From: Lactiplantibacillus paraplantarum
GTDB lineage: Bacteria; Bacillota; Bacilli; Lactobacillales; Lactobacillaceae
Length of the DNA: 64,000 bases
Direction of reading: 5' to 3'
Assembly: GCF_003641145.1 (NCBI RefSeq)
Contig: NZ_CP032745.1
Coordinates: 1-64,000, forward strand
Translations under genes and position numbers: made by a program
The notes under the pieces: generated by a model
Database searches by the model: none
Told to the model about the DNA's origin: nothing
What the model saw: only the letters and a program-made list of their open reading frames with translations
In this document: in pieces, positions 1 to 64,000 of the stretch
Layout: each line of letters starts with the position of its first letter
How positions within the stretch are numbered: the first letter of the stretch is position 1

Positions 1-9
1 TAGTTAAAG

Positions 10-49
10 CAGATTAAGTTACCCCAGTGGGCGGCTTAATCTGTTTTTT
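10..49 (+). terminator. Rho-independent terminator
   Basis: A 9-bp stem (CAGATTAAG at 10-18, CTTAATCTG at 35-43) is followed by a run of six T. It probably ends transcription of a gene lying before the window. Confidence 0.75.
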
Positions 50-129
50 GTTTGATTAAGCCTAAAGGGAGAAGTGCTTCATGTTTGTTGAAACCTGTTA
101 AGCTAATCCCAATTAAAAATTAAATAAAC

Positions 130-159
130 AAAAAATCCCCGTGGGGTCTAGGCCACGGG
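130..159 (-). terminator. Minus-strand terminator, probably of a small RNA
   Basis: On the minus strand CCCGTGG and CCACGGG form a stem followed by a T-run (the A-run at 130-135 on the plus strand). No ORF is seen on the minus strand between here and about 340, so the transcript it ends is probably a non-coding RNA. I found no convincing promoter for it. The rest of 50-349 holds nothing else I can name. Confidence 0.5.
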
Positions 160-349
160 AACTCTGTAACCATTACGATTGAGTTAATTGTACTCGTGCC
201 AGTTACGTTTGGCAAGAATGCAGTTTGATGAATTTGACCGCCCTAAGAGCCAAGTTGGGGTTTAAATACCAAGTAGCCACGTTAACTGGAGCGATTGCTT
301 AAAAATCTAGTGTTTGAACGTTTAATTTTAATACATAAAAATGATGACT

Positions 350-373
350 AAGAACGCTACGGCGTTCTTTTTT
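350..373 (+). terminator. Rho-independent terminator before the primase gene
   Basis: AAGAACGC and GCGTTCTT form an 8-bp stem with a 4-base loop, followed by T-rich sequence. It lies directly upstream of the primase ribosome binding site, so it may act as an attenuator of that gene or close a leader transcript. Confidence 0.65.
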
Positions 374-390
374 AGTAGGGGGTGACCAGC

Positions 391-1919
391 ATGGTAGCGA
401 TGGAAACAGCACAACAAGCGATTGATTTGATTCTGCATCAAGGGTTACGGGAAACTAAAGCCCGGCATAGTAACGTCTTGAAGTTAGAAAAAACGGTTCC
501 GGGGCAACAAAATAAGCAAGGTGCGATTGCCATGTATCGCAGTAAAGCCCAAATGGCGAAAAGCTGGGGGACGATTTATACCTCCAAAGAAGCCGTCTAT
601 GATAATTATGCGACCAGCACGCATTGGACGCCCAATGTTTTTAACTACCTCACCTATACAGACACGGCTAAGCATTATGTAAAAGGGCTAAGGAACAAAA
701 TTTAAGTCAGCTCAATACGTTAGTGGTTGACGTTGACTACGGTGATGCTGAGGAGCGCAAGCAAAGTTTGCCGAGGTTTGGGACACGGCTATGTTGACGT
801 ACAGTTTATGCCAACGTTAATTTTGGCGACCCAAAGGGCTATCATATCTACTATGTCTTTGATAAGCCGGTTTTTGTGCGCCGGCATGCTAATGGAAAAT
901 TGCCGGCAGTACGTGCGGCTAAAGCTATTGCTAAGTCGTTAAAGCAATACTACGCGCAAAAATTACCAGCGGTCGATGTGACTTGCAACAGCTTTGGTAT
1001 TTTCAGAGTCCCGCGGCCAGACAATATTGAATACTTTGAGCCTAAAATGACGGTTGACTTCCAAGCTTTAATGACTTGGAGTATTAATTTTGCGAATGAC
1101 CAGCACCAAATTAAGCTCCAAAATACTCAACGGTCTTTTTATGCTCGGCGGACTAGTCGCCAGATTGACCAACCTTGGTTTCAAGCCTTAATTAACCAAA
1201 CGGACATTGATCAAAACGTGGGCTATGGTCGGCACAATACCATCTTCACACTGGCTTTAGCTTGCTATGCCTCAAATGTCTCGCAAGCCCAGTGCTTTGA
1301 TATTTTGGACGAATTTAACAGCAATCTTAACCACCCGCTGGCGACACAGCACGTTCAAAAAGTAATTAATGATGCTTATTCAGGTCAGTTCCATGCGGCC
1401 AGCCGTGAATATGTGAATGCGTTGCTAGAAACTTGGGTTCCCGATGCTGACAGGCGGGTTTATTTGCAGCGTTCACAAACAACCTGGTATAAGTATGCGA
1501 AGCCGCGTTCAGAACGCGTTAACAGTCACGTTCATGAATGGCAAGCTGATTTGTTGGCCTATTTTAACAAAACCATTTCTCAGGACAATAATTGGTTTAC
1601 CAAAACATCTTTACGTCACATTTCTAAAGGATTAAATATTTGCTTAGGTAGTCTAACCAAGGCCCTGAAAGATCTAATTGATCAAGGCTTAGTTTATCGT
1701 GAAAAAGGCAGTGGTCGGCAAGCAACGAAGTTTGCGACTCGTAGTAGTTTGTTACAACATGCGATGAGGTTACAACGCCAACAGCGATTAAACTATTGGC
1801 TAACGGTGGCTCGGTTATTAGAACCCTCAGAAGAACTAGTGGCACTACAACAATTGAGTCTTGATGATCGCCAAGATCATTACCGCAATGCCCAATTGAG
1901 CTTGCTAGATACGGGTTAA
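391..1919 (+). pseudogene. Plasmid primase (PriCT-like C-terminal domain), frameshifted
   Basis: The N-terminal part reads from ATG 391 (AGGGGG ribosome site about 9 bases before) in one frame and stops at 703. From 699 the protein continues in another frame (LVVDVDYGDAEER) to a TGA at 795, then reads open to 1919 with a stretch KGYHIYYVFDKPVFV typical of archaeo-eukaryotic-type plasmid primases, and a C-terminal winged-helix-like segment (residues 230-290 of the 876-1919 part). An intact protein of about 505 residues can be rebuilt by adding one base at each of four short homopolymers between 696 and 835. The intact protein would prime plasmid or transferred-strand synthesis. Either the gene is decayed or the region carries sequencing indels. 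Family assignment is by motif impression. Confidence 0.65.
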
Positions 1920-2006
1920 AATTTAGTGTTCTAAAATGCCATTACGTATTTATAGTTCTGCACAAGGGTTTCTTGGTTGGGGACTGAATAGGTATGCTGG
2001 GCGTTA

Positions 2007-2049
2007 GCTGGGCTAGACTAGGGTGTTGTTTAGTTATTAGTCGTCCCGT
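2007..2049. repeat. 43-bp structured element, copy 1
   Basis: This segment matches 18371-18413 at 36 of 43 positions, starting with GGGCTAGACTAGGGTGTT and ending with CGTCCCGT. GGCTAG can pair with TTAGTC (with G-U pairs), enclosed by GGG/CCC. The 1920-2237 gap also holds a palindrome CCGCCTAGGCGG followed by GTTTT at 2112-2127, a possible weak terminator. Confidence 0.55.
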
Positions 2050-2237
2050 CGCCTCCAAACCGTTTAGAACTAGCTCCTCACGTGAGACGCATGATCGCGA
2101 TTTAAGCTACTCCGCCTAGGCGGGTTTTAAGCCGGGAATATTCGGCCAATACTAGTTAAGGCTGGTGAGTAGTGTTGCTCGCTTTTGATGAGCAGTAGTT
2201 AAGCTAACTGTAAATCGAAAGTGAGAGGGGTTTGGTT

Positions 2238-4871
2238 ATGACAACGTTTTTTCAGTGGTTAGTGGTACTAGCGTCCGGTTATCAAGTGCCCGAAGCATTG
2301 CTTAATAATAACCAATTAGGAGATAAGATTCTTAATTGGGGCGGCAGTTCTTTAGGAGAGCAGGGTGATGGAGTTGTTAAGTTTTATCTATCATGGCATG
2401 CTGTCTTGCACACGGATATTTTAGCGGTTCAGAAGATTATTGGGACGGTCAATGAGTGGATCTTATTAGGCCTGTATCACACGGCTCAGGCTTTAGAGAG
2501 TGTGTTCATGGCGATTTTAAAACTGTTTGGCTTTTTTGCTAATTTTAATGTTGGTGAGATGGGGACCCTTTATAAGACCATCGTATTATTAGGATTTGCG
2601 CTTTTAACTGTTGGGTTAGGTTACTTGCTGGTTGAGAATATTTTTCGGGCTAAGACGAAACTACATGAAGTGATTACGAACTTGGTGGTGGTGATTGCAA
2701 TCTTAGTAATGTTGCCGTTTGGGACTAACTTGTTTAGTCAATTCGTGACGGCCGGTGCCCAAGATATTGTTGGTAATAATGGCAGTGGTGTAACCAGCAT
2801 TGCGGTCCAACCGGTTCAGAATAATATTGTCGATTCAGTAGCCCTAGCCAAAAAAGGGTTTGACGTTAATCCGGCGAAATTAGATGGTCAAATGGCCAAA
2901 TATAACGGGATTAATGCGGACAACATTGGTTATTTGGACCTTTCAGAAGTTATTGCGTCGGATAATTTGAAAACGAATGCGATTCCTAAGGGTGTTGATA
3001 ATGTCTTTAAGCATCGGGTAAAAATGGGGGCGGAAACGAATCAATATACGGTTGAGGACGCTACCTTGCCAAGTAAGCAAAGTCAGTTACCCAAGGCTTT
3101 TGAGTCGGTTTATCCACGTTATACTGGCCATTTCGTTATCGCCGATTTACAACTCTTATTGCTTGCTTGTATGTTTGGGTTAATTGCTTTTCGAGTTGGC
3201 AAATCTTGGTTTGAAATTTTGATGCTCAATGCCTCAGCGCCGCTGATGGGGTTTCAAGATTTACGTACCAATCAACGGTTAAAAGAAGTCATGCAAGCAA
3301 TCCAAGGCTCGTTTATCGGGATATTCGCTGAAATGATTGGCTTACGGCTGTTTCTAATTGCCTTAGATTATCTGGGGTCAGCCGATAATCCGGGCGTGGC
3401 TTTTCTAAAACAATATCCAAATTCGGCGTTGCCGATTGGTTTTTTCTTAGTACTTATGTATCTGTCTTGTTTTGTGGCGTTTATGTCCGGAGTTAGTCTG
3501 ATTGAACGTTGGACGGGGGTACCTCAGTCCAAAAATGGCACCGCATTAGGTGCTCTGATGGGTCTCGGACTGGGTCTAACTGGAGTTAAGGCAGGGGCTA
3601 AAGGCGTTAAGGCTGGAGTTAAGGGAATTAGCATGGCCCGGGAAGGCATGAAAGGGTCTTATCAGAAAATGGTTGATGGTTTGACTGGTGAGGCTTCCGC
3701 TCTGCCTGATCCAACTAAAGCGACACAAGCTAAAGACCAGCAACAGACGAATCCAACCACTGGTCAGCCAACAATGGATCGCGCCGATCAGGGTGATCAA
3801 CCAAAAAGCAATCAGCAACCAACCAACGAAGAAACGGAGACGAGTGCCGAGGCTGGTAAATCCGTAAAGGCCGATCCGTCTTCTCAAGCTGACCCTGATA
3901 GCACCAAGACTGCAACGGGCGATGGTTCTGGTAAGGAAGTGCCACCGATGCCTGACCCAACTGTAAAGGCTGATCAGGAACCAGATAAGGATTCAGATGA
4001 GAAATTGCCAGATCCGACAGCTGGTGTCACGACTGACAAAAACATTAATCAAAAACCAGCGAAAGCAATCGGCGCCAATGCTAATGGTAACTTACCTGAT
4101 CCGACAACTGAGGAAGCCCCAACCGATGAGGCTGGTACGGCAACTGCTAAAGAAACTGAGGCTAGTCCGGAGGGAACTTTGCCAGATCCGACAGCTGGTG
4201 TCACTACTGACAAAGGAACTAATCAAGGGCCAGCTAAAGCAACCGACACCAATGTTAACGGGACCTTACCTGATCCGACAACTGAGGAAGCCCCAACCGA
4301 TAAGGCTGGTACGGCAACTGCTAAAGAGACTGAGGCTAGTCTTGAGGGAACCATATCAAACCCAACTGTAGAGGGGACTGTTCCTAGCAATTATGATCAA
4401 CAATTTGATCAGGGTGCACCGACAGTTGGGGCAGAGTTTAATTCAGCGGATCGTCCAGAAGGCTTAACCCGTGAAGATGGTGCTAGCGAGCCAATGTCAC
4501 GACCAGCACATGGTGATCAAGCAAACAAAGGCGTTATTCCGGAAGGTGTCATTTCGGACTATGAGGAGGATGAGCGAGAGGTCTTTGAGCGTCCCGTTGA
4601 TGATCAACCTGAATGGCCGGTTGATGATCAACCCGGGTCGGTGAATGATGCCGCTCCAGTTGACCGTACCACTACACAGCCGCAAAGCTCGCACGAGGTA
4701 AAGTCAGCATCAGGTAGGCAACCGGTAATGGCCAGTGGGCCCAAGCGTTCAGCGGGTAAGACCTTAACCAAGGCTGGTACAGTGTTAACGACTGTTGCCC
4801 GTGAACAGGGTGGGGATAAGCAAAGTATGGTTAACTTACCCGAAATTAAGATTGATGACTCGATTTACTAG
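2238..4871 (+). CDS. VirB6/TrsL-like polytopic membrane protein with repetitive proline-rich tail
   Basis: First gene of the transfer operon. ATG 2238 is preceded by GAGAGGGG at good spacing; a TTG six bases upstream is possible. Hydrophobic segments lie near residues 110-135, 145-165, 300-320, 355-380 and 395-415, in the manner of VirB6-like channel proteins of Gram-positive transfer systems. After a glycine-rich stretch (about 430-455) the protein becomes hydrophilic and Pro/Thr/Asp/Glu-rich for over 400 residues. A unit of 58 residues starting LPDPTAGVTTDK is repeated in tandem (nucleotides 4005-4178 and 4179-4352). The tail is probably cytoplasmic or wall-facing and may contact other channel components. 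The role is inferred from topology and operon position, not from a clear signature. Confidence 0.6.
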   Translation: MTTFFQWLVVLASGYQVPEALLNNNQLGDKILNWGGSSLGEQGDGVVKFYLSWHAVLHTDILAVQKIIGTVNEWILLGLYHTAQALESVFMAILKLFGFFANFNVGEMGTLYKTIVLLGFALLTVGLGYLLVENIFRAKTKLHEVITNLVVVIAILVMLPFGTNLFSQFVTAGAQDIVGNNGSGVTSIAVQPVQNNIVDSVALAKKGFDVNPAKLDGQMAKYNGINADNIGYLDLSEVIASDNLKTNAIPKGVDNVFKHRVKMGAETNQYTVEDATLPSKQSQLPKAFESVYPRYTGHFVIADLQLLLLACMFGLIAFRVGKSWFEILMLNASAPLMGFQDLRTNQRLKEVMQAIQGSFIGIFAEMIGLRLFLIALDYLGSADNPGVAFLKQYPNSALPIGFFLVLMYLSCFVAFMSGVSLIERWTGVPQSKNGTALGALMGLGLGLTGVKAGAKGVKAGVKGISMAREGMKGSYQKMVDGLTGEASALPDPTKATQAKDQQQTNPTTGQPTMDRADQGDQPKSNQQPTNEETETSAEAGKSVKADPSSQADPDSTKTATGDGSGKEVPPMPDPTVKADQEPDKDSDEKLPDPTAGVTTDKNINQKPAKAIGANANGNLPDPTTEEAPTDEAGTATAKETEASPEGTLPDPTAGVTTDKGTNQGPAKATDTNVNGTLPDPTTEEAPTDKAGTATAKETEASLEGTISNPTVEGTVPSNYDQQFDQGAPTVGAEFNSADRPEGLTREDGASEPMSRPAHGDQANKGVIPEGVISDYEEDEREVFERPVDDQPEWPVDDQPGSVNDAAPVDRTTTQPQSSHEVKSASGRQPVMASGPKRSAGKTLTKAGTVLTTVAREQGGDKQSMVNLPEIKIDDSIY
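4179..4352 (+). repeat. Second copy of a 174-bp in-frame tandem repeat
   Basis: Encodes the second 58-residue LPDPT-containing unit of the VirB6-like protein; the first copy is 4005-4178. The period is a multiple of three, so copy-number change keeps the frame. Confidence 0.8.
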
Positions 4872-4985
4872 GGTTGCAATTATCAGAGGAAGGACGTATT
4901 ATAACAATTGTTAATGGCTTACCGGCTATTAATGGTGGTAGGTAACCTACCTCGCAAACAAATCAACCTGTATTCAACTAGGCTA

Positions 4986-5005
4986 GTGATGGTGAGTACC
5001 ATCAC
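4986..5005. promoter_or_regulatory. Perfect 8-bp inverted repeat
   Basis: GTGATGGT and ACCATCAC flank a GAGT loop. It lies between the VirB6-like gene and a terminator, next to another near-palindrome GGTAGGTAACCTACC at 4937-4951. It may be an operator or part of a leader structure. Confidence 0.4.
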
Positions 5006-5015
5006 GGTCTTGGTT

Positions 5016-5047
5016 AGCGCGTCCCTTACCGGGGGCGCGCTTTTTTT
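5016..5047 (+). terminator. Internal terminator within transfer operon I
   Basis: AGCGCG/CGCGCT plus an inner CCC/GGG stem is followed by seven T. It separates the VirB6-like gene from the DUF5592-type gene and would reduce read-through. Confidence 0.75.
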
Positions 5048-5135
5048 GTGCGCTTATTTGGGTCGTCAAGGTAGTAGTGCACCCATGATCAAAGCACTAG
5101 GTAAGCTAAGGCTATTCAAGAAAGGAGCGAGGTTG

Positions 5136-5519
5136 ATGAATCAGAATAATATGCCCAATGTCGGGGTGACGCCGGACGTGAAGGCCCGTATGAAGGTCTT
5201 CTTGTTTTACGTCGCCGATATTGTCTTAGTGCTCGTTTGGTGTGGGGTGGCGATGATTATCGCTAACTTAGTGTTTCCAGACAGTCGAGCTGGGATTAAT
5301 TGGCTGTTTCAAGGAATTAATCTGGTTTTTGCGGTTTGGTTAGTCATCACACCGTATCACAACCCAGGTAAGAAAAATTACCAGTTAGTGATTAATGATC
5401 TGCTAATGGGTGGTCACTATTACCACAGCTATTCGTATTACGAGTTTGATTCACTCAGTGCGTTATTAACGATTGGAGGGTTAAAACAAAATGCGCAAAA
5501 CAAGCAACGGCGCGGTTAA
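5136..5519 (+). CDS. Small conjugation membrane protein (DUF5592-type)
   Basis: A 127-residue protein with two adjacent hydrophobic segments (about residues 22-45 and 55-75) followed by a soluble C-terminus. It sits immediately before TrsD and TrsE, the position of the small PrgI/VirB3-like protein in Gram-positive type IV secretion operons. ATG 5136 is chosen because AAAGGAG lies about nine bases before it. The frame is open further upstream, but that extension would cross the strong terminator at 5016-5047. The end overlaps the TrsD start by 29 bases. DUF5592 is my best recollection of the family name. Confidence 0.65.
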   Translation: MNQNNMPNVGVTPDVKARMKVFLFYVADIVLVLVWCGVAMIIANLVFPDSRAGINWLFQGINLVFAVWLVITPYHNPGKKNYQLVINDLLMGGHYYHSYSYYEFDSLSALLTIGGLKQNAQNKQRRG

Positions 5520-6150
5520 ACCGATTACCCCGTTAGGGCAGGCGCGCCAAGTTGAGCAAGCCCAAGTGAAACCGAGTAAACAATTTAAAAAATGGCGCAG
5601 TGTGGAACAACTGCTTGGTTACAAAGGCTTTACCAATGATGACCACCACTATTTAGTTTTGGCGCATGATTGGGGCTACGCCGAAATTTGCCGGATTCCC
5701 GGGGTAGGACTAACGGCACTGCCAGATAATATGTTAAGTCAACCGACACAAGAGTTTACCGAATTTTTACAACGTTATGATCCTGATTGGAGCTTTATTG
5801 CGACCCAATTTCCAGCGACCACCGCGCAACAACAGCTGAGTTTGAACCATGATTATTTAAAAGTTGAACAAGCCCTAGTCAATTGTCATGACGATCAACA
5901 ACGGCAAATGTTAACGACGCGGTTACGGTATATCAATGAAAGCTTACAAATTGCGACGGCGGTTGAGAAAACCTTGAAAAGCCAAGAATATTTAGCCTTG
6001 ATTTTTGGGGACACCCCAGCGGAGTTGACCGAACGAGTGGCGACGTTGTTTCAACGACAAGGCCATTATTTGCGGTTTGAACCGTTAGGCTTGGATCGAA
6101 AAATTAAGTTTTTATACAGTCTCAATAATATGAACGACAAGAAAATATAA
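5491..6150 (+). CDS. trsD: TrsD-like conjugal transfer protein
   Basis: A 219-residue soluble protein without membrane segments, located directly before the VirB4-type ATPase. In staphylococcal pGO1-type and lactobacillar transfer regions this place is held by TrsD/TraD, which resembles the N-terminal part of VirB4 and is thought to cooperate with it. Visible features are a basic N-terminus, a segment ICRIPGVGLTALPD around residue 68, and a helical region around 110-165. Its start overlaps the end of the preceding gene, implying coupled translation. No catalytic motif is visible. Identity rests on position and general resemblance. Confidence 0.7.
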   Translation: MRKTSNGAVKPITPLGQARQVEQAQVKPSKQFKKWRSVEQLLGYKGFTNDDHHYLVLAHDWGYAEICRIPGVGLTALPDNMLSQPTQEFTEFLQRYDPDWSFIATQFPATTAQQQLSLNHDYLKVEQALVNCHDDQQRQMLTTRLRYINESLQIATAVEKTLKSQEYLALIFGDTPAELTERVATLFQRQGHYLRFEPLGLDRKIKFLYSLNNMNDKKI

Positions 6151-6166
6151 AGGAGGCCTGGAGGCC

Positions 6167-8119
6167 ATGTTAACTAGACGTAGAGTTAAACAATTACAAG
6201 CCGCGGGCTATGATTTGGCACTGTTAGCGCATACCCAGCCGCAGGGAAATGTGGATACGACTTTAGATAGTCACCTCGTCTTTGGCGGCAGTTGTGTGGC
6301 GTGCTTGCACGTTTTTAAGTTTCCCAAAGAACGCTTAGCCTATTTTTGGTTACGCAAGTTTATGAAATATGATTTTACGGTGACGTCGATTAGTTTAGGT
6401 ACTGAGGATCAACGAAAGATTCGCAAAGCCTTACAAAAATCAGTGGCGGAAACCAGCTCACAGGCCCGCGATCTAAATGCCAAGCCGATTGCGCGTATGG
6501 AAGCCGACGAGGCCAATCAAAAACAAGCCGCGTTGTTGCGGGATTTGTTACACGCTGAAAAGATGAAGCGGTTAAGCATTCGTGTCTTTGTCTATGCCGA
6601 TAATGAAACCCAATTGCGGCAACGGCTAACCAAGATTACTGATGATATGCCCGATGATTTTGGGGTGCGGGTTTTCTATGGTGAACAAGAAGCAGAGTTT
6701 AGAAGCTTATATGTGCCGGCCGAAAAGCAAAGTTTATTGGATAATCACCGGCAAGGCACGCCAGTAGCTGCGAGTGTCATTGGTCATGGGTTTCCGTTCA
6801 ATCATATCGAACTTGATGATCCCCACGGGGTGTACTTGGGTTGTTCGAAGACCCAAGGAAAAATCATGCTGGATCCCTTTTATGTCGGGCAAAACCGCTT
6901 AACTTCGTTTTTCATGGAAGCGGGACGCCCTGGTTCTGGTAAATCCGTGTTAGCTAAAATGTTGAATGACATCGCCTTTGCCCGCGGGGGTTTTACCCGG
7001 ACTTTTGATGTCGCTAACGAGTACGCTAAGCAATGTCGCTCCCAAGGGGGGCTTGTGATTTCACTAGACGGCAGTGAGAATCGAATTAACCCGTTTGAAA
7101 TTTTTCCAACGGCCACGACGAAAGACGGCCAAGCGATTGATGAAATTGGGTCGTTTAATCACCATATCGAAAAGATCAGTAGTATGGCTTGTTTACAGAA
7201 TCTGGACTTGACCAATGATGATCGGATTCGGTTGCAAAATCTCACCACAGAATTTTATATCATGCAAAAGATGTGGGTGGCCAATCCTTCTGAAAATCGC
7301 AATAAATTGTACGCGATTGGGTTACCCCATGATCAATACCCGACTTTAGGGGAATTTGTGGTCTATTTACGGCAAGTTCAAGATAATTATCAAATTACGC
7401 GGCGGCCGGACGTTGAAATTACATCAATTAACCGGATTGTGAACACCTTTGAGAATATGATGACGAAAGACGGTGACATTTTCAATGGTATTACCACAAT
7501 TCCAGATTTTTCTAAGATTAAAGCGGTGGTCTTTGATTGTTCAGGTTTGAAAAATAATGGTTCAGCGACCTTTAACGCGCAAGTCTATTCAGCTTTGAGT
7601 TTATTATCGGCTGACATTATCAATAACGGGAAAAAGTATCGCACCCTGTATAACAACCACGCAGTGGCGTTAGAAGATGTGCCCTACTACTGGTTGAATA
7701 TTGATGAATTTCAGAATTACGCCAAGCCAGAGTTTGCGGAAGGGGTGGCCTGGTTGACGAACCTGATGGAAGAAATGCGGAAGAATTTTTGCGGCTTGAA
7801 CCTAGTGATGCCAACGATCAAGGAAATGTTGGGTGATAGCAAAAGTATCGTGCCGAGTGAGCGGTATCAAAAGTATGATACGGCGATGAAAAAGATGTTT
7901 GGGTTATTTACTTATCCCATTTTCTTTCGGTTGACCGCTGATGATTTACCCCGGTTACAACAAGCTTTTGGTAAAGCAATCACACCGGAAGAACTGGCCA
8001 CGGTGGCCCAGTTAGGTGAGCATGAATGTTTTATGCACATTGAAGGCAATGGCAACTATGTCTTTACGGTGCAGGCTTCACCAGCCATGCTAGATCGTTA
8101 TGATGGCGGGGTGGGCTAA
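6167..8119 (+). CDS. trsE: TrsE/VirB4-type conjugation ATPase
   Basis: A 650-residue ATPase that powers the type IV secretion channel from the cytoplasmic side. Walker A GRPGSGKSVLAK lies near residue 250 and the Walker B-type segment YYWLNIDEFQNY near 507. The N-terminal 240 residues form the VirB4-specific domain. A strong ribosome site AAAGGAGG lies 17 bases after the trsD stop. It forms a tight operon with trsD and the following small genes (2-base gap to the next start). Length is normal for the family and all key motifs are intact. Confidence 0.9.
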   Translation: MLTRRRVKQLQAAGYDLALLAHTQPQGNVDTTLDSHLVFGGSCVACLHVFKFPKERLAYFWLRKFMKYDFTVTSISLGTEDQRKIRKALQKSVAETSSQARDLNAKPIARMEADEANQKQAALLRDLLHAEKMKRLSIRVFVYADNETQLRQRLTKITDDMPDDFGVRVFYGEQEAEFRSLYVPAEKQSLLDNHRQGTPVAASVIGHGFPFNHIELDDPHGVYLGCSKTQGKIMLDPFYVGQNRLTSFFMEAGRPGSGKSVLAKMLNDIAFARGGFTRTFDVANEYAKQCRSQGGLVISLDGSENRINPFEIFPTATTKDGQAIDEIGSFNHHIEKISSMACLQNLDLTNDDRIRLQNLTTEFYIMQKMWVANPSENRNKLYAIGLPHDQYPTLGEFVVYLRQVQDNYQITRRPDVEITSINRIVNTFENMMTKDGDIFNGITTIPDFSKIKAVVFDCSGLKNNGSATFNAQVYSALSLLSADIINNGKKYRTLYNNHAVALEDVPYYWLNIDEFQNYAKPEFAEGVAWLTNLMEEMRKNFCGLNLVMPTIKEMLGDSKSIVPSERYQKYDTAMKKMFGLFTYPIFFRLTADDLPRLQQAFGKAITPEELATVAQLGEHECFMHIEGNGNYVFTVQASPAMLDRYDGGVG

Positions 8120-8121
8120 AT

Positions 8122-8328
8122 ATGAAAAGGCAACCCAAGTCAGACAAGCCAACCCGGGCGCAACGCAAGGCGTTACGGCAACAGGCCCGGCAAGCCCGGA
8201 TTGTGGAACTGAAACGGTTAAGTCAAACCCAAAACCCGCTGCAAATTCAGGATAAGTTAATTTTACCAATAGGGTTAATTTTTGCATTGGTGGTGGTGAT
8301 TTTGGTAATGAGGTGGTGGCTCGGATAA
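8122..8328 (+). CDS. Small transfer-operon membrane protein
   Basis: A 68-residue protein with a strongly basic N-terminal half (many Arg, Lys and Gln) and one membrane helix at about residues 48-66 (LILPIGLIFALVVVILVM). It starts two bases after trsE and ends directly against the hydrolase gene, so it is surely co-transcribed. Small proteins of this type occur at the TrsF position in Gram-positive transfer operons. I see no motif that gives a function. Confidence 0.7.
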   Translation: MKRQPKSDKPTRAQRKALRQQARQARIVELKRLSQTQNPLQIQDKLILPIGLIFALVVVILVMRWWLG

Positions 8329-9492
8329 ATGCAAAAGAAAGTTATTATGGCCAGTCTAGGTTTGGGCGTGCCACTCCTCTTGATCAGCTGTCTGTTACTA
8401 CTCATTACATTTATTGCCAGTAGTGATGATGACAATGATTGTGCGGTGACCACTGAGACTAGCAGTAATGTGGTGACCAGCGCTGATATGAATAAGAATG
8501 CTAAGACGATTTATCAGTTCTTACGGACGAACAAAGATGTTAAAGCGACCCCACAAGCTGCAGCCGGCATTTTGGGTGTTTGGCAGTTTGAGTCACAATT
8601 AAATCCGAGCGTTAAGAATACGGGCGGTTCGGGGGCTACGGGCCTCGCCCAGTGGATGAGTAATCGCTACGATAACCTCATGAGCTTTGCGGCTAAAAAT
8701 AATAAAAAATGGAACTTCTTAGATGCCCAATTGAATTTTATGGTCTACGAGATGGCGCATAGCTATCAAGGTGCGAAACATATTTTTAAGGAAACCAGCG
8801 CGCACCAAGCCGCGTATGATTGGTTGATGGAATATGAGGGTATGCGCAATAATCCCGAGCAGTGGTTCTTGGAGAAGGGACCGTCAGGGCAACTAGGGCG
8901 GTATCCATTAGCGGATCATTGGCTGGCCAAATTAGGTGATACTGATCCGGGCACGAGTGATGGGTTAGCGACCGCTAGTGATGACACAACTGGGAGTAGT
9001 TGTGACGCGACTAGTGAGAATGATGGTGATATTCTCAAAACAGCCAAGGGTTGGTTAGGGTATTTCTATTATGTCCAGACGCACCCGAGTTCAGATTTGG
9101 GGAAAGACTTAAAGAATCCTAATAAATCCGGTGGTACCGACTGTTCAGGATTTGTGTGGCTCGTGCTAAATAAAGCGGGTTATAAAGTGCCCGCTAATAT
9201 GGGCTGGTTTACTGGCACGATGGCGAGCGATGCCACTGGGCCGCACCATTATTTGAAAGCCATTGATAAAAATGAAGCGAAAGCGGGCGATATTGTGATT
9301 GTGAACCAGGGTGAAGGTAGTGGAAATAACGGCCATACGGCCATTCTAACGGAAGACTGGCATGGCAATCGGACCCGGATTATCGAATCTGGGGGTACTG
9401 GTAAAAGCATTAATATTGCGCAGTTTGGGACGGCGTTTAGTAGTCTCTTATCGGGCGAGACCACGTTTGCCCGGGCGATCAAAGCGAAGTAA
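8329..9492 (+). CDS. TrsG-like bifunctional cell-wall hydrolase
   Basis: A 387-residue wall hydrolase expected to open peptidoglycan for the transfer channel, as VirB1 and TrsG/TcpG proteins do. An N-terminal membrane anchor (about residues 8-30) is followed by a phage tail-tip lysozyme-like domain (about 50-205; AAGILGVWQFESQLNP, SGATGLAQW with the probable catalytic Glu in FESQ). After a Ser/Thr/Asp-rich linker comes an NlpC/P60-like peptidase domain (about 230-385) with catalytic Cys in GGTDCSGFVW and His in NGHTAIL. Both catalytic regions look intact. The start ATG follows the preceding stop without a gap. Confidence 0.88.
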   Translation: MQKKVIMASLGLGVPLLLISCLLLLITFIASSDDDNDCAVTTETSSNVVTSADMNKNAKTIYQFLRTNKDVKATPQAAAGILGVWQFESQLNPSVKNTGGSGATGLAQWMSNRYDNLMSFAAKNNKKWNFLDAQLNFMVYEMAHSYQGAKHIFKETSAHQAAYDWLMEYEGMRNNPEQWFLEKGPSGQLGRYPLADHWLAKLGDTDPGTSDGLATASDDTTGSSCDATSENDGDILKTAKGWLGYFYYVQTHPSSDLGKDLKNPNKSGGTDCSGFVWLVLNKAGYKVPANMGWFTGTMASDATGPHHYLKAIDKNEAKAGDIVIVNQGEGSGNNGHTAILTEDWHGNRTRIIESGGTGKSINIAQFGTAFSSLLSGETTFARAIKAK

Positions 9493-9504
9493 AGGAGTTA
9501 GGAT

Positions 9505-10134
9505 ATGGAACGCAAAACAGTTATCATCGTATTTTTGGGCTTAGTTGCGGCTGGCGCATTAATTTGGGGTGGTCATGAGTACCGACAGGTGCAAGCTAAG
9601 ACCGCTGAAATTAGTCAGGTTAAGCGCCAAAGGGCGGCCTTATTAAAGTCGCAGGCCCACTTAAAAGGCACCGTCTTGGCGGCCAACCAAGCCAAACAGG
9701 CGGCGGTTAAGGCCCAAGAGCGAGTTAAAAACAATAGTGCCGATAATCAGACGGTTCAAACTATTAACGCAACCATGGTGGCAAATATTACGACGGTGTT
9801 TAATGGTTTATATAATTATAATCAAGACACTTACCAACAGCGGCAAGGGAAAGTTAAGCAATGGTTAGCGCCCAAGTTAAACCAACAGTATTTTGGCGGC
9901 AAGAGCCAATTATATGGTGATGGGAGCCAAGTCACCTCAAAACTAACGCAATTACGGGTTTACCGCCAGGCAGTTAGTGGCGCTCAGTTAAAGGTCTTAG
10001 TGGTTGCGAAGTATAAGAGCAAATACGCTAATGCTAAAACTTGGAACGCCGGGACAAGTGTTTATGAAGTCACCTATGACGGTGCTAAGCAGCAGGTTAC
10101 GGCCATTGATAGTTTAATCAGCAAGACGGATTAA
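9505..10134 (+). CDS. TrsH-position membrane-anchored transfer protein
   Basis: A 209-residue protein with a single N-terminal membrane helix (residues 5-23) followed by a helical Gln/Ala/Lys-rich segment (about 30-85) and a compact C-terminal domain with alternating strands (about 140-209). The topology, a short cytoplasmic end, one helix and an external domain, fits the VirB8/TcpC-like or TrsH proteins of Gram-positive channels. AAAGGAG lies before ATG 9505. It is the last clear gene of transfer operon I. Function is inferred from position. Confidence 0.65.
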   Translation: MERKTVIIVFLGLVAAGALIWGGHEYRQVQAKTAEISQVKRQRAALLKSQAHLKGTVLAANQAKQAAVKAQERVKNNSADNQTVQTINATMVANITTVFNGLYNYNQDTYQQRQGKVKQWLAPKLNQQYFGGKSQLYGDGSQVTSKLTQLRVYRQAVSGAQLKVLVVAKYKSKYANAKTWNAGTSVYEVTYDGAKQQVTAIDSLISKTD

Positions 10135-10200
10135 GGACTAGAAAGAAATAAAACAATCTACCAAAAGACTCAAAATAAAAAGAAAATTTTAAAGGAGAGC

Positions 10201-10440
10201 ATAACATTTACTAGTAAACAATTTAATGGTGGAACTGTACGTTATGACCTAATTAAGCCGATTCAGTCTGATTTAATTAGTGATCATAAATTCATAGGGT
10301 ATATTGTTTCAGAACAGATTGCTGTTACGACTAATAAAGTTAAAACACTGTTAGTACAGCGGATTACCAAAAATCAAGGGATAGTAACCTTTGATTCTGA
10401 AAATGAATCTGGTATCAAGATTGCTGGTATTGATAAATGA
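10201..10440 (+). CDS. Hypothetical 79-residue protein with ATA in place of a start codon
   Basis: An open frame of 79 codons runs from ATA 10201 to TGA 10438, just after AAAGGAG (10191-10197). Its composition looks coding (KQFNGGTVRYDLIKP, then a segment GYIVSEQIAVTT), and no ATG, GTG or TTG occurs near the ribosome site. Either the protein starts at a rare ATA codon or the ATG start was lost by a G-to-A change and the gene is now silent. I do not recognise the protein. Confidence 0.45.
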   Translation: MTFTSKQFNGGTVRYDLIKPIQSDLISDHKFIGYIVSEQIAVTTNKVKTLLVQRITKNQGIVTFDSENESGIKIAGIDK

Positions 10441-10449
10441 GTATTAGTA

Positions 10450-10514
10450 TTGACGTCTTATTAAAGAAGTGATAAATTAAAGTCGCGAACAAGAACGTAT
10501 GTTCTTGTTCGCGA
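10450..10514 (+). promoter_or_regulatory. Strong promoter with a 14-bp palindrome at the transcription start
   Basis: TTGACG (10450-10455), a 17-base spacer and TAAATT (10473-10478) form a good sigma-A promoter. A perfect inverted repeat, arms 10483-10496 and 10501-10514 with a GTAT loop, begins about where transcription should start. It could be a repressor operator or the 5' hairpin of the transcript. It drives either an RNA ending at 10910 or the DUF3102 gene at 10952. Confidence 0.65.
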
Positions 10515-10581
10515 TGTGTACAACCTACAGCTGGAATTTAAGAACCTATTTTGAATTTTTGTTGATGTGTGGGCATCAAAA

Positions 10582-10681
10582 AAGAGAGCTTGGGAATCAC
10601 TGGTCCTGGATTACCAGTCCGGGCTTTAGCATGATTCGACGTAAGAAGCATAACTTGTCTATGTTTCCTACTTGCTCTCTT
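10582..10681 (-). ncRNA. Candidate structured RNA on the minus strand
   Basis: AAGAGAGC at 10582-10589 pairs with GCTCTCTT at 10674-10681, closing a 100-base segment with an inner hairpin (ACTGG/CCAGT near 10599-10618). On the minus strand the segment ends in a run of six T, as an intrinsic terminator would. No convincing ORF with a ribosome site covers it. Strand and function are inferred only from the T-run. Confidence 0.35.
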
Positions 10682-10876
10682 ATGTTACTACTAAGTTTCA
10701 GCAGCAACGGTGTTAAGTTTAGCATAAAATGAGCAGAAAATAGGCCTTTTTGGTCGATTTTCTTTAGACTATTTGAAGTCGTCGCGGTATAACGTTGCGG
10801 TTGCAAGGTTTAAAGACTAAATTTTTTTGTTAGTTATGTTATTCTGGCGCTGACTGAGGAAATAGTAGATACATGA

Positions 10877-10910
10877 GGGAACAACTGGGAAACCAGTTGT
10901 TCCCTTTTTT
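10877..10910 (+). terminator. Strong terminator in the leader of the DUF3102 gene
   Basis: GGGAACAACTGG and CCAGTTGTTCCC form a perfect 12-bp stem followed by six T. It lies about 40 bases before ATG 10952 with no room for another promoter, so it is either the end of a small RNA or an attenuator for the downstream operon. Confidence 0.85.
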
Positions 10911-10951
10911 GTTGCCTTCACATGAGCTTTAAAAATAAGGAGGGCCAGTAA

Positions 10952-11914
10952 ATGGAGCGAAAAGATATTACCCAACAAGTGGTGGAGACACCTAGTGACC
11001 AAGCTTTATCAACGGATTTAACCCAAATTACGACGGAGATTAAGAGTTATCAGTCAATTGCAGGCCAGTCAATTTTTGAAATTGGTCGCCGATTGAAGTG
11101 GGTTAAAGAAAATGACTTAGCGCATGGTGAGTATGAGAAATGGTTGAAATCAGTAGGTGTTGACAAGACTTTTGCAAATAGAGCAGTGAAAATAGTTGAT
11201 GGATTAGGAGAATCAAATGTTGCGATGTCGCAACATTTGGGAGTGGAAGCCCTATATCAAATTGCCACATTGCCCGAAGAAGAACGCCAAAAGTTGCATC
11301 GCTTGGAGTCAGGTGAGGAAAAGACCCCTGATGAAATGACTGTTCGTGAATTGCGTGAACTAAAAAAGCAGTTAAAAGCTAAAGACGACCAACACGCCGC
11401 AGAACAAGCAGCTTTAAAAGATAAGTATGAAGCTCGATTACAACGGATTAAGGCTGAAGGGATTCGTGAAGTGGAAATTCCAGTACCGATAGTGCCTGAT
11501 GATTACGAAGATCTAAAGAAGCAGACTAAGCTTTTAGCGACTAAAAATCAGCTGCTAGAAGAAGTTAATGCCGAAGGTGATCGCGAGATTGAAGCCCTTA
11601 GGGAAGAACGCGATCAATACGCGGAAACCAGTGAAAAATATGAACAGATGACTAAGAAAATCGAACAATTGAAGCACCAACAAACGTTGTTAATGGCCAA
11701 CAACGAGTTAAATCGGCAATTTAATCAACTGGTTCAGGCCGCCATTGACGCGGCTGATCGGTTAAGTGAAGTGGTCGAGCGCAGTGACTTTACCAAGATT
11801 GATGCCTATGACAATGCCATTCTAGCCTTATTACGGTTAAAAGATAAGATGGCGCATAACGTGCAACGGTTAGAAGCCGGACTTGAACAAAATCCTTGGA
11901 GTGAAGAACAATGA
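10952..11914 (+). CDS. DUF3102-type plasmid protein with long coiled coil
   Basis: A 320-residue soluble protein. Residues 20-95 contain the pattern SYQSIAGQSIFEIGRRLKWVKE and GEYEKWLKSVGVDKTFANRA, characteristic of the DUF3102 group found on Gram-positive plasmids, a possible helix-turn-helix-like module. Residues 120-255 are a charged coiled coil. AGGAGGG precedes the ATG. It heads a run of overlapping genes (the next ATG overlaps by 4 bases) between the transfer operon and oriT. It may organise plasmid DNA or regulate transfer. Function is not established. Confidence 0.65.
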   Translation: MERKDITQQVVETPSDQALSTDLTQITTEIKSYQSIAGQSIFEIGRRLKWVKENDLAHGEYEKWLKSVGVDKTFANRAVKIVDGLGESNVAMSQHLGVEALYQIATLPEEERQKLHRLESGEEKTPDEMTVRELRELKKQLKAKDDQHAAEQAALKDKYEARLQRIKAEGIREVEIPVPIVPDDYEDLKKQTKLLATKNQLLEEVNAEGDREIEALREERDQYAETSEKYEQMTKKIEQLKHQQTLLMANNELNRQFNQLVQAAIDAADRLSEVVERSDFTKIDAYDNAILALLRLKDKMAHNVQRLEAGLEQNPWSEEQ

Positions 11915-12126
11915 TGGCTAAAACGATCCATTTAGGGGATTGGGTGACATACAAACCGCGGGCTACGAATGGGAACACTAAAGTGTCAGAAGCGCCACAA
12001 GTGGGCCAGCTAATCGAACAACATTTGGAAAATGGCACGACTGTAAATATTGTGCATAATGCGAAAGGCCAAAATGATTGGACCTTAGCTAAGCACTGCC
12101 AATTAGTGAAACGGGGGACGTTATAA
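11911..12126 (+). CDS. Hypothetical 71-residue protein
   Basis: Starts inside the end of the DUF3102-type gene (ATGATG at 11911), so translation is likely coupled. The sequence (TIHLGDWVTYKP, later TTVNIVHNAKGQNDWTLAKHC) resembles a small beta-barrel, of the kind seen in KOW or Tudor-like modules, but I do not recognise a family. No membrane segment. The next gene starts one base after the stop, implying one operon. Confidence 0.6.
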   Translation: MMAKTIHLGDWVTYKPRATNGNTKVSEAPQVGQLIEQHLENGTTVNIVHNAKGQNDWTLAKHCQLVKRGTL

Positions 12127-12127
12127 G

Positions 12128-12346
12128 ATGAGTCAGTACGGTATTTTAGATACAACTGCCGGGGATTTAGTTCAAGGAAAAGTATTTGCCACGCGAGGAT
12201 TAGCCCAACAATGGTTGTTGGCCAACTTTCCTAGTTTGGTTGATACGGAAAACAACCGTGGCCATTATTTGGGTGGTCAACGCCAAAGCTTACGCGTCTT
12301 AACCCACCCGTTACGGATTGTTAGATTGGGGGCAATTGAGGAATGA
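12128..12346 (+). CDS. Hypothetical 72-residue protein
   Basis: A small soluble protein (MSQYGILDTTAGDLVQGKVF at its start) packed between two overlapping neighbours; its stop overlaps the next ATG in the ATGA pattern. No known motif is visible. Its conservation of frame and tight spacing support it as a real gene of the accessory transfer operon. Confidence 0.6.
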   Translation: MSQYGILDTTAGDLVQGKVFATRGLAQQWLLANFPSLVDTENNRGHYLGGQRQSLRVLTHPLRIVRLGAIEE

Positions 12347-12642
12347 AAGTTGCTTTAACGGTTCAACTTATTAAACTAGATCGGCTATCAGAACCACTGG
12401 TGGTGCAATATGATAGTGCGTTAAACCAGTCAATTAAATTGAAGCCCAATGATGTTGTATTAATTGGGTGTCCCAGTAATGATGCGATTCAAATTGGGAT
12501 TGTTAAGCAAGTGCCAGTGACTACTGATGCGTTAACTAGTCGGCGACCGACCGTCGTTGGCCGTATTGAATGGCCCGTTAAACCGTTAAAAAAATTAGTC
12601 GCCCAATTTAAATTGGAACAACTAATGGAGGGGCAAGTATGA
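12343..12642 (+). CDS. Hypothetical 99-residue protein
   Basis: Translationally coupled on both sides: its ATG overlaps the previous stop and its stop overlaps the thioredoxin start. The mid-part (KLKPNDVVLIGCPSNDAIQ) suggests a small beta-rich fold. It has no signal peptide or membrane segment. I do not recognise it. Confidence 0.6.
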   Translation: MKVALTVQLIKLDRLSEPLVVQYDSALNQSIKLKPNDVVLIGCPSNDAIQIGIVKQVPVTTDALTSRRPTVVGRIEWPVKPLKKLVAQFKLEQLMEGQV

Positions 12643-13064
12643 CTAACAAGCACTGGTTGTTGAAAGGTTTATCAGTTAGTTTAGTCCTCGTGATGGTCGG
12701 TATAGTGAGCTGGTTTTATTGGCAACCCGAGCGTTTAATTCGGCCCAGTCAAACGCCGACTGTCACGCAAGTTGTGCGGCAACGGTTAGCGAAAAAGACC
12801 CCGGCGGTGTTGCTATTTTACCAACCGGGGTGTCGGGATTGTCGCCAAATTGCGCCACAAGTGTTGCGCAGTGAGCTCAAGAACTATTTTAGTGGGACGC
12901 TACAAATCGTCAATATTAATACCCAAAAGGCTGAAAATCGACGGTACTTAACGCAATTTAAAGTCACCCAAACGCCCGCTTTAATCCGCTACGATCACGG
13001 TCAAGTCACTCGGTATCAAGGAACGAACTTAACCAAAATTAAACACTTATTGACTGCAAATTAA
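12639..13064 (+). CDS. Membrane-anchored thioredoxin-like protein
   Basis: A 141-residue protein with an N-terminal membrane helix (residues 8-28) and an external thioredoxin-fold domain. The active site is QPGCRDCRQ (CRDC near residues 65-68) and a cis-Pro motif TQTPALIRYD lies near 111-120. It probably keeps cysteines reduced or forms disulfides in extracellular parts of the transfer machine; thioredoxin-like proteins recur in Gram-positive conjugation regions. GGAGG precedes the coupled ATG. Confidence 0.85.
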   Translation: MTNKHWLLKGLSVSLVLVMVGIVSWFYWQPERLIRPSQTPTVTQVVRQRLAKKTPAVLLFYQPGCRDCRQIAPQVLRSELKNYFSGTLQIVNINTQKAENRRYLTQFKVTQTPALIRYDHGQVTRYQGTNLTKIKHLLTAN

Positions 13065-13082
13065 CCCTGCAAAGGAGATTGA

Positions 13083-13991
13083 ATGATGAAAAAACTAACT
13101 ACCGGGTGGCGGTATTTAAAAGAACATAGCCGGCTACGCCGGTTTTTTATTATCGGACTTTACCTGGTTTTAACCGGTGGGTTAATTATTAATTATGGCC
13201 TGTTAAATCGCCAAACGGCTAAGAATGATGATACGCCGTTGAACAGTTATCAGAGCTTCAGTGGTGACAACAGCGCACAAGGTGTCAAGCTAGTCCAACG
13301 CCAGTATAGCCCGACCCAACAACGCCTGATTGCGACGTTTGAAATGCAGGCGTCAACGGACCCCACCACGGAAATTCTGTCGCAATATTTACATTTTGAG
13401 TTAGCGACAGTGGTGCCACAAAAACTAAAAATGGTCGTGATTCCAGTCACCGAAAACAAGTATGTCGTGATGGTTGATCATTTAAATCAGAACTTTGAAG
13501 CGATTCGGTTCCGGTTGATTAATGCCACGCCTAAGACAGATCAAACGAGCTCGTCAGCGCCACAAGCGGACTTTATTGTGACTAATCAGGCGAAAATTAG
13601 ACGGGCCCAGGTTTCGGCTTTATCGCCAAAAGCCTTTGCCAGCCAGACCATTAATGATGAAATTTCAGCGCGAAACACCAGCATTAAGCGGCAACAAAAC
13701 AAAATCAAACTGGCCAAGACGGCCATTAGTGCGGACCACGATAAGATCCAAACGAAGCGAACGAATCGTAAGTATGAAGTCGCTAGTCAACAGACCCAAA
13801 CGGACAATGATATTGAAACTTTAACTGGTGACATCGAACAAAACCAACAAAATATAACGGGTGCGAAGCACCGTATTAGCACGTTAAAAGCGGAACAAGC
13901 TTTACTTAAAAAGAAACAAACCGCGATAAGGAACGGTACTTTTAAACTCGCTAAGGTCACTAAAAGTACCCAAATAACGCACAAAAACTAA
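13083..13991 (+). CDS. Membrane-anchored coiled-coil protein of the transfer region
   Basis: A 302-residue protein with one membrane helix (about residues 20-42), an external globular domain (about 60-165; LRFFIIGL through FEAIRFRLINA) and a long charged coiled coil (about 195-285). AAAGGAG precedes ATGATG at 13083/13086. It follows the thioredoxin gene by 18 bases and is the last gene before the oriT region. It may be a structural or surface-exclusion-like component. I do not recognise a family. Confidence 0.6.
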   Translation: MMKKLTTGWRYLKEHSRLRRFFIIGLYLVLTGGLIINYGLLNRQTAKNDDTPLNSYQSFSGDNSAQGVKLVQRQYSPTQQRLIATFEMQASTDPTTEILSQYLHFELATVVPQKLKMVVIPVTENKYVVMVDHLNQNFEAIRFRLINATPKTDQTSSSAPQADFIVTNQAKIRRAQVSALSPKAFASQTINDEISARNTSIKRQQNKIKLAKTAISADHDKIQTKRTNRKYEVASQQTQTDNDIETLTGDIEQNQQNITGAKHRISTLKAEQALLKKKQTAIRNGTFKLAKVTKSTQITHKN

Positions 13992-14276
13992 ATTTTTAAA
14001 AGTGGTCAAACGGTGGTTAACTGGTGGTCAAAAGGCGGTCAAGCGGTGGCTATTTGGTGGCCAAAACGTCAAAAAACGAGCAAACGCAGTCCGCACCTGG
14101 AATCCCCGCCACTGGCGGGTTGGCTGGCCATTTTTAATGGCGAGTCAACAGATTCCCTTATGCTCTTTACTTCTTTAATGCAGTTGGCTTGTTAAGCGCT
14201 AATTTTCTGCTAGTTTCTTTTTACTAGCCGTGACAATTAAGTTTTATTCGATATTATTTTTGAGGAGGTTGTTCCA
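13992..14276. other. Candidate origin of transfer (oriT)
   Basis: A 285-base non-coding stretch immediately upstream of the mobilisation genes. From 13999 to about 14065 it has five or six imperfect copies of GGTGGTCAA-type units spaced 10-12 bases apart, like protein-binding iterons. These are followed by an AACG-rich segment, the hairpin CCCGCCACTGGCGGG near 14106-14120, and T-rich sequence. Iterons plus a hairpin next to relaxase accessory genes are typical of oriT. The nick site cannot be assigned by eye. Promoter sequences for the mob operon should also lie here. Confidence 0.6.
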
Positions 14277-14573
14277 ATGAACACTGGTAAAACGAATCTC
14301 TATATTCGCAATGTTGATCAAGTTGATAAAGATAAATTAAAACGATTGGGTAAGTTAGCGGGTTATGATAACCTTTCTGATTTTATGCGCACCATTATTA
14401 ATGAAGTGGTGGCGCAGGACAACTTAGATTTCCTGATTAATGGGAATATTACGAACCATTTAATTGAACAAACGGCCCTGATGAATCGGGTTGTTGAAGT
14501 TACTAATTTGAATACCAATGAATTAACCGAGATTAAGAATTTATTGACCGCCATGGTGAAGGGAGATTATTGA
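14277..14573 (+). CDS. Relaxosome accessory protein, ribbon-helix-helix type
   Basis: A 98-residue protein starting after GAGGAGG. The N-terminal pattern TNLYIRNVDQVDKDKLKRL followed by NLSDFMRTIINE fits a ribbon-helix-helix DNA-binding domain as in MobC-like proteins and relaxosome accessory factors. It probably binds the iterons of the adjacent oriT and may also repress its own operon. The next gene starts one base after the stop. Confidence 0.75.
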   Translation: MNTGKTNLYIRNVDQVDKDKLKRLGKLAGYDNLSDFMRTIINEVVAQDNLDFLINGNITNHLIEQTALMNRVVEVTNLNTNELTEIKNLLTAMVKGDY

Positions 14574-14574
14574 A

Positions 14575-15075
14575 ATGACTAACGAAAATCCACTAGATTA
14601 CAATGACCAGGTTGCCGATAGTAACAAGCAACGGGGCCGCAAAATCAATTTACGGTTGGATACTTATAATCAAAAACGGGTTGCCGAACTTAAAGCTTAC
14701 TTTGAAAGTGATCCTGATTTGGCCCGGCTCGTGCGCACGGAAAATAAAATGTATAACTTCATCATCAGCGAATTTATTCAACTGTTTCTTTACACGAATT
14801 TAGGGCAAAAATCATTTTATGGGCGCGAAGCTGAACTATTGAAACGCGTTCAGGAGTCACCAATGAACCAGAAAATTGATAAGCAGTTGCGGTTAAATCG
14901 GCAAAATGAAGCCGAAATCAAGTATCTGTTATTGTCGATTTATAATCGTACGGCCGGAGTTGTGACGGAGGGTGGGTCAATTTATACGCCCGGTTCGGAT
15001 AACAATATGGCGATGCAACAAGTGCAAAAGATGATTGAAACTGATATTCAAGCCAATCAATTACGGCAACACTAA
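14575..15075 (+). CDS. Second relaxosome accessory protein
   Basis: A 166-residue protein with a strand-helix start (RGRKINLRLDTYNQKRVAELK) that looks like a second ribbon-helix-helix-type DNA-binding region, followed by a helical part ending in a Gln/Asp-rich tail. It lies between the small RHH gene and the relaxase genes and is probably part of the relaxosome. Assignment is from context and the N-terminal pattern. Confidence 0.6.
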   Translation: MTNENPLDYNDQVADSNKQRGRKINLRLDTYNQKRVAELKAYFESDPDLARLVRTENKMYNFIISEFIQLFLYTNLGQKSFYGREAELLKRVQESPMNQKIDKQLRLNRQNEAEIKYLLLSIYNRTAGVVTEGGSIYTPGSDNNMAMQQVQKMIETDIQANQLRQH

Positions 15076-15092
15076 AAGTGGGAGGGACGGAC

Positions 15093-15560
15093 ATGTTAGT
15101 TAATCAATTCAAGACCGCTAGCAAAAAAAATTGGCATTTGTCCGACGAGTTTCTAAATGTGTTAGCGCAATTATCGAGCTTTGATACGGCTGACCATAAG
15201 TGGGCTGTGGAAATTGGCGCCTATGATAATGATGAAGAAAAGTTTGTCGTTGACGATGCCACGTATCGACAACAAGTTGGTGCGGAAGACTGGCCGCGAA
15301 TTGCTCGGGAACGTGAGCTGTATCAGATCTTAGTTAAGATTCGACCAGTGCCGTTTACCGAATTTGCCGCTAATGATCAAGTCCTCGCAAGCGAGCGCGT
15401 ACCCATTTTAAAACAGGCCGCGCGACTGGCTTACTTTGAGTTTACTGAGAAAGAAATTTGTGCGTTATTAAAAGTGAATGCCAATTATTTAAAGATTAAT
15501 CGAACTGAATTTAGACAATGGAAGGACTGGTATGCACAGCATTATGTCGAAACCAATTGA
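15093..15560 (+). CDS. Hypothetical protein of the mobilisation operon
   Basis: A 155-residue acidic soluble protein. ATG 15093 is preferred over an upstream GTG because GGGAGG lies about eight bases before it. The C-terminal part (FTEKEICALLKVNANYLKI) resembles a helix-turn-helix. The last 29 bases overlap the relaxase start, so the two are translated together. Probably an accessory or regulatory factor of the relaxosome; not recognised further. Confidence 0.6.
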   Translation: MLVNQFKTASKKNWHLSDEFLNVLAQLSSFDTADHKWAVEIGAYDNDEEKFVVDDATYRQQVGAEDWPRIARERELYQILVKIRPVPFTEFAANDQVLASERVPILKQAARLAYFEFTEKEICALLKVNANYLKINRTEFRQWKDWYAQHYVETN

Positions 15561-17721
15561 GCACCAGCAACCAGCAGTCGTCTTTAGGTTGCAATATTTT
15601 ACCGCCGCGACGGTGGCCAATAAAATGAGCTACAGTGGGTATACGAAATACACAGAACGTGATAACGCAACAGATTTAAGCAATGATGTTAATTTAGTAC
15701 AACAGCGATTAGATCAACTGGAACGAGACAATTTAGCTGAATTAGCGCCAACTAGTCAGCGCCCTGATGAGGAACCAGTTGAGCCGGTAGACGGGGTGGC
15801 AACGCGCTTGCCTTATCAAAAATTTATTGATTATACGGCGCGCAATACGGCGACTGAGTTAGATCAAGGTGACGAGGTTGCCAAGCCCAAGCAGCAACAA
15901 TTAACGCCCAACTTTGACCAACGAACCGATCACTTAACGGTGGCCGAGACGGATCAATTACGGCAAAAATTAGACACCGCCCAGGCGAATAAAGGCGTTT
16001 TATGGGCCGGGGTTATCTCATTTTCAACGCAATATTTGATTGACAATCACTTGTATGACCCTAAGACTGAAGCCTGTGATCAGCAGAAGATCAAAGCGGC
16101 GGTGCGTCACAGTATGGGCCCACTCTTGAAAGCTAATGGGTTAGCCGAAAAAGGATTTTGGTGGGGTGATATTCAATTTAATACGAATCATATTCATGTA
16201 CACTTGGGTATCTCGGAGCTAAGTCCACGACCCGATAGAAACGGTTATCGAGACGGTAAACGCGTTGCGAAAGAAGCGCGGCGAAAATTTACCCAACCGT
16301 CCATTCGGAGTATCAAAAGTCATATTTTTCAGGACTTAATTGCTTTGGAACGACCGCAGGCTAAAACACGCAAATTGAATTTGGAAAAGCGGTTAGGGGT
16401 TCAACGAGCTAGTCTGCGCCAACAACTGAGGCAGACCGTTGGTGAACAACAGCTGCAGGCTCTCTTTGCCAGTCTGCCGGCTGATAAAAAGCGGTGGCGG
16501 TATCGAAGTAATGCCCGCGATATGGCAAAGCCTAAGCAAATTGCGAGTGCCCTGGTCAATCAATATTTACAAGACAATCTCGAGTTCCAAGCCTTTCAGC
16601 AAACGGTGCAGGCCCTAGATCAGTACAATGCAGCCGCCTTTGGTCAACGGACGGCTGGGCGGACGCTGGCACATAAAGAAGCCGAACTAAGAGAGCGACT
16701 CACCAATGCGTTATTTGAGGCTTGTCGCGAGCTACCAGACAATGAGCAAGAACTGACGATTGCCGGTTTAGCTAAAAACTTTACCACGGCCGATATTGAA
16801 GCCAACCGTCAACGGATCGATGCTTTACGGCAAGCAAATCGGCTACAGCCAACCCCTGCCAAGACTAAGGAACTGCGGCAACGGCGCATGGCCTTGCGTC
16901 AGCAAAATGCTCGAGCTAGTCAGGGCAAGGTGCAACAAGCTCAGCGGGAGTTAACGAAACTGAGTCAGAAATCCGCGCCACTCAATGCGGCCGAACGGGA
17001 GGCCCGTACCTTTTTAAGTGACCGGTATCAGCAACGATTAACGCTCGCTAAATTGAAGCTACAAGCTCCATGGGAACAAAGCCCCACGGAACAGCAACAG
17101 TTACAAGATTTAACGGCTTATTTCACGGACGTCGTAAATGTGCCCATCACGCAATTAACTTCCGAGCGGGTGGCCCAGATGCAACAACGATTGGCTGCGG
17201 AACATCGACTTAATGGTGGTAGCGTCGTTAGTGGGGTGAACTGGTCAAAGCTCCGACCAGAACTCCAGCAAGCGTTAAGTGAGGAATTGGGTGTTAAATT
17301 AACCAAGCCAAGCCAGATGCGCGCCCAACTTCAAGCCATCACTAAACAACAACAGGAATTGTTACGGTTGAAAGCCACGCTGGCTAGCTACAAGGAAGCT
17401 TTACCGCCGGCCGTAGTGCACCAGCGGTACCAAAAAAGCGAACGGCTCAGCGCTAAAATCAAGCGGGATCAACAATCCACTAAAAAAGCTGGCTGGGGCC
17501 CGATTGAGGCGAAGACCAACCACTGGAAGCCGCGACATTTAAAGCAATTTCAACGCAAACAGCAACAGGCTAGTCACCAAATCTTAAAGCAAGAGGGGCA
17601 ACAAGTGAAAAAGCAATTGCGGCGAGCCGAACAGACTCATTATCAAGATTTAAAGGCCAAAAATGCGTTATTTAACCAGCAACAAGCGATTGAACAAGCC
17701 CAACAAGAACGGGGGCGGTGA
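15532..17721 (+). CDS. MobL/MobP2-type relaxase
   Basis: A 729-residue relaxase that should nick oriT and lead the transferred strand into the recipient. The N-terminus has two tyrosine-containing segments (YTKYTERDNATDLS near residue 38 and FIDYTARNTATELD near 97), a strand segment WAGVISFSTQYLID near 158, and the metal-binding histidine motif NTNHIHVHLG near residue 217-226. Residues 330-729 are Gln/Arg/Leu-rich helices and coiled coil. Start ATG 15532 has AAGGA upstream; ATG 15544 is an alternative. All relaxase motifs look intact. Confidence 0.88.
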   Translation: MHSIMSKPIEHQQPAVVFRLQYFTAATVANKMSYSGYTKYTERDNATDLSNDVNLVQQRLDQLERDNLAELAPTSQRPDEEPVEPVDGVATRLPYQKFIDYTARNTATELDQGDEVAKPKQQQLTPNFDQRTDHLTVAETDQLRQKLDTAQANKGVLWAGVISFSTQYLIDNHLYDPKTEACDQQKIKAAVRHSMGPLLKANGLAEKGFWWGDIQFNTNHIHVHLGISELSPRPDRNGYRDGKRVAKEARRKFTQPSIRSIKSHIFQDLIALERPQAKTRKLNLEKRLGVQRASLRQQLRQTVGEQQLQALFASLPADKKRWRYRSNARDMAKPKQIASALVNQYLQDNLEFQAFQQTVQALDQYNAAAFGQRTAGRTLAHKEAELRERLTNALFEACRELPDNEQELTIAGLAKNFTTADIEANRQRIDALRQANRLQPTPAKTKELRQRRMALRQQNARASQGKVQQAQRELTKLSQKSAPLNAAEREARTFLSDRYQQRLTLAKLKLQAPWEQSPTEQQQLQDLTAYFTDVVNVPITQLTSERVAQMQQRLAAEHRLNGGSVVSGVNWSKLRPELQQALSEELGVKLTKPSQMRAQLQAITKQQQELLRLKATLASYKEALPPAVVHQRYQKSERLSAKIKRDQQSTKKAGWGPIEAKTNHWKPRHLKQFQRKQQQASHQILKQEGQQVKKQLRRAEQTHYQDLKAKNALFNQQQAIEQAQQERGR

Positions 17722-17722
17722 G

Positions 17723-18358
17723 ATGCAGCTGGTGGTCAAAGTAGGGGGCTGGTTGGGATTAATCCTAATTGAACAATGGGCCACCGGGGTGTGCTTAACG
17801 AGGCTGCAAGCTAGGTCCGGGGGCGCCACCATTTTCTTACTTGGTAGTGGCACACTGGTGTTAATGGTTTTGGCGTTAGGCCTGGGTTATGGTAGTCGTC
17901 AGGCCTGGTGGCGCCCCATTGATCATTGGCGACCGGTTCTAATTAATGGTGGCTGGGCTTTAGTTAGTCTGTTGGGGCTTAGCCTTATTATGATGACCAG
18001 TATGCACCGTGGTGGGCAGGATACTACCGCTAATCAACAAGTTTTAACCGACTGGTTGATTAGTTTGCGCGGGTGGCGTCAAGTTTGGTTGATCGGTCAA
18101 TTGGTCATTATTGCGCCGCTGATGGAGGAATTGTTGTTTCGAGGCTTATTTTGTCGCTGGTTTTTGGGGAACCATCAAAGCTGGCAAGCCATTGTTAGTG
18201 CCGGGGCTTTTGCGAGCGTTCATGAAATGCGGCTCAGTCTAAGTTGGTTACTGTATTTTGGGGCTGGTTTGATCTTAGCTTGCTTATACCAGCGGCAACA
18301 CGACTTGCGCCTTAATTTAGTGGTGCATAGTTTATATAATGGCTTGAGTTTGATTTAG
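17723..18358 (+). CDS. CPBP family intramembrane metalloprotease
   Basis: A 211-residue polytopic membrane protein with the CPBP/Abi signature: EELLFRGLF near residue 137 and the second motif FASVHEMRLS near 165, then a third conserved His in VVHSLYNGL near the end. Such proteins act as membrane proteases or immunity factors, often near bacteriocin or signalling genes. Here it follows the relaxase directly (GGGGGCGG ribosome site inside the relaxase end). ATG 17723 is chosen over the longer frame. It could process a membrane component of the transfer system, but this is a guess. Confidence 0.82.
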   Translation: MQLVVKVGGWLGLILIEQWATGVCLTRLQARSGGATIFLLGSGTLVLMVLALGLGYGSRQAWWRPIDHWRPVLINGGWALVSLLGLSLIMMTSMHRGGQDTTANQQVLTDWLISLRGWRQVWLIGQLVIIAPLMEELLFRGLFCRWFLGNHQSWQAIVSAGAFASVHEMRLSLSWLLYFGAGLILACLYQRQHDLRLNLVVHSLYNGLSLI

Positions 18359-18370
18359 TTCCAGGGTGGG

Positions 18371-18413
18371 GTTGGGCTAGACTAGGGTGTTATTTAAATC
18401 CTAGCCGTCCCGT
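18371..18413. repeat. 43-bp structured element, copy 2
   Basis: Matches 2007-2049 at 36 of 43 positions. In this copy GGCTAG and CTAGCC form a perfect 6-bp stem inside a GGG/CCC outer stem. It lies just after the CPBP gene, upstream of the toxin promoter region. Confidence 0.55.
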
Positions 18414-18478
18414 AGACCACAAATAAAGTCAGATAGACATTATGAACAAGCAATTAAACAATGGATAAATTAGCTAAA

Positions 18479-18533
18479 ATGCACGCTGTGAATACCGTAG
18501 TATCGGTAGTTACAGCGTGCATTATGTTATACT
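18479..18533 (+). promoter_or_regulatory. Nested inverted repeat and -10 element before the type I toxin RNA
   Basis: ATGCACGCTGT (18479-18489) and ACAGCGTGCAT (18512-18522) are perfect inverted repeats, with an inner TACCG/CGGTA pair. A TATACT -10 element follows at 18528-18533, so the right arm overlaps the -35 region. This is the arrangement of an operator over the toxin mRNA promoter. Confidence 0.5.
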
Positions 18534-18587
18534 ATGCTAGTAGAGAAGTTAAGGCGGTGGCTATTTCCAGTATTGGAGGTGGTGCTT

Positions 18588-18596
18588 ATGGTGTAA
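18588..18596 (+). CDS. Two-codon leader ORF in the toxin mRNA
   Basis: GGAGG at 18575-18579 stands eight bases before ATG GTG TAA (18588-18596), a minimal reading frame of two codons. It probably serves as a ribosome standby or stalling site in the toxin leader and does not make a product. Whether it is used is unknown. Confidence 0.35.
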   Translation: MV

Positions 18597-18638
18597 ACCT
18601 AATAAGCCAACCCAAATTCCAGGAAAGGAGTAGCCCAA

Positions 18639-18764
18639 GTGTCCGTGTCGGACGCTTTACAATTAATGCTGGCTTTCGGTACCTTTATCGTAGCCTTAAT
18701 CGCATTAATTGTTGAGCTGATTAAAAGTCAGCAAAAAATAGCCGCCTTAGCTCTGGCAAGCTAG
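18639..18764 (+). CDS. Holin-like type I toxin
   Basis: A 41-residue peptide starting at GTG 18639 after AAAGGAG: SVSDALQLMLAFGTFIVALI then a second hydrophobic run ending in LIKSQQK. This is the pattern of the small 'putative holin-like toxin' peptides of lactobacilli and enterococci, single membrane helices that disrupt the membrane when overproduced. The 5' leader segment 18550-18566 is complementary (14 pairs with a 3-base bulge) to 18736-18749 near the end of the frame. Such end-to-end pairing blocks translation in Fst and AapA-type toxin mRNAs. It probably stabilises the plasmid. Confidence 0.75.
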   Translation: MSVSDALQLMLAFGTFIVALIALIVELIKSQQKIAALALAS

Positions 18765-18850
18765 CGGCTATCTAGTCTAAAATTTGTCACCGTCTTAAAC
18801 GGCTCTACACGGGAAGTCTTGTGCAATCAGGACTTCCTTTTTCTATAATT
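18733..18850 (-). ncRNA. Antitoxin RNA antisense to the toxin mRNA 3' part
   Basis: On the minus strand the hairpin 18738-18771 (ATAGCCGC/GCGGCTAT) is followed by six T, a terminator inside the toxin 3' end. Upstream on the same strand are a small hairpin CCGTTTAAGACGG, a 5' hairpin GGAAGTC/GACTTCC (near 18812-18837) and an AT-rich TAGAAT -10 candidate near 18855. This fits a convergent antitoxin RNA overlapping the toxin mRNA. The 5' hairpin could alternatively be the plus-strand terminator of the toxin mRNA, since T5 follows it on the plus strand. Confidence 0.55.
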
Positions 18851-18869
18851 TATTCTACCACAAAAATTA

Positions 18870-19045
18870 AAAAACCGCTCGTAATGAGGATTGCGAACGG
18901 TTCGAGGAAACTATGTGATGAAAATTGATTAGGTTATATACCGCAATGCCAAAACAGGAGAAGCTTTGGCACTCTTAAAGTAACGTATATTGGAAAATTT
19001 AGCAATCAATATACAACCGGTTACTCGCAATAAATATTTCAGTGG
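18870..19045 (-). ncRNA. Tandem small RNA, unit B
   Basis: Minus-strand unit starting near GAAATATTTATTGCGAGTAA (about 19041) and ending with the terminator CCGTTCGCAAT...ATTACGAGCGG plus six T (18870-18901). It shares its start, its TAGT-TTCCTCG segment and its terminator design with unit A. The 5' segment ATTGCGAGT can pair with the terminator's left arm. No ORF is seen. See findings. Confidence 0.5.
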
Positions 19046-19066
19046 CTAAAAGGTAGTTCTAAGAAC

Positions 19067-19235
19067 AAAAAGCCACTCATAATGGGGGTTATGAGTGGTC
19101 GGAGTAGACTATATAGTACATAGGACTAATCTTTGTATCAAAAGGATTACCTTGGAGAAGTAATATTAATACGACTGTTACTTTAGTACAGTGCAAGCCG
19201 TAATGCAAGCATCGTTACTCATAACAAATATTTCT
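19067..19235 (-). ncRNA. Tandem small RNA, unit A
   Basis: Minus-strand unit starting near GAAATATTTGTTATGAGTAA (about 19233) and ending with CCACTCATAAC...TTATGAGTGG plus T5 (19067-19098). The 5' segment GTTATGAGT is perfectly complementary to ACTCATAAC of the terminator, so the RNA can adopt two exclusive folds. A possible promoter TTGTCA-17-ATTAAT lies upstream on the minus strand, overlapping the start of topB at about 19287-19312. Confidence 0.5.
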
Positions 19236-19306
19236 TGAGGGTGAGTTTAATGCTACGGCCGCCAAGCTGGTAAGCTGGGACTAAATTAATGTTAGGAGTG
19301 CAAATT

Positions 19307-21469
19307 ATGACAACGGTAATTTTAGCAGAAAAACCCAGCCAGGCCCGGGCATATGTGGCGGCCTTTCAAAAGAGTCAGAAAAAGTCGGGTTACTATGAGG
19401 TTAGTGATCCAGTGTTACCCAATGATACGCTAGTGACACACGCGTTGGGTCATTTGGTCGAACTCGTCCCGCCAGAAAAATATGATGCGAAGTATCGCAA
19501 TTGGGCTTTGGCCAACTTACCAATATTTCCAACCACCTATCAATTCGAAGTTATTGCGGACAAGCAAAAGCAGTTTCAGGTGGTTAAGACGTTATTAAAT
19601 CGGGCCGATACGATTATTGTGGCTGGTGATAATGGTCGTGAGGGTGAAAATATTGCTTGGTCGATCATGAAACAAGCTCAAATTGATGTCGAACACAAAA
19701 CGATGCAACGGTTGTGGATCAACAGTTTGGAAAAAGAAGCGATTATCGCGGGCTTTCGCAATTTGAAAGATGGGTGGCAATTTTATCCGAATTACCAAGA
19801 AGCCCAGACCAGACAGATCAGTGATTGGCTCGTTGGCATGAATGCTAGTCCGCTGTACACCTTGTTATTACGGCAACATGGGTTGTCGGGGGTGTACGCC
19901 ATTGGCCGCGTCCAAACGCCAACGCTCTATATGGTCTATCAAAGAGATCAACTGATCAAAAACTTTAAACCGGAGCCCTACTTGGAGCTAAATGCTGAAA
20001 TTTTAGCCAATCAGCAAAAATTCGAGGCAAAATTAGACCCCTATCAGCGCTTTAAAGACGAAAAAGGATTAACGATATTCATGCAGGCTAAAAGCGTTCA
20101 GCGGGGCCCGCAGACAGCTTTAATAAAAGATGTCCAAAACATCGTCAAAAAGACCCCTAGTCCACGGCTGTTTTCACTATCTAGTCTACAAAGTGCGGTT
20201 AACCAACGGTTTCATGCGAGTGCGAGTGAAACCCTAGCGGCGGTGCAGGCCTTATATGAAGCAAAGTGGTTAACTTATCCGCGCACTGATAGTGAGTACC
20301 TTACGCAGCAAGAGTTTGACTATTTGGCGGCGAACCTGGATCAGTACCAAGAGTTATTGCCTGAAAAAATGGCTTTACCACAGACCACGCCGCAAAAGCG
20401 CTATGTCAATGATCAGAAAGTGACGGAACACCCCGCGATTATTATGACGAAAGTGGTGCCTAGTTCAACTCAATTGGCTAAATTACCCGTCTTACAACGC
20501 CAGGTCTATGACTTGGTGTTAAAAACCACGTTAGCCATGTTTGCGGGGCCTTATGAGTATACAGAAACGACCATTATAACGCAGGTCGGACAGGCACTGT
20601 TTAAATCAGTGGGCAAAGTCCCAATCAATCCTGGTTGGCGACGCCTATTCAAGACAAAATCAGTTGAGCAGGGGAAAGACACACTACCCGTGGTCACGCC
20701 TGGTCAAACGGTACAAGCTGTCTTAACCACCCCGACGAAACAGACCACCCCACCGAAGCCGTTTACCGAAGGGACCTTAATTACAGCCATGAAAACGGCC
20801 GGCAAGACTTTGGACGCAGACGAAGCGGCGGTGTTAAAAGCTGTCGAGGGAATTGGCACCGAAGCTACGCGTGCCAATGTGTTAGAAACGCTGAAGCGTC
20901 GGCACTATTTAGTTACGAATAAAAATGAGTTACATGTTAGTGGCACTGGTGTGACACTGTGCCAAGCGGTGGCATTAGAACCATTGTTAACGAGTCCGTC
21001 GATGACGGCTAAATGGGAACTAGCTTTAAAAGAAATTGGTGAGAAAAAGCGCACGCCCGAAAACTTTTTAGGCCAGATTAAGTTGTTAATCCAAAAATTG
21101 CTTAAAGAAGTTCCCGAGCAGTTTGCCCAGAATGCGGACTTACAGACGCAATTGGTGGCCCAACAACAGGTAGAACAAAAACAGCAAGCGCAGGCCGCTG
21201 TTGGGGTTTGTCCAATATGTAAAACGGGTGAGATTTCAGATCGTGGCAAGTTTTATGGGTGTTCAAATTACAAAAATGGCTGTAAGTTTACGTTGCCCAA
21301 ACAATGGAGTGGCAAAAAATTGCCAATAAGTGCCATCAAGCAACTGATCAAGACTGCTGAAACGGCCCAACTCAAAGGTTTTAAGAGTAAGAAAACGGGA
21401 AAAACATTTAGTGCCAAGTTGAAGTTAGAAGCTGGCAAACTAAAATTTGATTTTGATAAGTACAAGTAG
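19307..21469 (+). CDS. topB: DNA topoisomerase III
   Basis: A 720-residue type IA topoisomerase, usual for conjugative Gram-positive plasmids (TraI/TrsI in staphylococci). It relaxes or decatenates plasmid DNA during replication and transfer. The Toprim domain starts ILAEKPSQARAYVAAF with the acidic motif AGDNGREGENIAW near residue 106; the active-site Tyr is in WLTYPRTDSEYL near 325. The C-terminus has a zinc ribbon (CPIC ... GCSNYKNGC, about 637-665). ATG 19307 is preferred to 19289 because AGGAG sits nine bases before it. The gene is intact. Confidence 0.93.
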   Translation: MTTVILAEKPSQARAYVAAFQKSQKKSGYYEVSDPVLPNDTLVTHALGHLVELVPPEKYDAKYRNWALANLPIFPTTYQFEVIADKQKQFQVVKTLLNRADTIIVAGDNGREGENIAWSIMKQAQIDVEHKTMQRLWINSLEKEAIIAGFRNLKDGWQFYPNYQEAQTRQISDWLVGMNASPLYTLLLRQHGLSGVYAIGRVQTPTLYMVYQRDQLIKNFKPEPYLELNAEILANQQKFEAKLDPYQRFKDEKGLTIFMQAKSVQRGPQTALIKDVQNIVKKTPSPRLFSLSSLQSAVNQRFHASASETLAAVQALYEAKWLTYPRTDSEYLTQQEFDYLAANLDQYQELLPEKMALPQTTPQKRYVNDQKVTEHPAIIMTKVVPSSTQLAKLPVLQRQVYDLVLKTTLAMFAGPYEYTETTIITQVGQALFKSVGKVPINPGWRRLFKTKSVEQGKDTLPVVTPGQTVQAVLTTPTKQTTPPKPFTEGTLITAMKTAGKTLDADEAAVLKAVEGIGTEATRANVLETLKRRHYLVTNKNELHVSGTGVTLCQAVALEPLLTSPSMTAKWELALKEIGEKKRTPENFLGQIKLLIQKLLKEVPEQFAQNADLQTQLVAQQQVEQKQQAQAAVGVCPICKTGEISDRGKFYGCSNYKNGCKFTLPKQWSGKKLPISAIKQLIKTAETAQLKGFKSKKTGKTFSAKLKLEAGKLKFDFDKYK

Positions 21470-21473
21470 TAGT

Positions 21474-21522
21474 AAGCCTCTTTGGTTAGCACAAGTTACA
21501 GTGTTGATTAAAGGGGCTTTTT
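21474..21522 (+). terminator. Terminator after topB
   Basis: AAGCCTCTTT and AAAGGGGCTT form a 10-bp stem with one G-T pair and end in T5. It closes the topB transcript. Downstream, AGGAGG before a 15-codon frame at 21564-21611 may be the remnant of a lost gene. Confidence 0.75.
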
Positions 21523-21626
21523 GGATTTGAAATCTCAAAATAATAAGTACAGGAGGTTAATGAATGTTACAGGATACTTGGAAGCCGTTACAAATATTAA
21601 CGCAGAAATAATTAGGAGATGAAAAA

Positions 21627-21929
21627 ATGACAGCAGAAGAGTATAAAAAAAATATACTTAGCAGTAAAAAAACGACGGTATTACAAGTTATGCCTGGTTG
21701 GTATTTAACAAATCAAGGCATTGATTGGCCTGGTTGGAGTTTTTTTGCTGATGATTTCACTAAAGATGAAGTGTCTATTACAACAAACTTAGCCAAAGTA
21801 ATGCATTTTGATTTTGAAACTCGGACAGATCCGACCTACAGATTTGCTAAACAAGTTGTTCGTAATTTTAGTGAAAGTCAATTTATCAAAGTATCTATTA
21901 AACTTGTTCCATATGAGGAAAACAATTAG
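21627..21929 (+). CDS. Hypothetical 100-residue protein
   Basis: A small soluble protein with many aromatic residues (PGWYLTNQGIDWPGWSFFAD near residues 23-42). TTAGGAG precedes the ATG. Base composition is more AT-rich than topB, suggesting later acquisition. No family recognised. Confidence 0.6.
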   Translation: MTAEEYKKNILSSKKTTVLQVMPGWYLTNQGIDWPGWSFFADDFTKDEVSITTNLAKVMHFDFETRTDPTYRFAKQVVRNFSESQFIKVSIKLVPYEENN

Positions 21930-21959
21930 TGCCAAGTTGAAGGTAGAGGAGGAATCATA

Positions 21960-22589
21960 TTGAATAGCAAGAAGAAGATAGTGCGGATTATTGGTGGTAC
22001 AGCGCTTTTGCGACGAATCTTAGTGTTTCTATATTTATACGGCATAATAATTTTCGCGCTATTAATCGGTGGCGCTTCAGTCCTAGTTGCTTACGAAAGA
22101 CAGCCAGAAAGATTATTCTTTCAAACATTAACCTATGCGTTAATTTTCTTTCTGTATATGACCATGTTGTTGCTAGTACTGCGTTTTTCGGTATTACCTT
22201 ATCTCAAAAGACGTGTTTGGAAGGAAATAGCCAAAGATATAGAAACTCAAGTTTTGAGGGACAATGACGGTCATTTATTAGAAGTTAAGCGGCTCAAAAA
22301 AGATAGTGAATGGCGACAGTTAGTTTGGCCTTATCGCGAGGCTAAAAAGCGTGAGAAACGTATGGGATTACCAATGATTGATGATGGTAAAAAGTGGACT
22401 CGAAAAAAGGCTATTGCAGTTCGCAACAAAGATTTGCAAGAACGGTATGATTACGCAGAAAAGCATAGTTTAGCCTATGCAGCACCTTTTTACCTAAGAT
22501 GCTATGGGATGCCTGAAATATTAGAACCGGAATTTGTAGGCGTTGAAGCTGATGAAGATTGCGAGTATCTAGAACATAAGCAGGATTAA
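21960..22589 (+). CDS. Hypothetical membrane protein
   Basis: A 209-residue protein starting at TTG 21960 after GGAGGAA. Two hydrophobic segments (about residues 20-45 and 55-85) are followed by a basic, then acidic, cytoplasmic-type domain (about 90-209). No enzyme motif is visible. It follows the preceding small gene by 30 bases and may share its operon. Confidence 0.6.
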   Translation: MNSKKKIVRIIGGTALLRRILVFLYLYGIIIFALLIGGASVLVAYERQPERLFFQTLTYALIFFLYMTMLLLVLRFSVLPYLKRRVWKEIAKDIETQVLRDNDGHLLEVKRLKKDSEWRQLVWPYREAKKREKRMGLPMIDDGKKWTRKKAIAVRNKDLQERYDYAEKHSLAYAAPFYLRCYGMPEILEPEFVGVEADEDCEYLEHKQD

Positions 22590-22614
22590 CAAATCATTAA
22601 TTAACAGGTTTCAA

Positions 22615-22664
22615 CCTCTTTTATCAGTAGTAAGTATCCTTACTGGTAAAGGAGGTCTTTTTTT
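22615..22664 (+). promoter_or_regulatory. Terminator hairpin that contains the next gene's ribosome site
   Basis: A 15-bp stem pairs CCTCTTTTATCAGTA (22615-22629) with TACTGGTAAAGGAGG (22641-22655), including two G-U pairs, followed by T8 and the ATG at 22665. The right arm contains AAAGGAGG, the ribosome site of the Toprim gene. The hairpin can therefore both end transcription and hide the ribosome site. Confidence 0.75.
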
Positions 22665-23630
22665 ATGGCGTTAGAACTTGCGGATTACGTTAGCTATGCT
22701 GGGTTGCCCTTTAAACATGAAGGCCGGTATTTACGCTCACAAGAACACGATTCATTAATCATTGATACCCGCAAAAATTACTTTATTTGGAACAGCCAAG
22801 GGTTAGCTGGTAATTTGAGTCAATTCATTAAGGCCTATTACGGTATTAGCGATCGCGAAATGCACTTTAGACTCAAAGCGTTTACCAAGACTAATCCCCA
22901 GCAGAAAGTCGCAGTGAAAGCTGACTATACCACGAAGTCAGCGGTAGGACCGGTAGCGCCGTTAGATGCGGCTGGCATGGCTTATCTGACGCAGTATCGG
23001 CATCTGGATTCACGCTTAATTACCTTTGCCGCGCGGCAAGGCCTATTAGGCAGTGATGGCTACCATAATGTGATTTTTAACTGGTTTGATGCAGCTGGCA
23101 TCTTGGTGGGCCAAGATGTGCAAGGCACGGTGATCAATCGACAACGTTACCCCAAACATGGCTCGTTAAAGCAGATTAAAGCCGGTTCCAAGCCTCATTA
23201 CGGATTTAATGTTCGGTTTAGAGGGCCGTTTAGACACTTGTACGTCTTCGAATCACCAATCGATTTACTGTCGTACTGGCAAATGTACGCCCGGGAGTTA
23301 AGCGGCAGTCAGTTACTGAGTTTGAGTGGGGCCAGTGCCAAGATACAGACCATTAATGATTATCTGCTCACCCAACCGGCGTTACCGGCCTATTTACATT
23401 TGGCACCGGACAATGATGTGGCAGGGCGCGCCTTGATTGAAAAATTCCAACACATGCGGCTAATCACGCCCCACCAAACGTGTCAAAACTTGGTGGAATG
23501 GTCAGGGGCCAAGGATTGGAATGCCCAATTACAACCGGCTAAGGCTGGACCGTATACCAAATTGACCTTTGATATGCAAACTTTTGATCAATTTCAATTA
23601 TTTAAAAAATTAAGGGAGTGTTTATCATGA
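22665..23630 (+). CDS. DUF3991/Toprim domain protein
   Basis: A 321-residue protein resembling the Toprim part of plasmid primases. The N-terminal half carries the DUF3991-like segment (YLTQYRHLDSRLITFAARQG near residue 104). The Toprim acidic residues are in LYVFESPIDLLSYW near 190 and LHLAPDNDVAGRALIEKF near 245. A zinc-finger CHC2 motif is absent. Probably acts on the single strand during transfer or vegetative replication, as such proteins do in mobile elements. Its expression is likely limited by the hairpin covering its ribosome site. Confidence 0.75.
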   Translation: MALELADYVSYAGLPFKHEGRYLRSQEHDSLIIDTRKNYFIWNSQGLAGNLSQFIKAYYGISDREMHFRLKAFTKTNPQQKVAVKADYTTKSAVGPVAPLDAAGMAYLTQYRHLDSRLITFAARQGLLGSDGYHNVIFNWFDAAGILVGQDVQGTVINRQRYPKHGSLKQIKAGSKPHYGFNVRFRGPFRHLYVFESPIDLLSYWQMYARELSGSQLLSLSGASAKIQTINDYLLTQPALPAYLHLAPDNDVAGRALIEKFQHMRLITPHQTCQNLVEWSGAKDWNAQLQPAKAGPYTKLTFDMQTFDQFQLFKKLRECLS

Positions 23631-23821
23631 GTAGTCGACGTTCACGTATCGTTGATATTAAAGCAGAACAAGCTCGTCTGCTAAAGGCTCAAGCAGCGTT
23701 TAGAGCCCAAGAAGACGCGTTACAAAAGGAAACTGGACGGTTAGTAATTGAAGCCAAAGGTTTTACGAGCACTAAACAAGTTGAGCAATGGTTATCACAA
23801 CTGAAAGAACGGGGGTTATAA
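23627..23821 (+). CDS. Hypothetical 64-residue helical protein
   Basis: Starts at ATG 23627, overlapping the previous stop, with AAGGGAG upstream. It is highly charged and helical (IKAEQARLLKAQAAFRAQ), with no known motif. It is followed two bases later by the next ATG, so it belongs to the same operon. Confidence 0.6.
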   Translation: MSSRRSRIVDIKAEQARLLKAQAAFRAQEDALQKETGRLVIEAKGFTSTKQVEQWLSQLKERGL

Positions 23822-23823
23822 GC

Positions 23824-24429
23824 ATGTCAATCACAACGATTAAACTAACGGGGATTACCTGGGGAGCAGGCCAAGATCTTTGCCTGAATGGGCAATTAAT
23901 TCCTTTAGAGACTCCGGTTGAACTGATTTTTAAAAAACCGGTTGATCAAGCGCTGGTTGATCAGGTTTTACAAGCTTTGCAAGAAAAACAGGTGTTGACG
24001 CTAACTGGTGAGGCACGGGAAAAGATACCAGCAGGGACAAATGAATTAGTTAATAATCAGCCTAAAATGGCACCAGACCAGAGAACCGAACCGGCTACCA
24101 GCACTGATCAAATCGATAAAGATAAGCCAGGAGAACACTTACAGTCAGTTGACGAAACCCAAGACTTTGACCCGGAAAAGGTTGGAACTGCGGTGGCAGA
24201 TCACCTGGCTAGCGCCACTAAAGTGGATCAAGCGACTCCTAAGTTAAATGTGCCATCAGCGTTACCAAGTCATGGGCACCCCCAACCATTTACGGCCACT
24301 GATTTTGAACAACAACCGACTAATCAACAAACTGTTAATCAGCCGACAATATTTGGCGCCGATGGTGACAAATTAACCCGTGAAGAGGTTGATGGCACGC
24401 CAGAATCAGATTCACTACCGGGGTTATAG
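23824..24429 (+). CDS. Hypothetical 201-residue protein with disordered tail
   Basis: An N-terminal globular part (residues 1-65; GITWGAGQDLCLNGQL) is followed by a long Asp/Pro/Thr/Gln-rich tail with no predicted fold. It is located between the Toprim gene and the AAA+ ATPase, with 2-base spacing to the latter. It might be an adaptor or substrate of the ATPase. Not recognised. Confidence 0.6.
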   Translation: MSITTIKLTGITWGAGQDLCLNGQLIPLETPVELIFKKPVDQALVDQVLQALQEKQVLTLTGEAREKIPAGTNELVNNQPKMAPDQRTEPATSTDQIDKDKPGEHLQSVDETQDFDPEKVGTAVADHLASATKVDQATPKLNVPSALPSHGHPQPFTATDFEQQPTNQQTVNQPTIFGADGDKLTREEVDGTPESDSLPGL

Positions 24430-24431
24430 TC

Positions 24432-26216
24432 ATGAGTTTATTGGCGGAGTATACCCAAGATTTGACCAAGCTGGTCGCAGCTAATCCTGATCAGTATCAA
24501 ACGATTGGTCGAGATCGGGAAATTGAACAGTTGATCGAGACGCTGTGCCGGAAAAACAAACGGAATCCGTTAGTGATTGCGCCACCGGGTGTCGGTAAGA
24601 CTAATTTAATTGAAGGCTTAGCTAAGCGGATTGTGACGCAAAAAGTGCCTCCTGAACTACAAGCTCAGCCCATTTATGTGTTGGAACTATCCCAGTTAAA
24701 GCAAAGTGATCAAAACTTCATGGGCCTTTTTAAAGCTTTACTGACGGAATTACAAGCCAGTCAGGCGATGGTGTTTATTGATGAAATTCATACAATCGTG
24801 GGCACTGGTAGTGATGGTGACAATGCCCTAGATGTTAGTAACGTTTTAAAGCCAGCCTTGGCTCGAGGCGAAATCACGTTAATTGGTGCGACCACGACGA
24901 AAGAATATCACCGTTATTTGGAAAAAGACGGGGCGTTAGCCCGACGGTTTGATGTGATTCAATTAGCTGAACCGAGTGTGTTAGCAAGTTATCAGATCCT
25001 AGGCGGTTTAAAGGCTAGTTACGAAGCTTACCATGACTTAACCATTGACGCGACCGCAACGAAGACGGCAGTGGATTATGCCGTGCGGTATTTACCTGAT
25101 CGTTATTTACCGGACAAGGCGTTTGATTTATTAGATGAAAGTTGTGCGTATGCGAAGGCCCATGCCCTGAAAGTCGTCACGCCAGTGACAGTGGCGAAGG
25201 TCATTGAACAGCGCAAGCACATTCCCTTACATCAGATTATGAAGAATCGACAAGCCCAGCTCAATGATGTGCAACGTCGGCTCAATCAGAATATTAAGGG
25301 CCAACCGCAAGCCATTCAAGGGGTCTTAGATGCCCTAACGTTGTATTTTGCGGGGTTCCAAGATCCGACTAAGCCCATTAGTTCGTTTCTGTTTTTGGGT
25401 ATGCCAGGGACGGGTAAGACGGAAACGGCTAAACAACTCGCTCAGGCCATGTTTGGGTCGCCCGACGCTTTAATCCGGTTTGATATGTCGGAATATAACG
25501 ACCGAGACGCGGTGCACCGCTTATTAGGGACCGCTGACGCTGGGGGAACCTTAACCGAAGCGGTTAAGCACCAACCCTTTGCCATCGTGTTGTTAGATGA
25601 AATTGAGAAGGGCAGTCATGATGTCCAAGACTTATTTTTACAAGTGCTCCAAGATGGCATCTTACATGATAGTGATGATCAACCGGTTTCATTTAAGAAC
25701 ACGATCATTATTATGACGACGAACTTGGCCGCTAAAGTGGTTAACGATCAACAACAATTCAATCACTTGCGTCAGGGTGAACAACGGCAACTACAGTTTA
25801 AAGCCGTGGTGGAAAAAGCGTTGAAGAATGAATTTCGACCGGAATTTGTGAATCGGATTGAGCACAAAATTATTTTTAACATGCTTGATGAAAAGATTGG
25901 GCTGGCGATTGCGACCAAGTATTTAACGGAATTTAAAGTGACGTTAGCGCAACGGCAATTAAAAGTCGATTTTAGTCCCGAGGTGGCCCAATACCTAGCG
26001 ACCGTTGGTTTTGATATGACCAATGGGGCCCGGCCAATTGCGTATATGTTGAATGCCAAAATTAAAGCGGCGCTAGCGCGGGTGCTATTACAACAAGATG
26101 CGACCCAAGTAACTAAATATCACTATTTAGTCCGGGTTGTCGGCCGGTGGCCAGGGGTCTTTCAAGGGCAAAAGGATCGCTTTGGTGATTTAAAGGTCAT
26201 TATTGAAGCCCGTTAA
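24432..26216 (+). CDS. ClpA/ClpB-like double AAA+ ATPase
   Basis: A 594-residue Hsp100-type unfoldase with two nucleotide-binding domains: Walker A APPGVGKT near residue 53 and Walker B MVFIDEIHT near 113 in domain 1, Walker A GMPGTGKT near 321 and Walker B IVLLDEIEK near 387 in domain 2. The usual N-terminal substrate domain is lacking and the middle domain is very short, making it 100-250 residues shorter than chromosomal Clp ATPases. I see no IGF/IGL tripeptide where ClpP-binding ATPases carry it. It probably remodels a transfer or replication complex rather than feeding a protease. Confidence 0.85.
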   Translation: MSLLAEYTQDLTKLVAANPDQYQTIGRDREIEQLIETLCRKNKRNPLVIAPPGVGKTNLIEGLAKRIVTQKVPPELQAQPIYVLELSQLKQSDQNFMGLFKALLTELQASQAMVFIDEIHTIVGTGSDGDNALDVSNVLKPALARGEITLIGATTTKEYHRYLEKDGALARRFDVIQLAEPSVLASYQILGGLKASYEAYHDLTIDATATKTAVDYAVRYLPDRYLPDKAFDLLDESCAYAKAHALKVVTPVTVAKVIEQRKHIPLHQIMKNRQAQLNDVQRRLNQNIKGQPQAIQGVLDALTLYFAGFQDPTKPISSFLFLGMPGTGKTETAKQLAQAMFGSPDALIRFDMSEYNDRDAVHRLLGTADAGGTLTEAVKHQPFAIVLLDEIEKGSHDVQDLFLQVLQDGILHDSDDQPVSFKNTIIIMTTNLAAKVVNDQQQFNHLRQGEQRQLQFKAVVEKALKNEFRPEFVNRIEHKIIFNMLDEKIGLAIATKYLTEFKVTLAQRQLKVDFSPEVAQYLATVGFDMTNGARPIAYMLNAKIKAALARVLLQQDATQVTKYHYLVRVVGRWPGVFQGQKDRFGDLKVIIEAR

Positions 26217-26282
26217 AGGGCAGGGTTACGCCGTGACCTGGCGGAGCACGTAAACTCGGGGTTATGGAAAGGAGGAAGACCG

Positions 26283-26597
26283 ATGTCAACATGGTTAGCT
26301 AGTTTCAAATTGGCCGCAGTGACGGGGTATTTAAAAGTATTACCGAGCTTAGATGCGGTTAGCAACACGCAAAGCATTATGAAAAAGGTGACGAATGCTT
26401 TTCAAATTGTCGGGTTTGCCGGCGCTATCGCGATTGGTGCGGGGTGTTTTGCCCTGATGGCCTGGGGCGGTGATCGGCTACGTGACAAGATCAAGAGTCA
26501 CCTAATTTGGATCATTATTTCAGTGATTGGTTTGTTTGCCATTTCAGCGATCGCAACCTTAGCGAAGACGTATTCGCAAGGTTCCTTCGGCAGTTAG
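26283..26597 (+). CDS. VirB2/TrbC-like two-helix membrane protein
   Basis: A 104-residue protein with a hydrophilic start and two membrane helices (about residues 43-62 and 73-93; FAGAIAIGAGCFALMAWGG and IWIIISVIGLFAISAIATL) joined by a short basic loop. This layout is that of VirB2/TrbC pilin-like subunits or their Gram-positive equivalents. AAAGGAGG precedes the ATG. It is located between the AAA+ gene and the coiled-coil protein in a transfer-related operon. Pilus formation in Gram-positive systems is not generally shown, so it may be a channel component. Confidence 0.65.
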   Translation: MSTWLASFKLAAVTGYLKVLPSLDAVSNTQSIMKKVTNAFQIVGFAGAIAIGAGCFALMAWGGDRLRDKIKSHLIWIIISVIGLFAISAIATLAKTYSQGSFGS

Positions 26598-26613
26598 ATG
26601 TGAGGATTTTCTA

Positions 26614-26656
26614 AACGGGGCAGTAGCGGGGGTAACGAAGACGTTACTACCCCGTT
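26614..26656 (+). promoter_or_regulatory. Long intergenic hairpin
   Basis: AACGGGGCAGTAGCG and CGTTACTACCCCGTT form a 15-bp stem with one mismatch and one G-T pair around a 13-base loop. It is not followed by a T-run, so it is more likely an RNA processing or stability element than a terminator. Confidence 0.6.
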
Positions 26657-26692
26657 AATACATAACCCGCAAGTTTGAAAGGAGTTAACAAC

Positions 26693-28813
26693 ATGGCATT
26701 ATTTAAAAAACGCGCGAAGTTACAAGAGCCATTTGTACTGGAATTTAGTAAGGGGGATAGTCAAAAATTACGGCACGATGCCGTTGTAGCTGAGTTGATT
26801 GAAGAATTGGGCCAACAAGAACGCGTGGCCCGGTCAGGAATTATCCAGCAACTACCATTGATGACGTTGAACGTGGCTTGTCAGTTGTTCCAATGCCTAC
26901 GGGAGTACGTGATTGACCAAGGGGACCCCATGAGTTTTGAAACGATTACCGTGTTACAACGGCAAGCAGCTGGTCGGGGGTTTAAATATGAGCCCTATGT
27001 GCGGGTGGGGCAATTTACTTTAGATCGTGACTATCGTGATTTTACCGGGGCCGTGGTCAACAGTATCTTCAATGCACCAGAGTTTGCGGACATTGATTAT
27101 GATGATAAGCGGACTTGGGCCAGTGAGTTTATGGCGGCTTATCAAGCCGCCAATCCCGATCAACAAGTTGTGGCCTTAGTACCAAGTGAAGCCCAAGCTG
27201 AGGCTGATGACTTTCACGTCCGGTATGCAGGGTTAGATGAGATGGTTCAACCAGTTACCACTGAGACCGCCGTGAACACTCCAACCAGTGACACAGAAAA
27301 TAAGCCAGCCAGTCAGGTAGCTGAAATAGAAAAGCCAGCAAAAATAAAACCTGCGGTAGCAGCTACATCAGCGAGGGACACAACGAGTCAGCCAACCAGT
27401 TCGGGTGATCGTACAGGTGAGCGTAAAGCTGGGTCTAATGAACCAACCAGTCAAGCGGAAAGTAGTTCAACGGCTAAACCGGAAAAAATGCCGGTGATAC
27501 CTAAGCCGTCTCGGATTGGCCAAATAAAAGTGCCCCAGTTTAAGGTGCAAAATTTGGCGGCAGTGCCCGAGGCCGATCAACAATACGTCGCTTATCAAGT
27601 TGAACAAAAGAAGCGCCATAGCAATACTTACTTGCGCACACTCGAACAACGGCTCAATGCCGACGCAACACAGGACTTAGTGAGTTATAGCGAACAACAG
27701 CGGCAAGCGATTGCTAAACAGTTGCGGGACTATCAGGCCCAACATGATCCACAGGCCGATTTGCGGGAAACAATTCAATCTCAAGTAGCCCAAAGTAAAG
27801 CCCAAACCGAGGCTAAGGTATTGGCTGACTTGAAGTCTAAATGTGACGTTGACGTGCAACAAATTCAAGCAGACGCCGAACGGGCCGTGACGCAACGCCA
27901 AGCTGAGTATGAGCAACAAGTGCAAGCGACTAAGCAAGACTTAGATACCAAGGCCGTGCAGGACGCTAACGAGCGCTATGCTAGTGAACTGAAAGCTCGG
28001 CAGACAGCTTTAAAGCAACAATTGGCCAGCTTAAAGCATGAATTAGACCAGCAAACACGAGCGGATTATAACCGCCGTGTGGGGAAGTTGGTGGCCAATA
28101 ACCAAAATATTGCCGGGACGGTTTATCAGAATCTGGCCAAAAAGTTGGACGAATACGCCTTAGAAGTGACGAAAGTGCATCTAAATGCGGTTGAAACCCA
28201 AGCCAGTGCTGATCGCGCCAAATTCAACTTAGTTGATGTCCAACAGCTAGAACACAAGTTAGACCGGGTCGTAGCTGAGAAGCAAAACGTGATGCAAGAA
28301 AAGGAAGACCTGCAAAAACTATTACAAACGCAAACCACGGAATTGACGCAGTTGAAGCAACAATCCGGGCAGGTTCAACCGCCGGCGGCGAGTAGTCAGT
28401 TAGAGCAGTTATTAGCCGCGCAATTGGCAACTAAACAACAGCCAGCCCCAGCTAAGTCGGTCGAGCGCGAGCCCCAGCCTAAGACACTACAGAAAGTGAG
28501 CTTAGGGCTGGGAACCGCAGTGGGCTTGGCGGTACTGGGTGGCGGTGGCTTGTGGGCCTATCACGATCATCAACAAGTGACCCAAGCCTTAACAACCAAT
28601 CAACAACAATTGCGGCAAGCCCAATCGAATACAGCGTCATTAAACCGGCAATATTATCAATTGAGTCAACATAATACGGCCTTAAAAGGACAAGTTTCAG
28701 CGGCACAGCAGGATAAAAAAACGGCACAGGCAGAGGCTAGTCAAACTAAGGCGCAATTAACTAAAGCCCAAGCCACCGCCAAATCAGCGGCTAAAAAAAC
28801 GAGTGAAAAGTAG
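26693..28813 (+). CDS. Large coiled-coil membrane protein of the transfer region
   Basis: A 706-residue protein. ATG 26693 follows AAAGGAG; the frame is open slightly further upstream. The N-terminal domain (about 1-175) is globular, followed by a Pro/Thr/Ser-rich linker (about 185-280), a long Gln/Ala/Glu coiled coil (about 300-570), one membrane helix near 605-625 (LGTAVGLAVLGGGGLWAY) and a C-terminal external Gln/Ser/Ala-rich helix. It directly precedes the sortase gene. It may tether cytoplasmic components to the envelope at the mating site. No family recognised. Confidence 0.65.
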   Translation: MALFKKRAKLQEPFVLEFSKGDSQKLRHDAVVAELIEELGQQERVARSGIIQQLPLMTLNVACQLFQCLREYVIDQGDPMSFETITVLQRQAAGRGFKYEPYVRVGQFTLDRDYRDFTGAVVNSIFNAPEFADIDYDDKRTWASEFMAAYQAANPDQQVVALVPSEAQAEADDFHVRYAGLDEMVQPVTTETAVNTPTSDTENKPASQVAEIEKPAKIKPAVAATSARDTTSQPTSSGDRTGERKAGSNEPTSQAESSSTAKPEKMPVIPKPSRIGQIKVPQFKVQNLAAVPEADQQYVAYQVEQKKRHSNTYLRTLEQRLNADATQDLVSYSEQQRQAIAKQLRDYQAQHDPQADLRETIQSQVAQSKAQTEAKVLADLKSKCDVDVQQIQADAERAVTQRQAEYEQQVQATKQDLDTKAVQDANERYASELKARQTALKQQLASLKHELDQQTRADYNRRVGKLVANNQNIAGTVYQNLAKKLDEYALEVTKVHLNAVETQASADRAKFNLVDVQQLEHKLDRVVAEKQNVMQEKEDLQKLLQTQTTELTQLKQQSGQVQPPAASSQLEQLLAAQLATKQQPAPAKSVEREPQPKTLQKVSLGLGTAVGLAVLGGGGLWAYHDHQQVTQALTTNQQQLRQAQSNTASLNRQYYQLSQHNTALKGQVSAAQQDKKTAQAEASQTKAQLTKAQATAKSAAKKTSEK

Positions 28814-28822
28814 GTGTGAGTG

Positions 28823-29602
28823 ATGAAATGGATTAAGCAACATCAGCTGTGGTCGGCTTTAATTGGCATCGTCAGTCTAATCGTACTGATTGGCGGCGGG
28901 ATATGGGGCTGGGCGCAGTACCAAGCTCATGAAATGACCACTGAGTATGTGCAGACGCAAAAGCGACTGGGACGTAAAAGCAATCGGCAATTACAAGGGC
29001 AGTTAAAGCAAACGGTGAGTGGTCGAACAGGGCGAGTAGCTAAAGCTAGTCAGAGCCAGACGCTACCACAGCGCTATACGGAAAATAACAACGCCGGTGT
29101 CACTAATCAGGATTATCAACAACTATTGAAAACCCAGCGTAAAGCCAAAAAGGTAGGCTTAGAAGGTCAGCAAGTGGCCTACGTGAAAGTGCCCTCAATT
29201 GGGCTAGCGTTACCGATTTATCAAGGGACGAATCAATATACGTTAAGTTTAGGGGCGACAACTTACTTTGCCCATCAGCAGATGGGACAAGGCAATTACG
29301 TGTTAGCTGGTCATAATATGACGATGCCGGGGGTGCTATTCTCAAATGTACCCCAAATCAAAATGGGTGCGACAGTGAACTTGATTAGTGCTACCAAGGT
29401 TTATCACTACCGGGTTAACCGGCTGTTGACTGGTAAAAAAGCAGTTACCCCTAACCAGACCTATATTAACGGTAGTCCAGTCAGCACTAGCGTGTTATAT
29501 CAACAACCTAAACAAGCCATGGTCACGTTGTTTACTTGTAATGCGACGGGGTCAATGCGGGAGGTGGTGCAAGGCAACTTAACCAGCACGAGCGCAGAAT
29601 AG
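28823..29602 (+). CDS. Class A-type sortase
   Basis: A 259-residue transpeptidase that attaches surface proteins to the cell wall. An N-terminal membrane helix (about residues 12-32) is followed by a linker and the sortase barrel (about 118-255). Catalytic residues are visible: His in VLAGHNM (near 169), Cys in VTLFTCNATG (near 240) and Arg in SMREVV (near 248). It stands directly between the coiled-coil protein and the GbpC-like adhesin, so the adhesin is its likely substrate, although the adhesin lacks a normal LPXTG signal. Confidence 0.88.
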   Translation: MKWIKQHQLWSALIGIVSLIVLIGGGIWGWAQYQAHEMTTEYVQTQKRLGRKSNRQLQGQLKQTVSGRTGRVAKASQSQTLPQRYTENNNAGVTNQDYQQLLKTQRKAKKVGLEGQQVAYVKVPSIGLALPIYQGTNQYTLSLGATTYFAHQQMGQGNYVLAGHNMTMPGVLFSNVPQIKMGATVNLISATKVYHYRVNRLLTGKKAVTPNQTYINGSPVSTSVLYQQPKQAMVTLFTCNATGSMREVVQGNLTSTSAE

Positions 29603-29630
29603 TTCAATTAAAAAAGAGGAGTGGTGGACG

Positions 29631-32570
29631 ATGAATCCCAAAATAACCGCAGAAGTAAAGCTTTATGGTAAGAAGATGTTAGTTTTGTCAGCTTTAACCT
29701 TGACGATAGCCCCATTAGTCGCAGTTGGTAACCAGCGTGGCATGACAGCACGCGCTGATAGCACTGGGAACGGTAGTCAAACTAACGGGTTGAAAGTTAA
29801 GGTTGATGATAAAGCCCTTCAAACCGCGGTCACACAAGCCAAAGCGGCCGGCGTTAACGTGACGCAAAAGGCCACTAAAAATACGGTCGCAACGAGTGGC
29901 CAAGCGACTCAAGCGCAAAAAGATATTGCGACGGATTACAACACCCAAGCGACCGCATTAGCCAAAGTGACTGCGACCCAAAAGGCCACAATGGATAAGT
30001 ACAATACTGCAGAGGCTCAATATAAAAAGGATTCGGTGGCGTGGGAAGCTTATATGAAAGATCCGGAATATACCAACAGTACGCAGTGGTCTAAACAGAC
30101 ATTACAAGACTTGATTGGTAATAATCCCGCTAATGTGACGTATGTCTCTAACTCGACTAATAAAATGAAGCTGGATTATGGCAACGTTAGTAAGATGACA
30201 GCCGCGCAATTCAAGACTTTCCTAGAAACGTATAAGGGTGGCAGTACCACTAGCAGTGTTGATAATAAAAATGGCACGTGGGTAGTCTTGAAAGTTGGGT
30301 CAACATTCACATATCAATCACCATTCGTTGATGTTTCAACCGGCAAGCCAGTTGATGTTAAATTTACAGTTGATAAATTGGATAACCAAAAGACTCCCGC
30401 ATATGCTTATTTAAGCAAATACGCGATGGGCGCTAATTTAGCAACCCCTAATTTGTATGGGCATTATAAGGTCAATTTTTATGATCATGCTTCGGGCAAA
30501 CTAGTCACTTTAAAGGAAGCCCTAATTGGTATGGGCGACTTAGATGCCAGTCAATATGTTAAATTTGATGGCCAGGCTGTAAAGACGATTTATGGTGATA
30601 AGGTGACCAAGGTTAGCGATGATAGCTATAAGGCTCATGATGATACAGCATATGACGATTCAGAAACCGGGACCCAGGTTTGGCGGCGATTAGACAATGT
30701 AAGTGGTTTTAGTTATACGTGGGGGCAAGCGATTGACCATTGGTCAGCTCCTTATCAATCTGATGATTATTTTGCGGTTGGCAATATTGATTTTTCTATC
30801 AAGCTAAAGCCTAAACCGGTCGCCCCAACCAAGCCTAAAGCAGAAACGGCTAGTTACCAATTAACTGATTTGATGGTCACCCCAAGTAATCATAAAGATG
30901 TCACTGCCGGTGATAATCAGGGGAAGGACACAGCTTCCATTAATGGTAAGACTGTGGATAAGGGCGATACCTTGACTTATCCGCTAACCAATTCTGATTT
31001 GCCAGCTAATCGAACTGATGACATTAAGAGTTATGTGCTGACTGATAAGGTTCAAAAAGAACTCACAGTCAACCAGGCGGAAACCGTCAAAGCTAATACT
31101 AAGAATTGGGACGTGAAGGTTGACGGTCAAACGGTCACTTATACCGCTAAAGCGGACTTGTTAAAGACGATGAACGCCGACAAGAGCAAGGCCTATGCGG
31201 TACCAGAAGCTAAGTTAGTCACAACCGTCAATGCCGACAATGTGACGGTCAAGAACAATTTCACCACCAAAATCAATGATGTAACGACAGATTCAAACAC
31301 ACCAAGTAACCCAGTTGAGAAGCTCTCACCATCGTTGGTGGCTAAGCGCGTGGAAGATGCCCAAGGCAAGCTTGCAACAACGAGTGACAACGTTAATATC
31401 TTGACGGGTAAGGACGTTTACTTTGATATTTTCAATCAGTACGATAACAACTCACATACTGACGATTTAACAGATACCGATCAATTGCCGAAAGCTGCGA
31501 AAGTTGATACCAGTAAGATCAAGGTGATGATGAGCGATGGGAAGGCCGACGCCTTTAGCATGACGGCTGATAAGCTCACGGGGCTGAGCTATACGAAAGA
31601 CATGACCAGCGATGTTACGATTGCTTATAAGGACGGTAAGTTAACCGTGACGCCGAAAGCTGGTAAGGAAGCTGAGTTTAAAAATCAACAAACGAAAGTG
31701 CGGTTTGCGGCGAGTCTACCTAAGGAAAAAGCTGATAGTCAACTAACGAAGAAAGATGGCGACTACGTTTGGCATAATAAAGTCGCTAAGGGCGATCAAA
31801 CGTCCAATAACGTTGATTATAATGCTGAAAAAGACCCTGATTTAATCACTAAGAAGGTCGAAACCAAGGACGGCAAGTTAGCCGATAACGTAGCCAATGC
31901 CAATATTATCAACGCCAAAACCGTGCCTTTCAACATTTTCAATCAGTATAACAATTTAGGTGAAACTCAGTATATGACCGATACTGATCAACTGCCGAAA
32001 GATGCGAAAGTTGATTTGAAAGCGGTGAAAGTCTATCTAGCTGATACCACAACAACCGATACCAATTCATCATCTAAGGCCGATGACCAGTCCTCAACCG
32101 CAATGAGTGCTAGTTCGTCAGCTAAGACTGATGATCAGTCAACATCAAATACTAGCAAGATTGATGCTAAAACAATGACTAAGGAAAAACTAGCGACATT
32201 GACTTACACTAAAGATGTGACCGCTGATTTCACAGTCAAATTTGAGAACGGTCAGCTAACCGTGACGCCAAAAGCTGATAAAATCGCTGAGTATGCTGGT
32301 AAGCAAACTAAAACACGCTTTGTCGCCAGTCTCCCAACTGACAAAGTTGCTAGTGAGTTGACCAAGCAAGGTCAGACCTATACTTGGAATAACCAAGCCT
32401 CTAACGGTAAAGATAAGACCAGTACGGTTAAGTATCATACCGATAAGCCAGCAACCCCGGCCAAACCAACGACTCCAGCAGCTAAGTCAACGGTTACTAA
32501 AGTAGTTAAGATGGCCCAGACTGGTTATCACAAAACTTGGTTTGATCGATTGGTGGCTTGGTTCAAATAA
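29631..32570 (+). CDS. GbpC/isopeptide-domain surface adhesin
   Basis: A 979-residue secreted protein likened to antigen I/II and PrgB-type aggregation substances that promote mating contact. A long signal peptide (about residues 1-43, ending ARA-DS) is followed by a helical segment (60-150), a GbpC-like domain (about 150-395), then three isopeptide-type beta domains (about 405-560, 565-735, 740-945). The last two are repeats sharing FDIFNQYDN/FNIFNQYNN, TDTDQLPK and KLTVTPKA motifs; the last has a Ser/Asp-rich insert. The C-terminus ends MAQTGYHKTWFDRLVAWFK, without a hydrophobic anchor helix or LPXTG. AAGAGGAG precedes the ATG. Confidence 0.85.
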   Translation: MNPKITAEVKLYGKKMLVLSALTLTIAPLVAVGNQRGMTARADSTGNGSQTNGLKVKVDDKALQTAVTQAKAAGVNVTQKATKNTVATSGQATQAQKDIATDYNTQATALAKVTATQKATMDKYNTAEAQYKKDSVAWEAYMKDPEYTNSTQWSKQTLQDLIGNNPANVTYVSNSTNKMKLDYGNVSKMTAAQFKTFLETYKGGSTTSSVDNKNGTWVVLKVGSTFTYQSPFVDVSTGKPVDVKFTVDKLDNQKTPAYAYLSKYAMGANLATPNLYGHYKVNFYDHASGKLVTLKEALIGMGDLDASQYVKFDGQAVKTIYGDKVTKVSDDSYKAHDDTAYDDSETGTQVWRRLDNVSGFSYTWGQAIDHWSAPYQSDDYFAVGNIDFSIKLKPKPVAPTKPKAETASYQLTDLMVTPSNHKDVTAGDNQGKDTASINGKTVDKGDTLTYPLTNSDLPANRTDDIKSYVLTDKVQKELTVNQAETVKANTKNWDVKVDGQTVTYTAKADLLKTMNADKSKAYAVPEAKLVTTVNADNVTVKNNFTTKINDVTTDSNTPSNPVEKLSPSLVAKRVEDAQGKLATTSDNVNILTGKDVYFDIFNQYDNNSHTDDLTDTDQLPKAAKVDTSKIKVMMSDGKADAFSMTADKLTGLSYTKDMTSDVTIAYKDGKLTVTPKAGKEAEFKNQQTKVRFAASLPKEKADSQLTKKDGDYVWHNKVAKGDQTSNNVDYNAEKDPDLITKKVETKDGKLADNVANANIINAKTVPFNIFNQYNNLGETQYMTDTDQLPKDAKVDLKAVKVYLADTTTTDTNSSSKADDQSSTAMSASSSAKTDDQSTSNTSKIDAKTMTKEKLATLTYTKDVTADFTVKFENGQLTVTPKADKIAEYAGKQTKTRFVASLPTDKVASELTKQGQTYTWNNQASNGKDKTSTVKYHTDKPATPAKPTTPAAKSTVTKVVKMAQTGYHKTWFDRLVAWFK

Positions 32571-32600
32571 TTGCTAGTCTGAGGGTTCAACACGTATACT
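32571..32600 (+). promoter_or_regulatory. Promoter of the 32.6-kb small gene
   Basis: TTGCTA (32571-32576), 18 bases, then TATACT (32595-32600). It lies right after the adhesin stop and 46 bases before the next ATG. Confidence 0.6.
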
Positions 32601-32646
32601 AATGGTATTAAGAAATGACTAATGGCCAATAATGGGAGGAATCAAC

Positions 32647-32943
32647 ATGGCTGATAATGTTTTAATGGCCTATCATATTGTGCATGATCCTGATGAGCGG
32701 GCAAAACATGTTTTGAATACGAAAAAGTTGTATAAGTGGCGGATTACCGAAAAGACGAAGGGCACCCCGGTAGTTGGTAATGTGGCGTTAGTCCAAACCC
32801 AGTTTGCGAAGCGTACCCCAGTGATGATTTATGCGACGAAGGAAGTTGCCAATGATTTAAGTGACTTACAACCAGTTAAAGCGTTTACGAACAATCGTGA
32901 TCAAGAGGCGGTTAATCAAATGTTTGATGACCTGATGAAATAA
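32647..32943 (+). CDS. Small hypothetical protein (possibly DUF5839-type)
   Basis: A 98-residue soluble protein with its own promoter, GGGAGG ribosome site and terminator, so a monocistronic unit. The pattern KKLYKWRITEKTKGTPVVGN followed by ALVQTQFAKRTPVMI looks like a small beta-rich domain found on lactobacillar plasmids. I recall such proteins as DUF5839 but am not certain. No function can be given. Confidence 0.65.
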   Translation: MADNVLMAYHIVHDPDERAKHVLNTKKLYKWRITEKTKGTPVVGNVALVQTQFAKRTPVMIYATKEVANDLSDLQPVKAFTNNRDQEAVNQMFDDLMK

Positions 32944-32949
32944 TCTAAC

Positions 32950-32996
32950 GGCCCATACCAACGTGAAATAAATTATGTTGGTATGGGCCATTTTTT
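32950..32996 (+). terminator. Strong terminator
   Basis: GGCCCATACCAAC and GTTGGTATGGGCC form a perfect 13-bp stem followed by A and six T. It marks the end of the transfer-linked region before the IS cluster. Confidence 0.9.
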
Positions 32997-33060
32997 AATG
33001 ATCAAACTTTATATTTAATGTTTAATCTCAAAATCTAGGAATAGTCTTAAAATACTAATG

Positions 33061-33089
33061 TTAGCCTATATATAGGGTAGTGGTAGAAT
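33061..33089 (+). promoter_or_regulatory. Promoter-like sequence
   Basis: TTAGCC, 17 bases, TAGAAT. It precedes a short AT-rich reading frame and may drive it or the following IS element. Confidence 0.45.
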
Positions 33090-33113
33090 GAGTGATAAAG
33101 AGTATTGGAGAGT

Positions 33114-33281
33114 TTGAATGTAACGGACGATATTGATTTTTCACATATTCCGATTTTTAGCGATAGATTCTACACTAAGGGAAGCACAGTTAAGAACCTA
33201 TTATATAGATTGTTCAATATTGTTATTTCACAGAGGATTGTGCGGAACAATGAACATTTCAGAGTAATGAGTTGTAAATAG
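33114..33281 (+). CDS. Short AT-rich frame, possible truncated gene
   Basis: A 55-codon frame from TTG 33114 (GGAG just upstream) reading NVTDDIDFSHIPIFSDRFY and on to TAG 33279. Composition looks coding and a promoter-like sequence precedes it. It stops 27 bases before the IS3 element, so it may be a leftover of a gene cut by insertion events. Not recognised. Confidence 0.3.
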   Translation: MNVTDDIDFSHIPIFSDRFYTKGSTVKNLLYRLFNIVISQRIVRNNEHFRVMSCK

Positions 33282-33388
33282 GCTGTTTGAAAATTTAAAA
33301 TTGAAAGTGGGCCTAGAATAAAAAGTGTACAAGTTAAATAGAGACTCTGATTTAGTATAATTAAGGAAATAAATTGGAGGATCAAATA

Positions 33389-33676
33389 ATGACGAAGCAC
33401 AGTTATGACAAGGAATTTAAGGAACAGGCCGTTCAGTATTACTTAGATAACAAGGATCACATGACCATGAATGAAATAAGTAAGAATCTAGGTATTGGGG
33501 CTAGTACATTACATAAATGGATTAAGCTGTTTACTGAGACTGGGGAGTTTGGCCGTGGCTCTGGTAATTTTGCCAGCGATAAGGACAAGGAGATTGCACG
33601 ACTAAAGCGTCAACTTCGTGACGCTGAAGGAGCGATCGAAGTGTTAAAAAAATCAATCGGGATTCTGAGCAAGTAA
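33389..33676 (+). CDS. IS3-family transposase OrfA
   Basis: A 95-residue protein with a helix-turn-helix (MNEISKNLGIGASTLHKWI near residues 28-46) and a C-terminal leucine-rich coiled coil (KEIARLKRQLRDAEGAIEVL). It binds the IS ends. ATG 33389 has GGAGG upstream. The run TTAAAAAAATC near its end is the likely -1 frameshift site to OrfB. Confidence 0.88.
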   Translation: MTKHSYDKEFKEQAVQYYLDNKDHMTMNEISKNLGIGASTLHKWIKLFTETGEFGRGSGNFASDKDKEIARLKRQLRDAEGAIEVLKKSIGILSK

Positions 33677-33699
33677 CTACCGAAAAGGTATACCAAGAA

Positions 33700-34578
33700 A
33701 TGGACGTTCAGCACGCTTTGGAATCCCACCCTTCCATCAATGGTATGTGTGATTATGTTGGAATCTCAAGAAGTGGTTACTTTCAACGAGAAAAGCGTCA
33801 TAAACACCAATCACCGCGAAAGCTTCGGAAGAAGTTTATTCAAGGTGAAATTAAAGCAATTTGGCTCAAAAGCCTTTGTATTTACGGTGCCGGCAAAATC
33901 ACCCAAGAACTTCGCTCAAAAGGATATAAGATCGCTGAACGAACTGTTGGTAAGTATATGCGTGAACTTGGCATTCACGCCGTTTACCTAACCCCTTGGA
34001 CGACTACCACTCGCAATTCTAAGTTTGATAAACAGCTAATAAATATTTTAGACGAGCAGTTCAATCCATTGCGACCAAACGCCGTTTGGTGCATTGACAC
34101 CACTTATATTCCAGTTCATGACGGATTCGTTTATTTAACCAGTATTATGGACTTGTACTCCCGACGGATCATTGGTTGGGACTTATCTGAAACCTTGGAG
34201 GTATCGAATGTCATCCCACTTATTGAAAAGACTAAGCACAGTCGCCATATTAGCAAGCCATTAATCATGCACAGTGATCGTGGTAGTCAGTTTACGTCTG
34301 AAGCTTACAATCAAGTTACAGCTAACATGACATTAAGCTATTCAAAGAAAGCTTATCCTTGGGATAATGCCTGCATTGAGTCGTTTCATGCCTTGATTAA
34401 GCGTGAATGGATAAATCGGTTTAAAATCCATTCATACTCCGAAGCTAAACGACTAGTTTTTCAGTACATTGAAACGTTTTACAACACAGTTAGAATTCAC
34501 AGTCACTGTGGATTCAAATCACCAAAGCAACTTGAAGATGAGTATCAAACTCAAATTCAAAATTTAGTCGTGGCATAG
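33700..34578 (+). CDS. IS3-family transposase OrfB
   Basis: A 292-residue DDE integrase-core protein. The triad is visible as CIDTTYIPV (first Asp near residue 129), MHSDRGSQFTS (second Asp near 190) and DNACIESFHALIKRE (Glu near 226). It is produced alone or fused to OrfA by frameshifting. Length and motifs look intact. Confidence 0.9.
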   Translation: MDVQHALESHPSINGMCDYVGISRSGYFQREKRHKHQSPRKLRKKFIQGEIKAIWLKSLCIYGAGKITQELRSKGYKIAERTVGKYMRELGIHAVYLTPWTTTTRNSKFDKQLINILDEQFNPLRPNAVWCIDTTYIPVHDGFVYLTSIMDLYSRRIIGWDLSETLEVSNVIPLIEKTKHSRHISKPLIMHSDRGSQFTSEAYNQVTANMTLSYSKKAYPWDNACIESFHALIKREWINRFKIHSYSEAKRLVFQYIETFYNTVRIHSHCGFKSPKQLEDEYQTQIQNLVVA

Positions 34579-34641
34579 GACAAAAAAGTCTCTATTTAAA
34601 TTGTCTATTTTATTGACAGGGGACCAAAGGGAATTACAATT

Positions 34642-35439
34642 ATGGGAAAAACGCATTTTGGTGTATGTTGTGTATGTGGAAAAGAGAGAAAATTAACATT
34701 TGAACACATACCGCCAAAGAAAGCTAATAATAATACACAGGTAAAAAACATTCTGCATCCCCTTGAATTTTTTGAAAGCGAAAAAGCATTCAATGAAAAG
34801 ATAAAGGAAATTGAGTTCAGGCTTGGTAGTCAAAAGGGTATGGGAGATTATACGTTATGCAGTAGTTGTAACAGTTTTCTGGGTGGAAGCTATGTGAATG
34901 AATTTATCCCCTTTTATAATGGATTAGCTCTTTTCTTCAAGAAAAACTATCAGGAAATAATTGATAACAGTGAAAATGGCTATTTAGATATTAGAATACA
35001 GGCCAATACAAATTTCTTTAGATTTCAAAAGCAAGTGGTAGCTATGTTAATGTCTGCTTCAAAGGGTATATATAAAGACTATTTTAAAGACTACTTGTTA
35101 GATGAAAGTAATTCCAATTTTCCAAGCAAAAATTTTAAAATAATTATGAATGGATATCTTGATTTTAAATTATCTAGACAAAATGGACTGATGGTAGGGT
35201 TAGATTTATCAGGAGGTTCTGCAAGCATTGGTAGTGAAATTCAAGTTTTTCCTTTGGGGTTTACGCTTGTCAAGTTAGAAAATTCTGATAAGGAGGAAAC
35301 TATTGACACTGGTTTAGATATTACAAACTGGTCCAAATTAGATGATTGTCCGCAAAAATTGGAGTTTTCCTTGCGCACCTATATTAATGCTCAGCCTTTT
35401 CCATACTATATAACTGGTGTAACACCCCCAAGATTCTAG
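34642..35439 (+). CDS. HNH_5-like putative nuclease
   Basis: A 265-residue AT-rich protein. Two zinc pairs frame an HNH-like core: CCVCGKERKLTFEHIPPKK (C9, C12, E21, H22) and YTLCSSCNSFLGG near residue 70-80. The remainder is a helical then beta-rich domain without recognised motif. Proteins with this C..C..EH.PP..C..CN pattern are annotated as HNH endonucleases and some function in phage defence. Here it stands alone between IS elements; its own promoter is not evident and expression could come from the upstream IS. The exact substrate is unknown. Confidence 0.65.
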   Translation: MGKTHFGVCCVCGKERKLTFEHIPPKKANNNTQVKNILHPLEFFESEKAFNEKIKEIEFRLGSQKGMGDYTLCSSCNSFLGGSYVNEFIPFYNGLALFFKKNYQEIIDNSENGYLDIRIQANTNFFRFQKQVVAMLMSASKGIYKDYFKDYLLDESNSNFPSKNFKIIMNGYLDFKLSRQNGLMVGLDLSGGSASIGSEIQVFPLGFTLVKLENSDKEETIDTGLDITNWSKLDDCPQKLEFSLRTYINAQPFPYYITGVTPPRF

Positions 35440-35576
35440 TTCATAACTTAACTGTTACGCCAAGCAAGGTATCCGTAGGCATAGTGGATGAAATAAAGAA
35501 GAGCAGACTTATACCTGGAATATGTATTCACTTGTAGTAAAAAAACTCTAATAAATTAATCAAGAGAGAATGCTCA

Positions 35577-35714
35577 ATGGCTGATAAAATGACGGAATCA
35601 TGGAAAAAGTCAATATGCGATGTTATAAGAGATGGATTGAAGTCAATATTTGAGACAGGTTTTAAGAGACATTCAGAACCGCGTTTACCTTCCACAGCTC
35701 AAATAAATCATTAA
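35577..35714 (+). CDS. Short frame cut near an IS end
   Basis: A 45-residue frame (ADKMTESWKKSICDVIRDGL at its start) with a weak AGAGAG upstream, ending 20 bases before the IS3 element. It could be the 5' remnant of a gene disrupted here. The surrounding 35440-35733 holds nothing else I can name except the palindrome TTAATCGTGATTAA at 35711-35724. Confidence 0.3.
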   Translation: MADKMTESWKKSICDVIRDGLKSIFETGFKRHSEPRLPSTAQINH

Positions 35715-35754
35715 TCGTGATTAATAACTTATTTGAACCCTGGAAAGCATTAAA

Positions 35755-36597
35755 TCAGGCGGCCATTTGGCTCGTAAGTGTTGCGATTTCAACTTGTAAG
35801 GGGGTCTGGTAGCCCAGTGAACTATGAATTCTCTTCCTATTGTAGAAAGCATGCACATATTCAAAAAGGACAGCAGCGGCAGTTTCATAATTCTCAAAGA
35901 CCGGCACTGGATAAACACATTCCTTTTTGAGGGAAGCATGAAAAGATTCCATTGGTGCATTATCGTATGGACACCCCTTACGGCTGTAAGAGTGGCGGAT
36001 ATGTAGTTCTGTTAACCGTTGGTTGTAATCATCGCTGGTGTACTGTGATCCTAAGTCTGTGTGGATAATCAGGTCCCCAGTAATGGTTCGATTTTTAACC
36101 GCGCTTTCCAGGGTCTTTAAGACTAAATCAGTATCCATCTTTTTTGAGAATGAATAGCCGATAATTCGTCTTGAGTGCAGATCCATGATGGTTGATAAGT
36201 AACACCAGCCATTACGCTTCGTTTGAATATAGGTCATATCAGCGGTCCATTTTTGATTTAAACCAGTGGTCGAGAAATCCTGCTTAAGCAAGTTGGGACG
36301 CTGTTCAACCTTGGTTTTGGAAGCCGAAGCCGCTTTCCATTTATTGACGGTAATGGAGTGGATATCCAGTTCCTTCATGAGCCGGGAAATCCGTCTTGGG
36401 CTGCACCGACGCTGCAGTGGTTGAAGTTCCAGATTCAATTCATGGTGGATCTTCATAACGCCGTATCGCTGCTTGAATTCCGCAAAGATCCGCAGAATCC
36501 GTTGTTTTAAGTCCGCATCTTCGGCCCGGCGTTTTGATGGCTTTGGGGATCGATAACGATAATACTGAGCTCTGGAAACACCGAGGATTCGGCACAT
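35755..36597 (-). CDS. IS3-family transposase OrfB
   Basis: A 280-residue integrase-core protein starting CRILGVSRAQYYRYR. The DDE residues are in TADMTYIQTK, IIHTDLGSQYTS and DNAPMESFHASLKKE. The frame is open upstream to about 36650, so the real product is likely the OrfAB frameshift fusion. Distinct from the other IS3 elements in the window. Confidence 0.88.
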   Translation of the reverse strand: MCRILGVSRAQYYRYRSPKPSKRRAEDADLKQRILRIFAEFKQRYGVMKIHHELNLELQPLQRRCSPRRISRLMKELDIHSITVNKWKAASASKTKVEQRPNLLKQDFSTTGLNQKWTADMTYIQTKRNGWCYLSTIMDLHSRRIIGYSFSKKMDTDLVLKTLESAVKNRTITGDLIIHTDLGSQYTSDDYNQRLTELHIRHSYSRKGCPYDNAPMESFHASLKKECVYPVPVFENYETAAAVLFEYVHAFYNRKRIHSSLGYQTPLQVEIATLTSQMAA

Positions 36598-36650
36598 CTT
36601 AGTTACCTGGTGGTTATGGCTTTCTTGGTGAATGTAATCAAAAATATTGG

Positions 36651-36902
36651 TTACTTCTGCGCAAGGAAGCCCAGGGCTTTTTTTAGGATTTCGTTCTCCT
36701 CAGACAGGGAAGCCAGCCGCTTTTCCATCGCTTTAATTTCGTCTGGCGATTTACCGGATTGAGTTTTGGCTTGGCCCTGGATCCACTTATGAACGGTTGA
36801 ATAGCCAATGCCATATTCTCTGGCCAGTTGGGCGGCTGATTCGCCTTGTTTATATAGGATGATGATGTTTTGTTTGAATTCTTTGTCGTAACGAGTTGGC
36901 AT
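36651..36902 (-). CDS. IS3-family transposase OrfA
   Basis: An 83-residue helix-turn-helix protein (AQLAREYGIGYSTVHKWIQG near residue 20-39) with a coiled-coil end (LASLSEENEILKKALGFL). GGAAGGA lies before the ATG. Works with the adjacent OrfB. Confidence 0.87.
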   Translation of the reverse strand: MPTRYDKEFKQNIIILYKQGESAAQLAREYGIGYSTVHKWIQGQAKTQSGKSPDEIKAMEKRLASLSEENEILKKALGFLAQK

Positions 36903-36971
36903 GTAAAAATTCCTTCCTTTTGAGAGACGATTTATTCATTATACGCTCTCTTAAAAGTTGTCTCAGGAATC

Positions 36972-37461
36972 TGCTCCTATGTCAATAAATGGCACATCTT
37001 TTTCTAAACACTCGTTCTAATTCTGTCGGAATTAAACCAACTGATGTAATTTGAGGTTCGGATTACCAAGTCCTCAAAATTGGAAAAAGTTGTTTGAAAG
37101 GCAAACTCTCTCTTCAACAATGAGTGAAAAGCTTCAATTGGCCCATTATCATAAGGATAACCTTGTTTTGAGTATGAGTGGCTAATCTGATGCCGTTCAA
37201 GTAAAGTTTCAACCTCGTTGCTGGTGTACTGTGAACCCATGTCAGAGTGAAAATATTGTGGCTTTTGATGACATTCAAGCGCCTGATTAATCGTTTCTAC
37301 AACTAACGTCGCCTCCATCTGACGACCAATCTTGAAAGCAAGAACTTGATGAACCTTTGGTTCGTAAATAGAACTGAGATAAACCCAGGTTCCTGGACGT
37401 AATTCCAAATAAGTAATGTCAGCACGCCATATCCTTGCATTGGGCTGGTGCTTGATTAAAT
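36972..37461 (-). pseudogene. 3' fragment of a third IS3-family element
   Basis: The minus strand encodes the C-terminal part of an OrfB (RADITYLELRPGTWVYLSSI, HSDMGSQYTS, DNGPIEAFHSLLKRE). It is cut at 37462 by the IS256 element and ends at 36972 in a terminus TGCTCCTATGTCAATAAATG that resembles the IS150-type end at 34600-34626. The apparent 189-residue reading frame runs on into the IS256 end, so its N-terminus is not genuine. Confidence 0.8.
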
Positions 37462-38813
37462 GAGAGCGTAAAATATCTTGTGTAAATGCATAAAAGATTT
37501 CTGAATTGTATAGAAATAGGGAATGCCTTCCCTTATGATATTTAGTAACCACAGAAAACATCACAGGAGGCATTCCCCATGAATGAACTTACCACAGAAA
37601 TTATCGCTGCACTAGCCCAAAAGCAAGATTTGGACGAAGTTTTTCGTCACCACCTCGAAATTGCGATTAACCAGCTGCTTCAAACCGAATTGGCAGAGTT
37701 TTTGGGTTACGAACGCTACTCATACGCTGGGATTAACACTGGTAATAACCGCAACGGCAGTTATGAGCGCTCGTTTGATACGAAGTACGGCCAACTTAAC
37801 TTAACCATTCCTCGAGATCGCAATGGCCGGTTTGAAAATCATACCTTGCCAGCCTACGGTCGGCACAGTGATAATTTAGAAACAACGGTCATTCAGTTGT
37901 ATACCAAGGGAATTACCACTGCTGAAATTGCCGAACTCATTGAGAAAATGTACGGTGCTCACTACTCCAAAGCCACGGTTTCCAACATGACTAAAGCCGT
38001 CAATGAACAGGTTCAAGCTTTCCAGCAACGTCGACTGGCTTCACAATATGCGGCCATCTTCTTAGATGCCACTTACTTGCCGTTAAAGCGGGATACCGTT
38101 CAAAAAGAAGCCGTTCATATTGCGATTGGCATTCGTCCAGATGGTACGAAAGAAGTGCTGAACTACCAAGTGGCGCCAACGGAATCGACTGGAATCTGGA
38201 CTGAACTGCTGGGAACCTTGATCAAGCAGGGCGTTAAAGATGTGCTGTTGTTTGTGGCCGATGGGTTAGTTGGTTTGGATGAAGGCTTGAATCGGCATTT
38301 CCCTAAAGCCAAACGACAACGTTGCCTGGTTCATGTTGGGCGGAATCTGATGAACAAAGTTCGCGTAAAAGACCGCAAGGCCGTGATCAGTGACTTTAAA
38401 CAAGTTCATCGGGCCGCCAACCGTGAAGCAGCCGAACTGAAACTGAATGAGTTCGCCAACAACTGGCATCAGACCTATCCCAAATTAATCAAAGATCTGC
38501 TTAAAATGCCGAATTTACTCACTTTCATGGACTTTCCACCAGCTATCCGGCAATCACTATACGCCACTAACCTGATCGAGAACTTTAATAAGCATCTCAA
38601 GCGCACCACCCACCACAAAGAACAATTTCCAACGGAAGATTCACTGGATCGCTTCCTGGTTTCTCAGTTTAATGTTTATAACGAGAAGTCTCTGAAGCGG
38701 ATCCACCGAGGGTTCAAAGGACTCCAGGACACCTTGGAAGCATCATTTATTTAAGTTAGATACATATTATATGTACGAAGGCATTTCATTTACACAAGAT
38801 GTTTTACGCTCTC
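37462..38813 (+). mobile_element. IS256-family element, intact
   Basis: Terminal inverted repeats of 27 bp: GAGAGCGTAAAATATCTTGT... at 37462-37488 and its inverse, differing at one position, at 38787-38813. A second inner match (GAATGCCTTC-type) occurs near each end. Length is 1352 bp. The flanking bases do not form a target duplication, so the flanks come from different original sites. Confidence 0.85.
37579..38754 (+). CDS. IS256-family (mutator-type) transposase
   Basis: A 391-residue transposase. DDE residues are in IFLDATYLPLKR (near residue 160), FVADGLVGLDEG (near 228) and TNLIENFNKHLKR (near 336). GGAGG precedes the ATG. Length and motifs are intact. Confidence 0.92.
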   Translation: MNELTTEIIAALAQKQDLDEVFRHHLEIAINQLLQTELAEFLGYERYSYAGINTGNNRNGSYERSFDTKYGQLNLTIPRDRNGRFENHTLPAYGRHSDNLETTVIQLYTKGITTAEIAELIEKMYGAHYSKATVSNMTKAVNEQVQAFQQRRLASQYAAIFLDATYLPLKRDTVQKEAVHIAIGIRPDGTKEVLNYQVAPTESTGIWTELLGTLIKQGVKDVLLFVADGLVGLDEGLNRHFPKAKRQRCLVHVGRNLMNKVRVKDRKAVISDFKQVHRAANREAAELKLNEFANNWHQTYPKLIKDLLKMPNLLTFMDFPPAIRQSLYATNLIENFNKHLKRTTHHKEQFPTEDSLDRFLVSQFNVYNEKSLKRIHRGFKGLQDTLEASFI

Positions 38814-38953
38814 GTCGAAAGGAAGTAGAGCGTAAGCGATCAGTGACCTTCTCAATTACTGAAAGTCAACTTAAAAAAATGGATGCGGCTGCCCGAAAAA
38901 ACGGATTTAAAAATCGTTCAGAATTCTTAGCTTCAATCATAGATGCAATTTAG
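38814..38953 (+). pseudogene. 3' end of a ribbon-helix-helix gene cut by IS256
   Basis: Encodes RSVTFSITESQLKKMDAAAR and FKNRSEFLASIIDAI, a CopG/ribbon-helix-helix pattern of antitoxins and plasmid regulators. The 5' part of the gene is missing; the ATG at 38771 belongs to the IS256 end and gives a chimeric start. A terminator follows at 38968. Confidence 0.65.
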
Positions 38954-38967
38954 CAGTTAAATAAATA

Positions 38968-39015
38968 ATTAGCCAAACAAACAAATACACAATTTATTTG
39001 TTTGGCTAATTTGTA
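38968..39015. terminator. Terminator after the truncated RHH gene
   Basis: ATTAGCCAAACAAA and TTTGTTTGGCTAAT form a perfect 14-bp stem followed by TTGTATTT. It could act in both directions because A-rich sequence precedes it. Confidence 0.75.
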
Positions 39016-39126
39016 TTTAGGTAAAATCTAGTAAAGTGCACTGAACCAAATACGGTTGCCTGTAGGTAAGCGCTATGCTAGACTAAGATTAATTTAACAA
39101 TCGAATAAAGAGATCAAGCTAAACAG

Positions 39127-39250
39127 AAAAATCCCCGATTCACGAGGAATCGGGGATTTTAGGTTTAGCAAGTAGCTAATAGAGAGCCACTTAGATTCAG
39201 ACGATTTAGACCGCCAAGTTAAAATCGTCTGAACATTGTTCTTAATTTGT
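39127..39250 (-). ncRNA. Minus-strand small RNA 1 upstream of repA
   Basis: Promoter on the minus strand: TTGTCC (39286-39281), 18 bases, TATAAT (39262-39257). The terminator at 39130-39158 (AATCCCCGATT/AATCGGGGATT plus T5) gives an RNA of about 120 bases with an inner hairpin CAGACGATTTTAA...TCGTCTG. No ORF is seen. Probably a replication-control or other regulatory RNA. Confidence 0.65.
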
Positions 39251-39370
39251 AGGTTAATTATACCGCAAACCAGTCCTATGGGACAAGTGAAGGATAGTTA
39301 AAAACAAATTAAACCCAATGGACTAAGTAGCTAACCAATGCTATTTAGTCCATTTTTGTTGTTAGAAATT

Positions 39371-39457
39371 AAAAAAGTTGCCGTATGGGCAACCCAGAAT
39401 AGACACATGCCGGTGAATTTACAAAGCCGATCACGTCCAATGTTCGCTTTGTAATTC
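39371..39457 (-). ncRNA. Countertranscript RNA candidate in the repA leader
   Basis: Minus-strand promoter TTGTTT (39491-39486), 16 bases, TATGCT (39469-39464). The RNA contains the hairpin TTACAAAGC...GCTTTGTAA and ends at GTTGCC/GGCAAC plus T6 (39371-39393). It lies on the strand opposite the repA leader, 100-185 bases before the start codon, as copy-control antisense RNAs do. Confidence 0.65.
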
Positions 39458-39555
39458 AGTTAAAGCATACCAGATTTGTATTTTAAAACAAGTCAGATGT
39501 TTTAGCAACTCTCTTTTAAGACGGCCTGTGTCAGTTAAGAAAGGGAGCTTTTATT

Positions 39556-40596
39556 ATGGATCAATCAAACTTTAACTTTACAAATGCTAAAAGAGCCTAT
39601 GAAGTAAAGTTCTACGCTTTGCTGCAGATCTTACTCCAAGGAGAAAAATATAAGAATCTTAGCGATAGTGCCATTTTACTTTATTCGGTGTTACGCGATC
39701 GTCTAAGTTACTCACTAAGCAATAATTGGGTTGACGAAAATAACAACGTATATTTCATATACACAAACAATGAACTAAAAGATTTACGAAACTGGTCAAA
39801 TAATAAAATCAATAAGATTAAACACGAATTAATGGACGCAAACCTTTTGTATCAAAAACATATGGGTTTTAATCCAAGATCAGGCAAAAACGAACCAAAT
39901 AGATTATATTTGGCAGATTTGGAAGTAACAGCAAAAGACGTTTATATTAAGTAAGAGCCAATGAAATCGCCTAAACCCCTTGGTACAAGCGGACTTCTCA
40001 AAAAGAGAAACCCGCATGACACCGTTTCTGATACGTCTGAATCCCTTGGTACAAGCGGACTCCTCAAAAAGAGACAAGATCTAGACTATACTAATAATAT
40101 AGATACTAATAGATATAATATAGATACTCAAAAGTTGGACTTTTCCACAGCCCAATTCTCACCAGCAGAACTAGAAAAGCAAAACAAGGATTTGGTGAAC
40201 CATGCTAATGACTTCTTAACTGATGAAGACAGTGGGCTCCCCGTTTTCTTAGAACCCGAAGCCGTGCAATTACTTAGCTTCTGGTGCCGAACTCTACAAC
40301 AAATGCGCCGGTTCATTGGCATTATCTTAAATGCTAAGTACCGAGTTGAGAAGGATCATCAGGACATTGGCGTTCTAATCCCACTAGACGATGAAGAACT
40401 AAAATCTTTGATGACTAAAGCCTTGAGACGCTACTTTAACGCCCTAAGAAGCAATGAAAAGCATATCAAGAACGTGGAAAACTACTTGTACGGCACCATG
40501 CAAAACCTATTTGGCGTTTGGTGGAATAAACAAGCGGCTAGAGAATATGCGGCCAAACACCCCGAAGAACAGAACACTGACAATGAGCGTTCTTGA
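39556..40596 (+). pseudogene. repA: RepA_N-type replication initiator, interrupted by an in-frame stop
   Basis: The first 132 codons (39556-39951) encode the RepA_N domain (KRAYEVKFYALLQILLQGEK, ALLYSVLRDRLSYS-like segment, NKINKIKHELMDANLLY). A TAA at 39952 is followed in the same frame by EPMKSPKPLGTSGLLKKR and continues to 40596, giving the normal C-terminal half (211 residues). One base change at the TAA would restore a protein of about 346 residues. The two halves might instead be made separately, since the downstream ATG 39961 exists but lacks a good ribosome site. RepA binds the origin within its own gene and starts theta replication. Confidence 0.75.
39977..40128. other. Probable origin of replication inside repA
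   Basis: Two 32-base direct repeats (39977-40008 and 40043-40074) beginning CCCTTGGTACAAGCGGACT differ at one position. They are followed by an AT-rich stretch (40085-40130) with TAATATAGATACT twice (40095-40107, 40116-40128). Repeats plus an AT-rich unwinding region within the rep gene are typical origins of RepA_N plasmids. Confidence 0.65.
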
Positions 40597-40754
40597 AATT
40601 AAACGTCATATGGACTCATTTAAGCCGTTTTAAGTGTTACATGCATAATTAATTATATTAAAACTGCTTTAAAATCGCTTAGAAGTAAAAATAGGTGCCT
40701 TAAGTGGCCGAATTGACGATAGCTGAGCTAGAAAACGGGATAGGAGCTTTTTAA

Positions 40755-40952
40755 ATGACCAAACCCAGCAAAGAAATCGAAACAATTGATCAATTGTTGG
40801 CTGACCCCTGGGCAGTCAATATTCAAGACATTTGGGAACAAGCGGCATATAATCCAGATCCTGATAAACACAAGCTGTTTGACGCGTTACACACTTACCT
40901 CTTAGATAAACGCCAAGAGCAAATTATCAACGAAAAGCATTTTGTGATTTAA
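40755..40952 (+). CDS. Small hypothetical protein downstream of repA
   Basis: A 65-residue acidic soluble protein (ETIDQLLADPWAVNIQDIWE) preceded by GATAGGAG. Its place between repA and the Fic gene suggests a plasmid maintenance role, perhaps an antitoxin-like partner of the Fic protein, but nothing in the sequence proves this. Confidence 0.55.
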   Translation: MTKPSKEIETIDQLLADPWAVNIQDIWEQAAYNPDPDKHKLFDALHTYLLDKRQEQIINEKHFVI

Positions 40953-41002
40953 CATGGACAGGTCAAATAATCAGTGACTGAAATAGAAAGGAGGCACAAA
41001 AT

Positions 41003-41824
41003 ATGGCTAAAACTCGAACATATATGGACAAGTATAAATTCACAGCTGCAGAAAACCAACGGTTTGCCCGAGCAAACTTTACCAAGTTAGTGCATACTAA
41101 TGCTCGTTTTGAAGGCGTTAATACCACTTTGCCACAAACACAAACTATTATGGACGGTATGAGCGTAGCAGGAGTACCTGTTGAAGATGTTTTGACGATT
41201 GTTAATTTAAAGCGTGGGTGGCAATATATCACTGCTCAAAATTCCCCTTTAACGTTAACCATGGAAAAACAAATCAACAAGATTGTGGCAGCGGAAGACG
41301 CCTTAGTACCAGGAGAATTACGGCAAGGGAAAGGAGGAGTTGATTTAGGTAGTGAAGACTTTTTTGAACCACCTTTAATTAACGAAAAACAAGAACAATC
41401 CTTTTTACAAAAAATCTTGGCTGATCCACGAACGACGATTACTGATAAAGCATTGACTGTCATGTATCATAATATGCGCCAACAAATCTTTTGGGACGGG
41501 AACAAAAGGACGGCGACTTTAAGTGCTAATAAAATTATGATTGACGGTGGTGCAGGCTTAATCAATGTGCCGTTAGATAAGTGGGATCAATGGAACGAAC
41601 TAATTGCCAATTATTATCGAACTAATGACATGGCTAAAATTAAACGGTGGACATATGACAATGGCATTCAAGGATTACAAATTAGAGCAAACTTAGCGCT
41701 TAAATCAGTTAAAGACAAAACTAGTAAAAGAATTCAAAAACAGTTAAAAGATTTTGCGGATCAGAACCCAGAAATCAAGCCCAAAAATGATCCAGAAAAT
41801 AAAAACGATCGGCCTAGTTATTAG
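41003..41824 (+). CDS. Fic/Doc-family protein with altered active-site motif
   Basis: A 273-residue protein. The Fic-type motif is QQIFWDGNKRTATLSAN near residue 158-174; the canonical form is H-x-F-x-x-G-N-K/G-R. Here the residue two before Phe, normally the catalytic His, is Gln. An upstream segment TNARFEGVNTT near residue 33 resembles the inhibitory helix motif of class II Fic proteins. GGAGG precedes the ATG. Fic proteins transfer AMP or other groups to target proteins. The GNKR phosphate-binding loop is kept but catalysis may be lost or changed. Similar proteins are common on lactobacillar plasmids. Confidence 0.75.
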   Translation: MAKTRTYMDKYKFTAAENQRFARANFTKLVHTNARFEGVNTTLPQTQTIMDGMSVAGVPVEDVLTIVNLKRGWQYITAQNSPLTLTMEKQINKIVAAEDALVPGELRQGKGGVDLGSEDFFEPPLINEKQEQSFLQKILADPRTTITDKALTVMYHNMRQQIFWDGNKRTATLSANKIMIDGGAGLINVPLDKWDQWNELIANYYRTNDMAKIKRWTYDNGIQGLQIRANLALKSVKDKTSKRIQKQLKDFADQNPEIKPKNDPENKNDRPSY

Positions 41825-41869
41825 GCTGATCGTCTTTAAATTTATTCGGTTTATGGGCATTAACGTAAT

Positions 41870-41989
41870 TGGTAGATTGTAAAATTAATCCGAACGCTGT
41901 TCGGACAAAAAAGATCAGCTTCCTTTAAAATGGTGTTTACCACAAACCCATCTTTTAGGAGCTGATCTTTTGTCTAGTATAACCTATTC
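41870..41989 (+). mobile_element. IS30 (ISLpl1-like) 5' end fragment
   Basis: Starts with the inverted repeat TGGTAGATTGTAAAATTAAT and continues through the transposase start (TCTAGTATAACCTATTC), matching the end at 58020-58138 in opposite orientation. It breaks off at 41989 where IS3 sequence begins. Confidence 0.8.
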
Positions 41990-42067
41990 GTTGGCATGTA
42001 AAAATTCCTTCCTTTTGAGAGACGATTTATTCATTATACCCTCTCTTAAAAGTTGTCTCAGGAATCA
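41990..42067. mobile_element. IS3-family end fragment
   Basis: Matches 36895-36971, the right end of the minus-strand IS3 element, with one or two differences. It is fused to the IS30 fragment and forms the left border of the polysaccharide locus. Confidence 0.8.
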
Positions 42068-42082
42068 GCTTACATCCAAAAA

Positions 42083-42101
42083 CATGATAGAGACTATCAT
42101 G
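42083..42101. promoter_or_regulatory. Inverted repeat upstream of the polysaccharide promoter
   Basis: CATGATA and TATCATG flank GAGAC. It lies 75 bases before the promoter and could bind a regulator. Confidence 0.35.
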
Positions 42102-42174
42102 GAACCCTCTATCAAAAGGTAAATGAAAAATCTTGAATTGCAGTCAATAGGTGAGATCGCTTCTTGGACTTCAA

Positions 42175-42203
42175 TTGTAAATCAACCAATGCGGTGTTAT
42201 ATT
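42175..42203 (+). promoter_or_regulatory. Promoter of the polysaccharide operon
   Basis: TTGTAA, 17 bases, TATATT, about 70 bases before the first gene. No terminator lies between it and the ATG. Confidence 0.65.
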
Positions 42204-42272
42204 TAATGATAGATTGTATTTAATAGCGTTAGTTAAAACGTGTTTTAATCTTGTTAAAATTTTGGAGAGTGA

Positions 42273-43043
42273 ATGATGGATCAAACAGTAAGTTTTGACT
42301 TTTTTATCCGGCTTGTCCGTAAATACTGGCGTGCAATTGTCAGTTTTACGGTGGTGGGATTGATAGTTGCCGCAGGGTTGACCTTCTTTGTAATTACGCC
42401 TAAGTACCAATCGAGTGTTCAGATTTTGGTTAACCGTAAGAATACTAATGCCGCTACTGAGTACGCTGGGCAGCAGGCTGACGTTCAGATGATTACGACC
42501 TACAAGGAATTAATTGCTGGACAAGTGGTTTTAAAACCAACTCAGCAACAATTAAGTGAGCGTTATGGTATTGAGCGCTCACTGAACACATTGAAAAGTG
42601 AAGTTAGTGTGACAAGTACGACCAACTCACAAGTTTTCTCGATTGCAGTTACTGACACTGATGCAAAAGCTAGTGCGACAATTGCCAATCAGATTGCTCG
42701 TAGTTTTAAGAACCAAGTGCAAAAGATTATTAAAGTTAACAACGTCACGATTGTTGCTCCAGCCGAAACGCCAAATGGTGCGGTATCACCGAAAAAACCT
42801 CTTAATATGTTGGTTGGGTTAGTTGCAGGATTGTTACTAGGATTTGTTTATGCAGCGATTCGGATGCTCACTGATCGTCGCGTTCACGACGCTGATTTCT
42901 TAACTGATGAATTAGGATTGACTAGTTTAGGCTTGGTTAATCATCAACATCACCATTCAATGAAGAAACAGGCCTTGAATCTGAATGGTGGCTATCATAC
43001 GCATAATGATCGAACATCGTCACAAGCGATGAAACGAGTTTAG
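42273..43043 (+). CDS. cpsC: Polysaccharide chain-length regulator and kinase activator (Wzz/CpsC-like)
   Basis: A 256-residue protein of the polysaccharide co-polymerase type with two membrane helices (about residues 26-46 and 181-201) flanking an external loop. The second helix is preceded by the Pro-rich motif PAETPNGAVSPKKPLN. It controls chain length and activates the CpsD kinase, the next gene. The tail is His/Asn-rich. GGAGA precedes ATGATG at 42273/42276. First gene of the locus. Confidence 0.9.
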   Translation: MMDQTVSFDFFIRLVRKYWRAIVSFTVVGLIVAAGLTFFVITPKYQSSVQILVNRKNTNAATEYAGQQADVQMITTYKELIAGQVVLKPTQQQLSERYGIERSLNTLKSEVSVTSTTNSQVFSIAVTDTDAKASATIANQIARSFKNQVQKIIKVNNVTIVAPAETPNGAVSPKKPLNMLVGLVAGLLLGFVYAAIRMLTDRRVHDADFLTDELGLTSLGLVNHQHHHSMKKQALNLNGGYHTHNDRTSSQAMKRV

Positions 43044-43054
43044 GAGGGTGCTAG

Positions 43055-43783
43055 ATGTTTAAACGTAAAGAACAGAATATAACGACTACGGCCCCAATTA
43101 ATCTCACGACGATTAATGAACCAATGTCAGTGATTACAGAACAAATTAAAACGATTCGAACGAACATCAACTTTGCGGCTACGGATCATCAGTTACGAAC
43201 TTTAATGGTAACTTCCGCAATGCTGGGAGAAGGAAAATCAACGGTGAGCGGGAATTTAGCTGTTGAATATGCTAAAGAAGGGATGCAAGTCCTATTAGTT
43301 GATGCCGATTTACGTCGGCCAACAATCCATAAGACATTTGGCCTTAAAAACCATAAAGGATTAAGTTCATGGTTAGCCAACCAAATGGATGATGTGAATG
43401 ATGCAATTCATCCCGTCATTGGCAATCTATTTGTGATGACGAGTGGTCCTAAGCCACCTAATCCTGCCGAACTATTGGGTAGTAATAAAATGACCGAATT
43501 TTTGACTTCGGCAACGCGTAAATTAGATTTGGTGATCGTTGACGCACCACCAATTTTGCCAGTGACTGACTCACAGTTGCTCGCTAATAAAGTTGATGGC
43601 ACGGTCTTAGTTGTTCGCCAAGGTGTAGCCCAAAAGGCAGCGGTTCGTGATGCTGTTAATTCATTAAAGAAATCGCAAGCTAACATTCTGGGTGCGATTT
43701 TGAATGATGTTCGTGATGGTTCGCACCACGGTTATTACGGCTATAACAATGGTTATGGGTACTACAGTAATGAAGATAAATAA
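43055..43783 (+). CDS. cpsD: Tyrosine autokinase CpsD/Wze
   Basis: A 242-residue BY-kinase. Walker A SAMLGEGKST near residue 55, Walker A' LLVDADLRRP near 83 and Walker B LDLVIVDAPP near 161 are all present. The tail carries a tyrosine cluster (HGYYGYNNGYGYYS) for autophosphorylation. Works with CpsC and is dephosphorylated by CpsB, the next gene, with which it overlaps by 14 bases. Confidence 0.92.
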   Translation: MFKRKEQNITTTAPINLTTINEPMSVITEQIKTIRTNINFAATDHQLRTLMVTSAMLGEGKSTVSGNLAVEYAKEGMQVLLVDADLRRPTIHKTFGLKNHKGLSSWLANQMDDVNDAIHPVIGNLFVMTSGPKPPNPAELLGSNKMTEFLTSATRKLDLVIVDAPPILPVTDSQLLANKVDGTVLVVRQGVAQKAAVRDAVNSLKKSQANILGAILNDVRDGSHHGYYGYNNGYGYYSNEDK

Positions 43784-44543
43784 TTTAGTTGACTTACATT
43801 GCCATATTTTACCGGCTATTGATGATGGCTCGCCTTCGTTAGAGGAGTCGTTAGAATTGGCGCGGCAGGCGGTTGCTGATGGAATTCGTTATATTTTAGC
43901 GACACCGCATCATATGGATCGACATTATCTTAATCATGCATATGATGTTGAAACGGCTGTTAAAGCGTTTCAGGCAGAGTTAGATAAAAATGATATTCCA
44001 TTAACCGTTTTTCCTGGTCAAGAGGTACATCTGAACGGTCAGCTAATGGAAAATATTGATGATTTGTTGGGTATAGATACTAGTAGAAACTATTTACTGT
44101 TGGAATTACCTCATGAAATGGTTCCAAGTTATCTTGATGAAATGATTTTTCAATTGTCATGCGAAGGTATCACGCCAGTTATTGCACATCCTGAACGTAA
44201 TGCTCAAATTATTGCGGAGCCTCAACGGTTATACAAGCTAGTTGAGCAGGGGGTCCTGGCACAGGTTACGGCCACGAGTTTAGTTGGCACTTTTGGGGAA
44301 CAAGTCCAACGAACCGCAAAAGAATTTGTTAAGTGCGGTTTGGTGCAGGTGGTCGCGTCGGATGCACATACGCTGAAAAATCGGGGCTTTGCTATGACCA
44401 AGGCCTACGAAGTATTAAATGAAATGGATTCGAAATATCCTGAACGTTTTGCAACCAACGCTCGGGATTTGTTGAATGGTGAACAGATCGATATTGGTAA
44501 GATTGAGATACCACGAAAACAGCGAAAGCACTGGTTGTTCTAA
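43770..44543 (+). CDS. cpsB: PHP-type tyrosine phosphatase CpsB, copy 1
   Basis: A 257-residue metal-dependent phosphatase with PHP motifs VDLHCHILPAIDDGS, ATPHHMDRHY, VIAHPERN and VASDAHTL. It dephosphorylates CpsD. ATG 43770 (MKINNLVDLHCH) inside the cpsD end is the natural start; the frame is open further upstream only within cpsD. A diverged second copy is at 48038. Confidence 0.9.
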   Translation: MKINNLVDLHCHILPAIDDGSPSLEESLELARQAVADGIRYILATPHHMDRHYLNHAYDVETAVKAFQAELDKNDIPLTVFPGQEVHLNGQLMENIDDLLGIDTSRNYLLLELPHEMVPSYLDEMIFQLSCEGITPVIAHPERNAQIIAEPQRLYKLVEQGVLAQVTATSLVGTFGEQVQRTAKEFVKCGLVQVVASDAHTLKNRGFAMTKAYEVLNEMDSKYPERFATNARDLLNGEQIDIGKIEIPRKQRKHWLF

Positions 44544-44560
44544 AAGAAGGAGCGAGTTAA

Positions 44561-45505
44561 ATGAAAGCATTGGTAACTGGAGGAGCGGGATTTATTGGTT
44601 CCCACCTTGTGGACCACTTGGTTGCAGAAGGATTGGACGTTGTCGTAGTTGATAACTTGTCCATGGGGGACTTACATAATGTTAAGCATCAGGATGAAGT
44701 CACTATTTATGTTGAAGATGTCCGCAACGAAAAGTTTATGCAACAGCTTTTACAAGAAGAACGGCCCGATTATATTTACTTTCTAGCAGCTGTTGCTAGT
44801 GTTGCCGATTCGATTGAACGTCCAGCTGAAACCCATTCAGTGAATCAAACTGCAGTATTCAATATGTTGGAATATATTCGGAAGACTAATTTACCAATTA
44901 AACAGTTCCTATTTACGTCTTCGGCAGCGGTTTATGGTAATCTGCCAGAATTACCTAAGAAAGAAGACTCACGAGTTGATCCATTATCACCATATGCGAT
45001 TGATAAGTATGCTACGGAACGTTTTGTACTAGCATATGGTGAACTTTATGATTTACCAACTGTCTGTGTGCGTTTCTTCAATGTTTATGGCCCTGGTCAA
45101 AATCCCAGTTCGCCATATTCAGGGGTGCTGTCGATCTTGACTGATTGTCTCAATAACAAGAAGCCATTTACCTTGTACGGAGACGGGAGTCAGACACGAG
45201 ATTTTGTGTATGTTGAAGATGTTATCCAAGCATTATGGTTGATAACGAAAAGTGATACTGAGCATGAAGTCTTTAATATCGCCAATGGTAATGAAGCCAG
45301 CTTAAATGCCATTATTGAAACATATGAGAAGGTTGCAGGAACGTCATTGCAGATTAAAAAGGCGCCAGGGCGTGAAGGGGAAGTAAAACGTTCAGTGGCC
45401 AACATCGGTAAGTTAATTAAGTTAGGGTACACGACGAAGTGGTCGTTAGAAGCGGGCTTGAGCAAATATTGGGAAGGGACGCAACGACGTGAAGCAAGTC
45501 GATGA
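44561..45505 (+). CDS. NAD-dependent sugar-nucleotide epimerase, copy 1
   Basis: A 314-residue short-chain dehydrogenase of the UDP-glucose 4-epimerase type. The NAD-binding motif is GGAGFIGSH at the N-terminus; the catalytic pair is SSAAVYG and YAIDKYATE (Tyr and Lys near residues 147-151). It probably makes UDP-galactose, UDP-GalNAc or a related donor for the repeat unit. AAGGAG precedes the ATG. Its DNA is almost identical to the second copy at 48829-49776. Confidence 0.88.
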   Translation: MKALVTGGAGFIGSHLVDHLVAEGLDVVVVDNLSMGDLHNVKHQDEVTIYVEDVRNEKFMQQLLQEERPDYIYFLAAVASVADSIERPAETHSVNQTAVFNMLEYIRKTNLPIKQFLFTSSAAVYGNLPELPKKEDSRVDPLSPYAIDKYATERFVLAYGELYDLPTVCVRFFNVYGPGQNPSSPYSGVLSILTDCLNNKKPFTLYGDGSQTRDFVYVEDVIQALWLITKSDTEHEVFNIANGNEASLNAIIETYEKVAGTSLQIKKAPGREGEVKRSVANIGKLIKLGYTTKWSLEAGLSKYWEGTQRREASR

Positions 45506-46160
45506 AATAGTTAAAGTTGGTCATGTACAACCACAAATGGATTATCGCTTTCCAGCTATGATTGGAAAGCCAGTTACGGGCTGGAAACTGTTTGTAAAAC
45601 GGATTTTTGATCTTACTGTTGGGTTAATCGGGACGGTTTTGAGTGCGCCAATTGTCCTAGTGTTTGCCATTCTTGTAAAGCTGACTTCTAAAGGGCCAGC
45701 ATTTTATAAGCAAGAGCGGGTTGGCCTCATGGGGAAGAGTTTTAATGTAATTAAGTTGCGGTCGATGTATCAGGATGCTGAAGCACGAACCGGTGCGGTT
45801 TGGGCCCAAAAGAATGATCCGCGAATTACGCCCATTGGTCGGTTTATGCGAAAAACTCGAGTAGATGAATTACCACAATTTTGGAATGTATTAAAAGGTG
45901 ATATGAGTTTGGTAGGACCGCGACCAGAACGGCCAGTACTGACAGAGGAATTTAGTCGGCAATTTCCAGATTTTCCTAGAAGGTTACGTATTATTCCTGG
46001 TATTACAGGGTATGCACAAATCAATGGTGGCTACGATATTACGCCAGATGAGAAATGTAAGTTGGATAATTACTATATTGAACATTTTTCGGTTTGGTTC
46101 GATATTAAGATGTTATTAGGAACAGTCAAAATTGTGTTTACTGGAGATGGTGCACGTTGA
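45489..46160 (+). CDS. Priming sugar-1-phosphate transferase, copy 1
   Basis: A 223-residue polyprenyl-phosphate hexose-1-phosphate transferase that starts repeat-unit assembly on undecaprenyl phosphate. One N-terminal membrane hairpin (about residues 36-60, VKRIFDLTVGLIGTVLS) is followed by the catalytic domain with KLRSM, TRVDELPQFWNVLKGD, LVGPRPERP and PGITGYAQINGGY. GTG 45489 overlaps the epimerase end. This is the short, PglC-like form without extra N-terminal helices. Confidence 0.9.
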   Translation: MKQVDEIVKVGHVQPQMDYRFPAMIGKPVTGWKLFVKRIFDLTVGLIGTVLSAPIVLVFAILVKLTSKGPAFYKQERVGLMGKSFNVIKLRSMYQDAEARTGAVWAQKNDPRITPIGRFMRKTRVDELPQFWNVLKGDMSLVGPRPERPVLTEEFSRQFPDFPRRLRIIPGITGYAQINGGYDITPDEKCKLDNYYIEHFSVWFDIKMLLGTVKIVFTGDGAR

Positions 46161-47008
46161 TAACTGATTCTGAAGAGTATACATATACTGGCTTGATGTC
46201 CGTATATGCACGTGAAAATCCGACGTTGTTTGAAAACGCACTGACCTCTATATTGAATCAAACCATAAGACCTGATTACTTCTTGCTTGTCAAAGATGGA
46301 ATGTTAACAGATGAATTAGAAAATACTATCAAGATGGTCAAAGATAAATTTGAACACTGCGGAATCCGATTTATCCAGTTACAAAACAAGCAAAACTTAG
46401 GGTTAGGGGCATCTTTAAATAGAGGTTTGACGGCATGTCCAACAGAATTTGTCGCACGTTTTGATTCAGATGACGTTAATGTAGATTTACGAATGGAAAA
46501 AACTATGAATGCTTTTAGAGAAAATCCTAGACTAGTAATTGTCGGTTCCCAAATCTTTGAGTTTAATACAGACGAGAGTCATCCATTGGACGTAAAAAAT
46601 GTGCCGACATCTAATGATGATATTAAAAGATGCAGTGTAAAAAGGAATCCTTTTAATCACATGTCTGTAACGTTTAGAAAAAGTGTTATCTCTAAAGTGG
46701 GCGGTTACATTGATGTGCCATTGTTTGAGGACTATTTTTTGTGGATTCGTGTTATTCATTCAAAATATCCAGTATTGAATTTAGATGATATTTTAGTTAA
46801 AGCTCATGTTGATGGATGTTTTACAAGTAAACGTGGTGGATTTCATTATCTATTAAAAGAAATTCATTTTCAAAATTTACTTTTAAAAGGACATTATATA
46901 GGTATTTTTCAATATGTATATAATGTAGTTGTGCGTGGTAGTATCAGAATCTTACCATCTAAGGTATTACGTTTGATATATTTACATCTAAGAAATACAA
47001 GCAAATGA
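46157..47008 (+). CDS. GT2-family glycosyltransferase
   Basis: A 283-residue GT-A transferase starting at TTG 46157 with overlap to the priming enzyme. Motifs: TGLMSVYARE at the start, ARFDSDDVN (the DxD) near residue 96, NPFNHMSVTFRKS near 165 and FEDYFLWIRV near 190. It adds the second sugar to the repeat unit, probably. It is a clear paralogue of the transferase at 50431, which occupies the same position in the second module. Confidence 0.87.
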   Translation: MITDSEEYTYTGLMSVYARENPTLFENALTSILNQTIRPDYFLLVKDGMLTDELENTIKMVKDKFEHCGIRFIQLQNKQNLGLGASLNRGLTACPTEFVARFDSDDVNVDLRMEKTMNAFRENPRLVIVGSQIFEFNTDESHPLDVKNVPTSNDDIKRCSVKRNPFNHMSVTFRKSVISKVGGYIDVPLFEDYFLWIRVIHSKYPVLNLDDILVKAHVDGCFTSKRGGFHYLLKEIHFQNLLLKGHYIGIFQYVYNVVVRGSIRILPSKVLRLIYLHLRNTSK

Positions 47009-47046
47009 GTATTGTTAATTTAATGAGAAATTAGGAGTAATTGGTT

Positions 47047-47439
47047 ATGAAAAGGATATTAACGTATGGCACGTTTGACTTGCTACACAAGGGCCATGTC
47101 AGACTTTTAAAGCGTGCAAGAGATCTAGGAGACAACTTAATTGTGGGAGTTTCTACGGATGATTTTAATTCGATTAAGGGTAAAAGAGCATATACTTCTT
47201 TTGAAGATAGAAAGTATATTTTAGAAGCTTTAAGTTGTGTTGACAGAGTGATTCCTGAGAATAGCTGGGATCAAAAAATACATGATGTGATGACTAATAA
47301 TATTGATATATTTGTGATGGGTGATGATTGGAAGGGCAAGTTTGATTATTTGAAAGAATATTGTGAAGTTATTTATATTCCTCGGACGGAAGGAATTTCA
47401 ACAACTAAAATTAAACAGGATCTTGAGTCATTTAATTGA
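47047..47439 (+). CDS. tagD: Glycerol-3-phosphate cytidylyltransferase
   Basis: A 130-residue nucleotidyltransferase making CDP-glycerol. Motifs TYGTFDLLHKGHVRLLKRA (HxGH-type) and the C-terminal RTEGISTTKIKQ (RTxGISTT) are the TagD/TarD signature. ATG 47047 has GGAG about 13 bases before it; a TTG six bases upstream is an alternative with closer spacing. Supplies substrate for the CDP-glycerol transferase at 53501. Confidence 0.92.
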   Translation: MKRILTYGTFDLLHKGHVRLLKRARDLGDNLIVGVSTDDFNSIKGKRAYTSFEDRKYILEALSCVDRVIPENSWDQKIHDVMTNNIDIFVMGDDWKGKFDYLKEYCEVIYIPRTEGISTTKIKQDLESFN

Positions 47440-47502
47440 TTTAAGACTTGTAATAGATACTTTAACTCTTAGTCACTGGGGTTAAATAAGAGGTATTGAT
47501 AT

Positions 47503-47664
47503 ATGGTATTAATATTGGCGCCAGTAATGCTTTTGTTACCGGTACTGGGATTTCCAGTTGTTCTGTTGGCTGCTAGTGATACGCAGAAGTATAAGTATAG
47601 CATGATATTGCTTCTAGGAGCTTTTTTTGGTGTTAATGGTTGGCTAATCAAATGGACAATGTGA
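47503..47664 (+). pseudogene. 5' remnant of an EpsG/Wzy-like polymerase gene
   Basis: A 53-codon frame, VLILAPVMLLLPVLGFPVVL followed by TQKYKYSMILLLGAFFGVNG, matches the style of the N-terminus of the EpsG-type protein at 51325 (SNKYRLIYSMAFAVLLGLYG). It then runs into sequence of a truncated cpsD. The rest of the polymerase gene was lost at the junction near 47640. Confidence 0.65.
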
Positions 47665-48051
47665 ATGATGCAATCCATCCCGTTAATTGGTAACTTATTT
47701 GTGATGACGAGTGGTCCTAAGCCACCGAATCCCGCGGAACTGTTAGGAAGCAACAAAATGACAGAATTCTTAACTTCGGCAACTCGCAAGTTAGATCTAG
47801 TAATCGTTGATGCACCACCAATTTTGCCGGTGGCTGACTCACAATTGCTCGCTAATAAAGTTGATGGCACGGTCTTAATTGTTCGCCAAGGTGTAGCCCA
47901 AAAAGCAGCGGTTCGTGATGCTGTTAATTCGTTGAAAAAATCTCAAGCCAATATTCTGGGCGCAGTACTGAATGATGTTCGCGATGGTTCGCACCATGGC
48001 TATTACGGCTATAGTAGCGGTTATGGGTACTACAGCGATGCAGATAAATAA
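47641..48051 (+). pseudogene. 3' fragment of a second cpsD
   Basis: From about 47641 the DNA matches cpsD from about 43374 onward. The first 107 or so codons with both Walker A motifs are missing, and one extra base (CCCGTTAATTGG versus CCCGTCATTGG) shifts the frame. The reading frame 47665-48051 keeps Walker B and the tyrosine-rich tail, so it cannot be an active kinase, though it could be a phosphorylation target. Confidence 0.85.
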
Positions 48052-48811
48052 TTTAGTTGACTTACATTGCCACATCTTACCAGCCATTGATGATGGTTCG
48101 CCTTCCTTAGAAGCGTCATTGGAATTAGCACGGCAGGCGGTTGCTGACGGGATTCGCTATATTTTAGCGACACCACATCATATGGATCGGCACTATCTCA
48201 ATCATGCCGGTGATGTGGCAGCGGCGGTTAAGGCATTTCAAGCAGAGCTAGATGCAAATGATATTCCATTAACTATTTTTCCTGGTCAGGAGGTACATCT
48301 GAATGGTCAGTTGATGGAAAATATTGATGATTTGTTGGGCATAGATACCAGTAGACACTATTTATTGTTAGAACTTCCTCACGAGATGGTACCAAGTTAC
48401 TTGGATGAGATGATTTTTCAATTGTCTTGTGAGGGGATTACCCCGGTCATTGCACACCCTGAACGGAATGCTCAAATTATTGCCGAACCGCAGCGATTAT
48501 ACAAGTTGGCCGAGGATGGGGTCTTGGCACAGGTTACGGCCACGAGTTTAGTTGGCACTTTTGGGGACCACGTCCAGCGAACTGCAAAAGAATTCGTTAA
48601 GTGTGGTTTGGTTCAAGTGGTCGCATCAGATGCGCATACGCTGAAAAATCGGGGCTTTGCTATGACTAAGACCTATCAAGTCTTAAATGATATGGATTCT
48701 CAATATCCTGAACGTTTTGCAGCCAATGCTCGGGATTTGTTGAATGGTGAACAGATTGATATTGGCGGAATTGAAATACCACGAAAACAGCGAAAGCACT
48801 GGTTGTTCTAG
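48038..48811 (+). CDS. cpsB: PHP-type tyrosine phosphatase CpsB, copy 2
   Basis: A 257-residue protein with the same four PHP metal-binding motifs as copy 1 (VDLHCHILPAIDDGS, TPHHMDRHY, AHPERN, ASDAHTL). It differs at scattered positions, for example MQINN instead of MKINN at the start. ATG 48038 lies inside the cpsD fragment end, the same overlap as in module 1. Confidence 0.9.
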   Translation: MQINNLVDLHCHILPAIDDGSPSLEASLELARQAVADGIRYILATPHHMDRHYLNHAGDVAAAVKAFQAELDANDIPLTIFPGQEVHLNGQLMENIDDLLGIDTSRHYLLLELPHEMVPSYLDEMIFQLSCEGITPVIAHPERNAQIIAEPQRLYKLAEDGVLAQVTATSLVGTFGDHVQRTAKEFVKCGLVQVVASDAHTLKNRGFAMTKTYQVLNDMDSQYPERFAANARDLLNGEQIDIGGIEIPRKQRKHWLF

Positions 48812-48828
48812 AAGAAGGAGCGAGTTAA

Positions 48829-49776
48829 ATGAAAGCATTGGTAACTGGAGGAGCGGGATTTATTGGTTCCCACCTTGTGGACCACTTGGTTGCAGAAGGA
48901 TTGGACGTTGTCGTAGTTGATAACTTGTCCATGGGGGACCTACATAATGTTAAGCATCAGGATGAAGTCACCATTTATGTCGAAGATGTTCGCAACGAAA
49001 AATTCATGCAACAATTGTTACAGGAAGAACAACCTGATTATATTTACTTTTTAGCAGCTGTTGCTAGTGTTGCCGATTCGATTGAACGTCCAGCTGAAAC
49101 CCATTCAGTGAATCAAACTGCAGTATTCAATATGTTGGAATATATTCGGAAGACTAATTTACCAATTAAACAGTTCCTATTTACGTCTTCGGCAGCGGTT
49201 TATGGTAATCTGCCAGAATTACCTAAGAAAGAAGACTCACGAGTTGATCCATTATCACCATATGCGATTGATAAGTATGCTACGGAACGTTTTGTACTAG
49301 CATATGGTGAACTTTATGATTTACCAACTGTCTGTGTGCGTTTCTTCAATGTTTATGGCCCTGGTCAAAATCCCAGTTCGCCATATTCAGGGGTGCTGTC
49401 GATCTTGACTGATTGTCTCAATAACAAGAAGCCATTTACCTTGTACGGAGACGGGAGTCAGACACGAGATTTTGTGTATGTTGAAGATGTTATCCAAGCA
49501 TTATGGTTGATAACGAAAAGTGATACTGAGCATGAAGTCTTTAATATCGCCAATGGTAATGAAGCCAGCTTAAATGCCATTATTGAAACATATGAGAAGG
49601 TTGCAGGAACGTCATTGCAGATTAAAAAGGCGCCAGGGCGTGAAGGGGAAGTAAAACGTTCAGTGGCCAACATCGGTAAGTTAATTAAGTTAGGGTACAC
49701 GACGAAGTGGTCGTTAGAAGCGGGTTTGAGCAAATATTGGGAAGGGGCACAACGACGTGACGCAAGTCGAAATTAA
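48829..49776 (+). CDS. NAD-dependent sugar-nucleotide epimerase, copy 2
   Basis: A 315-residue epimerase with GGAGFIGSH and YAIDKYATE motifs. Most of its DNA (about 49059-49720) looks identical to 44791-45452, whereas the flanking genes differ at many synonymous sites. This points to recent gene conversion or recombination between the two modules. Confidence 0.88.
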   Translation: MKALVTGGAGFIGSHLVDHLVAEGLDVVVVDNLSMGDLHNVKHQDEVTIYVEDVRNEKFMQQLLQEEQPDYIYFLAAVASVADSIERPAETHSVNQTAVFNMLEYIRKTNLPIKQFLFTSSAAVYGNLPELPKKEDSRVDPLSPYAIDKYATERFVLAYGELYDLPTVCVRFFNVYGPGQNPSSPYSGVLSILTDCLNNKKPFTLYGDGSQTRDFVYVEDVIQALWLITKSDTEHEVFNIANGNEASLNAIIETYEKVAGTSLQIKKAPGREGEVKRSVANIGKLIKLGYTTKWSLEAGLSKYWEGAQRRDASRN

Positions 49777-50434
49777 TGAAACAGTTAAAGTTGGTCATGT
49801 ACAACCACAAACGGATTATCGTTTTCCAACTATGATTGGAAAGCCAGTTACAGGCTGGAAACTATTTGTAAAACGGATTTTTGACCTTACTGTTGGGTTA
49901 ATCGGGACGGTTTTGAGTGCGCCAATTGTCCTAGTGTTTGCCATTCTTGTAAAACTGACTTCTAAAGGACCAGCATTTTATAAGCAAGAACGGGTTGGCC
50001 TAATGGGAAAGAGTTTCAATGTAATTAAGTTGCGGTCGATGTATAAGGATGCTGAAGCACGAACCGGTGCGGTTTGGGCCCAAAAGAATGATCCGCGAAT
50101 TACGCCCATTGGTCGGTTTATGCGTAAAACTCGAGTAGACGAACTACCGCAATTTTGGAATGTGTTAAAAGGTGATTTGAGTTTGGTAGGACCGCGACCA
50201 GAACGGCCAGTGCTGACAGAGGAGTTTAGTCGGCAATTTTCAGATTTCCCTAAACGGTTACGTATTATTCCTGGTATTACAGGGTATGCACAAATTAATG
50301 GTGGCTACGATATTACGCCAGATGAGAAATGTAAGTTGGATAATTACTATATTGAACATTTTTCGGTTTGGTTCGATATTAAGATGTTATTAGGAACAGT
50401 CAAAATTGTGTTTACTGGAGATGGTGCACGTTGA
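49757..50434 (+). CDS. Priming sugar-1-phosphate transferase, copy 2
   Basis: A 225-residue polyprenyl-phosphate sugar-1-phosphate transferase, near-identical to copy 1 with the same membrane hairpin and LVGPRPERP and PGITGYAQINGGY motifs. GTG 49757 overlaps the epimerase end. Two priming enzymes of the same type in one locus are redundant and follow from the module duplication. Confidence 0.9.
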   Translation: MTQVEINETVKVGHVQPQTDYRFPTMIGKPVTGWKLFVKRIFDLTVGLIGTVLSAPIVLVFAILVKLTSKGPAFYKQERVGLMGKSFNVIKLRSMYKDAEARTGAVWAQKNDPRITPIGRFMRKTRVDELPQFWNVLKGDLSLVGPRPERPVLTEEFSRQFSDFPKRLRIIPGITGYAQINGGYDITPDEKCKLDNYYIEHFSVWFDIKMLLGTVKIVFTGDGAR

Positions 50435-51321
50435 AGGGGATGCAATCAAAATATCGACAAATTCCCAAACTTACATCAACATTGTATACCGGACTAATGT
50501 CTGTATACAGTAGAGAGGAGCCAGAGCTTTTTGAAAAAGCTTTAGAGTCGATTCTTATGCAAACGTGTAGACCAACTTATTTTGTACTTGTTAAAGATGG
50601 TGCGCTAGGGAAAGAATTGAATGAAATAATTAAAAATCAGCGAAGACGATTTCAAACTTTCAATATTGAATTTATTGAAATTACTAATAGGGAAAACTAT
50701 GGGCTAGGACGATCTCTTAATATTGGACTTAAGGAATGTCCAACTGAATTAGTAGCTCGATTTGATTCAGATGATATTAACTTTGCAGAGCGAATGGAAA
50801 AAACTATCAGTTACTATAGTTCTACACCAGATCTTGCGGTACTAGGAACTCAAATATATGAATTTGATAACAAAAGAAATGATCCACCTGTGATTAAATC
50901 TGTACCTAGATCATTGAATTGTATTAGAAATAAGGCTCGTAAAAGAAATCCATTTAACCATATGTCTGTAACGTTTCGGAAATCAGTTATTGAGAGTGTG
51001 GGAGGATATCAGAATGTCTCCTTATTTGAAGATTATTATTTATGGGTTAGAGTAATACAAAATAAATATCGGGTAGGCAACTTGAATGATGTTTTAGTAT
51101 GTGCTCATGTTGATAAATATTTTGTGTATAAGCGAGGAGGTTTTTCTTATTTTAAAAAGGAATCTTTTTTTCAGTATTTGCTTCTCAAGCTTAATTTTAT
51201 CAATAAACCCCAATTCCTATTCAATATTTTGACCAGGGGTGGAAGTAGGCTAATACCGAAAAGGTTCTTGATGCTAATTTATCGGAAATTGCGAAAATGT
51301 TCCTATGTAAACGGAGGTTAA
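50431..51321 (+). CDS. GT2-family glycosyltransferase
   Basis: A 296-residue paralogue of the transferase at 46157 with TGLMSVYSREEP, ARFDSDDIN, NPFNHMSVTFRKS and FEDYYLWVRV. TTG 50431 overlaps the previous stop; ATG 50440 is an alternative. From here to 57076 the DNA is clearly more AT-rich than the preceding conserved module, as usual for strain-specific polysaccharide genes. Confidence 0.87.
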   Translation: MKGMQSKYRQIPKLTSTLYTGLMSVYSREEPELFEKALESILMQTCRPTYFVLVKDGALGKELNEIIKNQRRRFQTFNIEFIEITNRENYGLGRSLNIGLKECPTELVARFDSDDINFAERMEKTISYYSSTPDLAVLGTQIYEFDNKRNDPPVIKSVPRSLNCIRNKARKRNPFNHMSVTFRKSVIESVGGYQNVSLFEDYYLWVRVIQNKYRVGNLNDVLVCAHVDKYFVYKRGGFSYFKKESFFQYLLLKLNFINKPQFLFNILTRGGSRLIPKRFLMLIYRKLRKCSYVNGG

Positions 51322-51324
51322 ACG

Positions 51325-52509
51325 GTGTTATCACTGATTGTAACTGTAATTGCATTGTTTTTTTACCCATTTGGAGCGGCTATTATTGGATTCTCAGGAA
51401 TTATTTTCAGTAACAAATACCGTTTAATATACTCTATGGCATTTGCAGTATTATTAGGACTATATGGGTACTATTTTTTACCATCTCATGAGATTGATCT
51501 GACAAGGTATTTTGCTATTATACAGCAATACCAAGTAGCTCCCCCCCGTATTTCAGACGTACTTCAATCGCAAGGTATTTTTTTAGGCGCTTTTTTATTA
51601 TTTAAATTAGTTGCGATATTGAATAATTTACAATTATTGCCTGCAATTGTTGGATTTGTCACTGGAACGTGCTTACTGTATATTGCTGCGGATTCGTTTT
51701 CAAGAAACTCCACATCTAAGTCGATACGAATATATCTCATTTTGATAATTATGTTTATTTTTCCGTTTGCAGCTGCGTATAGTAATGTCAGAAATATTTT
51801 AGCGTGTTCTTTGATTATGGTTGCTATTTATCGAGACTTGGTACAGAAGAAAATGAATTTTGGTACGATTGTTCTCTACCTTCTGGGATTAAGTTTTCAT
51901 ATTGCAGTAGCAGTTATTATAATGTTACGAATCGCTCTGAATATCTGTAGAAATAAAAGTTTCTTTAATTTTCTATTGTTAATAGTTGTTGGAATTGCCA
52001 TCTTTTTTATTCCATATAGCAGAAATGTTATTATAGAAATAATTAGTAAAGGTACCCAGTATGCAACGGTTAACGATGGTAATGTCGAGTATGTCGCGTA
52101 TATAAATCAGAGCTTATTCATGCAAATAACTAAAGCAATGAATGCAGTTGTTTCTGTTATAACTACACTTGTGATTTACAGAAACTATATTGCGAAAAAG
52201 ACGGAATGGAACTTATTCTCATTTTTACTAGGAATTATAACATGTGTATCATTTTCGATAAGAATGCCGGTCTATATGCGTTTATTATTTGGTTTCTTGA
52301 TGATCTCAGTGCCTCAATATTCTGATTTTTTATCTAGGAAAAATATTTCCTCCGACATTGTATCTATAGTTTTATTTTGTGTTTTCATCGGATGCTTTTT
52401 TATGTTTATTGCAAACATTGTTACTTTTAACGAGTATGCATCGTTTAGTTTTGCATCTATTCACGCACTAATATTCGAGTTAACAGACTGGTTTGGAGGT
52501 ATGGTATGA
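51325..52509 (+). CDS. wzy: EpsG/Wzy-like polysaccharide polymerase
   Basis: A 394-residue polytopic membrane protein with about ten hydrophobic segments and the N-terminal EpsG-type motif HEIDLTRYFAIIQQY in the first external loop (residues 50-64). It should polymerise repeat units at the outer face of the membrane. GTG 51325 follows CGGAGG. Overlaps the next gene by four bases. Confidence 0.82.
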   Translation: MLSLIVTVIALFFYPFGAAIIGFSGIIFSNKYRLIYSMAFAVLLGLYGYYFLPSHEIDLTRYFAIIQQYQVAPPRISDVLQSQGIFLGAFLLFKLVAILNNLQLLPAIVGFVTGTCLLYIAADSFSRNSTSKSIRIYLILIIMFIFPFAAAYSNVRNILACSLIMVAIYRDLVQKKMNFGTIVLYLLGLSFHIAVAVIIMLRIALNICRNKSFFNFLLLIVVGIAIFFIPYSRNVIIEIISKGTQYATVNDGNVEYVAYINQSLFMQITKAMNAVVSVITTLVIYRNYIAKKTEWNLFSFLLGIITCVSFSIRMPVYMRLLFGFLMISVPQYSDFLSRKNISSDIVSIVLFCVFIGCFFMFIANIVTFNEYASFSFASIHALIFELTDWFGGMV

Positions 52510-53504
52510 CTAATAGAGTTTCAATTGTGGTTCCTGTATATAATGTAGAAAGTTATATTGAGAATTGTATTCAAAGTATTAGGCAACAGAGCTATAAAAA
52601 TCTTGAAATAATTTTAGTTAATGATGGTTCCAGTGATCGTTCACAATTGATATGTGAGAGATACTGTAAATTGGATAATCGGGTAACTGTTATTAACAAG
52701 CAAAATGGCGGTCTCTCGAGTGCTCGAAATGCTGGACTTGATATTGCAACAGGTGATTATATAGCTTTTATTGATGGTGATGACTGGATTGATCACGATT
52801 ATATTGGTTCAATGGTAGATGTTTTAGAGAATACAAAGTCAGATATTTCAGTTTTTCATATGAAAAAAGAAGTATGCTCGAATATGTATGATAGTACAGA
52901 AAAAGATAGTTATGAGTGGCGTCATTTTAAACGAACGAAAGCATTGCAAGAACTTTTTACTAATAACAATATTGGCTATTCTGCTTGTAACAAGCTATAC
53001 AGAATTAGTTTGTTTAATAACATTCGATACCCTTATGGTAAGCTAATGGAAGATAAGGCAACAACGTATAAGGTTATTGATCAGGCTAGAAATGGAATTG
53101 TTGTATCAAGTTGTCCCAAATATCATTATTTTATGCGTTCAACAAGTATTATGAAGAGCAACTTTAATGCTAAAAAATTTGATTCATTTGAAATTCATGA
53201 CCAAATATTACACTACATGTCATATTGTCACCCTGAATTAATTCCCTTAGTTCGAGAAAGATATGTTTATGAAGCAATTAGAATGCAGATGGCTTTGATT
53301 GAGTCAAATAATCGAGATAAAGGTAATTATCGAAAATGTCAGAAAATTATTAGATTATATGGTAATAGCGTAAAACATGATTCAAATTTATCGTTAAGAT
53401 ACCGTGGACTTGTAATGTTAATCATGCTTATGCCGGGTGGACTTTATATATTATCAAAATTTAGGATGGTGAGATTGATGTTTAGAAGGTTAGAGCTAAG
53501 TTGA
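52506..53504 (+). CDS. GT2-family glycosyltransferase
   Basis: A 332-residue GT-A transferase of the CpsI/EpsJ type: VSIVVPVYNVESYIENCIQS at the start, VNDGSSDRS near residue 38 and AFIDGDDWID (DxD) near 90, GGLSSARNAG near 68. C-terminal third is helical. Coupled to both neighbours by 4-base overlaps. Confidence 0.9.
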   Translation: MTNRVSIVVPVYNVESYIENCIQSIRQQSYKNLEIILVNDGSSDRSQLICERYCKLDNRVTVINKQNGGLSSARNAGLDIATGDYIAFIDGDDWIDHDYIGSMVDVLENTKSDISVFHMKKEVCSNMYDSTEKDSYEWRHFKRTKALQELFTNNNIGYSACNKLYRISLFNNIRYPYGKLMEDKATTYKVIDQARNGIVVSSCPKYHYFMRSTSIMKSNFNAKKFDSFEIHDQILHYMSYCHPELIPLVRERYVYEAIRMQMALIESNNRDKGNYRKCQKIIRLYGNSVKHDSNLSLRYRGLVMLIMLMPGGLYILSKFRMVRLMFRRLELS

Positions 53505-54682
53505 AAAATCTTTTAAAAATAAAAAAATTACTTCTTCGTAACGTAATGCCATTGGTTTTCAAATTATTTCCTATTCGAAAACAGTATTTATTCTCAAGTT
53601 ATTACGGAAAGTATACTGATAGCCCAAAAAATATTTCAGAATACCTTCACGAAGTTGATCCAAATGCGAAGATATATTGGATTTGTGATATAGAAATGCA
53701 GACTGATATATTTCCTCCATATGTAATTCCCGTAAAAATCAATACAATCAAATCAATTTATTTATTATGGACTTCAAAATACCTGATTGATAACTGTCAA
53801 AAACAAATTGTATATCATATAAGGAAAAAACAGTTATATTTACAAACTTGGCATGGTACTCCCCTCAAGAAGATTGAATTTGATGCTAGGCATAAGTTAC
53901 CAAAACATTACTTGAATTATAGTCGGGTGGACAATCAGAGTATTACGTATTTGCTTGTTGGAAATGAATATTCTGAAAATGTTTATCAAACTGCATTAAG
54001 AGTTTCGAGCAGTCGTTATGTTCGGTCGGGGATTCCGAGAAATGACGTGTTTTTTTCAGATAAGGCTGAACTAGTTACTAGTATTAGAAAACAGTTGAAT
54101 ATTGATGAAAATTGTTTTGTTGTACTGTATGCACCTACATTTCGAAACTCAGTTTATGAAAAAAATGATAGTAAGAATGGATTCACACAGATTGAACAGT
54201 TAAATCCAAACCTATTATGTGAGATGTTCTTAAAAAAATTCAAACGTAAGTGCATGGTTTTAACACATTTTCATCCAAATGTCTCTAAAAAGATAGATAG
54301 TAAATTTATCTTCAGTAAATACGGTGGAAAAGTTCAAGATGTAACTAACGATTACCAAACTGAAGATTTGCTTTGTGTAGCGGATCTACTAATCACGGAC
54401 TATTCTTCCATCTTTTTTGATTATGCGTTAATGGAGAAACCCATCATATTATTTACCTATGATTATCTAGATTATATACAGGAACGTGGAACATATTTAA
54501 ACATTAATGAATTACCGATTACACATGCGACTACTGCAATTGAAATATGCAAAATACTTGAGGAAAATTCGTTAGATGAATTGTCAGAGAAAACAAGAGA
54601 TTTGAATAGCTATGTTGGTAATTATGAATGTGGAAAAGCAACGGATATTGCGGTGAATATTATTACAAAGAATACTCAATAA
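53501..54682 (+). CDS. CDP-glycerol glycerophosphotransferase-like protein
   Basis: A 393-residue TagB/TagF-family enzyme: LQTWHGTPLKKIEFD near residue 117, SGIPRNDVFF near 178 and LLITDYSSIFFDYAL near 300 are family motifs. It probably transfers glycerol phosphate from CDP-glycerol to the polysaccharide. Together with tagD at 47047 this makes a complete CDP-glycerol route within the locus. TTG 53501 overlaps the preceding stop. Confidence 0.88.
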   Translation: MKNLLKIKKLLLRNVMPLVFKLFPIRKQYLFSSYYGKYTDSPKNISEYLHEVDPNAKIYWICDIEMQTDIFPPYVIPVKINTIKSIYLLWTSKYLIDNCQKQIVYHIRKKQLYLQTWHGTPLKKIEFDARHKLPKHYLNYSRVDNQSITYLLVGNEYSENVYQTALRVSSSRYVRSGIPRNDVFFSDKAELVTSIRKQLNIDENCFVVLYAPTFRNSVYEKNDSKNGFTQIEQLNPNLLCEMFLKKFKRKCMVLTHFHPNVSKKIDSKFIFSKYGGKVQDVTNDYQTEDLLCVADLLITDYSSIFFDYALMEKPIILFTYDYLDYIQERGTYLNINELPITHATTAIEICKILEENSLDELSEKTRDLNSYVGNYECGKATDIAVNIITKNTQ

Positions 54683-54704
54683 TAATGCGAGGGGGGATTA
54701 CAAA

Positions 54705-55589
54705 ATGTCAAAACATGCGTATCTAATCATCGCCCATCATCAGTTTGAATTGTTATGTAAACTACTTACCCTGATTGATGATGTGCGAAATGATATATTT
54801 ATTCACATTGATGGCAAAGCAGATCATGTTCCATATCAAAAAATTAAAGAGAGCGTAGGCAGATCAAAGTTATATTTTACTTCCCGAACACGAGTCAAAT
54901 GGGGGGGGTATTCACAAATAAAGAGTGAAATCATATTGTTGAAAGCGGCAACGAAACAGCAACATTATGATTATTACCATTTGCTTTCGGGGGCAGATTT
55001 ACCGCTTGTTAATCAGGATAAAATTCACAATTTCTTTGACCTGAATCAGGGAATGGAATTTGTTCAATTTCAAAAATCAAAAATTAGCGAAATTAAGAAA
55101 AGACGAGTTAAGTACTTTTATTTATTTCAAGAACATTTAAAGAAAAAAGCAGGGATATTAGCGCATTTTCAAGAGGTAAGTTTGCGTTTACAAGAGCTGC
55201 TTCGAATTAATAGAATTAGTAATACAAATATTGAGTTTCAGATGGGATCGAATTGGTTTAGCATAACGGATAATTTTGCGAAATTAATAGTTGCTAATGA
55301 AAAAATGATTAATGAAACTTTCAGATATACAAAGTGTTGTGATGAAATTTTTATTCAAACGATATTAGTTAATTCAAGTTTTAAGAACTATATTTATGAA
55401 CGGCAATTTTCAGATTCGTTAACGGCTAACCAACGGTTTATACATTGGTCAGATATTGGGCCTCAAGATCTAACTATGAAGGATTTAGATCAAATGTATA
55501 GAAGTGGCTGCCTATTTGCTAGGAAGTTTAATTTAGAAAAAGACCGACAGGTAGTTACTGAGATAGAGTCTCGATGCATGACTGACTGA
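54705..55589 (+). CDS. Core-2/I-branching-type (GT14) glycosyltransferase
   Basis: A 294-residue cytoplasmic transferase with the Branch-domain pattern: AYLIIAHHQFELLCKLLTLI at the start, FIHIDGKAD near residue 32, KWGGYSQIKSEI near 65, YYHLLSGADLPL near 89, GSNWFSIT near 178 and DEIFIQTIL near 208. Probably adds a beta-linked GlcNAc or similar side sugar. GAGGGGGG precedes the ATG. Confidence 0.88.
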   Translation: MSKHAYLIIAHHQFELLCKLLTLIDDVRNDIFIHIDGKADHVPYQKIKESVGRSKLYFTSRTRVKWGGYSQIKSEIILLKAATKQQHYDYYHLLSGADLPLVNQDKIHNFFDLNQGMEFVQFQKSKISEIKKRRVKYFYLFQEHLKKKAGILAHFQEVSLRLQELLRINRISNTNIEFQMGSNWFSITDNFAKLIVANEKMINETFRYTKCCDEIFIQTILVNSSFKNYIYERQFSDSLTANQRFIHWSDIGPQDLTMKDLDQMYRSGCLFARKFNLEKDRQVVTEIESRCMTD

Positions 55590-55630
55590 TTAGTTAGCTC
55601 CTTCATTAAAAGCTTGTTGAGTATGGATGC

Positions 55631-57076
55631 ATGGAGGCGAGACTAATTAATAAAACTATTTCAAACATTTTCTATAACGGTCTTTACCAACTGTTAATTA
55701 TTGCTATCCCTATTGTAACGGTACCATATGTTGCACGAGTATTGGGTGCTACATTATTAGGTATTAATTCATATGTTTCTTCAATAGGTGTTTTTCTAGG
55801 AATTATAGTGACCATGGGAATGTTACAATTAGGATCGAGGGTAATTGCTCAGTCAAGTCGTGAGACGATAATGGACAATTTTTCACGGCTATGGTTTATT
55901 CAGCTTTTATCTGGGATTTTGATAATCATAATATATTTAATGGTTGTATTTCTATTTTTACCATACAAATTTTATTTTTTACTGGAAGCACCGATTTTAT
56001 TGGGATATGTATTAGATGTTTCCTGGTTTTTTACTGGAATCGGTGAAGTAAAAAAAGTCGTATTGAGAAATACCATAGTCCAGGCTGGGTCTTTAATTTT
56101 TATTTTCACATTTGTAAAATCTTCGTCAGATTTATGGTTATATGTACTTCTCAACAGTACTCGAATTGTGTTTGCAAATGGTGTATTTTGGGTTACTTTA
56201 GTTAAAAAATGGAAATTAAATCTGAAAATATTGGTTCGTAATTTTAATTTGGTGTATTTAAGGGAATCTTTGCTTTTAGTATCTCCACAAATTGCTGTGC
56301 AATTATACGCTAGTTTTGATAGTACGTTAGTTGGAATGATAGCAGGACCGTTGCAATTGTCATATTATGATCAGTCACAAAAAACCGCACGAATCGTGGT
56401 GGCGGTAATAACATCTGTCAGTACTGTATTAATGCCTAAGATGGCACAATTTGTAAGGCAAAATAATGAAGTTTTGTTAAATAAAGTTTTGAAGATATCA
56501 CTGGATTATACGCTAATGATTAGTTTGTATTTTACGTTACTATTGATGGCGAATGCAAATGATTTTGTCCCATGGTTTTTTGGTAATGAATTTGCTTCAA
56601 TGATCGATAATATGTACTTTGTGAGCCCGATTGTTGTGTTTATTTCATATGGAGGTGTTTTAGCAAACCAGTATACCTTGGCTAAGGGACTATACAAGCA
56701 GTATGCACTTCCATATTATATTGGTGCTGTGTTTAGTGTTGTGTTAAACATAATTCTAGTCACGCTATTCAAAGCTGACGGGGGAACAGCAACCATCATT
56801 ATAACGGAACTTTTTGTTTGTGTGTCAAGAGTTATTACAGTGCATAAACATCTTCCGTATAACACACTGTTTTCTGGACAATTAAAAATGATATTTGCGT
56901 TTGGACTTGCATTACTTATATCATTGAATCTACCCGTGTTTGCTGATGTGCATTTTCTAGACATGATTGTTGTAAGTTTAATCGTATCTGCGGTCTACTT
57001 TGGTGGATTATTTTTGTTAAAGGTTCGATTGGTTTCAGATTTAATGAAACTAGCACGTAACCATTTTGCGAATTAA
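55631..57076 (+). CDS. wzx: Wzx-type polysaccharide flippase
   Basis: A 481-residue membrane protein with about 12-14 helices and the N-terminal pattern NGLYQLLIIAIPIVTVPYVA of O-antigen/PST transporters. It should flip lipid-linked repeat units outward for the Wzy polymerase. No strong ribosome site before ATG 55631. Last gene of the locus; IS30 follows 17 bases later, and no terminator is seen between them. Confidence 0.9.
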   Translation: MEARLINKTISNIFYNGLYQLLIIAIPIVTVPYVARVLGATLLGINSYVSSIGVFLGIIVTMGMLQLGSRVIAQSSRETIMDNFSRLWFIQLLSGILIIIIYLMVVFLFLPYKFYFLLEAPILLGYVLDVSWFFTGIGEVKKVVLRNTIVQAGSLIFIFTFVKSSSDLWLYVLLNSTRIVFANGVFWVTLVKKWKLNLKILVRNFNLVYLRESLLLVSPQIAVQLYASFDSTLVGMIAGPLQLSYYDQSQKTARIVVAVITSVSTVLMPKMAQFVRQNNEVLLNKVLKISLDYTLMISLYFTLLLMANANDFVPWFFGNEFASMIDNMYFVSPIVVFISYGGVLANQYTLAKGLYKQYALPYYIGAVFSVVLNIILVTLFKADGGTATIIITELFVCVSRVITVHKHLPYNTLFSGQLKMIFAFGLALLISLNLPVFADVHFLDMIVVSLIVSAVYFGGLFLLKVRLVSDLMKLARNHFAN

Positions 57077-57093
57077 TTGAATTTATAATGTTT

Positions 57094-58138
57094 TGGTAGA
57101 TTGCAAATTTAATCCGAATTTTTGGACAAATTTGTCAGCATAACCTGATACGGTGTTTGCCAGTCGAGTATTTTAAGCGGTCGCTGGTTAATTTGGAGTA
57201 ACGTCGTCGTTAAATCTTGAACACTAATGTGCTCAAAACGAGTCCCTTTAGGATAAAAATAACGTAAATTCCGATTAAAGCGTTCATTACTACCACGTTC
57301 AGCTGGCGTATAAGCATGGCAGTAATAGGTCTTAATACCATATTGTGATTCAAGTGATACTAGCCCACTAAACTCAGTGCCACGGTCCACAGTAAAGCTG
57401 TGCACCGGACCATTAAAAGTGGTTAGGAACTTAGTTAGTGCTTCATTAACAGTCGCTGTCGTCCGATCTTTTAACCGGTATGCCCAAAGGAACCGTGATT
57501 TGCGATCGATTAAAGTTAATAAAACTGCCTTGCTATGCCCACGAGGACCAACGACTGTATCTAGTTCAAAATCGCCGATGCGCTTACGTTGATTAATCAT
57601 CATGGGACGCTGTTCAATTGATCGCCCCAAAGATTGATTATATTTGGATCGTTGGTCAACGTTACGCCGTTGGCGTACGCCATGTTCAGGTAGATCATTC
57701 AAGGAGAAACCAATTCTCCCCTGATTTAGCCAATTATAAATAGACTTAGTCGCTAGTTTAAATTCGTGAGCAATCATTCCTGGTGACCAGCTTAGACGTA
57801 AATGGTTGAGAATTTTTTGCTTTAACTCATCGCTCAGCTTAGTTTTCCGACCACATCGTGATCGCTTGTATTCGGCATCTGTTTGTGCTAATTCAGCCTG
57901 ATAAGGTTGACATCGAGATAATTCATAAGAAATTGTTGACGGTGATCGGTTCAGCCGAACGCCCATTTGGATATTGGACAGCCCTAGTTCACAAAAGGTT
58001 TCGATTTTAATTCGTTCGGAATAGGTTATACTAGACAAAAGATCAGCTCCTAAAAGATGGGTTTGTGGTAAACACCATTTTAAAGGAAGCTGATCTTTTT
58101 TGTCCGAACAGCGTTCGGATTAATTTTACAATCTACCA
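57094..58138 (-). mobile_element. IS30-family element, ISLpl1-like
   Basis: Inverted repeats TGGTAGATTG(C/T)AAA... at both ends, length 1045 bp, with TTT on each outer flank as a possible target duplication. The end at 58020-58138 recurs as the fragment at 41870-41989, so a second copy once lay at the other border of the polysaccharide locus. Confidence 0.88.
57109..58038 (-). CDS. IS30-family transposase
   Basis: A 309-residue transposase with the N-terminal helix-turn-helix (GLSNIQMGVRLNRSPSTISYE near residue 18-38) and DDE core: ELDTVVGPRG near 159, FTVDRGTEFSG near 218 and AERGSNERFNRNLR near 248. Length and motifs agree with ISLpl1. AGGAG precedes the ATG. Confidence 0.93.
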   Translation of the reverse strand: MSSITYSERIKIETFCELGLSNIQMGVRLNRSPSTISYELSRCQPYQAELAQTDAEYKRSRCGRKTKLSDELKQKILNHLRLSWSPGMIAHEFKLATKSIYNWLNQGRIGFSLNDLPEHGVRQRRNVDQRSKYNQSLGRSIEQRPMMINQRKRIGDFELDTVVGPRGHSKAVLLTLIDRKSRFLWAYRLKDRTTATVNEALTKFLTTFNGPVHSFTVDRGTEFSGLVSLESQYGIKTYYCHAYTPAERGSNERFNRNLRYFYPKGTRFEHISVQDLTTTLLQINQRPLKILDWQTPYQVMLTNLSKNSD

Positions 58139-58203
58139 TTTAGATACAAATTTTTTGACGTTTTGAATATGTGATAATTAAAGTGTTTAAATGGAACGAA
58201 CCA

Positions 58204-58282
58204 GGTCACAACTTAACAGTTGTGGCCTCTTTTTTGATACTGTATAATTAAAGGGTTAGAGCCGTGTCATTACTTAATGACA
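58204..58282 (+). promoter_or_regulatory. Terminator, promoter and operator-like palindrome before the resolvase
   Basis: GGTCACAAC/GTTGTGGCC (58204-58227) plus T7 is a terminator. Its right arm supplies the -35 TTGTGG (58220-58225) of a promoter with 17-base spacing and TATAAT (58243-58248). The perfect palindrome TGTCATTA/TAATGACA (58265-58282) lies just after the start site and is probably an operator, perhaps for autoregulation. Confidence 0.7.
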
Positions 58283-58301
58283 TAAGTAAGGAGATAAAAA
58301 G

Positions 58302-58859
58302 ATGAAATATGGCTATGCGCGGGTCAGTACCACTGATCAGAAATTAGCAAATCAAATTGAGTTACTAAAATTGGCAGGAGCAGAAAAAATCTTTCAGGAA
58401 AAGTTTACCGGCACAACTACTGAACGACCGGAGTTTCAAAAACTGTTGCGCGTTCTAAAAACAGGCGATACTTTGATTGTCACTAAGTTGGATCGGTTTG
58501 CGCGGAACACACGCGAGGCCTTAGCCATTATCCAAGAGTTGTTTAAAGAAAATGTCAAAGTTAACATTTTGAATATGGGCTTAATTGACAATACGCCGAC
58601 TGGCCAACTAGTCTTTACAATATTTAGCGCCTTTGCGCAGTTTGAACGCGATATGATTGTCACGCGCACACAAGAAGGTAAAGTGTATGCCAAGCAACAT
58701 GATCCGTTGTTTCGGGAAGGGCGACCGAAAACGTATTCTGAGGAACAAATCAGATTTGCCTACGAGTTACGAAAACAAGGCATGACCTATAAAATGATTG
58801 AACGAAAGACGGGGATTAGTAAACGCACGCAACAGAGAAGGTTTAAGTTGATTTCATAG
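58302..58859 (+). CDS. Serine recombinase (resolvase/invertase)
   Basis: A 185-residue recombinase: [10 protein letters not shown] with catalytic Ser near residue 9, then [16 protein letters not shown] near 66 and [19 protein letters not shown] near 110. The C-terminal helix-turn-helix is [19 protein letters not shown]. Probably resolves plasmid multimers or transposon cointegrates. AAGGAG precedes the ATG. It is preceded by a well-formed promoter with operator-like palindrome. Confidence 0.92.
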
Positions 58860-58934
58860 ATGGTTAAGATGGAGGCGTAGCGTGGATTTTACAGTTGCAT
58901 TAAGAAGTATAGGAATCAAATAACCAAATCAAAC

Positions 58935-58977
58935 TAGGCGGTAAGTTGCCGATAGAATATCGACAGCTTACCGCCTA
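58935..58977. terminator. Long hairpin between convergent genes
   Basis: TAGGCGGTAAG and CTTACCGCCTA form an 11-bp stem with an inner CGATA/TATCG stem. It lies between the convergent resolvase and DUF975 genes. Only weak T-tracts flank it, so termination is likely but not certain; it could also be a recombination site for the resolvase. Confidence 0.5.
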
Positions 58978-59052
58978 TAAAAGACAATCATTATTCGCTT
59001 GAACTTTTAGGATAGCTTATCATTGTTAGGGTTTTGTAATCTTTGAACATGA

Positions 59053-59754
59053 CTAGTTTGCCGTTTCTAAGCGACTTTTTTCAGTTGACGTTGCTACTAA
59101 ATGTCGATAGTAATTAGCCATCGTTAAATGATAATATGGTTGTACCCAAATGGCTGCAATCCCAAATGTGACCATTATAAGCAATCCCCAGCCAATAAAA
59201 CTTATCTGTAACATAAAATATTCCCACTTATGGCCATTCATTAGTGCTCGACTTTTTGAAATAGCATCACGACAACTTATCGATTGTTGTTGATCAATAG
59301 CATCACGATAAATATAATAGGCTTGAGAATAAGCTAAGCTTTTAATAATTCCAGGAACAAGTAATAAAAAAGTCCATAAAAAAATCCAAACGAATGACAA
59401 TAGTGAAATCAAAATACTGCCAATAAAATAATCCCCACGGCTAACAATTGTAAAGGATTTTTTTAGGGGATCTGAAAAAGTTTGCGATTCCCGGAATAAA
59501 TCAACCAAGACATATGAGATACCTACAATTAAAAATCCCGCTAATAATGATGAAAAAAGGCCAATTGTATCCCAAGAGCCCCAAATAGAACTAACTGAGG
59601 GATCCACTACTTGAACATTGACATTATCAGACTTGAAATTAGCTCCTTCGGCAATCAATTCAATGACAAAAACAGGTAAAAATAATAAGAGAAAGAAAAC
59701 AAAATTTCCATTTAATAAATCTTTAGCTTCTTTCTTCAACTGATAACGGCTCAT
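59053..59754 (-). CDS. DUF975 family membrane protein
   Basis: A 233-residue protein with about five membrane helices (near residues 20-40, 65-95, 115-150, 190-215) and the DUF975 features GNFVFFLLLFLPVF, GIIKSLAYSQAYYI and ISKSRALMNGHKWEYF. Function of the family is unknown. ATG 59754 is chosen because GAGGA lies seven bases before it. A minus-strand promoter TTGGGG-16-TATAAT lies upstream at about 59815-59793. Appears to be cargo rather than part of transfer. Confidence 0.82.
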   Translation of the reverse strand: MSRYQLKKEAKDLLNGNFVFFLLLFLPVFVIELIAEGANFKSDNVNVQVVDPSVSSIWGSWDTIGLFSSLLAGFLIVGISYVLVDLFRESQTFSDPLKKSFTIVSRGDYFIGSILISLLSFVWIFLWTFLLLVPGIIKSLAYSQAYYIYRDAIDQQQSISCRDAISKSRALMNGHKWEYFMLQISFIGWGLLIMVTFGIAAIWVQPYYHLTMANYYRHLVATSTEKSRLETAN

Positions 59755-59944
59755 AATAATTCCTCGCTTCATATTTGATTAATGGTTCTATTATTATACC
59801 ATGGAAAATTTGACCCCCAAAAGCATATTTATTGGTTTAGTCTCATTTATACTACTTTTGCTAGTAACTAGCACCACGCGTTCTTATTTAAGGCTAAAGT
59901 GTTTTTTTAAACAGAGCAAGTATAATTCTGGTAAGGAGGTTGAA

Positions 59945-60229
59945 ATGAAGCGAACAGGGCTGCAACTTTTGGCTTTCAGTAATGAAATTGTTTTATTTAC
60001 GGGTACCTTAACAGGTTATACACGAAGTGAGGCGCAACAATTAGTGCTTACTGCTGGCGGTCGCGTGCTGAACTACTGTTCATCGGCTGTGACGTTATTG
60101 GTGGTTGGGGTAATTGACAAAGGATTGTTTGAACCCCCAACGACGCATAAATTAACTTGGGCCTTGACCCATGAAATTAAAATCATTGGTGAGGCTGAGT
60201 TTAAACAATTGATCCAGAATAGTTATTAA
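59945..60229 (+). CDS. BRCT-domain protein
   Basis: A 94-residue protein that is almost entirely one BRCT-like module: IVLFTGTLTGYTRSEAQQLV, then GGRVLNYCSSAVTLLVVG and a C-terminal helix KIIGEAEFKQLIQ. It resembles the BRCT of DNA ligase and of small phage or plasmid BRCT proteins, which bind DNA ends or partner proteins. AAGGAGG precedes ATG 59945; the longer frame from 59801 lacks such a signal. Confidence 0.75.
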   Translation: MKRTGLQLLAFSNEIVLFTGTLTGYTRSEAQQLVLTAGGRVLNYCSSAVTLLVVGVIDKGLFEPPTTHKLTWALTHEIKIIGEAEFKQLIQNSY

Positions 60230-60235
60230 GTGGTG

Positions 60236-60261
60236 TGCTTCTTTGGAAGGACACTTTTTTT
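60236..60261 (+). terminator. Terminator-like hairpin after the BRCT gene
   Basis: GTGTGCTTC and GAAGGACAC pair imperfectly (4+4 bp with one mismatch) and are followed by seven T. A 13-codon frame (60262-60303) starts right after the T-run. Confidence 0.5.
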
Positions 60262-60321
60262 ATGGGCACTTTGCGCGGTTGGCAGGCGCAGCAAGTATGC
60301 TAAGGGGGTGTTGAAACGTTA

Positions 60322-60376
60322 CCGTTGGTTTTAGGGTGCGGTTAGCGGGCTACTAAACGCACCCTAAAATCAATGG
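60322..60376 (+). promoter_or_regulatory. 19-bp hairpin upstream of the coupling protein gene
   Basis: CCGTTGGTTTTAGGGTGCG (60322-60340) and CGCACCCTAAAATCAATGG (60358-60376) pair over 19 bp with two G-U pairs and a 17-base loop. It ends 35 bases before the coupling protein ATG and is not followed by T. Confidence 0.75.
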
Positions 60377-60411
60377 CCACCAACTGAAACGCAGTGAAAG
60401 GCGGTAGAGTT

Positions 60412-63120
60412 ATGGGCATCAAAAGTATTGGTCACGGTTTAAATCGGCGACGACAAAATAATGCGCCATGGTGGGCGCGTAATATCAAGGCAGTGGTTGG
60501 ATTCTTAGGATTAGTTTCAGCGATAACCCTCGCGTTCTTTAGTTATGCGACGTGGTTGATTTATTTGCTGTTACAAAGTCTGAAATTGTGGTTCAAGGGA
60601 TTGATTCAACATGGTCAAGCCTTTCAAGACCCCACGCACTTAGGCTTAACTTGGTCGCGAGTGTTGGATTGGACGAAAGCCTGGCCTGGTAATCAGTTGA
60701 ATAATCCTTGGTTAATTTGGGGACTTTTGTTAGGCGTTATCGCGTTAAGTTTAAGCTGGTATCGGATTATTCGGTCTTATCAAAGCTATAACGGCTTTGA
60801 AAAGGGCGCTGAAACCTTTAGTTCTCCTGATCAATTGAAGAAAGAATATGAGCTAATACCCGATAGAAATAAGAGCTTCCCTGGATATGGTGGAATACCG
60901 TTGGTTCATTACAATCGACCAGTTGGTTCACTGATTCAAAGTGCAAGCTATAGTCCTCTTTTCCAAAAGACAAAGAAAAAATTAGCTGAAAGATTCACCC
61001 TATTGCCGTCTGGCACATATGGGATTGATCAAACGACGGTTAACAGCTTGATTTATGGGATCACGCGATCGGGGAAAGGCGTAACGGAAGTGGAACCCTT
61101 AATTGATATTCTTTCTCGGGCAGAGAAGCAAGCCTCAATGGAAGTTAATGATCCCAAGCTGGAATTATTCACTAAGTCGAAGAGAATGCTAGAAAGACGC
61201 GGCTATCGGGTATATGTACTAAATTTGCAAAATATGGCCAAATCGATGTCTTATAACCCACTGCAAGTTGTGGTAGATTACGCTAGAAGAGGGTATTATG
61301 ATGAAGCCCAACGAGAAGCTAACCGCATCTCTTCAGCTATCTATCAGAGTAATGATGATGGTGGGAATAGTAAATTTTGGAATAATTCTTCAGTAAACTT
61401 GTTAAATGCTCTAATTCTTAGTCAGTTGGATATGGCTGTTCGCCATAACTCGTGGAACCGCGTCACGATGAATAATATTTATCGGGAGCTGACGGAATTA
61501 GGTGGGCAAGAGATTCAGGACGATGCTGGTTTGTTAACGACCAGGTTATCGTATTACTTCAAAAAGATGGCTCAAATAAAAAATAAAACACAGTTGCAAG
61601 AGATGGCATTAGAAGCTTTTCAGCAATCAAATTTTGCAGGTGACGAAACGGCCGGCAATATTTACGCTTCAATGATGGAGGGCATTAAGATTTATCAACA
61701 ACGTGATATTGCTCAGCTGACTTCCATGAATTCATTAGACTTTCGTACTATGGCCTTTCCACGTAGGCTTAGAGTGGGATTTGGTCAGCAATTGTCACTG
61801 CAAACGGTTTACGTTATATTTTATGACGATAAGGGTAACGAGATTGAACAACGCTCTCAAATGATTGATAGGCTGGGATTTCTCGATTTTCCAATCAAAG
61901 CAAAATTGCCTCGCAAATATCGAATCAAAATAGATTTCAATCATGATCTAACTGACCCTGAGCTCAGAAAGTATCACTACTGTTATCAAGGTACTATCAA
62001 GACCCACAAACGTTCACCTTTAGATAAAGGGTTCAAAGAAGCTGGAAAGGTAACCTTAGAACCCCTTCAATCAGTAATACTAAACGATGAGGAACAACAA
62101 ATTACATTCGACTATTCTGAACAACCAGTGGCTCTCTTTCTAGGAACACCGCCACACAATCCTTCTTATAACCAACTCGTGTCTTTCGCTATTGACCAAA
62201 GTTTTAACCAGATGTATCAAATGGCCTTAGATAATGAAAAAAAGTGTTATACAAGAGTTCATTTTATAATCGATGAGGGTGGGAATTTACCTAAAATTCA
62301 AGATCTACCAACAAAATTTTCAATTGGTTTAGGATCAGAGTTGTTATTCGATTGGGTTTTACAAAACAAAGCCCAACTCAGAATCAATTATACGAAAGAA
62401 GAAGCTGAGACAATTATTAGCAATTGTGGGAATACCTTGTATATCCTTTCCAAGGATAAGGAAACGGCTCAGGAGATTAGTGATGAAGTGGGCCACACGA
62501 CTGTCAATGTTATGGGGCACCAGTTACAAGGTAATGTGGCTGAATTGAATGGCCTCAATAGTAATTTAGATGCGGTGCCAGTTATATCGATGGAAGAATT
62601 ATTACGACTAAGAACTGGAGAAATGGTTGTAGTTCGTTCGACTGCAAGGACGGACCAAAGGGGACGTATCATTCGGGCTAATCCGATATTCGATACCGGC
62701 AAGACTAGAATGCCGGCAAGTTGGCAGTTTTTAAATCAAACTTTAGATAACAAGGCAACAATTTATGATATTAATGTTAATACACCACATAAACGACTTA
62801 TGCTAAAATCCCTGCAATATGACTATGCTAGTGATGAAAATGACAGTGAGCTAAATCAAATGATTCAGTTGGCTAATGAAGCCCCAACTCGTTCAGCACA
62901 AGTGATAACTGAGCCAGCGACGACAGCTAGCGAAGAACTTAGACAGCAATTGGCGCAAGAGAAGGATTGGGGCGCCTTGCAAAAACAGTTAATGGCTTGT
63001 GTTGACTATCAGTCATCAGCATATGGTGAAATTAGGGATTTGGCAGTTGATGCAGTCGCTAGCTATGTATTGGCCCATTTAAAGCTATACGAAAAATGTA
63101 TTCGTAAAAGGGTGAGCTAG
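60412..63120 (+). CDS. VirD4/TraG-type coupling protein (T4CP)
   Basis: A 902-residue ATPase that brings the relaxase-DNA complex to the channel. Two N-terminal membrane segments (near residues 28-62 and 103-125) are followed by the ATPase domain: Walker A YGITRSGKGVTEVE near residue 216 and Walker B VHFIIDEGGNLPK near 617. Between them (about 440-570) is a beta-rich insertion beginning FPRRLRVGFGQQLSLQTVYV that appears in other Gram-positive TrsK-type proteins. The C-terminal 120 residues are helical. AAAGGCGG precedes ATG 60412. Confidence 0.9.
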   Translation: MGIKSIGHGLNRRRQNNAPWWARNIKAVVGFLGLVSAITLAFFSYATWLIYLLLQSLKLWFKGLIQHGQAFQDPTHLGLTWSRVLDWTKAWPGNQLNNPWLIWGLLLGVIALSLSWYRIIRSYQSYNGFEKGAETFSSPDQLKKEYELIPDRNKSFPGYGGIPLVHYNRPVGSLIQSASYSPLFQKTKKKLAERFTLLPSGTYGIDQTTVNSLIYGITRSGKGVTEVEPLIDILSRAEKQASMEVNDPKLELFTKSKRMLERRGYRVYVLNLQNMAKSMSYNPLQVVVDYARRGYYDEAQREANRISSAIYQSNDDGGNSKFWNNSSVNLLNALILSQLDMAVRHNSWNRVTMNNIYRELTELGGQEIQDDAGLLTTRLSYYFKKMAQIKNKTQLQEMALEAFQQSNFAGDETAGNIYASMMEGIKIYQQRDIAQLTSMNSLDFRTMAFPRRLRVGFGQQLSLQTVYVIFYDDKGNEIEQRSQMIDRLGFLDFPIKAKLPRKYRIKIDFNHDLTDPELRKYHYCYQGTIKTHKRSPLDKGFKEAGKVTLEPLQSVILNDEEQQITFDYSEQPVALFLGTPPHNPSYNQLVSFAIDQSFNQMYQMALDNEKKCYTRVHFIIDEGGNLPKIQDLPTKFSIGLGSELLFDWVLQNKAQLRINYTKEEAETIISNCGNTLYILSKDKETAQEISDEVGHTTVNVMGHQLQGNVAELNGLNSNLDAVPVISMEELLRLRTGEMVVVRSTARTDQRGRIIRANPIFDTGKTRMPASWQFLNQTLDNKATIYDINVNTPHKRLMLKSLQYDYASDENDSELNQMIQLANEAPTRSAQVITEPATTASEELRQQLAQEKDWGALQKQLMACVDYQSSAYGEIRDLAVDAVASYVLAHLKLYEKCIRKRVS

Positions 63121-63140
63121 CCGTAATCATTAATCAGTAA

Positions 63141-63172
63141 GATCACTGACCGGTAGGTTAGTGATCCTTTTT
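63141..63172 (+). terminator. Terminator after the coupling protein gene
   Basis: GATCACT and AGTGATC, with an inner ACC/GGT stem, are followed by CTTTTT. Confidence 0.8.
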
Positions 63173-63246
63173 GGTGTTGGTAGAAGTCATCGCTGCTTCA
63201 CCGGAGTTGTTAGGCTAGTGCTATCAACGATAAGGAGCTGACTAAA

Positions 63247-63465
63247 ATGATGATTGATAAAACGGCAGTTGCCGGTAGTGAGTTACCAGTATTGGCGACG
63301 AAAGCCGATCTGAAATATTTAGACGAAGTTGGTAGTCAAGGGCAATATCGACAAGTTGCTTGGATCAAAAGCACAACGGGGACTTTTGTGCCGTTATATG
63401 GTATCGGCGATGACTTAGTCCGGCTTGATGGGCAAACGGAATTTCCAGATCAGGAGGCGTTGTAA
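63247..63465 (+). CDS. Hypothetical 72-residue protein
   Basis: A small soluble protein (ELPVLATKADLKYLDEVGSQ) starting at ATGATG after AAGGAG. It ends directly against the ArdC-like gene and is probably co-transcribed. Not recognised. Confidence 0.6.
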   Translation: MMIDKTAVAGSELPVLATKADLKYLDEVGSQGQYRQVAWIKSTTGTFVPLYGIGDDLVRLDGQTEFPDQEAL

Positions 63466-64000
63466 ATGGCAAACAAAAGTCGAACTGAAATTCAGGCTGG
63501 GAAGCAACAGCTCGTTCATCAGGCTGAAATAAAACTCCAAGCACTAACCACTAGCACGAACTTTAAGGCCTATTTAAAAACGATGGCCAAGTTCCACCAC
63601 TATAGCTTACGCAATATTAATTTGATTTATGCCCAAGATCCCCAGGCAACCCAAGTGGCGGGTTTTAAACAATGGCAAAAAGATTTTAGCCGTCAGGTGA
63701 CTAAAGGCGCTAAAGCCATTCGGATTGCGGCGCCCATTACCAAACGGTTGACACCAGAACAACAAAGGCAGTTAGGAACTAAACGCGATCAGGCCATCGT
63801 GGGTTATCGGTATTTACCGGTCTTTGATGTGCGGCACACTACCGGTAAGCAGATACCGCAAACGCAAGATTTTATCAAACCAGAGCTAGGAGAACACGCG
63901 AATGTGACGCCACTTTATCAAGCCTTTAAGACCTACCTTAACGAAACGACGAATTTAACTGTAACGGAGCGACCAATGACTGAAAATCAAGCTCGGGGTT
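63466..64000 (+). CDS. ArdC/LtrC-like antirestriction or ssDNA-binding protein, partial
   Basis: The first 178 codons of a gene that continues beyond the window. The N-terminal domain is of the ArdC type: FHHYSLRNINLIYAQDPQAT near residue 44, GFKQWQKDFSRQVTKGAKAI near 67 and GYRYLPVFDVRHTTGKQIPQ near 108. ArdC proteins enter the recipient with the transferred strand and protect it against restriction. AGGAGG precedes the ATG. A C-terminal peptidase-like domain is usual but not in view. Confidence 0.82.
   Translation, partial: MANKSRTEIQAGKQQLVHQAEIKLQALTTSTNFKAYLKTMAKFHHYSLRNINLIYAQDPQATQVAGFKQWQKDFSRQVTKGAKAIRIAAPITKRLTPEQQRQLGTKRDQAIVGYRYLPVFDVRHTTGKQIPQTQDFIKPELGEHANVTPLYQAFKTYLNETTNLTVTERPMTENQARG

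Follow-up and report, generated by a model that had tools for sequence, protein, structure and literature searches.

Tandem paralogous minus-strand units on Lactiplantibacillus plasmids as putative small RNA genes

What is encoded by two similar stretches of minus-strand sequence that lie in tandem between a topoisomerase gene and a toxin gene on a Lactiplantibacillus plasmid, and does the start of each control its own end? The two stretches, here called units A and B, were found in the first 64,000 nucleotides of Lactiplantibacillus paraplantarum contig NZ_CP032745.1 (the window), which is a piece of a plasmid-like contig and closely matches L. plantarum plasmids around the units. A preliminary description had proposed two successive minus-strand RNAs in which a 5' segment and a terminator arm change in step, either as a riboswitch-like or antitermination device or as a small RNA family with a self-controlled end. 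The locus holds the following features.

18639 to 18764, plus strand: gene for a Hol_Tox holin-like toxin (PF16935, 58.2 bits), annotated as a putative holin-like toxin in L014, an annotated relative
18769 to 18852, minus strand: RatA-type antitoxin RNA, next after B (RF01776, 64 bits versus a gathering score of 49)
18861 to 19040, minus strand: unit B, putative small RNA of about 173 to 180 nt (R2 match, 223.6 bits)
19066 to 19234, minus strand: unit A, putative small RNA of about 169 nt (R1 match, 204.5 bits)
19307 to 21469, plus strand: topB, type IA DNA topoisomerase (PF01131, 325 bits), annotated as topB in L014

The units sit between topB on one side and, on the other, genes for Hol_Tox, a CAAX protease, and a MobL relaxase. 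All four of these genes are on the plus strand, and both units are on the minus strand, on which the downstream order is A, B, and then the RatA-type antitoxin. The RatA-type RNA was downstream of B in 6/6 further copies scanned, close in four and about 160 nt off in two. Within 18518 to 18852, the Hol_Tox gene is flanked by an rli28 match on the plus strand and the RatA match on the minus strand, making up a type I toxin-antitoxin module that adjoins B. In L014, two holin-like toxin genes lie between topB and the CAAX protease gene.

Two successive minus-strand units with a common 5' block were present where the preliminary description had placed them. The shared block is a 21-nt direct repeat, at 19020 to 19040 and 19214 to 19234, that is 86% identical. 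A covariance model built from B (R2) detected A at 19059 to 19234 with 42.3 bits (E 3e-8), and a model built from A (R1) detected B with 37.1 bits (E 4.7e-7). This mutual recognition demonstrates that A and B are paralogs. Both units folded better than dinucleotide shuffles, which reached as low an energy in 3/200 cases for A and 0/200 for B. As consensus folds, the opposite strand was the better one for A (-30.7 versus -25.6), and for B the opposite strand gave -29.6 versus -32.3. Between plasmids, the bodies of the units differed by 0.05 to 0.08, about as much as topB does at its fastest-changing codon position (0.077), which was taken to be the third; the sequence constraint on both bodies is modest. 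One plasmid record (L005, NZ_CP013751.1) carries a second A and B pair, at 75462 to 75840, besides that at 13328 to 13706.

The stem-loops of the two units are the following.

19146 to 19164, minus strand: A middle hairpin with a C-rich loop (CUCC, or CCCC in some copies; motif unpaired with probability 0.99)
19073 to 19098, minus strand: A terminator-like hairpin with loop CCCCCA, then CTTTTTG (from the terminator scan; mean pairwise difference of the segment 0.003)
18946 to 18972, minus strand: B middle hairpin with a loop holding CUUCUCC (motif unpaired with probability 1.0)
18874 to 18901, minus strand: B terminator-like hairpin with loop CCUC, then TTTTTT (from folding; with compensatory changes)

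As had been proposed, both units end in a terminator-like hairpin: the terminator scan listed that of A and not that of B, which was predicted by folding, and a T run follows each hairpin on the minus strand only. A stem-loop followed by a U run, as in intrinsic terminators, is thus found in A and in B. Single-sequence folds contained the terminator hairpin in 23/24 cases, the exception being the B copy of L012. The terminator segment of A (19066 to 19098) is near-invariant between plasmids, at 0.003, and that of B (18868 to 18904) is among the most variable parts, at 0.145.

Comparison between plasmids drew on 44 plasmid records that hold both units. Twenty of these were fetched and 19 were compared with the window; in one record B is split by an insertion. 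In the B terminator stem, a C-G pair was replaced by A-U in L009 and L012 and a U-G pair by U-A or C-G in L003, L005, and L009; one pair was broken in L002 and L006 and another in L012. The B middle hairpin had a G-C pair replaced by A-U in L007 and a broken pair in L007, L009, and L012. In A, a C-G pair of the middle hairpin became U-A in L002 and L006, with the loop changing alongside from CUCC to CCCC, and in L003 and L004 the middle hairpin did not fold by itself. The A terminator stem was invariant on 12 rows, with one arm change in L105. Over 12 rows, 97.5% of the cells of the B structure were paired (1/500 shuffles as high), and its covariation score of 0.082, compared with 0.062 ± 0.006, was reached by 0/500 shuffles, a comparison to be read with the caution that related rows can beat shuffles and that compensatory counts are few. 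Two pairs of this structure, in three cells, had changes on both sides (equaled by 35/500 and 1/500 shuffles, respectively), and the structure exceeded its slid versions on the same 12 rows; the number of pair types was not above shuffles (140/500 reached it). In L010, an IS982 transposase gene (1820 to 2700) lies inside B, with A intact and the remainder of B beyond the insertion.

The pairing at the center of the preliminary description involves four short elements.

19217 to 19225, minus strand: A 5' segment GTTATGAGT, which pairs with the A arm at 8 or 9 of 9 positions in 19/19 testable copies
19088 to 19096, minus strand: A terminator 5' arm ACTCATAAC, the last base of which the terminator scan counts as loop
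19023 to 19031, minus strand: B 5' segment ATTGCGAGT, with alleles CTTGCAAGT, GTTGCGAGT, and ATTACGAGT in other copies
18890 to 18898, minus strand: B terminator 5' arm GTTCGCAAT, which varies independently of the B 5' segment

The claim that the 5' segment of each unit is complementary to its own terminator arm was correct for the window: GTTATGAGT and ACTCATAAC form 9/9 pairs in A, and ATTGCGAGT and GTTCGCAAT form 9/9 pairs in B (7 Watson-Crick and 2 G-U). When the first 40 nt were shuffled by mononucleotide, this complementarity was equaled in 12/2000 cases for A and 27/2000 for B; with the whole body shuffled, it was equaled in 2/500 and 10/500 cases, respectively. Because A and B are paralogs, the tests on the two units are not independent. 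The further claim, that three positions had changed in step with pairing kept, held between the two units of the present plasmid but not within B across plasmids. The B 5' segment occurred as ATTGCGAGT, CTTGCAAGT, GTTGCGAGT, and ATTACGAGT and the B arm as GTTCGCAAT, GTTCGTAAT, GTTCTTAAT, GCTCGCAAT, and GTTCGCAGT; both main segment alleles were found with each of the three main arm alleles, which amounts to free combination. With wobbles counted, the 20 B copies kept 9 pairs in 7, 8 in 2, 7 in 10, and 6 in 1. In two of the seven with 9 pairs (L009 and L010), both segment and arm had changed, but not within one and the same pair. Among 12 distinct rows, changes on both sides were seen at 0/9 pairs of the B helix, 15/108 cells were unpaired, and 500/500 shuffles reached its covariation score. 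Segment and arm of B thus vary independently, the very observation that the preliminary description had named as contradicting its claim, and the complementarity in B is probably incidental. In A, all 19 copies with both sides kept 8 or 9 pairs (9 in 15, one of these with a wobble, and 8 in 4), and eight of the nine pairs never varied on 12 rows. Since the pairing in A hardly varies, A neither supports nor refutes covariation of segment and arm. The case illustrates that two paralogs can give a semblance of covariation that disappears once orthologs are compared.

Folding of the alternative helix differed between complete and truncated transcripts. For full-length RNAs, the helix between 5' segment and arm had a probability of ≤0.032 in 36/36 copies (17 of A and 19 of B, with the L010 copy of B, which includes an insertion, among them). 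In transcripts cut just before the 3' arm of the terminator, A favored this helix in 17/17 copies, with a probability of 0.83 to 0.99; the corresponding probability in B was 0.001 to 0.95 across copies, so that the helix was favored in some of them only. The preference of every cut A copy makes a kinetic role in A thinkable, and there the 5' segment may delay folding of the terminator.

Known families offered no counterpart. At gathering score, the Rfam covariance search matched only the neighbors RatA and rli28 in the window and nothing over A or B, in agreement with the preliminary remark that the units could not be matched to a known RNA family. The RF01776 match to RatA (18769 to 18852) falls outside both units, neither of which matches this family by covariance. 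RsaOG (RF01775) aligned below threshold with the 3' half of B (18867 to 18981, minus strand, E 0.11 to 0.68), yet it scored 22.2 bits versus a gathering score of 50, and none of six homologous plasmid loci matched it at E ≤2. IR_84 was far below the cutoff at relaxed Rfam thresholds. The Rfam search of 18400 to 19300 gave 10 matches at E ≤5, none of them LhrC, for which the library presumably holds a family. No paper on these RNAs was found among literature titles and the beginnings of abstracts.

The distribution of A and B is narrow in the collections searched. All 44 plasmid records with the units in a DNA search of these collections were from Lactiplantibacillus (44/44), and phages gave two 25-base chance matches only. 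Among 21 genomes of the genus, the only match (1/21) was the plasmid's own genome, as was that of R1 over 350 genomes of the family (1/350). R2 matched 6/350, that is, the same genome and five others at E 0.001 to 0.05 per genome; these five are no more than chance for 350 genomes, their alignments are partial, and R1 matched none of them. The units appear to belong to a mobilizable plasmid family of L. plantarum.

Both units carry short C/U-rich motifs at three kinds of site: the loop of the middle hairpin, the loop of the terminator, and the stretch before the terminator, which is located as follows.

19097 to 19108, minus strand: A stretch UCUACUCCGACC before the terminator (motif unpaired with probability 0.60; one change in 13 rows)
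18902 to 18913, minus strand: B stretch UAGUUUCCUCGA before the terminator (motifs unpaired with probability 0.87 to 0.93)

These sites are mostly unpaired, and the motifs CUCC, UCCC, CCCC, UUCC, and CCUC had unpaired probabilities of 0.60 to 1.0 in A and B. The four-letter C/U motifs were absent from the opposite strand of both units. The summed unpaired probability of the motifs was reached by 17/200 dinucleotide shuffles for A and 2/200 for B, an enrichment that is strong for B and weak, and not significant, for A alone. The loop of the B terminator read CCTC or TTCC in 20/20 copies. One report describes a three-site layout for Listeria LhrC and its binding to the Shine-Dalgarno region of lapB, as well as a C-rich motif with which RNAIII, RsaE, SprD, and FsrA of low-GC Gram-positive bacteria bind mRNAs, an interaction assumed to block the Shine-Dalgarno sequence (PMC4132741). 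A and B resemble LhrC1 to LhrC5, the multicopy small RNAs of Listeria monocytogenes, in having several homologous copies (at least two, from the cross-matches of R1 and R2) and a C/U three-site layout. Unlike LhrC as described there, they are about 170 nt long and plasmid-borne, and in place of UCCC at every site they have CUCC, CCCC, UUCC, or CCUC. They share a C-rich motif with RNAIII, RsaE, SprD, and FsrA, as these are described in the same report, but match no Rfam family at gathering score.

The reading that we prefer, and to which we give about an even chance, is that A and B are tandem paralogous minus-strand genes for putative trans-acting small RNAs, with terminators of their own, that block Shine-Dalgarno sites. 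Each unit would be transcribed from the minus strand, from a putative start site, and closed by its own intrinsic terminator; the C/U-rich, mostly unpaired sites would then pair in trans with G-rich Shine-Dalgarno regions and, by analogy with LhrC, block translation of the target mRNAs. Because the three-site C/U layout is shared with LhrC, we infer that A and B could act likewise. The possibility of a small RNA family, which the preliminary description had also raised, is favored by the paralogy of the units, by the few compensatory changes in the B terminator stem and the middle hairpins, and by the lack of an Rfam match; the restriction of unpaired C/U motifs to the minus strand is a further observation. 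If expressed, these would be small RNAs that a plasmid family of a food bacterium brings into its host, where they could act on messages of the host or of the plasmid. No convincing promoter was found for A or B: the best minus-strand scores, 9.5 and 9.1, compare with a top score of 8.6 ± 1.5 over 30 mononucleotide shuffles, and 3 sites were found versus 3.1 expected. Of the two best sites, one is inside topB and one inside A, and neither is just upstream of a unit start. Target scoring by hybrid energy in the window singled out no gene. At 52909, 11 nt of the A terminator recur; this stretch was set aside, as it is within an open reading frame and by eye has no matching second arm.

Four other explanations were weighed against this one. 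It is rather unlikely that A and B are self-controlled, riboswitch-like terminators, in which capture of the terminator arm by the 5' segment, while transcription proceeds, lets each RNA switch between stopping and reading through, first into the following unit and in the end into the RatA antitoxin. The nine-pair complementarity of both units of this plasmid exceeds shuffles, and in A it is kept at 8 or 9 pairs in every testable copy and is favored in every cut transcript scored. However, only 7/20 B copies keep all nine pairs, no B pair has changed on both sides, and the helix is negligible in all full-length copies, so a riboswitch-like or antitermination device with covarying, mutually exclusive helices did not stand up in B, and A is nearly invariant. 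Downstream of the units, no gene for a riboswitch to control was found: the list of open reading frames has no minus-strand frame of at least 60 amino acids within 17853 to 18868, and the RatA RNA lies there instead. What survives of the self-controlled end is therefore the near-invariant pairing in A, where such control is conceivable; in B, with segment and arm varying independently, it fails. A combination of the two ideas, to which we attach quite low confidence, is that tandem LhrC-like paralogs offer redundant Shine-Dalgarno-blocking sites while the 5' segment of A, and no longer that of B on many plasmids, times its own terminator and so tunes read-through into B and the antitoxin. The units might instead be DNA-level elements rather than RNAs, such as a site for single-strand priming or protein binding near the mobilization genes. 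Their position between relaxase and topoisomerase genes, a 21-bp direct repeat that could be a binding site, the similar consensus fold energies of the reverse strand, and the want of a clear promoter would fit, but T runs after both hairpins and unpaired C/U motifs on one and the same strand, together with compensatory changes in stems, argue for RNA and make this improbable.

The remaining two explanations look to the neighboring genes. Like A and B, the RatA/TxpA-type antitoxin (RF01776) is a small plasmid RNA on the minus strand, and it adjoins B, as does the Hol_Tox gene; the B loop has a hybrid energy of -23.5 kcal/mol with the toxin start region. One reading would be that the units are related to, or are what is left of, type I antitoxin RNAs directed against Hol_Tox-type toxins, among them the adjacent one. 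This is quite improbable: the RatA stretch was not matched on its own strand by R1 or R2 up to E 10, neither A nor B is complementary to the rest of the window over more than 12 nt, and the toxin start ranked only 15/64 in the target scoring. Cis antisense control of the topB leader, with the units antisense to read-through from the mob genes into topB, is very unlikely, even though 14/20 fetched records have topB annotated on the opposite strand, directly upstream of A. In L011, the sequence from about 27 nt upstream of A has been replaced by unrelated sequence with open reading frames that are transposase-like by the look of their translations and with no topB annotated in that stretch, and A is intact, which argues against a strict tie of A to topB. 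The topB start region bound both RNAs more weakly than the median in the target scoring, four topB loci of other genera had no such units upstream by eye, and R1 found no matching RNA at six other loci with topB relatives (best E 0.28). Elsewhere in the window, 43704 to 46160 and 47972 to 50434 are two closely similar polysaccharide-type gene blocks, with what we take, by the look of the translations, to be phosphatase, epimerase, and sugar transferase genes.
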